From the NCBI RefSeq assembly GCF_013401435.1, contig NZ_JACBGN010000041.1:1-38168 (forward strand): 38,168 nucleotides of DNA, written 5' to 3'. Shown here piece by piece: positions 1 to 38,168 of the stretch (its first letter is position 1; the number at the start of each line of letters is the position of its first letter). Source of the stretch: Streptomyces sp. BR123 (GTDB taxonomy: Bacteria; Actinomycetota; Actinomycetes; Streptomycetales; Streptomycetaceae). A program made the translations under genes and the position numbers. Below the pieces are notes generated by a model. That model was not told where the DNA came from. It did no database searches and saw only the letters and a list, made by a program, of their open reading frames with translations.

Positions 1-78
1 CCGCCCACCCTCAAACCCCCGGACGTCGACACCCTGTACACGCTGGCCCGGGACGCACGGACGTGGCTGGGGCGGTGA
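1..78 (+). CDS. C-terminal fragment of an unidentified protein
   Basis: An open frame enters from the left edge and ends at a TGA at 76-78. The visible residues are PPTLKPPDVDTLYTLARDARTWLGR. GC sits in the third codon position, as expected of coding DNA here. The fragment is too short to assign a family. It converges with ku, whose stop codon is about 100 bp away. The 100 bp between them show no strong terminator stem. Confidence 0.5.
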   Translation, partial: PPTLKPPDVDTLYTLARDARTWLGR

Positions 79-178
79 CCGGGCCGGGGCGGTGAAAGGG
101 CCGACGGGCAGGCCCGACCGCCGGGGATCCGGAGATCCGGTGCGCAGTGGCCGTGCCGGGCGGGCGGCAGCGCCGTCC

Positions 179-1348
179 CTATGCCGAGGCCCGTTTCCGC
201 GGTGTGGCCTTCTTCGCGGCCGTCGTCTTCTTGGCCGCAGTCCTGCCGCCGCCGTCGCTTGCCGACGTCTTCTTGGTCGTCTTGGCGGCCTTCGCCGTCT
301 TGGCCGTCTTGGCCGACTTGGTTGCCTTGGCCGTCGACTTGGTCGCGCCGGCCGGGGTCTTCGCCGACTCGGCCCCCTTCGACGCAGCGATGGATTTCCT
401 GGCTCCCGCCGTCTTCCTCGCCGCGGCAGTCGACGCGGTCGACTTCTTCCCGCCCACCGCTTTCGGCGCGGCCGGCGCCCGCTTGCGGGACGCGCTCCGG
501 CGGAGCGGTGTCACGTCGGCCTCCTCGGCCTCACCGGCCGCTGCCTCGCCCTCGCCCTCGCCCTCACCCCGGGACGCCTTGGCGGCCCGTACGCTCTTTT
601 CCAACGCTGCCATCAGGTCGATCACCCTGCCGCCGGCCGGTTTCACCTCCGCCTCCGGCGGCGGTTCGAAGGCGCCCTCCGCCTTCGCCTCGATCATCGC
701 CTCGACCGCCTCGCGGTACTCGTCCGTCAGCGACGCCATGTCGACCTCCCCCAGCGTCGCCATCAGCGCATCCGCGAGGTCCAGCTCCGCGTCCCGGACG
801 GACACCGAACCCTCCGGGGCGACGCCCTCGGGCTCCCGGATCTCGTCCGGCCACAGCAGCCCGTGCATCGCGATGACGTCGTCGACGACCCGCAGCATGC
901 CCAGCCGCTCCCGCCCGCGCAGTGCGTACTTGGCGATCGCCACCCTGCGGCTCCGCTTCAGCGCCTCGCGCAGCAGCGTGTACGGCTTGGCGGCCGTCGC
1001 CCCGTTCGCCGCGAGGTAGTACGCCGCATCCATCTGCAGGGGGTCGATCTCATCCGCCGGTACGAACGACACGATCTCGATGGTCTTCGTCGTGGCGATC
1101 GGCAGCCGGGCCAGGTCCTCGTCCGTGATCGGGATGATCGAGCCGTCGGCCTCCTCGTACCCCTTGCCGATCTCGTCGCCCGACACCTCCTCGCCGTCCA
1201 GCTCGCACACCTTGCGGTAGCGGATGCGCCCGCCGTCATCCAGGTGGATCTGGCGGAAGGAGATGGAATGGCTCTCCGTGGCGTTCACCAGTTTGATCGG
1301 GATGCTGACCAGGCCGAAGGAGATGGCCCCGTTCCAGATGGATCGCAC
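179..1348 (-). CDS. ku: Ku DNA end-binding protein (NHEJ), long Lys/Ala-rich tail
   Basis: Bacterial Ku is a homodimeric ring that loads on double-strand breaks and recruits LigD. The N-terminal opening MRSIWNGAISFGLVSIPIKL is the family signature, and the Ku core covers about residues 1-260. Residues ~285-389 form a low-complexity tail rich in Lys, Ala and Thr, with runs such as KSAKTAKTAKAAKTTKK and AAKKTTAAKKA. This resembles histone-H1-like DNA-binding tails and is longer than the tail of minimal bacterial Ku. The start is GTG, with GGGAGGA upstream on the minus strand. The gene is divergent from the ligD polymerase gene with only 31 bp between starts, so their promoters must overlap. Family assignment is firm; the tail's role is inference. 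Confidence 0.95.
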   Translation of the reverse strand: MRSIWNGAISFGLVSIPIKLVNATESHSISFRQIHLDDGGRIRYRKVCELDGEEVSGDEIGKGYEEADGSIIPITDEDLARLPIATTKTIEIVSFVPADEIDPLQMDAAYYLAANGATAAKPYTLLREALKRSRRVAIAKYALRGRERLGMLRVVDDVIAMHGLLWPDEIREPEGVAPEGSVSVRDAELDLADALMATLGEVDMASLTDEYREAVEAMIEAKAEGAFEPPPEAEVKPAGGRVIDLMAALEKSVRAAKASRGEGEGEGEAAAGEAEEADVTPLRRSASRKRAPAAPKAVGGKKSTASTAAARKTAGARKSIAASKGAESAKTPAGATKSTAKATKSAKTAKTAKAAKTTKKTSASDGGGRTAAKKTTAAKKATPRKRASA

Positions 1349-1379
1349 GGTTCCTCCCGTTTCGTGGCACTCTCATCGT

Positions 1380-2276
1380 ATGACGCCGATCACGATGGTG
1401 GAGGGGCGTCGCATCTCGCTCAGCAATCTGGACAAGGTGCTGTACCCCGAGACCCGGTTCACCAAGGGCGAGGTGTTGCACTACTACGCCACCGTCGCCG
1501 GTCCGCTGCTGGCCCACATCCACGACCGGCCGGTGTCGTTCCTGCGCTATCCCGACGGTCCGGAAGGCCAGCTCTTCTTCACGAAGAACCCGCCGCCCGG
1601 TACCCCCGCCTGGGTGAAGACCGCCCCCGTGCCCCGCTCCGACGACCCCTCCGCCGAACAGGTGGTCGTCTCCGACATGGCCTCGCTGATGTGGGCCGCC
1701 AATCTCGTGGTCGAGTTCCACACCCCCCAGTGGCCGGCAGGCAGCCCCGCCGTCGCCGACCGTCTGATCCTCGACCTCGACCCCGGTGCGCCCGCCACCG
1801 TCGTCGAGTGCTGCGGCGTCGCGCTCTGGCTGCGCGACCGGCTTGCCGCCGACGGCCTGTCCGCGTACCCGAAGACCTCCGGGGCGAAGGGGCTGCACCT
1901 GGCCGTGCCGCTGGAGCCGACCCCGTCCGAGGTCGTGTCGGCGTACGCGAAGACGCTGGCCCAGGAGGCCGAGCGCGAGCTCGCCGAACTCGTCGTGCAC
2001 CGCATGGCCAAGTCCCTGCGTCCCGGCAAGGTCTTCGTCGACCACAGCCAGAACGCCGCCGCCAAGACCACCGCCGCCCCCTACACGCTGCGCGCACGGG
2101 CCCGGCAAACGGTTTCCGCCCCCGTCTCCTGGGCCGAGGTCGAGGCCTGCCGGGTCCCGTCCGACCTGGTCTTCCTCGCCGATGACATCCCGCCGAGGGT
2201 CGAGCGTGACGGTGATCTGTTCGCGCCGCTCCTGGACCCGGAGGGTGCCCGCCCTCTTCCCGGGGCCGGACCGTGA
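1380..2276 (+). CDS. ligD: LigD-type polymerase/primase domain protein (NHEJ)
   Basis: This 298-aa protein corresponds to the stand-alone PolDom of LigD, an archaeo-eukaryotic primase-like polymerase that fills ends and adds ribonucleotides during end joining. Family signatures visible are LSNLDKVLYPETRFTKGEVLHYY near the N-terminus, RYPDGPEG, FFTKNPP, and the catalytic aspartate pair in ILDLDPG (D132 and D134). A third acidic site is probably in VFVDHSQN. The ATG at 1380 is chosen because homology begins at once (residues 7-20); an open extension upstream runs antisense into ku. Its stop overlaps the GTG of the next gene (GTGA at 2273-2276), so the polymerase and ligase parts are separate but translationally coupled. 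Confidence 0.92.
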   Translation: MTPITMVEGRRISLSNLDKVLYPETRFTKGEVLHYYATVAGPLLAHIHDRPVSFLRYPDGPEGQLFFTKNPPPGTPAWVKTAPVPRSDDPSAEQVVVSDMASLMWAANLVVEFHTPQWPAGSPAVADRLILDLDPGAPATVVECCGVALWLRDRLAADGLSAYPKTSGAKGLHLAVPLEPTPSEVVSAYAKTLAQEAERELAELVVHRMAKSLRPGKVFVDHSQNAAAKTTAAPYTLRARARQTVSAPVSWAEVEACRVPSDLVFLADDIPPRVERDGDLFAPLLDPEGARPLPGAGP

Positions 2277-3232
2277 TCCAGGTGGCCCTGGCGGCCCCCG
2301 TACGGAGCCTGCCGCGCGGCGCGGGCCTGGCCTACGAGCCGAAGTTCGACGGGCACCGGCTGGTGGTCGTCCGTACGCCCGGGGACGTACTGCTCCAGGC
2401 GCGCTCGGGCCGCCTCGTGACCGGGGCCTTTCCCGATCTGGTGGCCGCGGCCCGCCGGTTGCCCGCCGGCACCGTCCTCGACGGCGAGGTCGTGGTGTGG
2501 CACGGGGGGCGTACCGACTTCGCCCTCGTCCAGCGGCGGGCGGCGGCCGCCACGACCGCCAGGGCCGCCGTCCTCGCCCGGACCCTGCCGGCCTCGTACG
2601 CCGCCTTCGACGTCCTCGAACTGGCCGGGGAGGACGTGCGCGGGCGGCCGTACGAGCGGCGCCGGGCCCTCCTGGTGGACCTGCTGTCCCCGCTCGGCCC
2701 GCCGCTCCAGCCCGTCCCGATGACCACCGACCCGGAAGTGGCCGAGACCTGGTACGAGACCCTCCCCGCCAGCGGCATCGAAGGCCTGGTCGTCAAACGG
2801 CTGGACCAGGCGTACCCGGCGGGCCGCCGCGGCTGGCGGAAGCTGCGGCACACAGAGGTGCGGGACGCGGCGGTGATCGGCTACACGGGCACGGCGCGCC
2901 GCCCCCGGGCGCTGGTGCTGGCGCTGCCGGTCGAGGACGAGACGCCGCTGGTGTCGAGCCCGCTGACGGCCGTGCAGCGGGCGGAACTGGCGGCGGAACT
3001 CGCCCGGCGGGCGGAGGAGGCCGACGGCAGCGCCCCGGCGGCGGGCACAGAGGCGGCGGCGGAGGCCGCGGAGGCCGCGGAGGCGACGCTGGTCACCGAG
3101 GCCACGGCGACCGCGATCGGGATCGGCGAGGTCCCGTACCACCCCCTGGATCCGCCCCTGGCGGCCGAGGTCCGGCACACCTCGACCCGGCACCCGCCGC
3201 CCGAGGTGCTCAGGCTCCGCACAGACGCCTGA
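2273..3232 (+). CDS. ATP-dependent DNA ligase (LigD ligase-domain type)
   Basis: This 319-aa ATP-dependent ligase seals nicks and ends in Ku-dependent repair. Motif I is EPKFDGHRL, with the adenylated Lys at K24. DGEVVVW, AAFDVLEL, EGLVVKR and WRKLRH match motifs III, IIIa, IV and V. An OB-fold region follows motif V. After about residue 230 there is an Ala/Glu-rich stretch (EAAAEAAEAAEA, about residues 260-272), unusual for a ligase and probably a flexible linker. The C-terminus returns to conserved-looking sequence (HPLDPPLAAEVRHTSTRH). The GTG start overlaps the stop of the polymerase gene. Whether it should be called LigC or the LigD ligase part cannot be settled here, so no symbol is given. 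Confidence 0.9.
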   Translation: MIQVALAAPVRSLPRGAGLAYEPKFDGHRLVVVRTPGDVLLQARSGRLVTGAFPDLVAAARRLPAGTVLDGEVVVWHGGRTDFALVQRRAAAATTARAAVLARTLPASYAAFDVLELAGEDVRGRPYERRRALLVDLLSPLGPPLQPVPMTTDPEVAETWYETLPASGIEGLVVKRLDQAYPAGRRGWRKLRHTEVRDAAVIGYTGTARRPRALVLALPVEDETPLVSSPLTAVQRAELAAELARRAEEADGSAPAAGTEAAAEAAEAAEATLVTEATATAIGIGEVPYHPLDPPLAAEVRHTSTRHPPPEVLRLRTDA

Positions 3233-3261
3233 CCTGCGCCGCGGGCAGACGGCGCAGGTCA
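3230..3261. terminator. Bidirectional stem-loop between ligase and DUF6479 genes
   Basis: An 11-bp perfect stem (TGACCTGCGCC and GGCGCAGGTCA) has a 10-nt loop. The left arm begins with the ligase stop codon. The genes converge here, so it can serve both. There is no U tract, as is usual in Streptomyces. Confidence 0.7.
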
Positions 3262-3309
3262 GAGACGGGTGAGCGAGAGGGCGGCGGCGGGCGCCCGGAC
3301 CCGGGGCGG

Positions 3310-3714
3310 TCAGGCGTGGGCGCCGCGTCCCGCGTCCGGGGGAGAGCCGGGCTGGGGATGCGGTCCGGGGCCCACGGGGCGCTCGTAGCCGGACTCGCGC
3401 CGCCTGCGGACCTCGTCGGGGTGGGCGGACTCGGTGTCGCCGAAGTTCCCGTAACCCTGCATCTCGTGGGGGCGCAGGCCGCCTTCCGGGATCTCCACCT
3501 GGTCGCGCTCCTCGCGCACCTCGTGGACCGCTCCGCCCTCGGGCAGGTGCGGCTGGCTCTCGGGGGTGGGCGGCGGGGGCTCCTTGGCCCGGACGCGCTG
3601 GCCCAGCTTGAAGCCGGCCAGCAGGAACCCGGCGATCACGATGCCCACGAGGAAGAACCACGCGGCCCTGCCGAGCGTCGCGTCGACCGCGAGGTAGCTC
3701 AGTGTCGTGTTCAT
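3310..3714 (-). CDS. DUF6479 family small membrane protein
   Basis: This is a 134-aa protein with one N-terminal transmembrane helix (about residues 14-34, AAWFFLVGIVIAGFLLAGFKLG) and a hydrophilic tail rich in Pro, Glu and Arg (PPPPTPESQP, RRRRESGY). The layout fits the Streptomyces DUF6479 family, recognised from memory of MNTTL-type openings. The function is unknown; the tail is probably cytoplasmic. Two in-frame ATGs, at 3723 and 3714, are possible. The inner one is preferred because family members begin MNTT and a GGGA lies about 11 nt upstream; the outer one would sit almost on that GGGA. Confidence 0.7.
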   Translation of the reverse strand: MNTTLSYLAVDATLGRAAWFFLVGIVIAGFLLAGFKLGQRVRAKEPPPPTPESQPHLPEGGAVHEVREERDQVEIPEGGLRPHEMQGYGNFGDTESAHPDEVRRRRESGYERPVGPGPHPQPGSPPDAGRGAHA

Positions 3715-3842
3715 ACAGGTCATATTCCCGGCTTTGGTCGGGATTCGCCCGACAAGGGGCAGAAATATGGCCGCCGCGGGACTGGCGGCCGGTGCGGCGG
3801 GTAGGCGGGCAGGAGTCCGGATCGGAAGGAGGGGGTCAGGCC

Positions 3843-4166
3843 ATGCCGCGCGGATCCTCCCCCAAGCGTGAACGCCAGTACGAACACATCAGAGAGGGTG
3901 CCGAGGAACGCGGCGTCCCCGAGGAAGAGGCCAAGGAGATCGCCGCCCGGACGGTCAACAAGGAACGGGCCCGCGCCGGCGAGTCCGAGACCGCGAGCCG
4001 CCTCTCCCTGGAGGACATGTCCTCCTCGCGCCGCGGCGGCCTGCGCTCCCACTCGGGCGCGCAGGGCCCCACGCACGCACAGCTCTACGAGGAGGCCAGG
4101 AAGCGCAACATCCGCGGCCGCTCGGAGATGACCAAGGCCCAGCTCAAGCGCGCCCTCGGCAAGTGA
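3843..4166 (+). CDS. Rho-termination-factor N-terminal-like small basic protein
   Basis: This 107-aa basic protein begins MPRGSSPKRERQYEHIREGAEERG. It ends with a SAP/Rho-N-like helical module (THAQLYEEARKRNIRGRSEMTKAQLKRALGK, about residues 77-107). In Streptomyces such proteins are often labelled 'plasmid stabilization protein', but the sequence only supports a small nucleic-acid-binding helical protein. The ATG follows a strong GGAAGGAGGGGG. The stop codon lies inside the first unit of a four-copy 8-bp repeat (4161-4192), so slippage there could change the C-terminus. It stands alone; no operon partner is evident. Confidence 0.8.
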   Translation: MPRGSSPKRERQYEHIREGAEERGVPEEEAKEIAARTVNKERARAGESETASRLSLEDMSSSRRGGLRSHSGAQGPTHAQLYEEARKRNIRGRSEMTKAQLKRALGK

Positions 4167-4192
4167 GGAAGTGAGGAAGTGAGGAAGTGAGG
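4161..4192. repeat. Four perfect tandem copies of AAGTGAGG over a stop codon
   Basis: The 8-bp unit is repeated exactly four times. The TGA stop of the preceding gene (4164-4166) is in copy 1. As 8 is not a multiple of 3, the TGA appears in different frames in successive copies, so read-through or copy loss soon meets another stop. Confidence 0.9.
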
Positions 4193-4240
4193 CACGGCAG
4201 CTCGGCAGCATCCGGCGGGGACGCTGGGCACCGAGCAACG

Positions 4241-4458
4241 TCAACCCGGGTCGCCCAGGTCGAGCCCGATCGGCCCGTGCACCCGCGCGACCTCCGCCTC
4301 CGCCACCCCGGCCGCCCGCAGCCCCTCGCGCCGCCGGGCCGTGGTCTTCCGCGAGCCGAGCGCCCCCACGTACGGATCCCGAACGCGAGCGCCGCCCGCA
4401 GCGTCGGCACCTCGAACCGGATCGGGGCTGCCCCGCTGCCGACCTGCGCACGTCCCAC
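4241..4458 (-). pseudogene. Decayed C-terminal remnant of an XdhC/CoxI-family protein
   Basis: On the minus strand, one frame reads RFEVPTLRAALAFGIRT (about 4416-4370). A second frame continues as DPYVGALGSRKTTARRREGLRAAG, then HGPIGLDLG (4378-4244). Joined by a frameshift near 4375, this matches the C-terminal part of XdhC-family maturation factors: the VPALRAAL, YVGALGSRRT and IGLDLG motifs. The Rossmann/N-terminal parts are missing; the stop at 4241-4243 comes right after LGDPG, where the family normally continues LGARTPEE. Truncation at both ends plus the frameshift makes it a pseudogene. No xanthine dehydrogenase genes lie in this window. Confidence 0.72.
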
Positions 4459-4549
4459 GGATCACCGGGACCACTTGCACAAACGCCCCCGATGAGTTCC
4501 TCTCGAAGAAGGGGTCGAATCGAACGCCAAGACGAGGCGGCGAGACCAG

Positions 4550-5221
4550 GTGCTCTTCACCGACCGCGACGACGCGGGACGACGACTCGCCGAGGCCCTC
4601 CGGAAGTACGAGCCGGCGAACCCCGTGGTCCTGGGCCTGCCCCGGGGCGGCGTCCCGGTGGCCTTCCACGTGGCCCACGCCCTCCGCGCCCCCCTCGACG
4701 TGATCGTGGTCCGCAAGCTCGGGGTCCCGTACCAGCGCGAACTCGCATTCGGCGCGATCGGCGAGGGCGGCGTACGCGTCATCAGCGACGACATCGTCCG
4801 CCGCGGCCGCCTCACGCCGCAGGACATCGCAGAGGTGGAGGCGGCGGAACAGGCGGAACTGGCCCGCCAGGCCCACCGCTTCCGGGCCGGCCGCTCCCGC
4901 GTCCCCCTGCGCGGCCGTACGGCGATCCTGGTCGACGACGGCATCGCCACCGGCGCCACCGCAGCCGCCGCCTGCGGGGTCGTACGGGCGCAGGGCGCGG
5001 CCAAGGTGGTGATGGCGGCCCCGGTGGCACCGCCGGACGCCGCGGCCCGTCTGGCGGAGGCCGCCGACGACGTCGTCTTCCTGGCCACACCGGCCGGATT
5101 CTCCGCCGTGGGCCAGTGGTACCAGGACTTCTCCCAGACCTCCGACGAGGAGGTCATCGCCCTCCTGACCCGCGCGGCGAGCGAGACCCCTCCCCCCAAC
5201 CCACCGAAGGCACCGCCATGA
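4550..5221 (+). CDS. Phosphoribosyltransferase-domain protein
   Basis: This 223-aa type I phosphoribosyltransferase-fold protein carries the PRPP-binding loop AILVDDGIATGATAAA (about residues 125-140). The segment LGLPRGGVPVA (about 28-38) is typical of the stand-alone PRTase family often encoded beside or fused to dienelactone-hydrolase-like proteins. The true substrate of this family is not established. A flexible lid is suggested by the acidic helix IAEVEAAEQAELARQ (93-107). The GTG start at 4550 is accepted because homology begins at LFTDRDDAGRRLA; only a weak GAGG lies upstream. The stop overlaps the next ATG (ATGA at 5218-5221), indicating translational coupling with the hydrolase. Confidence 0.85.
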   Translation: MLFTDRDDAGRRLAEALRKYEPANPVVLGLPRGGVPVAFHVAHALRAPLDVIVVRKLGVPYQRELAFGAIGEGGVRVISDDIVRRGRLTPQDIAEVEAAEQAELARQAHRFRAGRSRVPLRGRTAILVDDGIATGATAAAACGVVRAQGAAKVVMAAPVAPPDAAARLAEAADDVVFLATPAGFSAVGQWYQDFSQTSDEEVIALLTRAASETPPPNPPKAPP

Positions 5222-5859
5222 GCCCACCCACAACGACGATCGACGTCGTGATCGACGCGGCGGGCTTCGCCCTCCCCGGGGAACTCACCCTCCCGCCGGA
5301 CGCCCGCGCGGTGGTCGTCTTCGCCCACGGCTCGGGCAGCAGCCGGCACAGCCCCCGCAACCGCCAGGTGGCCGCGGCCCTGAACCGCGCCGGCCTGGGC
5401 ACCCTCCTCTTCGACCTCCTCACCCCGGCCGAGGAGCAGAACCGCGCCCACGTCTTCGACATCCCCACCCTGTCGACCCGCCTCACGGACACCACGACCT
5501 GGCTCCACACCCGCACCCCGACCCTCGACCTGGCCTACTTCGGCGCCAGCACGGGAGCCGCAGCAGCCCTCACCTCAGCGTCACGGCCGGACTCCCCGGT
5601 CTACGCGGTGGTCTCCCGCGGCGGTCGCCCGGACCTGGCGAACTCCCTCCCCGCGGTCCGCGCCCCGACCCTCCTCATCGTCGGCGGCGACGACACCCAG
5701 GTCCTGGCCCTGAACCGCGAGGCCCAGGCCCAACTCCGCTGCGAGAACCGCCTGGAGGTGGTGGAGGGCGCCACCCACCTCTTCGAGGAACCGGGCGCCC
5801 TGGAAGAGGTCGCCACCCTCGCCACCACCTGGCTCACCGCCCACCTCCCCCCGAACTGA
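5218..5859 (+). CDS. Alpha/beta hydrolase, dienelactone-hydrolase-like
   Basis: This 213-aa alpha/beta-hydrolase contains the oxyanion-hole region FAHGSGSS (residues 35-42) and the nucleophile elbow GASTG with Ser111. A likely acid is Asp159 in GGDDT, and the likely catalytic His is H187 in EGATHLFEEPG. The GASTG elbow and ATHLFEEPG end are characteristic of the small hydrolases found with phosphoribosyltransferases. Its ATG overlaps the PRTase stop, so the two proteins are probably made together; in some genomes the two domains are fused (family knowledge). No signal peptide is seen, so it is probably cytoplasmic. The substrate is unknown. Confidence 0.85.
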   Translation: MSPPTTTIDVVIDAAGFALPGELTLPPDARAVVVFAHGSGSSRHSPRNRQVAAALNRAGLGTLLFDLLTPAEEQNRAHVFDIPTLSTRLTDTTTWLHTRTPTLDLAYFGASTGAAAALTSASRPDSPVYAVVSRGGRPDLANSLPAVRAPTLLIVGGDDTQVLALNREAQAQLRCENRLEVVEGATHLFEEPGALEEVATLATTWLTAHLPPN

Positions 5860-6050
5860 GGGCCGGCATCCGGCAACTCCCCGGACCGGCACCGGACCTG
5901 TTGCCGCCACTGCACGGCGCTGCCGACTGCCGAGCCGAAGCGCGGCCCCGACGCACCGCAGCCCGGGCACGGCGGGCGCCTTGGACCGCCGTGCTCCCGT
6001 TCGCCGTTGCGGAGTTCCGCCGACAGGCCCGCGCGGCCACGCCGCCTCGA

Positions 6051-6056
6051 TACGCT
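6051..6056 (+). promoter_or_regulatory. Leaderless -10 element (TACGCT)
   Basis: TACGCT fits TANNNT and lies 6 nt before the GTG at 6063. The transcript would therefore start at or next to the start codon. No convincing Shine-Dalgarno and no clear -35 are present. Confidence 0.55.
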
Positions 6057-6062
6057 GCCGGG

Positions 6063-8333
6063 GTGACCATCGCCACGCCGCTGCTCGCCGATCCGGACTC
6101 CTTTCTCGCCCGCGCCGAAGAACGCGGCGCCCCGCTGGAAGCCAGGGCGGCCGAAGCCGTCCTCGGCCTGCTCGTGCTCTGCGAGGCCCGCCGCCGTACC
6201 GGCTTGCCCGAGCCCACCGAGGAACTGGCGGCCGAGCTGCTGCACACCCTCCTCCCCCTCTACGTGAGCGCCACCGAGAGCGAGCTGCCGGACTACGTGG
6301 CGGCGCTGGTCGCGCTGGCCGACCACACCCGCGAGGCAGGCCGGCTCAACGCCAAGCGGCACGCGAAGCTCGTCGCCCGGGTGCACGAGCTGGCCGAGGG
6401 TTTCCTCCAGGCGATGACCAGCCCCCGCCGTCTCACCTGGCCCCGGCTGTACGGAAACCTGCTGCGCGCCGACGGCGTGGACACCACCGACCGCCAAGCG
6501 GTGCGCGATTGGCTGGATGCCTTCGCGCAGCGCCCGCACGCCGAGCGGCACGCCGCGCTCGGCTTCGCCGCGTCCTGCGCGCAGGAACCGCTCGCCGAAG
6601 CGGCCTGGGCGGAGGCGCTGTGCGCCGAGCGCTCCAGGCAGGCCCGGCTGTTGCTCGCCGGACGGCTGGAGGCCGTGGCGGTGGCCGAGCGGGAGCGGCC
6701 CCGGCCCGGCGAGGGCCCGTCGGTCGCCGCCGCGCCGGCCGACCTGTCCGACGACGAGCTGGACGACTGGTACGGCGAGCAGGCGGCCGTGCTCGCGGAC
6801 CGCTGGACGGCGGCCGGACTCGACGCGCTGCTGCAGGGACCCTTCGCGCATCTGGCGCCGGGCGGCGAGGCTCCCGTGCCTCTCCTCACCCTCGTCGAGG
6901 CCATGGCCGGGACGCACCTGGAGATGAACGGCGGCGAGTTCGCGCCGCTTCCCCCGGCCCCGTTGCCCGTCTCCGCGGAGGACCAGGCCGCACGGCTGCG
7001 TGCCACCGAGCTGCCCCGGCTCCTGGAGCGAGCCGCCGCCGACCCGGAAGGCGCGGACGAGCGGACGCGCGAACTGGCGCTGGCGAGCGGATTCCTGGTG
7101 CGTGGGCAGGACGGCGTGCTCGGCCCCGGACCGTCGGCCGAAGCCTGGAGTGACGGCGGTCCTGCGGAACTGACCGGACTGGCGCTGACCATGCTGGGCG
7201 CCCTGCTGTCGCGACTGGCCGAGGAAGAGGGGACCGCAGAGGAGTACGACGGCGAGCACGTGCTCACGCTCTACCTCCTGTGCGGAGAGGCCGGCACGGC
7301 GCAGTCCGTGGCCCGCCTGGCCGCCCTCGGCGACATGTGGTTCGTCCCACCCGAGCACGAAAGCGCACCCCCGGCGCCCGGCGGCCCGGAAACCGGGGAC
7401 TACGAACTGCCCGATCCCCAGGCCCTGACCGAGATCCTCGGCATTCCCACGCTCACCGCGTCCGACCGCGAGGGCCTGCAGCCGGCAGCCACCCGCCTGG
7501 TGCGGCTGATGGACGGCCTGGCCGCTCTGGGCGTCACCGAACGCACCGGAGACGCCCTCCGCCTCACGCCCCTCGGCTCCGCACTGCTGCGCGAGGCCCT
7601 CGTCCTGGGCCTCGAAGGCCCGGCCGCCGATGCCTTCCCCACCCGGGAGCAGGTGCGCGGCTGGGACGCGGGGCGGCTGGTGGCGGCGGCCCGGTACTGG
7701 CCGAAGCCCGTCGCCCGGCAGACGATCGGCGACTGGCTGGCCGCGCACGGCGCCGAAGGATGGGCCCCTCTGTTCGAGGCGCTCGCCGCCCCCTGCCCCG
7801 GGCCGGATCCCGCCAGGAGGCGGTCCCTGCTCACCACGCTCGATGCCGCCGCCGTACCCGAGGAGACCCTGCACCGGCTGCTGGCCGACCCCGTGCTGGG
7901 CGGCTGGGCCGAGCACCTCCTGACCGCACGAGGACAGGCACCGGCCGCTCCCGCCGTGCCGCTGTCGGCCCGTGCGGTACGTCTCCTCGACGAGCTCGAA
8001 GCCGTGCGGCTGGCCGCATCCCTCGACCACCGCATGACCGCGGCCACCGACGAACCGGAACCCGAGCCCTTCCCTGAACTGCTGGCAGCCTTCGACAAGG
8101 CCGCCGCGGCTTGGCCCGGTGGCGGCCAGGCCCTGCTCACCGCCCTCGCCGCGGCGGACCCGTACACCACCGCCGCCCTCGCGCAGCAGCTCTCCCACCA
8201 CCCCGACCGCGCCACCGCCGAACAGGCCCGCCGAGCCTGGCGGACCTCCCTCGCCGGCAGTGCGGAGTACGTCGGCTCCCGGCGTACGAAGCAGTCCAAC
8301 CGGCGCGCCGACAGAAAGCGCAAACGGGGCTGA
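6063..8333 (+). CDS. Large unrecognised helical protein (756 aa)
   Basis: I do not recognise this protein. It is mostly predicted helical, Ala/Leu/Glu-rich and without membrane segments or a signal peptide. About residues 460-515 (LTASDREGLQPAATRLVRLMDGLAALG...LRLTPLGSALL) resemble a winged-helix module with a terminal beta hairpin. The C-terminus is a very basic tail (SNRRADRKRKRG). An acidic patch DLSDDELDDWYGEQ is near residue 235. The GTG at 6063 is chosen because a leaderless -10 sits 6 nt upstream. It stands alone between the hydrolase and a degraded membrane-protein gene. Its third-position GC is normal for Streptomyces, so if acquired it came from a related host. An antisense open frame of similar length is a shadow. 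Confidence 0.75.
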   Translation: MTIATPLLADPDSFLARAEERGAPLEARAAEAVLGLLVLCEARRRTGLPEPTEELAAELLHTLLPLYVSATESELPDYVAALVALADHTREAGRLNAKRHAKLVARVHELAEGFLQAMTSPRRLTWPRLYGNLLRADGVDTTDRQAVRDWLDAFAQRPHAERHAALGFAASCAQEPLAEAAWAEALCAERSRQARLLLAGRLEAVAVAERERPRPGEGPSVAAAPADLSDDELDDWYGEQAAVLADRWTAAGLDALLQGPFAHLAPGGEAPVPLLTLVEAMAGTHLEMNGGEFAPLPPAPLPVSAEDQAARLRATELPRLLERAAADPEGADERTRELALASGFLVRGQDGVLGPGPSAEAWSDGGPAELTGLALTMLGALLSRLAEEEGTAEEYDGEHVLTLYLLCGEAGTAQSVARLAALGDMWFVPPEHESAPPAPGGPETGDYELPDPQALTEILGIPTLTASDREGLQPAATRLVRLMDGLAALGVTERTGDALRLTPLGSALLREALVLGLEGPAADAFPTREQVRGWDAGRLVAAARYWPKPVARQTIGDWLAAHGAEGWAPLFEALAAPCPGPDPARRRSLLTTLDAAAVPEETLHRLLADPVLGGWAEHLLTARGQAPAAPAVPLSARAVRLLDELEAVRLAASLDHRMTAATDEPEPEPFPELLAAFDKAAAAWPGGGQALLTALAAADPYTTAALAQQLSHHPDRATAEQARRAWRTSLAGSAEYVGSRRTKQSNRRADRKRKRG

Positions 8334-8409
8334 CCGGCATGACGTCCTCAGAAGATGGCCGCAGTGATCCGGGTCGCCATGCCCGGGACGGCGGAGGGGA
8401 TATCGACCG

Positions 8410-9023
8410 ATGAGCCACCACCCTGCGGCTCCGACCGGTGCCGGGAGGCGGAAGCCCTGGCAGCGACGCCTCGCCATCGGCGCCTGGTTGTTCTCGGGCC
8501 TGTGTGTTCTCGGCGTCCTCAGCCTGGTCCTGATGATCGCGTACGAGTTGCGCTACCCCAGCGAGGAGCAGAAGAAGTGCTGCTGGGAGGAGAACGTCAC
8601 GCCCGACTGGATGGCGGGGACGATGGGCTTCCAGGTACCGGAGACGGCCACCGACCGACGGGCCGGGCTCCACACCAACGCTCAGTACGATGTCGCGCTG
8701 CTTGCTTCACCGTGACGACCACGGAGGCGGACCGCTTCCTCAAGCCGCTGCAGCCCGAGGGTACGCAGATGGTCCGCAACACCCATCCCAAGGAGCCGGG
8801 GTACACCCGAAGTGACGGGTTCAGTCACCTTGGCCTCCCTGAGCCCGAGACCTTCGTCGATGGCATGCGCATCGGCGGCCTTTGCCGTGGTGACACCAAG
8901 ACGCCAGAAGGAAACGCGGTCCAGTTCTGCACGGACATCCACGCACACGAGTTCCAGCCCGGCACCACCCGCATCTACCTCTGGGCCAGCAGCGACGCCC
9001 CCATCAAGCCGCCGACGGCCTGA
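8410..9023 (+). pseudogene. Frameshifted single-pass membrane protein of unknown function
   Basis: Frame 1 (8410-8715) encodes MSHHPAAPTGAGRRKP, a transmembrane helix at about residues 21-44 (AIGAWLFSGLCVLGVLSLVLMIAYEL), and an outside segment ending ...NAQYDVALLASP. The following DNA is open in another frame and reads FTVTTTEADRFLKPLQPEG...RIYLWASSDAPIKPPTA to a TGA at 9021-9023. One missing base near 8704-8706 would join the two into a single ~204-aa protein reading ...YDVALLA-FTVTTTEADRF. The ATG has GGAGGGG upstream. Either this is a real inactivating deletion or a sequencing error. The family is not recognised. The extracytoplasmic part contains several Cys residues (CC, and two later Cys). 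Confidence 0.65.
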
Positions 9024-9155
9024 CCGCGGGACCTGTCGCCGCCCCGGGCAGGCGGCGGCCGGGCTCCGGTCCGTTCGGCCTCTGGCGTCCGCTGAGTGTG
9101 ACCTGGCGGACGGCGTCGGGCCGAGCGGCCTTGGGGACTCCTGGCGGGTGAGGAG

Positions 9156-9494
9156 ATGCGGCTGTCGTTAACGACGACCAATGCCTGTGCCCGGGTGCTC
9201 GCGCTGCCTCCCGAAAAGGCCACCTCCCCGCGGGCGCGCCGCCCGTACGACCTGCGGTCCACCTGCATCACGAACTGGCTCCGCGCCGGGCTGCCCGTCG
9301 CCGAGGTCGCCCGCCGGGCGGGGAACTCTCCAGAGGTGATCCACCGGAACTACACCGGCTGTCTCGACGACAGCGAGGGGGAGAACAACAGGAAGATCGA
9401 ACAGGCGGCACGGCTGACCCGGGGCGCTCGCCGCGGTCCCGGCCGACGCCGGGGCGGCGAAAAGCCTGTGCGCGGGGCCGACGGAACCGGGTAG
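9156..9494 (+). pseudogene. C-terminal relic of a tyrosine site-specific integrase
   Basis: About residues 17-87 of this frame (RARRPYDLRSTC...GLPVAEVARRAGNSPEVIHRNYTGCLD...NNRKIEQA) match the C-terminal catalytic end of actinobacterial integrases of the pSAM2/SLP1 type. The box-II His-x-x-Arg is degraded to DLRS, the usual AGHS is AGNS, and the Tyr nucleophile is retained in HRNYTGCLD. The N-terminal SAM-like DNA-binding domain and the first catalytic Arg are absent. It reads toward the tRNA-Arg(CCG) gene and lies on that gene's 3' side, where an integrated element would sit. After residue ~90 the sequence is an arbitrary Arg/Gly tail. It is almost certainly non-functional. Confidence 0.75.
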
Positions 9495-9538
9495 CGTCGT
9501 TGTCATGTTCTTCCAGACACCGGTTTACGAGTGAGAGC

Positions 9539-9581
9539 GTGACGGGCTCTGCCGACATCGTCCGACGTCGCCGCCCGTCAC
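9539..9581. promoter_or_regulatory. Stem-loop in the leader of the DUF6243 gene
   Basis: A 9-bp perfect stem (GTGACGGGC and GCCCGTCAC) has a 25-nt loop. It lies 48 nt before the GTG at 9629. A TAGCGT at 9492-9497 could be the -10, which would place the stem inside the 5' leader. Its role is unknown. Confidence 0.4.
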
Positions 9582-9628
9582 CCACCGACGAATCCGTACT
9601 TCACTTCACATCAGGACCGGGAGAACCC

Positions 9629-9844
9629 GTGACCAAGAGCAAGAACATCAACAACCCCGTGGGCCAGGGCGGCGGCCAGCGCAAGCGGCTGTCCCGCGCC
9701 GAGCGGCAGAACAACGGTCCGCACCGCAACCTCGACCGCCAGGGTGCAGCCGACAAGAAGGCGGAGCTGCTGCGCAAGATGCGCGAGAAGACCGGCGCAT
9801 CCGAGGGCGCCGGGCAGGCGGGCGAGGACACCGCACAGAGGTGA
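9629..9844 (+). CDS. DUF6243 family small basic protein
   Basis: This 71-aa hydrophilic protein reads VTKSKNINNPVGQGGGQRKRLSRAERQNN and continues to a helical basic segment (AADKKAELLRKMREKTG). This matches the Streptomyces DUF6243 family as I remember it. The GTG at 9629 is preferred over the longer open frame upstream because family members begin at this point and ACCGGGAGA precedes it. There is no membrane segment. Composition suggests a small nucleic-acid- or ribosome-associated protein, but no function is established. A strong terminator follows 32 nt after the stop. Confidence 0.8.
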   Translation: MTKSKNINNPVGQGGGQRKRLSRAERQNNGPHRNLDRQGAADKKAELLRKMREKTGASEGAGQAGEDTAQR

Positions 9845-9876
9845 CGCACCGCCGCCCCAGGGCGGTACCGCACGGG

Positions 9877-9913
9877 GCAGGGCCCGGACCGCGACGAGCG
9901 GTCCGGGCCCTGC
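9877..9913 (+). terminator. Terminator after DUF6243 gene
   Basis: A perfect 16-bp GC-rich stem (9877-9892 with 9898-9913) has a 5-nt loop, 32 bp downstream of the DUF6243 stop. Confidence 0.8.
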
Positions 9914-10027
9914 TGCCGTATGGGGGAGAGCGAACAATCCCCCGTGGCGCCGAGGCGCGGCGTGCGGGCGTGAGCCGCTCACGCCGCTCACGCGCCACTC
10001 ACGCGTGAACAGTGAGAGACAACGAGA

Positions 10028-10062
10028 AAGCCCCGGACTCAGTGGGACTGAGTTCGGGGCTT
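10028..10062. terminator. Terminator downstream of tRNA-Arg
   Basis: A 16-bp stem with one G-U pair (10028-10043 with 10047-10062) has a GGG loop. Read from the minus strand it ends in CTTTCTCG, and it lies 24 nt beyond the tRNA 3' end, so it should end the tRNA-Arg transcript. On the plus strand it is followed by CGTCTTT, so it may work both ways. Confidence 0.8.
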
Positions 10063-10085
10063 CGTCTTTGGCACTTCTTGCGAAG

Positions 10086-10157
10086 TGCCCCCGGCAGGAT
10101 TCGAACCTGCGCACACGGCTCCGGAGGCCGTTGCTCTATCCCCTGAGCTACGGGGGC
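10086..10157 (-). tRNA. tRNA-Arg (anticodon CCG)
   Basis: The minus strand folds into a full cloverleaf. The acceptor is GCCCCCG paired with CGGGGGC, the discriminator is A, and the D arm is GCTC...GAGC. The anticodon stem is ACGGC/GCCGT with loop CTCCGGA, so the anticodon is CCG and reads CGG. The T arm is GCAGG-TTCGAAT-CCTGC. The 3' CCA is not encoded. A TAGTGT at 10192-10187 (minus strand), about 30 nt upstream of the 5' end, is a possible -10. In S. coelicolor, an integrative element at a tRNA-Arg gene in this region is recalled from memory (AICESco5349). The integrase relic at 9156-9494 lies on the 3' side here. Confidence 0.97.
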
Positions 10158-10298
10158 GTGTCGTTCGCTGTGCGGCGACGGGTTGAACACTACCAGCTTC
10201 CGCGGGGTGATCAGAAACCGTTTCCGGAGGAGGAGCGCCCGGGTCGCTCGGACGGGGTGGAAGTGGCAAAAACCCGGACGCGGGGGCGAGCGCGGACC

Positions 10299-10304
10299 TA
10301 CTCT
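10299..10304 (+). promoter_or_regulatory. Leaderless -10 element (TACTCT) of the response regulator gene
   Basis: TACTCT fits TANNNT and ends exactly 6 nt before the GTG at 10311. No Shine-Dalgarno precedes that GTG. The transcript probably starts at the start codon. Confidence 0.6.
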
Positions 10305-10310
10305 CGAGTT

Positions 10311-10733
10311 GTGCCAGGCGCCTCGGGCCGGGTGCTTGTTGTCGACGACAACAAGGTCATCCGGCAACTGATCAAGGTCAATCTCGAGCTGGAGGGCTTC
10401 GAGGTCGTGACCGCGAGCGATGGTGCCGAGTGCCTGGACGTGGTGCACGAGGTGGCTCCCGATGTGATCACGCTGGACGTGGTCATGCCACGGCTGGACG
10501 GGTTCGGGGCCGCTGCGCAGCTCAAGGCCGATCCGCGGACGCGCCATCTGCCCGTCGCCATCGTCAGCGCCTGTACGCAGCACGAGGTGGAGAACGGGAT
10601 CGAGGCCGGGGTCGACGCGTTCATCGCCAAGCCCTTCGAGCCCGCCGAGCTGGTGCAGGTCGTCCGCAGGCTCGTCGAGCGGCGCGATCGGGAAGGGCGT
10701 GAAGGGGCTCCCGCCGGGAGGGGGAGGGGCTGA
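10311..10733 (+). CDS. Orphan single-domain response regulator
   Basis: This 140-aa protein is a CheY-like receiver domain with no output domain. The acidic pocket is D12/D13 in VLVVDDN, the phospho-acceptor is D56 in VITLDVVMPRLDG, S86 lies in AIVSACT, and the conserved Lys is K107 in AFIAKPFEP. The C-terminal ~20 residues are basic (RRDREGREGAPAGRGRG). The GTG at 10311 is chosen over upstream in-frame starts because a leaderless -10 fits it and the domain begins 6 residues in. No histidine kinase is adjacent. A family member at this position is conserved in Streptomyces (from memory); its partner and output are unknown. Confidence 0.88.
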   Translation: MPGASGRVLVVDDNKVIRQLIKVNLELEGFEVVTASDGAECLDVVHEVAPDVITLDVVMPRLDGFGAAAQLKADPRTRHLPVAIVSACTQHEVENGIEAGVDAFIAKPFEPAELVQVVRRLVERRDREGREGAPAGRGRG

Positions 10734-10912
10734 AGGCCTCTTCGTTTCCGTGCACTGTTCCTTTCGGCCCCGAGCATCGTTCCTTTTCGGGTTCGTGCGT
10801 CCTGCCCGGCGGGCGCGGGGTGTCCTGCCCGGTCGGGTCGTCCTGGGGCGGATCTGTTCGTCGGGCCTGTTCACATGGCGAAACCGTTCGCGTGACCGCG
10901 GGGTGTCTCCCC

Positions 10913-10918
10913 TAGGCT
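10913..10918 (+). promoter_or_regulatory. Leaderless -10 element (TAGGCT) of nrtL
   Basis: TAGGCT fits TANNNT and lies 7 nt before the GTG of nrtL at 10926, with no Shine-Dalgarno between. An imperfect palindrome (GCGAA-ACCG-TTCGC, 10878-10891) covers the -35 area. Confidence 0.6.
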
Positions 10919-10925
10919 GGGTTCC

Positions 10926-11888
10926 GTGACCCCCGCCGATCTCACCCGCACCGTCGTGCGCGCCGTGCGCTGCGCCGTCGAGGACGGGGAGCTGCCCGCG
11001 CATGCCGCGGTGCCCGCGCGGGTGGTCGTCGAGCGGACCCGCCCCGGCGGGGTGGGGGAGTACGCCACGCCCGTCGCCTTCCAGGTCGCCAAGGCCGCCG
11101 GCCGCCCGCCCGGTGAAGTGGCCCGGGTGCTGGCCGGCCGGCTGGTCGCCGAGGCAGGGATCGCCCGTGTCGAGGTCACCGGCGCCGGCTTCCTGAACTT
11201 CGTCCTGGAGGAGCGGTCCTCCGTCGACGCGGTGCGCGACGCGCTGCGCCTCGTGGGTGCTTTCCCCGCCGTCTGCGCAGCACCTTCTCCTGCCGCCGGC
11301 GAGTTGCGCGCCGTGGTCGTCGGGCGGGCCGTCGGGCGGATCCTGGCGAGTCAGGGGATCCCCGGTGGGGAGCCGCTTGCGAACATCGCGCCCGTCGCAC
11401 GGCGGGACGGGGACGTCGTCGCGCGGTTCGGGGAGGACGCCGCCGTCTGGGCCATGCTGTGCGTTCCGGCCCATGAGACGCCTTCGTTCCGGGACACGCT
11501 GCTCGTGCAGGACGAGTCCAGCGAGTTCTTCCGGGTTCGGTACGCGCATGCCTGTGCTGTGGGGCTGGTGCGCAACGCCCGGCTGCTCGGCTTCGGGCCC
11601 CGGCTGATGCCCGCCCCGTACGGCGACTGCGCCGGGGTGCTGCGCGTCCTCGCCGACCATCCGCTCGTCCTCGATGCCGCCGCGCACCACCGTGCGCCCG
11701 AGCGGCTGGTCAGGCACCTCGTCGAGCTGGCCGACGCGCTGCTCGACTTCCAGTACCGCGTCCTGCCCAAGGGGGACGAGAAACCCTCGGCCGCCCACCG
11801 CGCCCGGCTCGCCCTTGCCGAAGCCGCCGGGACGGTGCTGGCCGGCGGCCTGGCCCTGCTCGGCATGAACGCACCCGACTGCCTGTGA
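10926..11888 (+). CDS. nrtL: ArgS-related anticodon-binding protein NrtL
   Basis: This 320-aa protein resembles an arginyl-tRNA synthetase reduced to its end domains. The N-terminus resembles the ArgS additive domain ([40 protein letters not shown]). The C-terminus resembles the DALR anticodon-binding helix bundle ([21 protein letters not shown], then [21 protein letters not shown], then [26 protein letters not shown]). The catalytic Rossmann domain with HIGH/KMSKS is absent, so it cannot aminoacylate. Its position just before lysA is typical of Streptomyces, where the name NrtL is used. The lysA ATG follows after 19 bp, so the two are probably co-transcribed. The function is not established. 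Confidence 0.85.
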
Positions 11889-11907
11889 TCCGCGAAGAGA
11901 GAGACCG

Positions 11908-13299
11908 ATGAGCCGTTCCGCGCACCCCGCCGGCCCCCGCCATGCCGACGTCCTGCCCGAGGGCCACTACACGCCGCCGCCCGCCGACCTGAACGCCCTC
12001 GACGAGAAGGTGTGGTCCCGGACCGTCCGGCGCAACGACGACGGCGTCGTCAGCATGGGCGGGGTCGACGTCACCCGGCTCGCCGAGGAGTTCGGGACGC
12101 CCGCCTACTTCCTCGACGAGGCGGACTTCCGGGACCGGTGCCGGGCGTGGGCCCACGCCTTCGGGCCGGATGCCGATGTGTTCTACGCAGGGAAGGCGTT
12201 CCTCTCCAAGGCCGTCGTGAAGTGGCTCAAGGAGGAGGGGCTGAACCTGGACGTGTGCTCCGGCGGGGAACTGGCCACCGCCCTCGCCGCGGGGATGCCC
12301 GCCGGGCGCATCGCCTTCCACGGCAACAACAAGTCCGTGGCGGAGATCACCCGCGCCGTCGAGGCCGGCGTCGGACGGATCGTCCTCGACTCCTTCCAGG
12401 AGATCGCCCGCGTCGCGCACATCGCCCGTGAGCTGGGCGTACGCCAGCCCGTGCAGATCCGTGTGACGGTGGGCGTGGAAGCGCACACCCACGAGTTCAT
12501 CGCCACCGCCCACGAGGACCAGAAGTTCGGCATCGCCGTTGCCGACGGTTCGGCGGCCGAGGCGGTGCGCCGCGCCCTCGGGCACGACTCGCTGGAACTG
12601 CTCGGCGTCCACTCCCACATCGGCTCGCAGATCTTCGACATGGCCGGCTTCGAGGTCTCCGCCCGCCGCGTGGTCCGCCTGCTGGCCGCCGTACGCGACG
12701 AGCACGGCATCGAGCTGCCCGAGATCGACCTCGGCGGCGGCCTCGGCATCGCCTACACCTCCTCCGACGACCCGCGCGAGCCCCACGAGATCGCCAAGGC
12801 GCTGAAGGAGATCGTCGACCGCGAGTGCGAGGCCGCCGGGCTGCGCGCGCCCCGCATCTCCGTCGAGCCGGGCCGCGCCATCGTCGGGCCGACCGCGTTC
12901 ACGCTCTACGAGGTCGGGACGATCAAGCCGCTGGCGGGGCTGCGCACGTACGTGTCCGTGGACGGCGGCATGTCCGACAACATCCGCACCGCCCTCTACG
13001 ACGCCGAGTACTCCGTCACCCTCGTCTCCCGCACCTCCGACGCCGAGCCGGTGCTCGCCCGCGTCGTCGGCAAGCACTGCGAGAGCGGTGACATCGTGGT
13101 CAAGGACGCCTACCTGCCGGCCGACCTGGCCCCCGGCGACCTGATCGCCGTACCCGCCACCGGCGCGTACTGCCGCTCCATGGCGAGCAACTACAACCAT
13201 GCGCTCCGCCCGCCCGTCGTCGCCGTGCGCGACGGGGCGGCGCGGGTGATCGTCCGGCGCGAGACGGAGGAAGATCTCCTGCGTCTCGACCTCGGATGA
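11908..13299 (+). CDS. lysA: Diaminopimelate decarboxylase
   Basis: LysA decarboxylates meso-diaminopimelate to L-lysine with PLP, the last step of lysine synthesis. This 463-aa protein has the fold-III PLP lysine at K96 (VFYAGKAF). It also has HGNNKS, the [10 protein letters not shown] segment, the glycine-rich phosphate loop [19 protein letters not shown], and the substrate-side CESGDI near the C-terminus. The N-terminus is about 30 residues longer than minimal LysA, as usual in actinomycetes. GAAGAGAGAG precedes the ATG. It sits between nrtL and hom, at the head of an aspartate-family gene run. A large stem-loop follows the stop (13310-13358), so expression may be separated from hom. Confidence 0.97.
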
Positions 13300-13309
13300 T
13301 GAAATAGCT

Positions 13310-13358
13310 GTCTCATCCAATGGACCGAGGATGGAAACTTGTGTCCATTGGGTGAGAC
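13310..13358. promoter_or_regulatory. Stem-loop between lysA and hom (terminator or leader structure)
   Basis: A 16-bp stem (13310-13325 with 13343-13358, one G-U pair) has a 17-nt loop, 10 bp after the lysA stop. It is less GC-rich than typical terminators here. A second weaker stem (CCCGGCG/CGCCGGG, about 13367-13392) follows before hom. It could end lysA transcription or regulate hom. Confidence 0.6.
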
Positions 13359-13424
13359 TGGTTCAAACCCGGCGCGCAACACCGCCCGCCGGGAGCCGAA
13401 GAAAGATCGAAAGGCGTAGGTCGA

Positions 13425-14717
13425 ATGATGCGTACGCGTCCGCTGAAGGTGGCGCTGCTGGGCTGTGGAGTGGTCGGCTCAGAGGTGGCGCGCATCATGA
13501 CGACGCACGCCGACGATCTGACGGCGAGGATCGGCGCGCCCGTCGAGCTGGCGGGCGTCGCCGTGCGCCGTCCCTCCAAGGTGCGCGAGGGCATCGACCC
13601 CGCGCTGATCACCACCGACGCGACCGCCCTGCTCAAACGGGGCGACGTCGACGTCGCCATCGAGGTCATCGGCGGCATCGAGCCGGCCCGCAGCCTCATC
13701 ACCACCGCCTTCGACCACGGCATCGCCGTCGTCTCGGCGAACAAGGCGCTCCTCGCCCAGGACGGCGCCGCCCTGCACGCGGCCGCCGAGCAGGCCGGGC
13801 TGGACCTCTACTACGAGGCCGCCGTCGCCGGCGCCATCCCGCTGATCCGCCCGCTGCGCGAGTCCCTCGCCGGCGACAAGATCAACCGGGTGATGGGCAT
13901 CGTCAACGGCACGACGAACTTCATCCTGGACAAGATGGACTCCACCGGCGCCGGCTACCAGGAGGCCCTCGACGAGGCCACCGCCCTGGGCTACGCCGAA
14001 GCCGACCCGACCGCCGATGTCGAGGGCTACGACGCCGCCGCCAAGGCCGCCATCCTGGCCGGGATCGCCTTCCACACCCGGGTCCGGCTCGACGACGTCT
14101 ACCGCGAGGGCATGACCGAGGTCACCGCCTCCGACTTCGCCTCCGCCAAGCGCATGGGCTGCACCATCAAGCTGCTCGCGATCTGCGAGCGCGCCGCCGA
14201 CGGCGGGTCCGTCACCGCGCGCGTGCACCCGGCGATGATCCCGCTCAGCCACCCGCTCGCCTCCGTCCGCGAGGCGTACAACGCCGTCTTCGTCGAGGCG
14301 GAGGCCGCCGGGCGGCTCATGTTCTACGGGCCCGGCGCGGGCGGTTCGCCGACCGCCTCGGCGGTCCTGGGCGACCTCGTCGCCGTCTGCCGGAACAAGC
14401 TCGCCGAGGCAACGGGGCCCGGCGAGTCGGCGTACACCCAGCTGCCGGTAAGCCCCATGGGGGACGTCGTCACCCGGTACCACATCAGCCTCGATGTGGC
14501 CGACAAGCCGGGTGTCCTCGCCCAGGTGGCGACGGTCTTCGCGGAGCACGGTGTCTCGATCGACACCGTCCGGCAGAAGGGCAAGGACGGCGAGGCCTCC
14601 CTCGTCGTCGTCACCCACCGCGCACCCGACGCCGCCCTCTCGGGGACCGTCGAGGCGCTGCGGAAGCTGGACACCGTCCGCGGTGTCGCCAGCATCATGC
14701 GTGTTGAAGGGGAGTAA
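13425..14717 (+). CDS. hom: Homoserine dehydrogenase
   Basis: This enzyme reduces aspartate-semialdehyde to homoserine with NAD(P)H, the branch to threonine and methionine. The 430-aa protein has the nucleotide-binding GCGVVG (about residues 13-18). It has the catalytic-domain segments EVIGGIEPA, SANKALLA, YEAAVAGAIPLIRPL and GIVNGTTNFIL, and the TADVEGYDAAAKAAILA signature. It ends with an ACT domain (about 350-425, YHISLDVADKPGVLAQVATVFAEHGVSI) that usually confers threonine feedback inhibition. Two ATGs occur in a row (13425, 13428); the first is used, with AGGCGTAGG upstream. thrC starts 6 bp after its stop. It is monofunctional, not fused to aspartokinase. It is also called thrA in Streptomyces. 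Confidence 0.97.
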   Translation: MMRTRPLKVALLGCGVVGSEVARIMTTHADDLTARIGAPVELAGVAVRRPSKVREGIDPALITTDATALLKRGDVDVAIEVIGGIEPARSLITTAFDHGIAVVSANKALLAQDGAALHAAAEQAGLDLYYEAAVAGAIPLIRPLRESLAGDKINRVMGIVNGTTNFILDKMDSTGAGYQEALDEATALGYAEADPTADVEGYDAAAKAAILAGIAFHTRVRLDDVYREGMTEVTASDFASAKRMGCTIKLLAICERAADGGSVTARVHPAMIPLSHPLASVREAYNAVFVEAEAAGRLMFYGPGAGGSPTASAVLGDLVAVCRNKLAEATGPGESAYTQLPVSPMGDVVTRYHISLDVADKPGVLAQVATVFAEHGVSIDTVRQKGKDGEASLVVVTHRAPDAALSGTVEALRKLDTVRGVASIMRVEGE

Positions 14718-14723
14718 GGACCC

Positions 14724-15794
14724 ATGAGCAGCAATCGCACCCACCAGTGGCGCGGCATCATCGAGGAGTACCGGGACCGCCTGCCGGTCACGGACACGAC
14801 GCCGGTGGTGACGCTCCGCGAGGGTGGTACTCCCCTCGTGCCCGCGCAGGTCCTGTCCGAGCGCACGGGCTGCGAGGTGCACCTCAAGGTCGAGGGCGCG
14901 AACCCCACCGGGTCCTTCAAGGACCGCGGCATGACCATGGCGATCACCAAGGCCAAGGAGGACGGCGCCAAGGCCGTCATCTGCGCCTCCACGGGCAACA
15001 CCTCGGCCTCGGCGGCCGCCTACGCGGTGCGCGCCGGGATGGTGTCCGCCGTCCTCGTGCCCCGCGGGAAGATCGCGCTCGGCAAGATGGGCCAGGCCCT
15101 CGTCCACGGCGCGAAGATCCTCCAGGTGGACGGCAACTTCGACGACTGCCTCGACCTGGCCCGGGCGCTCTCCGACAACTACCCGGTGGCGCTGGTCAAT
15201 TCCGTCAACCCGGTGCGCATCGAGGGCCAGAAGACAGCTGCGTTCGAGATCGTCGACGCGCTCGGCGACGCCCCCGACGTCCACGTGCTGCCCGTCGGCA
15301 ACGCCGGCAACATCACGGCGTACTGGAGGGGCTTCAAGGAGTACAAGGCCGACGGCCTGGCCTCCCGTACGCCCCGCGTGTGGGGTTTCCAGGCCTCCGG
15401 TTCCGCTCCCATCGTGCGCGGCGAGGTCGTCAAGGAGCCGCAGACCATCGCCACCGCCATCCGCATCGGCAACCCGGCCTCCTGGGAGTACGCGCTCGCC
15501 GCGCGCGACGAGTCGGGCGGTTTCATCGACGAGGTGACGGACCGCCAGATCCTCGCCGCCTACCGCCTGTTGGCCGCGCAGGAGGGCGTGTTCGTCGAGC
15601 CCGCCTCGGCCGCCTCGGTCGCCGGCCTGCTCAAGGCCGCCGAGCTGGGCCTGGTCGACCCCGGCCAGAAGATCGTGTGCACGGTCACGGGCAACGGCCT
15701 GAAGGACCCCGACTGGGCGGTCGCCGGAGCCCCGCAGCCCGTCACCGTCCCGGTGGACCCCGAAGCCGCGGCCGTCCGCCTCGGCCTGGTCTGA
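14724..15794 (+). CDS. thrC: Threonine synthase
   Basis: ThrC converts O-phosphohomoserine to threonine with PLP. At 356 aa it is the short actinobacterial class. The PLP lysine is K66 in [11 protein letters not shown]. The serine/asparagine loop [14 protein letters not shown] and the glycine-rich [12 protein letters not shown] phosphate-binding segment are intact, as is the C-terminal [10 protein letters not shown]. The start is 6 bp after hom, with AAGGGGAGTAAGG before the ATG, so hom-thrC are one transcription unit. A strong terminator follows 7 bp after the stop, separating thrC from thrB. Confidence 0.97.
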
Positions 15795-15801
15795 CGGCTG
15801 T

Positions 15802-15839
15802 CCGCCGCGGCCCGGCCGACACCGGCCGGGCCGCGGCGG
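15802..15839 (+). terminator. Terminator after thrC
   Basis: A perfect 17-bp stem (15802-15818 with 15823-15839) has an ACAC loop and begins 7 bp after the thrC stop. It is among the strongest stems in the window. It ends the hom-thrC unit, so thrB needs its own promoter. Confidence 0.85.
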
Positions 15840-15909
15840 GGTCGCCGGTGGGGCGGCGCCGATGCGCCGTCACGGTGCCGCGGCACCGTCGAAGCCCCGG
15901 CGGTCCACG

Positions 15910-16005
15910 CCGAGTTGCCGGATTCAGCCCCCTTCTGAGGCCTTCCGGGGCCTGCCCGGCCGCTCCGGATCCGCTCCGGACGCCTCGCGGAATCCGGCAA
16001 CTCGG
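15910..16005. repeat. 96-bp element with perfect 16-bp terminal inverted repeats
   Basis: CCGAGTTGCCGGATTC (15910-15925) is repeated exactly in inverse at 15990-16005. The 64-bp interior has further short complementary parts (GAGGC and GCCTC). No flanking duplication is obvious. It lies in the 438-bp thrC-thrB gap (15795-16232), in which I see no gene. It may be a MITE-like relic or a structured leader/RNA. Confidence 0.75.
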
Positions 16006-16104
16006 GTCGTACGGCGGCAAAACCAAACCGAATCCGGGGTCCGGGACGCGACACGCATCGTGCGCCTCCCGTGCGCCCTATGTCGCGGGAGAACCTTCCT
16101 TCGA

Positions 16105-16110
16105 TACGCT
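16105..16110 (+). promoter_or_regulatory. Candidate -10 (TACGCT) for thrB
   Basis: TACGCT fits TANNNT and lies 122 nt before the thrB ATG, downstream of the thrC terminator and of the inverted-repeat element. No clear -35 is seen. thrB must have its own promoter in this gap; this is the best match I find. Confidence 0.35.
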
Positions 16111-16232
16111 GTACTGACATCCGCCACCGCGCATATGACCGCGGTGCTGCCCCGAGGGCCCCCGGGTGTCGTACCTTCTCCAGTACATTCACAGCGAACT
16201 TCTCGCACGGTCACAAGGAGTGTCATCGGACG

Positions 16233-17159
16233 ATGGCCGGTCCAGCGTTCCGCGCCGCCGCCGTACGGGTGCGCGTCCCCGCCAGCAGTGCCAACCTCGG
16301 CCCGGGCTTCGACGCCTTCGGTCTGGCCCTGGGGCTCTACGACGACGTGGTCGTCCGCGTGGCCGACTCCGGCCTGGACATCGACATCGCGGGTGAGGGC
16401 GCCGACACCCTCCCGCGGGACGAGAGCCACCTGCTCGTACGCTCCATGCGCACCGCGTTCGACCTGCTGGGCGGGCAGCCGCGCGGCCTGGAGGTCGTCT
16501 GCGCCAACCGCATCCCGCACGGCCGCGGCCTCGGCTCGTCCTCCGCCGCCATCTGCGCCGGCATCGTCGCCGCGCGCGCCGTCACCATAGGCGGCGAGGC
16601 CAGGCTCGACGACACGGCCCTGCTGGAACTGGCCACCGAGATCGAGGGCCACCCCGACAACGTCGCCGCCTGTCTGCTCGGCGGCTTCACCCTGGCCTGG
16701 ATGGACGGCGGCAGCGCCAAGGCCATCCGCATGGAGCCTTCCGACTCCGTCGTTCCGGTGGTCTTCGTCCCCGCCAAGCCCGTCCTCACGGAGACCGCGC
16801 GCGGCCTGCTGCCGCGCACCGTCCCGCACGTGGACGCGGCCGTCAACGCGGGCCGCGCGGCCCTCCTCGTGGAAGCCCTGACCAGGCGCCCCGAGCTGCT
16901 GCTGCCGGCCACCGAAGACCGACTCCACCAGGAGTACCGGTCCCCGGCGATGCCCGAGAGCGTGGCACTCGTCAACCGACTGCGGGCGGACGGCATCCCC
17001 GCGGTCATCTCCGGCGCGGGCCCCACGGTCCTCGCGCTGGCCGAAGGCGGCGCGGCCGACAAGGTCGCGCAGCTCGCGGGCGAGGGATGGGCGGCCAACC
17101 GGCTGGCCCTCGACGCCGCGGGCGCGAGCGTACTTCCGCTGGGAACCCAGGGCGGCTAG
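16233..17159 (+). CDS. thrB: Homoserine kinase
   Basis: ThrB phosphorylates homoserine to O-phosphohomoserine, the substrate of ThrC encoded just upstream. This 308-aa GHMP kinase begins RVRVPASSANLGPGFDAFGLAL. It carries the ATP-binding loop PHGRGLGSSSAA (95-106), EIEGHPDNVAACLLGG, and the C-terminal GHMP motif AVISGAGPTVLALAEG. The ATG at 16233 is chosen because homology starts at once and the in-frame upstream extension is unlike the family. The best Shine-Dalgarno, AAGGAG at 16214-16219, is 13 nt away, which is long. Unlike hom-thrC, it is separated from thrC by a terminator and 438 bp. Confidence 0.96.
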   Translation: MAGPAFRAAAVRVRVPASSANLGPGFDAFGLALGLYDDVVVRVADSGLDIDIAGEGADTLPRDESHLLVRSMRTAFDLLGGQPRGLEVVCANRIPHGRGLGSSSAAICAGIVAARAVTIGGEARLDDTALLELATEIEGHPDNVAACLLGGFTLAWMDGGSAKAIRMEPSDSVVPVVFVPAKPVLTETARGLLPRTVPHVDAAVNAGRAALLVEALTRRPELLLPATEDRLHQEYRSPAMPESVALVNRLRADGIPAVISGAGPTVLALAEGGAADKVAQLAGEGWAANRLALDAAGASVLPLGTQGG

Positions 17160-17184
17160 CCCGTACGGGCCGGTCGGTCAAGGG

Positions 17185-17210
17185 GCGGGCGGCCAGGGCG
17201 GGCCGCCCGC
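17185..17210 (+). terminator. Terminator after thrB
   Basis: A perfect 9-bp stem (GCGGGCGGC and GCCGCCCGC) has an 8-nt loop, 25 bp after the thrB stop. Confidence 0.65.
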
Positions 17211-17242
17211 GCGGATGGCGCGATTGCCGGTGATTGAGAGGG

Positions 17243-17269
17243 GGAATATCTGTTGGATCCGGTAGTGTT
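17243..17269 (+). promoter_or_regulatory. SigR-like promoter match upstream of rho
   Basis: GGAAT (17243-17247) is followed after 19 bp by GTT (17267-17269), within the GGAAT-N18/19-GTT pattern of the Streptomyces thiol-stress sigma factor SigR. A TANNNT (TAGTGT, 17263-17268) overlaps it. Chance occurrence cannot be excluded. Confidence 0.4.
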
Positions 17270-17592
17270 ACTCTCAAGTGCGCAGCCGAAGCCGCCTTGG
17301 CTCGGCGCTCAGTGTCCCCATCAGGGACCACCTTTCTTCCGGGAGCCTCCCCGACTGCTCTGATCACTTCCGGCAGTTTCGAGCACCGCTCCGGAATCGG
17401 AATCGGCGTGAACTTCCCACGCTTCCAGCTCGGGGGCCTCTCGCCGGAACCACTCATGCACGTTTCTCTCCGCCGTACTTCTACCGGCGGACCACCGCCC
17501 CGGCTCAGTCCACACACCTAGGACTGCTGCCGGACAGCACAACCGGTCGCCGAGCCAGACAGGCCGACGTCCGCTCCAGGGAAGGACCCTTC
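17270..17592 (+). promoter_or_regulatory. Long C-rich leader of rho, candidate autoregulatory region
   Basis: About 320 nt separate the likely promoter from the rho GTG, with no credible gene. On the RNA sense strand the leader is rich in C and poor in G: in 17461-17520, C is 28 and G is 11 of 60 by direct count. It contains CU-rich runs (CGTTTCTCTCCGCC, CACACACCTA), of the sort Rho loads on. E. coli rho is attenuated by Rho in its own leader (established), so feedback here is plausible inference. A small hairpin (CCGCCG/CGGCGG, 17470-17490) interrupts the C-rich part. The leader is also open in frame with rho from a GTG at 17278. Confidence 0.5.
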
Positions 17593-19668
17593 GTGAGCGA
17601 CACCACCGATCTGATGGGCGCTGCCGACGCTTCTGTCGACACCAGCGCTCCCGCCGCGGCCTCCGCGCCCAAGCGCCGCCGCTCCGGCACCGGCCTCGAA
17701 GGCATGGTCCTGGCCGAGCTGCAGCAGGTCGCGTCGGGCCTCGGTATCAGGGGCACCGCGCGCATGCGCAAGAGCCAGCTGATCGAGGTCATCAAGGAGG
17801 CGCAGGCGGGCGGCAGCACCGCCAAGGCCGCGGCACCCGCCGCCGACGCCGCCGAGGCCAAGCCGAAGCGCCGCGCCACCAGCAAGGCCCGCACGGGCGA
17901 GGCCGCCGCCGCGGCGCCCGCCGAGAAGCCCGCCGCCCCCGCGCAGATCGAAATCCCGGGCCAGCCGGCCGGGGGCACCGCCCGCACGGGCGAAGCCGAG
18001 CGCGGCGCAGAGGAGGCCCCGGCCGGCGAACGCCGCCGCCGTCGTGCCACCGCCCCCTCCGGCAGCCCGGAGAACGCGGCCGCCGCCACCGTGACCGTCG
18101 AGGCCAAGGCCGAGACCGCCACCGCCGCCGCGCCCGCCGAGACCAAGGCCGAGGCCGCCACCGCCGTCTCCGCGCCCGCCCAGGGCGGCCAGGAGGGCGA
18201 GGGCCGCGGCCGCCGCGACCGCCGCGAGCGCGGGGAGCGCGGGGAGCGTCAGCGTGACCGCCGCGAGCGCGGTGCCAAGACCGACGAGCAGGGCCAGGGC
18301 GCCCAGGGCGGCCAGGGCCAGGGCGGCGGCCGGGGCGACCGCGACCGCCAGCAGGGCGGCCGGGGCCAGGGCCAGCAGGGCGGCCAGCAGGGCCGCCAGG
18401 ACGCCGGGCCGCAGGACGACTTCGACGACGAGGGCGGCCGCCGTGGCCGTCGCGGCCGCTACCGCGACCGCCGTGGCCGCCGCGGCCGTGACGAGTTCGC
18501 CCCGGGCGAGCCGCAGGTCGCCGACGACGACGTCCTGATCCCCGTCGCGGGCATCCTCGACATCCTCGACAACTACGCGTTCATCCGGACCTCGGGCTAC
18601 CTGCCCGGCCCCAACGACGTGTACGTCTCCCTCGCCCAGGTCCGCAAGGCGGGCCTGCGCAAGGGCGACCACATCACCGGTGCCGTGCGCCAGCCCAAGG
18701 ACGGCGAGCGCCGCGAGAAGTTCAACGCACTCGTGCGCCTGGACTCCGTCAACGGCATGGCGCCCGAATCCGGCCGCGGCCGCCCCGAGTTCCAGAAGCT
18801 GACCCCGCTCTACCCGCAGGACCGGCTCCGCCTGGAGACCGACCCGGGCGTGCTGACGACGCGCATCATCGACCTGGTGTCGCCGATCGGCAAGGGCCAG
18901 CGCGGTCTGATCGTGGCCCCGCCGAAGACCGGCAAGACCATGATCATGCAGGCGATCGCCAACGCGATCACCACGAACAACCCCGAGTGCCACCTGATGG
19001 TCGTCCTCGTCGACGAGCGTCCGGAAGAGGTCACCGACATGCAGCGGTCGGTCAAGGGCGAGGTCATCTCCTCGACCTTCGACCGCCCGGCCGAGGACCA
19101 CACCACCGTTGCCGAGCTGGCCATCGAGCGCGCCAAGCGCCTCGTCGAGCTGGGCCACGACGTGGTCGTCCTGCTGGACTCCATCACCCGTCTGGGCCGC
19201 GCGTACAACCTCGCGGCGCCCGCCTCCGGCCGCATCCTGTCCGGTGGTGTCGACTCGACCGCGCTGTACCCGCCGAAGCGCTTCTTCGGTGCCGCGCGCA
19301 ACATCGAGGACGGCGGCTCGCTGACCATCCTGGCCACCGCGCTGGTCGACACCGGCTCGCGCATGGACGAGGTGATCTTCGAGGAGTTCAAGGGCACCGG
19401 CAACATGGAGCTCAAGCTCGACCGGAAGCTCGCCGACAAGCGCATCTTCCCGGCCGTCGACGTCGACCCGTCGGGCACCCGCAAGGAGGAGATCCTCCTC
19501 AACAGCGAGGAGCTCTCCATCGTCTGGAAGCTGCGCCGGGTGCTGCACGCGCTCGACTCGCAGCAGGCCATCGAGCTCCTGCTCGACAAGATGAAGCAGA
19601 CGAAGTCGAACGCCGAGTTCCTGATGCAGATCGCCAAGACGACCCCGTCGGGCAAGAACGACGACTGA
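17593..19668 (+). CDS. rho: Transcription termination factor Rho, actinobacterial type with large RG/Q-rich insertion
   Basis: Rho is a hexameric RNA helicase that terminates transcription. This form is 691 aa, against about 420 in E. coli. A Rho-N helical domain (about residues 36-72) comes first. A long disordered insertion (about 73-310) is first Ala/Lys/Glu-rich, then Arg/Gly/Gln/Asp-rich ([35 protein letters not shown]). Next come the OB-fold primary RNA site (about 312-385, [20 protein letters not shown]) and the ATPase with Walker A PPKTGKT (443-449), [31 protein letters not shown] and the R-loop region. The GTG at 17593 is chosen because actinobacterial Rho begins [10 protein letters not shown], and GGGAAGGACC precedes it. 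An in-frame extension to 17278 exists but looks non-homologous. Confidence 0.96.
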
Positions 19669-19686
19669 CGCCGTCGGGCATCCCAC

Positions 19687-19726
19687 CGGAACCGCCCCCA
19701 CCGCAGCCGCGGCGGGGGCGGTTCCG
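19687..19726 (+). terminator. Terminator after rho
   Basis: An 18-bp stem with one mismatch (19687-19704 with 19709-19726) has an AGCC loop, 18 bp after the rho stop. Confidence 0.75.
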
Positions 19727-20027
19727 CGTCTCGGCCCGTACGGGGCCTCCGGAGCCGGTACGGCGACGGCCGGGCCCAGCCCGGCGACGAGGCCTCCGTA
19801 CGGCGGCAGGCGCGCCCCCTGCGGCCCGAATACGGGCCTTCCGGCGCTGCTGCCCCGCCCGTTTCCCGAGCCCGGTGCGACCTTCGCCACATCCGCGGCC
19901 TGCGCGGGCCCGGCGGGGCCGGGCCGTGGAACCCCCGGAGGCGTTCCCCCGTCTGTGTGAGCGGGCGGGCGGGGGTAGCCCGAGGCCGGACGGACGGCCG
20001 GGCCCGCGCCCCAGGACTGAGGAGAGC
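19727..20027. other. Gene-free stretch before the LCP gene
   Basis: No open frame here has both a plausible start and coding bias. A short 6-bp hairpin (GGCCCG-AATA-CGGGCC, 19823-19838) is the only clear structure. The region presumably holds the LCP promoter, but no convincing -35/-10 pair is visible. GAGGAGAG just before 20028 is the ribosome-binding site. Confidence 0.4.
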
Positions 20028-21128
20028 ATGAGCGAGGAGAGCAGGGGCGAGGGGCGGCGTGCCGCCGCGGACCGGCCCAAGGGCAAGCCGGCGAAGCGGA
20101 AGGCCCTGTCCGTGGCCGCCTGGAGCGCGGTCGGCGTGGTTCTCCTCGGCGGGGCGGGGCTCGGCTGGTTCTACTTCAAGATCAACGGGAATCTGAAGAC
20201 GGTCGACATCGACCAGGCGCTCGGTGCCGACCGCCCCCAGAACGTGGACAACGGCTCGATGGACATCCTCGTCCTCGGCTCCGACTCGCGCGCCGGCGCC
20301 AACGGCGAGTACGGCCGCGACGACGGCGGCTCCGCCCGCTCCGACACCGCGATGATCGTCCACCTGTACGAGGGCCACAAGAAGGCCACCGTCGTGTCGA
20401 TCCCGCGCGACACCATCGTCAACCGCCCCTCGTGCACCACGAGCAACGGCAAGACCGACCGCGGCAGCACGCGCTCGCAGTTCAACGAGTCGTTCACCAT
20501 CGGCGGGGCGGCCTGCGCGGTCAAGACCGTCGAAAAGATGTCGGGGATCCGCATGGACCACTACATCGAGGTCGATTTCACGGGCTTCAAGAAGATCATC
20601 GACAACCTCGGCGGCGTCGAGGTGACCACCACCAAGCCGATCAAGGACGACGGCAGCCACCTCAACCTGCCGGCCGGCACCAACCGCCTGGACGGCGAGC
20701 AGGCCCTCGGCCTGGTCCGCACCCGCAAGAGCGTCGGCGACGGCAGCGACCTCGGCCGAATACAGCTCCAGCAGGCCTTCATCAAGGCCCTGATCAAGCA
20801 GGTCAAGAGCATCGGCATCTTCGACAACCCCAAGCGGCTGCTCGACCTCGCCGACACCGGAACCAAGGCGCTCACCACCGACAAGTCCCTCGGCGACGTG
20901 AAGTCCCTCATGGGCTTCGCGCAGAGCCTGCAGGGCATCGACGCCCAGAACATGCAGATGATCACCCTGCCGGTGGCCCCGGACCGCTACGACCGGAACC
21001 GCGTCGCGCCGCTCACCAAGGAGTCCAAGATGGTCTGGGACGCCCTCCTGGCCGAGCAGCCGGTCCCCGCCGAGGCCACCGCGAACTCCGCCGGCGACAA
21101 GAGCCCGGCCGGCGACATCGTCCGCTGA
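20028..21128 (+). CDS. LytR-CpsA-Psr (LCP) family cell-wall glycopolymer ligase
   Basis: LCP proteins transfer undecaprenyl-linked glycopolymers (teichoic acid, arabinogalactan-like or capsule) to peptidoglycan outside the membrane. This 366-aa protein has a short basic cytoplasmic N-terminus, one transmembrane helix (about residues 27-50) and an extracytoplasmic LCP domain from about residue 78. Family motifs are VLGSDSRAG, GGSARSDTAMIVHL, VVSIPRDTIV, the substrate-site Arg residues in LVRTRKS and DLGRIQLQQ, and DFTGFKKIIDNLGGVEV. The ATG follows GAGGAGAG. A wecA-like lipid-carrier transferase lies about 5 kb downstream, consistent with but not proof of a shared wall-polymer pathway. Confidence 0.92.
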   Translation: MSEESRGEGRRAAADRPKGKPAKRKALSVAAWSAVGVVLLGGAGLGWFYFKINGNLKTVDIDQALGADRPQNVDNGSMDILVLGSDSRAGANGEYGRDDGGSARSDTAMIVHLYEGHKKATVVSIPRDTIVNRPSCTTSNGKTDRGSTRSQFNESFTIGGAACAVKTVEKMSGIRMDHYIEVDFTGFKKIIDNLGGVEVTTTKPIKDDGSHLNLPAGTNRLDGEQALGLVRTRKSVGDGSDLGRIQLQQAFIKALIKQVKSIGIFDNPKRLLDLADTGTKALTTDKSLGDVKSLMGFAQSLQGIDAQNMQMITLPVAPDRYDRNRVAPLTKESKMVWDALLAEQPVPAEATANSAGDKSPAGDIVR

Positions 21129-21130
21129 GC

Positions 21131-21156
21131 GGAATAGATGCCGGGCCCTCCTGGTT
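21131..21156 (+). promoter_or_regulatory. SigR-type promoter of rpmE (GGAAT-N18-GTT)
   Basis: GGAAT at 21131-21135 and GTT at 21154-21156 are spaced by exactly 18 bp, a full match to the SigR pattern. It lies 3 bp after the LCP stop and would give a leader of about 120 nt. S. coelicolor rpmE has been reported as a SigR target (established, from memory), which raises confidence. Confidence 0.7.
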
Positions 21157-21165
21157 GAGGAGGGC
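21145..21165 (+). terminator. Stem-loop after the LCP gene, overlapping the SigR -10
   Basis: A perfect 8-bp stem (GCCCTCCT and AGGAGGGC) has a GGTTG loop; the GTT of the SigR-type promoter is in the loop. It can extend outward with CCGGG/CCCGG after a bulge. It is probably the terminator of the LCP gene. Confidence 0.6.
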
Positions 21166-21177
21166 GTTCCCGGAATT

Positions 21178-21205
21178 TTGACAGGCAGCCCGGTCCTGGC
21201 AGACT
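21178..21205 (+). promoter_or_regulatory. Housekeeping-type promoter of rpmE
   Basis: A perfect -35 TTGACA (21178-21183) is followed after 16 bp by CAGACT (21200-21205), one base from TAGACT. It lies 76 bp before the rpmE TTG, downstream of the SigR-type site. Confidence 0.7.
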
Positions 21206-21281
21206 GGTCTGTCGGCCCCGGTTCACGCACGCGGCAATTCGGCCCCTGCGACCCGGCGCCCTCCCGAATCTAGGAGACACC

Positions 21282-21500
21282 TTGAAGCGCGATGTTCACC
21301 CCGAGTACGTCGAGACCCAGGTCAGCTGCACCTGCGGCGCGTCGTTCACCACCCGTAGCACCCTGACCGAGGGCACCATCCGTGCCGAGGTCTGCTCCGA
21401 GTGCCACCCGTTCTACACGGGCAAGCAGAAGATCCTCGACACCGGTGGCCGTGTCGCCCGCTTCGAGGCCCGCTTCGGCAAGGCTGCCGGCTCGAAGTAG
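21282..21500 (+). CDS. rpmE: Ribosomal protein L31, zinc-binding form
   Basis: L31 bridges the ribosomal subunits. This 72-aa protein is the zinc-containing (C+) form, with the four ligand-type cysteines C16, C18, C38 and C41 ([20 protein letters not shown]). HPEYV and the basic C-terminus are typical. The start is TTG, after TAGGAGACA, with homology from the first residues ([11 protein letters not shown]). Streptomyces usually also carry a Zn-independent paralogue under zinc control elsewhere (family knowledge; not in this window). Two promoters are visible upstream, one SigR-type and one housekeeping. A large terminator follows. Confidence 0.97.
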
Positions 21501-21509
21501 CGAGCCCAC

Positions 21510-21565
21510 GGCGCCGGACCCCGGCCGCACCCCGCTCACGCGGGCGCGGCCGGGCCGGCGCCTTT
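21510..21565 (+). terminator. Terminator after rpmE with U-rich end
   Basis: GGCGCCGG (21510-21517) pairs with CCGGCGCC (21555-21562). An inner stem CGGCCGC/GCGGCCG and a small CCCGC/GCGGG hairpin lie inside, followed by TTTGTCG. It is one of the few stems here with a T run, and begins 10 bp after the stop. Confidence 0.8.
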
Positions 21566-21611
21566 GTCGTCCCGCAGCCCTTTTTCGTACTTTTCACCCC
21601 AGGAGCCCCCG

Positions 21612-22697
21612 ATGTTCGAGGCGGTCGAGGAACTGGTCGGCGAGCACGCCGACCTCGAGAAGAAGCTCGCCGACCCTTCGGTCTTCTCCGATCAGGCCAA
21701 CGCGCGCAAGCTGAACAAGCGCTACGCGGAGCTGACCCCGATCATCGCCACCTACCGGGCGTGGAAGCAGTCGGCGGACGACATCGAGACGGCGAAGGAG
21801 TTCGCCGCGGACGACCCCGACTTCGCAGCCGAGGTCAAGGAGCTCACCGCGCACCGCGAAGAGCTCACCGAGAAGCTGCGCCTGCTGCTCGTCCCGCGCG
21901 ACCCCAGCGACGACAAGGACGTGCTGCTGGAGATCAAGGCGGGCGCGGGCGGCGACGAGTCCGCCCTCTTCGCCGGCGACCTGCTGCGCATGTACCTGCG
22001 CTACGCCGAGCGGGTGGGCTGGAAGACCGAGATCATCGACTCCACCGAGTCCGAGCTCGGCGGCTACAAGGACGTCCAGGTCTCCGTCCGCACCAAGGGC
22101 GGCAACGGCGCCACCGAGCCCGGCCAGGGCGTGTGGGCCCGCCTGAAGTACGAGGGCGGCGTGCACCGCGTCCAGCGCGTGCCGGCCACCGAATCGCAGG
22201 GCCGCATCCACACCTCCGCCGCCGGCGTGCTCGTCACCCCGGAGGCCGAGGAGGTCGAGGTCGAGATCAACCAGAACGACCTGCGCATCGACGTGTACCG
22301 GTCGTCCGGCCCCGGCGGCCAGTCCGTCAACACCACGGACTCCGCCGTCCGCATCACGCACCTGCCCACCGGCGTGGTCGCGTCCTGCCAGAACGAGAAG
22401 AGCCAGCTCCAGAACAAGGAGCAGGCCATGCGCATCCTGCGCTCCCGCCTGCTGGCCGCCGCCCAGGAGGCCGCCGAGCAGGAGGCCGCCGACGCCCGGC
22501 GCAGCCAGGTCCGCACCGTCGACCGGTCCGAGAAGATCCGTACGTACAACTTCCCGGAAAACCGGCTCTCGGACCACCGGACCGGCTTCAAGGCGTACAA
22601 CTTGGACCAGGTGCTCGACGGCGACCTCGACCCGGTCATCCAGTCGTGCGTCGACACGGACTCGGCCGCCAAGCTCGCGGCCGCGACCCCGAACTGA
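21612..22697 (+). CDS. prfA: Peptide chain release factor 1
   Basis: RF1 releases the peptide at UAA and UAG codons. The 361-aa protein has the stop-codon-reading PAT motif at residues 191-193 ([14 protein letters not shown]). The catalytic GGQ at 235-237 ([17 protein letters not shown]) is where the Gln is methylated by PrmC, encoded next. The N-terminal coiled-coil and the C-terminal [32 protein letters not shown] are complete. The ATG at 21612 follows CAGGAGCC. prmC starts 40 bp downstream, so prfA-prmC and probably the following genes form one operon. Confidence 0.98.
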
Positions 22698-22737
22698 CCC
22701 CCCTCCCCCCGTACGACAGCAAGCCCGGAGGACCAGC

Positions 22738-23583
22738 GTGAACTTGCTGCTTGCCGAGGTGGCCCAGGCCACCCAGCGGCTGGCCGCCGCAGGCGTGCCC
22801 TCACCGCGCTTCGACGCCGAGGAGCTCGCGGCCTTCGTCCACGGCGTCAAACGGGGGGAACTGCACCGCGTCAAGGACGCGGACTTCGACGCCCGCTACT
22901 GGGAGGCCGTCGCCCGCCGCGAGGCGCGCGAGCCGCTCCAGCACATCACCGGCCGCGCCTTCTTCCGGTACCTGGAGCTCCAGGTCGGGCCAGGGGTGTT
23001 CGTCCCCCGGCCCGAGACCGAGTCGGTCGTGGACTGGGCCATACAGGCCGTCCGGGCGATGGACGTCGTCGAGCCGCTGATCGTCGACCTGTGCACCGGG
23101 TCCGGAGCCATCGCCCTCGCCATGGCCCAGGAGGTGCCGCGCTCGCGCGTGCACGCCGTGGAGCTGTCCGACGACGCCCTGCGCTGGGCCCGCAAGAACG
23201 CCGAGGGATCGCGGGTCACCGTCCACCAGGGCGACGCCCTGGAGGCCCTGCCCGAGCTCGACGGACAGGTCGACCTGGTGATCTCCAACCCGCCGTACAT
23301 CCCGCTCACCGAGTGGGAGTACGTCGCCCCCGAGGCCCGCGACCACGACCCGGAGATGGCGCTCTTCTCCGGCGAGGACGGCCTCGACACCATCCGCGGC
23401 ATCGAGCGGACCGCCCACCGGCTGCTGCGGCCCGGCGGGGTCGTCGTCGTCGAGCACGCCGACACCCAGGGCGGCCAGGTTCCGTGGATCTTCGCCGAGG
23501 AACTGGGCTGGGCCGACGCCGCCGACCACCCCGACCTCAACAACCGCCCGCGCTTCGCGACCGCCCGCAAGGCACGCCCGTGA
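22738..23583 (+). CDS. prmC: Release factor glutamine methyltransferase
   Basis: PrmC transfers a methyl group from SAM to the Gln of the release-factor GGQ motif. This 281-aa protein has the N-terminal helical substrate-binding domain (to about residue 85) and a Rossmann methyltransferase with VDLCTGSGAIALA. The catalytic NPPY is at 184-187 (DLVISNPPYIPLTEWEYV). EPLQHITGRAFF and FVPRPETESVVDWA are family signatures. The GTG at 22738 follows CGGAGGACC. It directly follows its substrate gene prfA; 46 bp separate it from the sua5-type gene. Confidence 0.97.
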   Translation: MNLLLAEVAQATQRLAAAGVPSPRFDAEELAAFVHGVKRGELHRVKDADFDARYWEAVARREAREPLQHITGRAFFRYLELQVGPGVFVPRPETESVVDWAIQAVRAMDVVEPLIVDLCTGSGAIALAMAQEVPRSRVHAVELSDDALRWARKNAEGSRVTVHQGDALEALPELDGQVDLVISNPPYIPLTEWEYVAPEARDHDPEMALFSGEDGLDTIRGIERTAHRLLRPGGVVVVEHADTQGGQVPWIFAEELGWADAADHPDLNNRPRFATARKARP

Positions 23584-23629
23584 GCGCCCCCCTTCCCGCC
23601 ACCCACCTGCTGCACGAGGAGGCTCGCTG

Positions 23630-24277
23630 ATGGCCCGGCGATACGACTGCAACGACGCGACGGACCGCGCGACGGGCCTGCGTGAAGCCGCATCCGCCGT
23701 GCGCCGCGGCGAGCTGGTCGTGCTGCCCACCGACACCCTGTACGGGATCGGTGCGGACGCCTTCAGCGCGGAGGCCGTCGGCGACCTGCTCACCGCCAAG
23801 GGGCGGGGCCGCAGCATGCCCACCCCGGTGCTCATCGGCTCCCCGAACACCCTCCACGGCCTGGTGACGGACTTCTCCGAGCAGGCGTGGGAGCTCGTCG
23901 ACGCCTTCTGGCCGGGCGCGCTGACCCTCGTCGCCAAGCACCAGCCCTCGCTGGCCTGGGACCTGGGCGAGACCCGGGGCACGGTGGCCGTGCGCATGCC
24001 GCTGCACCCCGTCGCGATCGAGCTCCTGACCGAGGTCGGCCCGATGGCGGTGTCCTCCGCGAACCTGACCGGCCACCCGGCGCCCGAGGACTGCGACGCG
24101 GCGCGCGCCATGCTCGGCGACTCCGTCTCGGTGTACCTGGACGGCGGCCCCACCCCCGGCATCCAGCCGTCGTCGATCGTCGACGTCACCGGGAAGGTTC
24201 CCGTCCTGCTGCGCGAGGGCGCGCTGACCGCCGAGCAGCTGCGGGAGGTCGTACCCGACCTCGAGGTGTCCCCGTGA
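23630..24277 (+). CDS. L-threonylcarbamoyladenylate synthase (Sua5/YrdC/TsaC family)
   Basis: This enzyme makes threonylcarbamoyl-AMP from threonine, bicarbonate and ATP for the t6A37 modification of ANN-decoding tRNAs. The 215-aa protein is the short YrdC-domain form without the Sua5 C-terminal domain. It shows RRGELVVLPTDTLYGIGADAF, KGRGRSMPTPVLIGS, FWPGALTLVAKH, VAVRMPLHP and MAVSSANLTGHPAP. The lysine-rich KRxxxxP site reads AKGRGRSMP. GAGGAGG lies 7 nt before the ATG. Its stop overlaps the GTG of the next gene (GTGA at 24274-24277), coupling it to the phosphatase-like gene. Confidence 0.95.
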   Translation: MARRYDCNDATDRATGLREAASAVRRGELVVLPTDTLYGIGADAFSAEAVGDLLTAKGRGRSMPTPVLIGSPNTLHGLVTDFSEQAWELVDAFWPGALTLVAKHQPSLAWDLGETRGTVAVRMPLHPVAIELLTEVGPMAVSSANLTGHPAPEDCDAARAMLGDSVSVYLDGGPTPGIQPSSIVDVTGKVPVLLREGALTAEQLREVVPDLEVSP

Positions 24278-24930
24278 GCCCTCAGGGGCGTGGCATAGCC
24301 GAGGGGCAGCTTCCGCCCGCGGACGGCGCGGGCACCTTCCGCATCCTCCACGTCAGCACCGGCAACGTCTGCCGCTCGCCGATCACCGAGCGGCTGACCC
24401 GGCATGCGCTGGCACACCGCCTGGGCGACATCCCGGCCAGCAGCCTGATCGTGGAGAGCGCCGGCACGTGGGGCCACGAGGGCGCCCCGATGGAGGCGAA
24501 CGCAGCCGCCGTACTCGCCGACTTCGGCGCGGACGCCTCCGGGTTCACCGGGCGCGAGCTGCTCGACGAGCACGTCATACGGGCCGACCTCGTCCTGACC
24601 GCCACCCGGGACCACCGGGCGCAGGTCATCTCCATGGGCCACTCGGCGGGCCTGCGCACCTTCACCCTGAAGGAGTTCACCCGCCTGGTGCGGGCCATAG
24701 ACCCGGCGACGCTGCCGCCCCTGGACGACGGCGTCGTCGAACGCGCGCGGGCACTGGTACGGGCCGCGGCGGCCCTGCGCGGCTGGCTCCTGGCCCCCTC
24801 GCAGGACGCGGACGAGGTGCACGACCCCTACGGCGCCCCGATCACCTTCTTCCGCTCGATCGGCGACGAGATCAACCAGGCGCTCGATCCGGTCGTCACG
24901 GCCCTGACGGGTGTCGCGCCCCCGCACTGA
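24274..24930 (+). CDS. Low-molecular-weight protein-tyrosine-phosphatase-like protein, nucleophile Cys replaced by Ser
   Basis: This 218-aa protein has the LMW-PTP/arsenate-reductase fold. The P-loop at residues 26-36 reads HVSTGNVCRSP, where active enzymes have V-C-x-G-N-x-C-R-S-P. Counting back six from the conserved Arg (R34), the nucleophile position is Ser28, not Cys; the second Cys (C33) is kept. The general-acid DP is present (HDPYGAP, D184-P185), and ESAGTWGHEG matches the family SAGT segment. The C-terminus (SIGDEINQALDPVVTAL) is typical of the group. The ~20-residue N-terminal extension is open from the GTG that overlaps the upstream stop. Either it is a pseudo-phosphatase that binds phosphotyrosine or other anions, or it uses other chemistry. 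I recall similar residues in other Streptomyces proteins, but this needs alignment. Confidence 0.85.
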   Translation: MSPQGRGIAEGQLPPADGAGTFRILHVSTGNVCRSPITERLTRHALAHRLGDIPASSLIVESAGTWGHEGAPMEANAAAVLADFGADASGFTGRELLDEHVIRADLVLTATRDHRAQVISMGHSAGLRTFTLKEFTRLVRAIDPATLPPLDDGVVERARALVRAAAALRGWLLAPSQDADEVHDPYGAPITFFRSIGDEINQALDPVVTALTGVAPPH

Positions 24931-25141
24931 CCCGGGTGCGCGGACCGGCGGCCGGGGCCGGCGCAGCGGGCCGAAGCCCGCGGAGGCCCCTCGGGGCCGC
25001 GCGGGACGAGGGCCGCACGGCTGAGGGCCGCGCGGGTGAGCGACATGGCCGTCAGGGGGCCGGCGCGGGGCTCCGCGACCCGGCGGCGCCTTCCGGGCCC
25101 CGGGAGCCGTCCCGCAGGGCGCGACGGCTTCGACGGGCCTA

Positions 25142-25168
25142 CAGTGGCGGTACCCGGTACCGCCACTG
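25142..25168. promoter_or_regulatory. 27-bp palindrome at the glyA-type gene start: candidate operator
   Basis: CAGTGGCGGTAC and GTACCGCCACTG form perfect 12-bp arms around CCG. The right arm touches GGAG (25168-25171), the ribosome-binding site, and ends 10 nt before the ATG at 25179. A TANNNT, TACAGT at 25140-25145, overlaps its left edge. It may be a repressor operator or an RNA hairpin next to the ribosome-binding site. The rest of the 24931-25178 gap shows no gene. Confidence 0.7.
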
Positions 25169-25178
25169 GAGTCGCGCC

Positions 25179-26408
25179 ATGAGCGTCATCACCCCGCCCC
25201 CGGACCTGCTGCGGCAGCAGGATCCGCAGATGGCCGACGTGCTCGCCGGGGAGGCGCAGCGGCAGGCCACCTCGCTCCAGCTGATCGCCGCCGAGAACTT
25301 CACCTCGCCCGCCGTCCTGGCGGCCCTCGGCTCGGCGCTCGCCAACAAGTACGCCGAGGGCTACCCGGGCAACCGCTACCACGGCGGCTGCGAGTACGCC
25401 GACCTCGCCGAGCGGACCGCCGCGGAACGGGCGCGGGCGCTGTTCGGGGTCGAGCACGCCAACGTGCAGCCGCACTCCGGCTCCGCCGCCGTCCTCGCCG
25501 CGTACGCCGCCCTGCTGCGGCCGGGCGACACCGTGCTGGCGATGGGGCTCGCGTACGGCGGCCACCTCACCCACGGCTCCCCGGCCAATTTCTCCGGCCG
25601 CTGGTTCGATTTCGTCGGCTACGGGGTCGACGCCGAGACGGGCCTGATCGACTACCCCCAGGTGCAGCAGCTGGCGCGGGCGCACCGGCCGAAAGCCATC
25701 GTCTGCGGCTCGATCTCCTACCCGCGGCATCCCGAGTACTCGGTCTTCCGGGAGATCGCCGACGAGGTGGGGGCCTACCTCATCGCGGACGCCGCGCACC
25801 CGATCGGGCTCGTCGCCGGCGGGGCGGCGCCCAGCCCCGTCCCGTACGCCGACGTCGTGTGCGCGACCACCCACAAGGTGCTGCGCGGCCCCCGCGGCGG
25901 GATGATCCTGTGCGGCGCGGAGTTCGCGGAGCGGATCGACCGGGCCGTGTTCCCGTTCACCCAGGGCGGCGCCCAGATGCACACCATCGCCGCCAAGGCC
26001 GTCGCCTTCGGCGAGGCGGCCCGGCCCGCGTTCACCACGTACGCCCACCGGGTGGTGGCCAACGCCCGCGTGCTGGCGGAGGCGCTGACCGGGCACGGCT
26101 TCGCCGTGACGACGGGCGGCACGGACACGCACCTGATCACCGCCGACCCGGCGCCCCTCGGCCTCGACGGCCCCACCGCCCGCGGCCGGCTCGCCGCGGC
26201 GGGGATCGTGCTGGACACCTGTGCCCTGCCGTACGGGGACCAGCGCGGGATCCGCCTGGGCTCGGCGGCCGTGACCACCCAGGGCATGCGGGAGCCGGAG
26301 ATGGAGCGGATCGCCGCGCTCTTCACGGCCGCACTGCAGGGGGAACCGGCGAAAACCCGCGCGGAAGTGGCCGATCTGGCCCACTCCTTTCCCCCTTACG
26401 GTGGGTAA
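25179..26408 (+). CDS. glyA: Serine hydroxymethyltransferase
   Basis: The enzyme interconverts serine and glycine with tetrahydrofolate and PLP. The 409-aa protein has ATSLQLIAAENFTSPAV, NKYAEGYPGNRYHGGCEYAD and ANVQPHSGSAAVLAAYAAL. The PLP-binding Lys is K233 in CATTHKVLRGPRGG; the usual family form is TTTTHKTLRGPRGG. RIGSAAVTTQG near the end reads RLGSAAVTTQG. It is slightly shorter than E. coli GlyA and probably a second paralogue, since this locus lacks other one-carbon genes. The ATG has GGAG 7 nt upstream, directly abutting a 27-bp palindrome that may control it. No terminator is evident before the wecA-type gene, whose likely promoter begins about 70 bp later. Confidence 0.94.
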   Translation: MSVITPPPDLLRQQDPQMADVLAGEAQRQATSLQLIAAENFTSPAVLAALGSALANKYAEGYPGNRYHGGCEYADLAERTAAERARALFGVEHANVQPHSGSAAVLAAYAALLRPGDTVLAMGLAYGGHLTHGSPANFSGRWFDFVGYGVDAETGLIDYPQVQQLARAHRPKAIVCGSISYPRHPEYSVFREIADEVGAYLIADAAHPIGLVAGGAAPSPVPYADVVCATTHKVLRGPRGGMILCGAEFAERIDRAVFPFTQGGAQMHTIAAKAVAFGEAARPAFTTYAHRVVANARVLAEALTGHGFAVTTGGTDTHLITADPAPLGLDGPTARGRLAAAGIVLDTCALPYGDQRGIRLGSAAVTTQGMREPEMERIAALFTAALQGEPAKTRAEVADLAHSFPPYGG

Positions 26409-26478
26409 TCGGGGCAAGCAGGGTGTACCGCAACCGCAGCCGGGTTCCTCGCGTCCTCGCCACCGGGGACATCACGGC

Positions 26479-26484
26479 TAATGT
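26479..26484 (+). promoter_or_regulatory. Candidate -10 (TAATGT) for the wecA-type gene
   Basis: TAATGT fits TANNNT and lies 39 nt before the GTG at 26524. No good -35 is visible. Confidence 0.35.
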
Positions 26485-26523
26485 GTGGGGCTGAGATGGC
26501 CGGCGATACATCTGGGGCAGCCC

Positions 26524-27846
26524 GTGCGTGAATACCTGCTGACGCTCTGCGTCACGGTGGCGGTGACCTACCTGCTCACCGGGCCCGTGCGCAGATTCGC
26601 GATCGCGGCCGGCGCGATGCCGGAGATCCGCGCCCGCGACGTGCACCGCGAGCCCACTCCGCGACTCGGCGGCATCGCCATGTTCGGCGGGCTGTGCGCG
26701 GGCCTGCTGGTCGCCGACCACCTGCCCAACCTCAACGGCGTCTTCGAGCTGTCCAACGAGCCGCGGGCCCTGCTGTCGGGGGCCGCGCTGATCTGGCTGA
26801 TCGGCGTCCTGGACGACAAGTTCGAGATCGACGCGCTGATCAAGCTCGGCGCGCAGATGATCGCCGCCGGTGTGATGGTCATGCAGGGCCTGACCGTGCT
26901 GTGGATCCCCGTCCCGTGGATCGGGACGGTCGCGCTCACCCAGTGGCAGGGCAACCTGCTCACGGTGGCCCTGGTGGTCGTCACCATCAACGCGGTGAAC
27001 TTCGTGGACGGCCTCGACGGCCTCGCCGCCGGCATGGTGTGCATCGCCTCCGCGGCGTTCTTCCTCTACGCCTACCGGATCTGGTTCGGCTACGGAATCG
27101 AGGCGGCGGCGCCCGCGACCCTCTTCGCCGCGATCCTGATGGGCATGTGCCTGGGCTTCCTGCCGCACAACATGCATCCCGCACGCATCTTCATGGGCGA
27201 CTCCGGTTCGATGCTCATCGGCCTGGTCCTCGCCGCCGGCGCCATCTCGATCACCGGCCAGGTGGACCCGGACACGATGGCCCTCTTCGCCGGCGGTGAG
27301 CGCAACGCGACGCACGCGATGCTCCCGGTCTTCATCCCGCTGCTGCTGCCGCTGACGATCATCGCGATCCCGATGGCCGACCTGGTCCTGGCCATCGTGC
27401 GGCGCACCTGGAAGGGCCAGTCGCCGTTCGCGGCGGACCGCGGGCACCTGCACCACCGACTGCTGGAACTCGGCCATTCCCACAGCCGCGCTGTCCTGAT
27501 CATGTACTTCTGGTCCGGACTGATCGCGTTCGGCGCGGTGGCCTATTCCGTGCACTCCGCCTCGATGTGGATCGTGCTGGCCATCGCGGCCCTGAGCGCC
27601 GTGGGCCTGGTCCTGCTGCTCCTGCCGCGCTTCAGGCCGCGCACCCCGCGCTGGGCGGAGTTCCTGGTCCCGCCGCGCTACCGGCACGCCGAGCGGGCCG
27701 CCGAGGCGGCCGCGCAGGACGCCTCGGGCCGCGAGCCGGAGTCCGGCCGGCGGGTCGCGGTGGGTGTCTCCGGCGTCAACGGAGCAACCGCCGTGGGCCC
27801 CCGTTCGCGCTTCCCCGACCGGCGTAAGGCCGAAACGACGCGCTGA
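26524..27846 (+). CDS. WecA/MraY-family undecaprenyl-phosphate N-acetylhexosamine-1-phosphate transferase
   Basis: This polytopic membrane enzyme would transfer a UDP-N-acetylhexosamine sugar-1-phosphate to undecaprenyl phosphate, the first step of wall glycopolymer assembly. It has about 10-11 transmembrane helices over 440 aa. Family motifs are REPTPRLGGIAMFGG (about residues 42-56), the acidic GVLDDK (94-99, D97-D98), NAVNFVDGLDGLAAG (156-170), and HPARIFMGDSGSMLIG. The histidine-rich DRGHLHHRLLELGHSHSR corresponds to the conserved HxH loop. The GTG at 26524 is preferred, as the first helix begins at residue 3; a start 13 codons upstream is possible. The C-terminal ~60 residues are a hydrophilic tail. 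It lies upstream of the atp operon but shows its own promoter and a 287-bp gap to atpI. Confidence 0.92.
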   Translation: MREYLLTLCVTVAVTYLLTGPVRRFAIAAGAMPEIRARDVHREPTPRLGGIAMFGGLCAGLLVADHLPNLNGVFELSNEPRALLSGAALIWLIGVLDDKFEIDALIKLGAQMIAAGVMVMQGLTVLWIPVPWIGTVALTQWQGNLLTVALVVVTINAVNFVDGLDGLAAGMVCIASAAFFLYAYRIWFGYGIEAAAPATLFAAILMGMCLGFLPHNMHPARIFMGDSGSMLIGLVLAAGAISITGQVDPDTMALFAGGERNATHAMLPVFIPLLLPLTIIAIPMADLVLAIVRRTWKGQSPFAADRGHLHHRLLELGHSHSRAVLIMYFWSGLIAFGAVAYSVHSASMWIVLAIAALSAVGLVLLLLPRFRPRTPRWAEFLVPPRYRHAERAAEAAAQDASGREPESGRRVAVGVSGVNGATAVGPRSRFPDRRKAETTR

Positions 27847-27921
27847 CGCCGACGGAGCATGTCGGACATGGGGCGCCATTAGCACGCAAGCCGAGGGCTT
27901 GTCGCGCACACACGGGCGCGT

Positions 27922-27937
27922 TCACACTCATGTGTGA
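27922..27937. promoter_or_regulatory. Palindrome TCACAC-TCAT-GTGTGA upstream of atpI
   Basis: Perfect 6-bp arms flank a 4-bp centre, 40 bp upstream of the Rex-like site. It could be a regulator site; the cognate factor is unknown. Confidence 0.4.
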
Positions 27938-27977
27938 CAGTTGGCACACCCTCCAGGTAAAGCTCTCATCAAATAGT

Positions 27978-27995
27978 TTGTGATACCGTTCACTA
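27978..27995 (+). promoter_or_regulatory. Rex-like operator overlapping the putative atp promoter
   Basis: The sequence TTGTGATACCGTTCACTA matches TTGTGAA-N4-TTCACAA, the target of the NADH/NAD+ sensor Rex, at 12 of 14 defined positions. A TANNNT, TACCGT (27984-27989), lies inside it, so bound Rex would block the -10. It is 139 bp before the atpI ATG. Confidence 0.6.
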
Positions 27996-28133
27996 AACCC
28001 GGTGACACAGCCGAAGGACCGTAGTGCGACGGCCCTCCGGCTCGAGGTTCTTTCTCGCGACCGGGCCTACGCTCGTCCCGTACGAGTCCCGTACGAGTCC
28101 GTGCCCCCACCACCACCGCGGAGCCAAAGCGCC

Positions 28134-28571
28134 ATGCTGTCCGATGACGCCCGATCCCTCCTGCACGCCGCAGTGCCCACCGCTGTCGCCGGCGTCATCG
28201 CCGTTGTCGTCAGCGCCGTGGCCGCGGGCGGCAAGGGGGCCCTTGGTGCAGCCATCGCCACGGTGGTCGTGATGCTCTTCATGGGCATCGGCTTCATCGT
28301 TCTGCAACGCACGGCGAAATCGCTGCCGCACCTGTTCCAGGCGATGGGGCTCATGCTCTACACGACGCAGATTCTTCTGCTGTTCGTCTTCGTCGCCGTG
28401 TTCAAGAACACGACGTTGTTCAACCCCAAGGCCTTCGCCATCACGCTGGTCGCGACCACCCTCGTGTGGATCGCGGCGCAGACGCGTGCGCATATGAAGG
28501 CCAAGATCCTCTACGTCGAACCGGACTCGGTGAAGGGCGACAAGCCCGAAAACTCGGGGCCGAAGTCGTGA
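28134..28571 (+). CDS. atpI: ATP synthase-associated protein AtpI
   Basis: AtpI is a small integral membrane protein encoded at the head of atp operons and is implicated in assembly of the c-ring. This 145-aa protein has four predicted transmembrane helices (about residues 12-30, 34-53, 66-90 and 98-116). LLHAAVPTAVAGVIA and QRTAKSLPHLFQAMGLML look like Streptomyces AtpI. The ATG at 28134 is chosen because GGAG lies 10 nt upstream and homology begins there. A longer in-frame reading from a GTG at 28002 would add a Pro-rich extension without membrane character. It heads the operon, followed by a 225-bp gap to atpB that holds a possible extra -10 (TATCGT, 28611-28616). Confidence 0.82.
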   Translation: MLSDDARSLLHAAVPTAVAGVIAVVVSAVAAGGKGALGAAIATVVVMLFMGIGFIVLQRTAKSLPHLFQAMGLMLYTTQILLLFVFVAVFKNTTLFNPKAFAITLVATTLVWIAAQTRAHMKAKILYVEPDSVKGDKPENSGPKS

Positions 28572-28796
28572 GGGGTAGGGCCGGGATAAAGGCGCGTTCG
28601 AGATCCTGCTATCGTCCGGTGCCAACTGCGGCACTGCGGGCGCGGGCATCCGAGCTGACGCCTGTTCCATCGCGAGGCTCCATGCCTGAACGCCGCCCCA
28701 TCATCCGTAACACCAGTCCAGTGCCGAACCGCGGCTGTCTGCCGCGCCGACACAACGAGGTTGCCGTACCTATGCGCCACGCTGAAGGAGCCCGCG

Positions 28797-29913
<1,117 letters not shown>

Positions 29914-29951
29914 CGAACGCATACCTGTCCGATTCGACGAAAGGCACTGAT

Positions 29952-30497
29952 GTGATTTCCCTGGTGCACCTGGCGGCAGAGGAGCCTCAGAACCCTCTGC
30001 TCCCGCCGCTCCCGGAGCTCATCGTCGGTCTCGTCGCCTTCCTGATCGTCTTCGCCATCCTCGCGAAGAAGCTCCTCCCGAACATCAACAAGGTTCTGGA
30101 AGAGCGTCGCGAGGCCATCGAGGGTGGCATCGAGAAGGCGGAAGCCGCCCAGACCGAGGCCCAGAGCGTCCTGGAGCAGTACAAGGCCCAGCTCGCCGAG
30201 GCCCGGCACGAGGCCGCCCGCCTGCGCCAGGAAGCGCTGGAGCAGGGCACTGCGCTCAAGGAAGAGCTGCGCGCAGAGGGCCAGCGGCAGCGCGAGGAGA
30301 TCATCGCTGCCGGCCACGCCCAGATCGAGGCCGACCGCAAGGCCGCCTCGCAGGCGCTGCGTCAGGACGTGGGCAAGCTCGCCACCGACCTGGCCGGCAA
30401 GCTCGTCGGCGAGTCCCTCGAGGACCACGCCCGGCAGAGCCGCACCATCGACCGGTTCCTCGACGAGCTCGAGGCGAAGGCCGAGGCGACCCGATGA
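29952..30497 (+). CDS. atpF: F1Fo ATP synthase subunit b
   Basis: Subunit b is the peripheral stalk. This 181-aa protein has one N-terminal transmembrane helix (about residues 22-41, ELIVGLVAFLIVFAILAKKLLP). It is followed by a long charged coiled coil (EERREAIEGGIEKAEAAQTEAQSV and on to the C-terminus), with DLAGKLVGESLEDHARQSRTIDRFL as the delta-binding end. The start is GTG with AAAGG upstream. Its stop overlaps the atpH start (ATGA, 30494-30497), coupling the two stalk subunits. Confidence 0.97.
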   Translation: MISLVHLAAEEPQNPLLPPLPELIVGLVAFLIVFAILAKKLLPNINKVLEERREAIEGGIEKAEAAQTEAQSVLEQYKAQLAEARHEAARLRQEALEQGTALKEELRAEGQRQREEIIAAGHAQIEADRKAASQALRQDVGKLATDLAGKLVGESLEDHARQSRTIDRFLDELEAKAEATR

Positions 30498-31309
30498 ACG
30501 GAGCGAGCCGCGAGGCGCTGCACGCCTCCCGCGAGCGCCTCGACGCGCTGACGGACAACACGTCCGTCGACGCGGCGAAGCTCGCCGGTGAGCTGGCCGC
30601 CGTCACCGCGCTGCTCGACCGCGAGGTCTCGCTGCGTCGGGTCCTCACGGACCCGGCGCAGCCGGGTGAGGCCAAGGCCGAGCTGGCCGCACGGCTGCTG
30701 GGCGGCCAGGTGGGCGGGGAGACCCTCGACCTGGTGTCCGGCATGGTGCGCTCCCGCTGGTCGCAGTCCCGCGACCTGGTGGACGCGCTGGAGGAGCTGG
30801 CGGCCACCGCCGACCTCACCGCGGCGCAGAAGGCCGGCGCACTCGACGACGTCGAGGACGAGATCTTCCGCTTCGGCCGGATCCTCGCCTCGAACCCCGA
30901 GCTGCGCGCCGCCCTGACCGACCGCAAGGCGACCGTCTCCGCCAAGAGCGCGCTGCTCCGCAGCCTGCTCGGCGGCAAGGCGAACGCCGCCACCGAGCGC
31001 CTGGTGACGCGACTGGTCACCCACCCGCGTGGACGTAGCCTGGAAGCGGGACTCGAGTCCCTTTCCAAGCTCGCCGCCGAGCGCCGCGACCGCATGGTCG
31101 CCACCGTGACCACCGCGGTTCCGCTCAGCGACGCGCAGAAGCAGCGTCTCGGCGCGGTGCTGGCCAAGCTGTACGGCCGCCAGATGCACCTGAACCTCGA
31201 CGTGGACCCCGAGGTCCTCGGCGGGATCGTGGTGCAGGTGGGCGACGAGGTCATCGACGGTTCCACCTCGAACCGACTGGCCGAGGCCGCTCGCCGCATG
31301 GCCGGCTGA
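30494..31309 (+). CDS. atpH: F1Fo ATP synthase subunit delta
   Basis: Subunit delta connects the peripheral stalk to the top of the alpha3beta3 ring. At 271 aa it is the long actinobacterial form, compared with about 177 in E. coli. The N-terminal part carries extra helices (ASREALHASRERLDALTDN...). The C-terminal OSCP signature is VDPEVLGGIVVQVGDEVIDGSTSNRL. The ATG overlaps the atpF stop. A 138-nt gap with hairpins separates it from atpA. Confidence 0.96.
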   Translation: MNGASREALHASRERLDALTDNTSVDAAKLAGELAAVTALLDREVSLRRVLTDPAQPGEAKAELAARLLGGQVGGETLDLVSGMVRSRWSQSRDLVDALEELAATADLTAAQKAGALDDVEDEIFRFGRILASNPELRAALTDRKATVSAKSALLRSLLGGKANAATERLVTRLVTHPRGRSLEAGLESLSKLAAERRDRMVATVTTAVPLSDAQKQRLGAVLAKLYGRQMHLNLDVDPEVLGGIVVQVGDEVIDGSTSNRLAEAARRMAG

Positions 31310-31447
31310 CCAGCCGAGCAGTCACCAAACAGAACACAGCATTCCTAGCGGCCCGGTTGGGCCGTGCAGAACTTGCAGAAGATTCCTGGGGGTCGCCCCC
31401 AGACCCCTAAGAAACTTCGGGCCCAACAAGGAGAGCAGGGAACCCAG
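31310..31447 (+). promoter_or_regulatory. Structured atpH-atpA intergenic region
   Basis: It contains hairpin CTGGGGG-TCG-CCCCCAG (31386-31402) and hairpin GGCCC-GGTT-GGGCC (31350-31363). GTTGGGCC (31356-31363) can instead pair with GGCCCAAC (31420-31427), which directly abuts the atpA AAGGAG (31428-31433). The alternative folds may tune atpA translation. No gene is seen here. Confidence 0.45.
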
Positions 31448-33034
31448 ATGGCGGAGCTCACGATCCGGCCGGAGGAGATCCGGGACGCACTGGAGACCTT
31501 TGTCCAGTCGTACCAGCCGGACGCGGCCTCGCGCGAGGAGGTCGGCACGGTCAGCGTTGCCGGTGACGGCATCGCGAAGGTGGAGGGCCTGCCCTCCACC
31601 ATGGCGAACGAGCTGCTGAAGTTCGAGGACGGCACCCTCGGCCTCGCCCTCAACCTCGAGGAGCGCGAGATCGGTGCCATCGTCCTCGGCGAGTTCAGCG
31701 GTATCGAGGAGGGCCAGCCGGTGCAGCGCACCGGTGAGGTGCTCTCCGTCGGCGTCGGCGAGGGCTACCTCGGCCGCGTTGTCGACCCGCTCGGCAACCC
31801 GATCGACGGCCTCGGCGAGATCGCGACCGAGGGCCGCCGCGCCCTCGAGCTGCAGGCCCCGGGCGTCATGGCGCGCAAGTCCGTGCACGAGCCCATGGAG
31901 ACGGGCTACAAGGCCGTCGACGCCATGACGCCGGTCGGCCGCGGCCAGCGTCAGCTGATCATCGGTGACCGCCAGACGGGCAAGACCGCCCTGGCCATCG
32001 ACACGATCATCAACCAGCGTGACAACTGGCGCTCGGGCGACGTCAACAAGCAGGTCCGCTGCATCTACGTCGCCATCGGCCAGAAGGGCTCCACCATCGC
32101 TTCCGTGCGCGCCGCGCTGGAAGAGGCGGGCGCCCTGGAGTACACGACCATCGTCGCCGCCCCGGCGTCGGACCCGGCCGGCTTCAAGTACCTTGCGCCG
32201 TACACCGGTTCCGCCATCGGTCAGCACTGGATGTACCAGGGCAAGCACGTCCTGATCGTCTTCGACGACCTGTCGAAGCAGGCCGACGCCTACCGCGCCG
32301 TGTCCCTGCTGCTGCGCCGCCCGCCGGGCCGTGAGGCCTACCCGGGTGACGTCTTCTACCTGCACTCCCGCCTGCTGGAGCGCTGCGCCAAGCTCTCCGA
32401 CGAGATGGGTGCCGGTTCGATGACCGGTCTGCCGATCGTCGAGACCAAGGCCAACGACGTCTCGGCGTTCATCCCGACCAACGTCATCTCCATCACCGAC
32501 GGCCAGTGCTTCCTGGAGTCCGACCTGTTCAACGCCGGCCAGCGTCCGGCCCTGAACGTCGGTATCTCGGTCTCCCGTGTCGGTGGCTCCGCCCAGCACA
32601 AGGCCATGAAGCAGATCTCCGGCCGCCTGCGCGTGGACCTCGCCCAGTACCGCGAGCTGGAGGCGTTCGCCGCCTTCGGTTCCGACCTGGACTCCGCGTC
32701 GAAGTCCGCGCTGGAGCGCGGCAAGCGCATGGTCGAGCTGCTGAAGCAGGCCCAGTACGAGCCGATGCCGGTTCAGGAGCAGGTCGTCTCCATCTGGGCC
32801 GGCACCACCGGCAAGATGGACGACGTCCCGGTCGAGGACATCCGTCGCTTCGAGTCCGAGCTGCTGGAGCACCTGCGCCACAACCGCAAGGAACTCCTCA
32901 CCTCGATCCGCGAGGGCGGCAAGATGTCGGACGACACCCTGCAGTCCGTCGCCGACGCGATCGCCGACTTCAAGAAGCAGTTCGAGACCTCGGACGGCAA
33001 GCTTCTGGGCGAAGACGCGCCGGTGGCCAAGTAA
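31448..33034 (+). CDS. atpA: F1Fo ATP synthase subunit alpha
   Basis: The non-catalytic nucleotide-binding subunit is 528 aa, normal in length for actinobacteria. Walker A is GDRQTGKT (residues 173-180). The DELSEAD-like Walker B region reads [40 protein letters not shown] and the arginine-finger region [14 protein letters not shown] are intact. The ATG at 31448 is supported by homology from [22 protein letters not shown] lies 14 nt upstream, with GGGA closer. A C-terminal extension of about 20 residues ([14 protein letters not shown]) is typical of actinobacterial alpha, where the C-terminus limits ATP hydrolysis in mycobacteria (family knowledge). Confidence 0.98.
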
Positions 33035-33054
33035 CGACGGAAGGGACCTGACTC

Positions 33055-33972
33055 ATGGGAGCCCAGCTCCGGGTCTACAAGCGTCGCATCCGATCCGTTA
33101 CCGCGACCAAGAAGATCACCAAGGCGATGGAGATGATCGCCGCCTCGCGCATCGTCAAGGCGCAGCGCCAGGTGGCGGCCTCCACGCCGTACGCGACCGA
33201 GCTCACCCGTGCGGTGACCGCGGTGGCGACGGGGTCCAACACCAAGCACCCGCTCACCACGGGGGCGGAGGCCCCGGTGCGGGCGGCCGTGCTGCTGCTC
33301 ACGAGCGACCGTGGTCTGGCCGGCGGCTACTCGTCCAACGCCATCAAGGCGGCGGACCGGCTGACGGAGCGGCTGCGCAGCGAGGGCAAGGAGGTCGACC
33401 ACTACATCGTCGGCCGCAAGGGTGTCGCCTACTACGGCTTCCGTGAGCGCAAGGTCGCGGACAGCTGGACCGGCTTCACCGACAGCCCGACCTACGCGAA
33501 CGCCAAGGCCGTGGCCGCACCGCTCATCGAGGCCATCTCCCGGGAGACGGCCGAGGGCGGCGTGGACGAGCTGCACATCGTCTTCACGGAGTTCGTGTCG
33601 ATGATGACGCAGAACCCGGTGGACGACCGGATGCTGCCGCTCAGCCTTGAGAAGGCGCAGGAGGAGACGGCCGGCAAGGGCGAGGTCCTGCCGCTGTTCG
33701 ACTTCGAGCCGTCGGCGGAGGACGTCCTCGACGCCCTGCTGCCGCGCTACGTCGAGAGCCGCGTGTACAACGCGCTGCTGCAGGCCGCTGCTTCCGAGCA
33801 CGCTGCCCGCCGCCGTGCGATGAAGTCGGCGACCGACAACGCCGGTGAGCTCATCACGAACCTCACCCGGCTTGCCAACGCGGCCCGCCAGGCCGAAATC
33901 ACCCAGGAAATCAGCGAGATCGTCGGTGGCTCCGCAGCCCTGGCCGACGCGAACGCGGGGAGTGACAAGTAA
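33055..33972 (+). CDS. atpG: F1Fo ATP synthase subunit gamma
   Basis: The central rotor shaft is 305 aa. The N-terminal helix [33 protein letters not shown] and the C-terminal helix [43 protein letters not shown] form the coiled-coil axle. The globular centre holds [25 protein letters not shown] ribosome-binding site precedes the ATG. The TAA stop is immediately followed, with no gap, by the GTG start of atpD. Confidence 0.98.
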
Positions 33973-35424
<1,452 letters not shown>

Positions 35425-35458
35425 CCCGGGGCGCTCCTGCGAGTGCCTCCGGTTCGAA

Positions 35459-35490
35459 GGTTCCCTCCCGGTCACGGCCGGGAGGGGACC
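35459..35490 (+). terminator. First stem-loop between atpD and atpC
   Basis: A 13-bp stem with one G-U pair (35459-35471 with 35478-35490) has a TCACGG loop, 34 bp after the atpD stop. Confidence 0.75.
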
Positions 35491-35493
35491 TCT

Positions 35494-35522
35494 GAGAGGG
35501 GCGGGTGTGTCCCGTCCCTCTC
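35494..35522 (+). terminator. Second stem-loop between atpD and atpC
   Basis: A 12-bp stem with one G-U pair (35494-35505 with 35511-35522) has a TGTGT loop, 3 nt after the first stem. Together they look like partial or full termination before atpC. Confidence 0.65.
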
Positions 35523-35533
35523 CCCACGCCCAT

Positions 35534-35539
35534 TAGAAT
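35534..35539 (+). promoter_or_regulatory. Candidate internal promoter -10 (TAGAAT) for atpC
   Basis: TAGAAT is a near-consensus -10 just after the two stems and 50 bp before the atpC TTG. No clear -35 is seen, since that area is occupied by the second stem. Confidence 0.45.
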
Positions 35540-35588
35540 TTGACCCAACACCCGGCTGACCCGCCGGGTGGTGACCCGAGGAGCCACC

Positions 35589-35963
35589 TTGGCTGCTGAG
35601 CTGCACGTCGAGCTGGTCGCGGCGGACCGGAGTGTCTGGTCCGGTGCGGCCACCCTGGTCGTCGCCCGCACCACGTCCGGCGACATCGGCGTCATGCCCG
35701 GTCACCAGCCGCTTCTCGGTGTGCTGGAATCGGGCCCGGTGACCATCCGTACCAGCGAGGGCGGCACTGTCGTCGCCGCGGTGCACGGCGGATTCATCTC
35801 GTACGCGGACAACAAGCTGTCCATGCTGGCCGAGATCGCCGAGCTCGCGGACGAGATTGACGTCCAGCGGGCGGAGCGGGCACTGGAGCGCGCGAAGGCG
35901 GAGGCCGACGCGGCCGCCGAGCGTCGCGCGGATGTCCGGCTGCGCGCGGTCGCGGGGCGCTGA
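35589..35963 (+). CDS. atpC: F1Fo ATP synthase subunit epsilon
   Basis: Epsilon sits at the foot of the rotor and inhibits ATP hydrolysis. This 124-aa protein has the N-terminal beta-sandwich (AAELHVELVAADRSVWSGAATLVVARTTSGDIGVMPGHQPLLGVLESG). Two C-terminal helices follow (about residues 88-120, EIDVQRAERALERAKAEADAAAERRADVRLRAV). The start is TTG with GAGGAGCC upstream; a GTG seven codons earlier is possible but overlaps a small hairpin (35549-35570). It is separated from atpD by 164 bp with two stems, so it may be expressed below the other F1 genes. Confidence 0.96.
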   Translation: MAAELHVELVAADRSVWSGAATLVVARTTSGDIGVMPGHQPLLGVLESGPVTIRTSEGGTVVAAVHGGFISYADNKLSMLAEIAELADEIDVQRAERALERAKAEADAAAERRADVRLRAVAGR

Positions 35964-35986
35964 GCCCCGTACCGAACAGGTTGAGA

Positions 35987-36036
35987 CCTCAGCCGCGGTC
36001 CGTTCCGGAATTTTCCGGGACGGGTCGCGGCTGAGG
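35987..36036. terminator. Strong terminator ending the atp operon
   Basis: A 22-bp stem with three G-U pairs (35987-36008 with 36015-36036) has an AATTTT loop, 23 bp after atpC. Confidence 0.88.
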
Positions 36037-36091
36037 CGATGTACGTCCCTTTTCATGTGCGGTATGTCGATGAGCGAGGAGGTCGGTGAAG

Positions 36092-36538
36092 ATGCTCCTC
36101 GCTCTGCTTGTGAGCGGCCTGGTCGTAGCCCTGGTGGTGATCGGCCTGTTCGTGTTCGGGCTGCGGCGCAGACTGATCCAGCGCTCCGGCGGCACCTTCG
36201 ACTGCTCCTTGCGCTGGGGGGTGGCCGACAAGCCGGACCTCTCCGGCAAGGGCTGGGTCTACGGGGTCGCCCGCTACAGCGGTGACCGCATCGACTGGTT
36301 CCGCGTCTTCTCGTACTCGCCGCGGCCGCGCCGACTGCTGCAGCGGGACTCGATCGAGGTGGTCTCGCGCCGGGCTCCCGAGGGCGAGGAGGAGCTGGCG
36401 CTGCTGTCCGACGCCGTCGTGCTCGGCTGTACCCATCAGGGGACCCGCCTGGAGCTGGCGATGAGCGAGGACGCGCTGACCGGGTTCCTGGCCTGGCTGG
36501 AGGCGGCGCCTCCCGGACAACGGGTGAATGTCGCCTGA
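36092..36538 (+). CDS. DUF2550 family membrane-anchored protein
   Basis: This 148-aa protein has one N-terminal transmembrane helix (about residues 2-23, LLALLVSGLVVALVVIGLFVFG). A conserved cytoplasmic or membrane-proximal domain follows (RRRLIQRSGGTFDCSLRW, GKGWVYGVARYSGDRIDWFRVFSYSPRPRR, ELALLSDAVVLGCTHQGTRLELAMSEDALTGFLAWLEAAPPGQRVNVA). It is the actinobacterial DUF2550 family that commonly follows atpC; the function is unknown. The ATG at 36092 (GAGGAGG 9 nt upstream) is preferred over a GTG two codons earlier. The last six codons are the beginning of a tandem repeat (36522-36670). Confidence 0.9.
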   Translation: MLLALLVSGLVVALVVIGLFVFGLRRRLIQRSGGTFDCSLRWGVADKPDLSGKGWVYGVARYSGDRIDWFRVFSYSPRPRRLLQRDSIEVVSRRAPEGEEELALLSDAVVLGCTHQGTRLELAMSEDALTGFLAWLEAAPPGQRVNVA

Positions 36539-36670
36539 GAATTCCTTGCCCGTTGGGTGGGGGTCCCCCCGGACGGAGTCTGGGGGAGGGTGAATGTCGC
36601 CTGAGAATTCCTTGCCCGTTGGGTGGGGGTCCCCCGGACGGGGTCCGGGGGAGGGCGAACGTCGCCCGAG
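36522..36670 (+). repeat. Tandem 66-bp duplication of the DUF2550 gene end plus its terminator
   Basis: Copy 1 (36522-36587, 66 bp) and copy 2 (36588-36652, 65 bp) are nearly identical. A third truncated copy (36653-36670) has three T-to-C changes over 18 bp. Each copy begins with the codons for RVNVA-stop and contains a hairpin: CCCCCGGAC-GGA-GTCTGGGGG in copy 1, and a perfect TCCCCCGGAC-GGG-GTCCGGGGGA in copy 2. The stop codon in use is 36536-36538. The hairpin is like the G/C-run terminator repeats dispersed in Streptomyces genomes (family knowledge). Confidence 0.88.
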
Positions 36671-36709
36671 GGCGGCCATCGGCGTACCGGCGTACGGACC
36701 TGACGTGAG

Positions 36710-36751
36710 GAAGCCGGGGAGACGGGGGGCGGATCCCGTCTTCCCGGCTTC
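36710..36751 (-). terminator. Terminator downstream of the chitinase gene
   Basis: A 17-bp stem with one G-U pair (36710-36726 with 36735-36751) has an 8-nt loop, 27 bp beyond the chitinase stop on the minus strand. It also backs up the DUF2550 terminators on the plus strand. Confidence 0.8.
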
Positions 36752-36778
36752 GTCGTTCACCGGCTCAGTGGGCGGGGG

Positions 36779-38168
36779 TCACCGCAGGCCGGCGTGGACG
36801 GCGGCGGCGAGTTCGCCGTTCGCGGTGTCGCCGCTGAACTCCCAGTAGAAGGCGCCCCTGAGCCCCTGCTGCTTGGCCCAGGCCGTCTTTCCGGCGATGG
36901 TGGCGGGGGTGTCGTAGCTCCACCAGTTGCTTCCGCACTTGGCGTAGGCGGTGCCGGCGATCGTGCCGGTGGCGGGGCAGCTGTTCTTGAGCACCTTGTA
37001 GTCCTCGATGCCCTGCTCGTACGTGCCCTGGGCCGGGCCGGTGGCGGTGCCGCCGGGGGCCGCCTGGGTGACGCCGGTCCAGCCGCGGCCGTAGAAGCCG
37101 ATGCCGAGGTTGAGCTTGCTGCCCGGGACGCCCTTGGCCTTGAGCTTGGCGACGGCTTCGGCGGAGTTGAAGCCGGCCTGCGGGATCCCGGCGTACGGGG
37201 TGAGCGGGGAGTGCGGGGCGGTCGGGCCCTGGGCGGCCCAGGCGCCGAAGAAGTCGTACGTCATGACGTTGTAGAAGTCCGCGTACCGGGCGGCTCCCGC
37301 GTAGTCGGCCTTGTCGATCTTGCCGCCGTCGGAGGCGTCGGCCGTGATGGCCGCGGTGACCAGGTTGGCGGCGCCGAACTTGGCCTTCATGGCCTGCATC
37401 ATGTGGGTGAAGGCGGCGGCTCCCGAGGTGTCGCAGCTCAGGCCGCAGGCGTTCGGGTACTCCCAGTCCAGGTCGATGCCGTCGAAGACGTCGGCCCAGC
37501 GCGGGTCCTCGACCAGGTCGTAGCAGGACTGGGCGAAGGCGGCCGGGTTCGCCGCGGCCTGGCCGAAGCCGCCGGACCAGGTCCAGCCGCCGAAGGACCA
37601 CAGGACCTTGAGGTGCGGGTACTGGGCCTTGAGCTTGCGCAGCTGGTTGAAGTTGCCGCGCAGCGGCTGGTCCCAGGTGTCGGCCTTGCCGTCGACGCTC
37701 TGGTCGGCGGTGTAGGCCTTGTCGTGGTCGGCGTAGGCGTCGCCGATGGTGCACTTGCCGCCCTGGACGTTGCCGAAGGCGTAGTTGATGTGCGTGATCT
37801 TCGCGGCGGTGCCGGAGGTGACCAGGTTCTTCACGTGGTAGTTGCGTCCGTAGACGCCCCAGTTGGTGAAGTAGCCGAGCGTGACCTTGTCCCCCGGGTC
37901 GGGCGGGACCGTGCCGCCGGGGGTCGTGACCGTCAGGGTGCCGGAGGAGGGCCCGGTCTGGCCGGCGGTGTCGCGGGCGGTGACGGAGTACGTGTACGCG
38001 GTGCCCTTGGTCAGGCCGGTGTCGGCGTACGAGGTCCCGGTGACCGTCGCGATCTTCGCGGCGCCGCGGTACACGTCGTAGTCCTTGACGCCCTTGTCGT
38101 CGGTGGCCGCGGCCCAGGACAGGCCCACCGAGGTCTCGGTGACCGGGCCGGCGGAGGGGGTGCCGGGG
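36779..38168 (-). CDS. chiC: Glycoside hydrolase family 18 chitinase with fibronectin type III domain (5' part beyond the window)
   Basis: This secreted endo-chitinase type enzyme is partial; the N-terminus, signal peptide and any chitin-binding module lie beyond 38168. The visible part has a FnIII domain (about 38168-37906, TSVGLSWAAATDDKGVKDYDVYRG...TARDTAGQTG). A short Pro/Gly linker and a GH18 barrel follow, from VTLGYFTNWGVYGRNYHVKNL. The catalytic DGIDLDWEYP is at 37454-37483, with the acid Glu codon at 37460-37462. SFGGWTWSGGFGQAA is the SxGG motif. VMTYDFFGAW, GIGFYGRGWTGV and GAFYWEFSGD complete the barrel. The architecture and its place after DUF2550 match S. coelicolor chiC (SCO5376, from memory), hence the symbol. 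FnIII-GH18 order is typical of Streptomyces chitinases. Confidence 0.9.
   Translation of the reverse strand, partial: PGTPSAGPVTETSVGLSWAAATDDKGVKDYDVYRGAAKIATVTGTSYADTGLTKGTAYTYSVTARDTAGQTGPSSGTLTVTTPGGTVPPDPGDKVTLGYFTNWGVYGRNYHVKNLVTSGTAAKITHINYAFGNVQGGKCTIGDAYADHDKAYTADQSVDGKADTWDQPLRGNFNQLRKLKAQYPHLKVLWSFGGWTWSGGFGQAAANPAAFAQSCYDLVEDPRWADVFDGIDLDWEYPNACGLSCDTSGAAAFTHMMQAMKAKFGAANLVTAAITADASDGGKIDKADYAGAARYADFYNVMTYDFFGAWAAQGPTAPHSPLTPYAGIPQAGFNSAEAVAKLKAKGVPGSKLNLGIGFYGRGWTGVTQAAPGGTATGPAQGTYEQGIEDYKVLKNSCPATGTIAGTAYAKCGSNWWSYDTPATIAGKTAWAKQQGLRGAFYWEFSGDTANGELAAAVHAGLR

Follow-up and report, generated by a model that had tools for sequence, protein, structure and literature searches.

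Cys-to-Ser mutants of protein tyrosine phosphatases (PTPs) are generally inactive, and STYX is one of several eukaryotic pseudophosphatases, which belong to other PTP folds than the protein described here. To our knowledge, pseudophosphatases are known mainly from eukaryotes. The bacterial system closest to ours is YwlE, an arginine phosphatase in which the Thr that follows the P-loop Asn determines specificity for phosphoarginine. The ywlE gene is linked to ywlC, a sua5 homologue.

PDB entry 4KK4, an engineered YwlE C7S protein, carries a title that names a phosphorylated active-site serine. The PtpA C11S variant of M. tuberculosis is reported to keep an active-site water signal and, in simulation, its structure (PMC5656095), and a Wzb is described as not relying heavily on Cys (PMC2364625). 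At the ywlE locus, ywlD is reported to adjoin ywlE (PMC10448178). The eukaryotic proteins MK-STYX, PTPRU and HD-PTP likewise belong to the PTP superfamily and are described as catalytically impaired; we liken them to the protein studied here by that description only.

The window analysed here is a stretch of 38,168 nucleotides from Streptomyces sp. BR123. An earlier note, made from its sequence alone, had drawn attention to a low-molecular-weight PTP (LMW-PTP) homologue, here called ptp, with Ser at the position of the nucleophilic Cys and with a start codon that overlaps a sua5/tsaC gene. We compared this gene with its homologues in the genus, the family and more distant actinomycetes.

The ptp gene and its P-loop

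The ptp translation begins at a GTG codon, runs for 218 residues and contains ILHVSTGNVCRSP; the coordinates of the gene, its motifs and its neighbours are given in Table 1. The protein matches the Pfam profile LMWPc (PF01451) at 7.9e-18, with 65.5 bits against a curated cut-off of 23.2. The profile of thioredoxin-type ArsC arsenate reductases (TIGR02691) yielded 18 bits, short of its curated cut-off of 174.3. Ser28 lies six residues N-terminal of Arg34, at the aligned nucleophile column, and Asn31, Cys33, Arg34, Ser35 and the acid Asp184 (in HDPYGAP) are all retained. The protein thus has the profile match, the fold, the P-loop Arg and Ser and the Asp acid of an LMW-PTP but lacks the Cys of the CX5R motif. 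As judged from its sequence, the ptp product would be named an LMW-PTP-fold pseudophosphatase, in that the phosphatase fold is kept, the catalytic residue is replaced across a whole lineage, and the defining feature of LMW-PTP enzymes is absent.

Table 1. Features of the ptp locus, numbered from the first nucleotide of the window.
Feature	Coordinates	Strand	Basis or remark
prfA-like, conserved neighbour	21612..22697	+	tblastn synteny; start codon assigned here
prmC-like, conserved neighbour	22738..23583	+	tblastn synteny
sua5/tsaC, L-threonylcarbamoyladenylate synthase	23630..24277	+	NCBIfam TIGR00057, 2.8e-55
ptp, LMW-PTP-fold protein of 218 aa with Ser at the nucleophile position	24274..24930	+	translation, Pfam, model
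P-loop, residues 28-36, STGNVCRSP	24355..24381	+	sequence
Ser28 codon, AGC	24355-24357	+	sequence
Cys33 and Arg34 of the P-loop	24370..24375	+	invariant in all groups compared
Insert (residues ~139-180) that separates the FTLKEF strand from the DPYG acid loop	24688..24813	+	relative to YwlE-type chains
General-acid motif, D184-P-Y-G	24823..24834	+	Asp184 conserved in all groups compared
glyA-like, variable neighbour	25179..26408	+	tblastn synteny
wecA/rfe-like, conserved neighbour	26485..27846	+	tblastn synteny

Distribution of the serine

We found Ser28 in all 295 sampled Streptomyces genomes. In 282 of them the codon is AGY, as detected with the pattern V-Ser(AGY)-T-G-N-x-C-R-[ST]-P; the remaining 13 were read one by one, and all have TCC. 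By contrast, the sister genera have Cys at the nucleophile position in 27/27 loci, drawn from 27 genomes and 16 genera. Column 28 of the alignment divides in the same way, with Ser in 135/135 rows of the Ser clade and Cys in 28/28 sister-genus and 50/50 outgroup rows, and no alternative Cys at the nucleophile column was seen in the alignments. The Ser proposed in the earlier note (codon 28, AGC) is therefore real, fixed in Streptomyces and set against Cys in the sister genera. That note had also reasoned that Cys in close homologues would point to a local mutation or a sequencing error. Such Cys homologues do exist, in the sister genera, but the replacement is old and fixed rather than local, and the presence of Ser in 295/295 Streptomyces genomes rules out sequencing error, chance and local mutation alike. 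Together, these data confirm a genus-wide loss of Cys in a conserved LMW-PTP-fold gene.

A few loci need separate mention. The P-loops of L024, which reads Ser (AGC), and L049, which reads Cys, could not be parsed in the alignment rows, and both were dropped before counting, and L112 and L120 were excluded from the 28-row sister group as broken or partial. One ptp copy from a fragmented assembly (L242, genome G1070) matches the window protein over residues 5-168 only and is probably frameshifted or broken.

Wider sampling gave a consistent picture. The best 80 of the 562 named relatives listed comprise 63 with Ser and 17 with Cys. Of these 63 Ser relatives, 62 carry the label Streptomyces and the other is a Kitasatospora aureofaciens; the lone Cys locus labelled Streptomyces (sp. 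HPF1205) groups with Actinacidiphila in the tree. Every sampled genome of the family (249/249) contains a homologue at E 1e-40 or better. Outside the family we read 40 loci, picked among the stronger matches: 35 have Cys and five have Ser, and all five come from a second actinomycete family, f13. There, Ser occurs in the syntenic gene in 5/5 genomes from two genera and is encoded by TCG or TCC. One f13 genome additionally carries a Cys homologue (L069).

Across 296 genomes of the class, scanned with TCN and AGY patterns that both require Asn31 and Cys33 and let other loops escape, the only LMW-PTP genes to show S-x-G-N-x-C-R were those of Streptomyces (28 genomes) and f13 (5). Five further pattern matches, in G209, G188, G107, G193 and G184, were set aside on account of translations unlike those of LMW-PTPs. 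A phylum-wide scan of 396 genomes with the AGY form, to which TCN codons are invisible, returned 11 matching genomes, all Streptomyces.

Conservation of the pocket and selection on ptp

The earlier note had suggested that the pocket survives the change of nucleophile, and this was borne out: residues 27-36, N31, C33, R34 and S35 included, are invariant in 135/135 rows of the Ser clade. The invariance of Cys33 and Arg34 extends to 28/28 sister, 5/5 f13 and 50/50 outgroup rows. Asp184 is equally constant, being present in all 134 Ser-clade rows with a residue at that position, in 28/28 sister rows, in 5/5 f13 rows and in 50/50 outgroup rows; the codon alignment has the Asp184 codon in 134/135 Ser-clade rows, and the one that departs is probably the broken copy L242. 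Asn31 is looser among the 28 sister Cys rows, of which 15 have Asn and 13 Ser. The change of Asn31 to Ser (VCTGS[VI]CRSP; L097, L098, L103, L104, L105, L108 and L113-L119) is a second unusual alteration of the P-loop in this orthologue.

At the thresholds applied, five residues are diagnostic of the Ser clade relative to the Cys sisters: S28, T38, L58 (93 percent), S124 and S195 (98 percent). Only S28 is shared by f13. Every row of both Ser groups has Val32, but so do 17/28 sister and 6/50 outgroup Cys rows.

We also compared the rate of change of ptp with that of sua5. The ratio of ptp to sua5 tree length is 1.42 in the Ser clade versus 1.82 among the family's Cys members, and the stem leading to the Ser clade measures 0.140 for ptp versus 0.043 for sua5; this ratio and the long ptp stem are consistent with rapid change that then gave way to constraint rather than with decay. 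For ptp, pairwise dN/dS within the Ser clade has a median of 0.165, against 0.144 for sua5. The corresponding values in the Cys group are 0.39 and 0.33, with saturation of synonymous sites suspected. Neither the tree-length ratio to sua5 nor pairwise dN/dS gave any sign of relaxed selection on ptp in the Ser clade, where the gene is under purifying selection.

How often the cysteine was lost

In a protein tree of 101 rows, built with the nucleophile column masked, Cys and Ser interchange twice. Streptomyces contributes 45 Ser rows, which group together (100/97), as do the five f13 rows (100/99); the sister group of Streptomyces consists of four Cys rows of Actinacidiphila type (98/88). The window's own row falls among rows that bear the name Streptomyces. 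Many outgroup branches of this tree are long, and its bootstrap had not quite converged. A constraint that unites all Ser rows in one clade costs 38.3 log-likelihood units (AU p 0.054); a single joint Ser clade is thus disfavoured without being rejected, the AU test being borderline. The replacement in f13 is apparently independent of that in Streptomyces, and the loss of Cys was probably convergent between the two. Horizontal transfer between Streptomyces and f13 is an unlikely source of the Ser, given that identity to the window protein reaches 77 percent for the Cys sister L094 versus 48 percent for L036 of f13, even with the AU value borderline.

The number of events within Streptomyces is less clear-cut. 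A DNA tree of ptp and sua5, from which L112, L120 and L242 were omitted as broken or partial and in which some inner supports are 63-73, separates a mostly-TCN side from a mostly-AGY side, each of which encloses a single case of the opposite kind. If the Streptomyces ancestor had Cys, seven nucleotide steps and three amino-acid changes are needed; if it had Ser, eight and two. Because these parsimony counts disagree, either one loss of Cys with later switching of Ser codons or several losses may have occurred; under either history, no Cys remains in the Streptomyces sample. Switches between Ser codon blocks number three at residue 28, zero to two at five other conserved ptp serines, and zero at six of seven sua5 serines. 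The seventh sua5 serine switches six times, which weakens codon-block switching as a special sign of selection.

Gene neighbourhood and the link to sua5

Within the window, prfA, prmC, sua5, ptp, glyA and wecA all point in the same direction. The names prfA, prmC, wecA/rfe and glyA are presumed assignments, based on the families concerned (and, for glyA, also taken from the earlier note). The GTG start of ptp overlaps the TGA of sua5 as GTGA. Coupling to sua5, proposed earlier from this overlap, is supported by comparison. A syntenic sua5 lies upstream of ptp in 135/135 Ser-clade, 30/30 sister, 5/5 f13 and 21/50 outgroup loci, and where it does, an NTGA overlap is found in 118/135, 26/30, 5/5 and 16/21 of them, respectively.

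Among 62 Streptomyces loci with long flanks, 51 have the order prfA-prmC-sua5-ptp-glyA-wecA, eight have the same order without glyA and three are partial; all five f13 loci lack glyA and keep wecA. Cys orthologues from other Streptomycetaceae and actinomycetes show a window-like gene order where it was read, together with the sua5 overlap. The prfA-prmC-sua5-ptp core is present at 17 of 43 outgroup loci. The other 26 lack all of these neighbouring genes and are for that reason probably paralogues. The linkage to sua5 is thus older than the loss of Cys.

A possible functional link between ptp and t6A synthesis is suggested by this neighbourhood, in which prfA, prmC and wecA are conserved as well. 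In B. subtilis, the McsB/YwlE pair is reported to target TsaD, another t6A protein, through phosphoarginine (PMC7546277), and this makes a t6A connection worth considering without showing one. A glyA-like gene lies near ptp in 53/62 long-flank Streptomyces Ser loci and in 0/5 f13 loci.

Predicted structure and comparison with YwlE

An AlphaFold2 model built on a 51-row alignment (pLDDT 92.0, pTM 0.87) predicts that the LMW-PTP fold is intact, with LMW-PTPs as the best PDB matches (Z ~22). The solved folds nearest to the model are those of the YwlE arginine phosphatases (Z ~21-22). By sequence, the nearest solved chain is 4EGS from T. tengcongensis (8.3e-16), followed by 4PIC (4.1e-13). The window protein resembles YwlE of Bacillus and Geobacillus (PDB 4KK3, 4ETN, 4PIC) in the CxGNxCRS framework, the DP acid loop and the fold. 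However, YwlE has a Cys nucleophile and a Thr (CTGNTCRS) where the window protein has S28 and V32, and the window protein carries some 40 extra residues ahead of the acid loop. Its nearest relatives of solved structure are of YwlE type, whereas the Thr after the Asn and the catalytic Cys are both missing from it; because Val32 stands where YwlE has Thr, a simple identity with the arginine phosphatases is argued against.

Two phmmer alignments to YwlE-like chains break off, one at residue 136 and one at 138, and both continue from 181. In the model, the intervening insert is predicted to form a helix (residues 154-167), and it holds the invariant Arg169. This insert of about 40 residues is shared by Ser and Cys actinomycete homologues and is missing from both aligned YwlE-like chains.

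LMW-PTPs of the MPtpA/PtpA type have the same fold (Z 20.9 to 1U2P) but are Cys enzymes, and the Cys orthologues of the Streptomycetaceae sisters, which are 57-77 percent identical to the window protein (11 sister-genus rows aligned), have kept the nucleophilic Cys. The model matches the phosphoserine-titled 4KK4 at Z 21.8; the replacement in that protein was made in the laboratory, whereas the same replacement in the window protein is natural and fixed in the genus.

Discussion

Our results favour, with reasonable though not high confidence, a reading in which the ptp product would be a pseudophosphatase, natural in origin, that belongs to the YwlE-like branch, binds phosphate and acts as a built-in substrate trap. 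It would be the orthologue of the actinomycete YwlE-like LMW-PTP from the prfA-prmC-sua5-ptp-wecA neighbourhood, in which Cys would have given way to Ser as Streptomyces arose (either a single time in its ancestor or more than once shortly afterwards) and apparently again in f13. The intact P-loop would bind a phosphorylated ligand, either a phosphoprotein or a small phosphate, and multiple-turnover release would be absent, as in engineered Cys-to-Ser traps. The protein may then serve as a reader, a sequestering factor or a regulator, not as a hydrolase. With arginine phosphatases as the nearest relatives of known structure, a ligand of the phosphoarginine type is the first candidate, and the precedents of 4KK4, as titled, and of PtpA C11S, as reported, suggest a bound ligand with incomplete turnover as the simplest mechanism. 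The protein might stop at binding or proceed to a stable phosphoserine. The latter is kept alive by Asp184, which is invariant although simple phosphate binding needs no general acid, and which leaves room for residual chemistry. Of the three options in the earlier note, a phosphate-binding pseudo-enzyme, a Ser-based phosphatase and the use of Cys33, the first fits best in the light of the 4KK4 title and of the general inactivity of Cys-to-Ser PTP mutants, and the last fares poorly, with Cys33 invariant in all 78 rows that have the nucleophilic Cys.

That invariant acid also bears on an alternative that we consider unlikely but weigh most seriously among the rivals, namely that Ser28, assisted by Asp184, is a single-turnover phosphoryl acceptor that attacks a high-energy donor, for example phosphoarginine, and is left as a stable phosphoserine, which would make the former phosphatase a phospho-switch. 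A general acid is required by the first step of such a reaction, and protein phosphoarginine has been reported in the actinobacterium M. smegmatis, in an account that describes both the mycobacterial kinase and the phosphatase as still unidentified (PMC9604228). The active-site serine that the title of 4KK4 describes as phosphorylated also speaks for this reading. Against it, Val32 replaces the Thr that is the phosphoarginine determinant of YwlE. Searches of the genome for an arginine kinase, including the McsB type, gave no match but carry no weight either way, as their controls scored in 1/14 genomes and below the cut-off (PF00217) and in 0/14 (NF002194). A more elaborate version, to which we give rather less credence, would make Ser28 in Streptomyces and, convergently, in f13 a receiver fed in one turnover by a phosphoramidate such as protein phosphoarginine, with a stable phosphoserine as reporter of that modification, co-expressed with t6A synthesis.

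It is improbable that ptp encodes a slow but true phosphatase with a Ser nucleophile tuned by neighbouring changes. Such tuning would be consistent with the invariance of Asp184, Arg34 and Ser35, with the four additional residues by which the Ser clade differs from the Cys sisters (T38, S124, S195 and, mostly, L58) and with the long ptp stem, but f13 has none of those four, 4KK4 is titled as the phosphoserine form, and the general inactivity of Cys-to-Ser PTP mutants argues the other way. Very little weight falls on Cys33 as a replacement nucleophile or redox-active residue. It is invariant in the Ser clade and in f13 even though residue 28, where its disulfide partner would stand, is Ser; nevertheless, it is just as invariant in the 28 sister and 50 outgroup Cys rows, so its conservation is not specific, and it adjoins Arg34 instead of being the first residue of the loop. 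Least likely of all is a non-functional relic drifting since the loss of activity: the nucleophile is indeed gone, but a homologue persists in every sampled genome of the family, the pocket is invariant, and the rate is not relaxed relative to sua5.

Under the favoured reading, a phosphate-binding pseudophosphatase, the ptp product would be a ready-made trap for finding its phospho-ligand, and the sister genera, which differ at the nucleophile, provide a clean natural experiment. More generally, the nucleophile is missing in every sampled Streptomyces genome from a bacterial LMW-PTP-fold gene whose kind is annotated as protein-tyrosine phosphatase, and tyrosine-phosphatase activity should not be assigned from annotation. 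We noticed no paper on the Streptomyces Ser28 protein in the openly licensed PMC literature. The tag SCO5363, presumably that of the S. coelicolor orthologue, did not turn up in that literature, in which three papers mention the neighbouring tags SCO5362 or SCO5364, once each.

The genome that contains the window encodes another LMW-PTP (L003; contig C111, 15296-15553). This protein seems about 60 residues short in the middle, in that its Pfam pieces (model positions 1-40 and 100-143) directly adjoin within one open frame, and the gap may reflect a genuine deletion or a fault in the assembly. Its P-loop, VCTGTICRSP, keeps the Cys.
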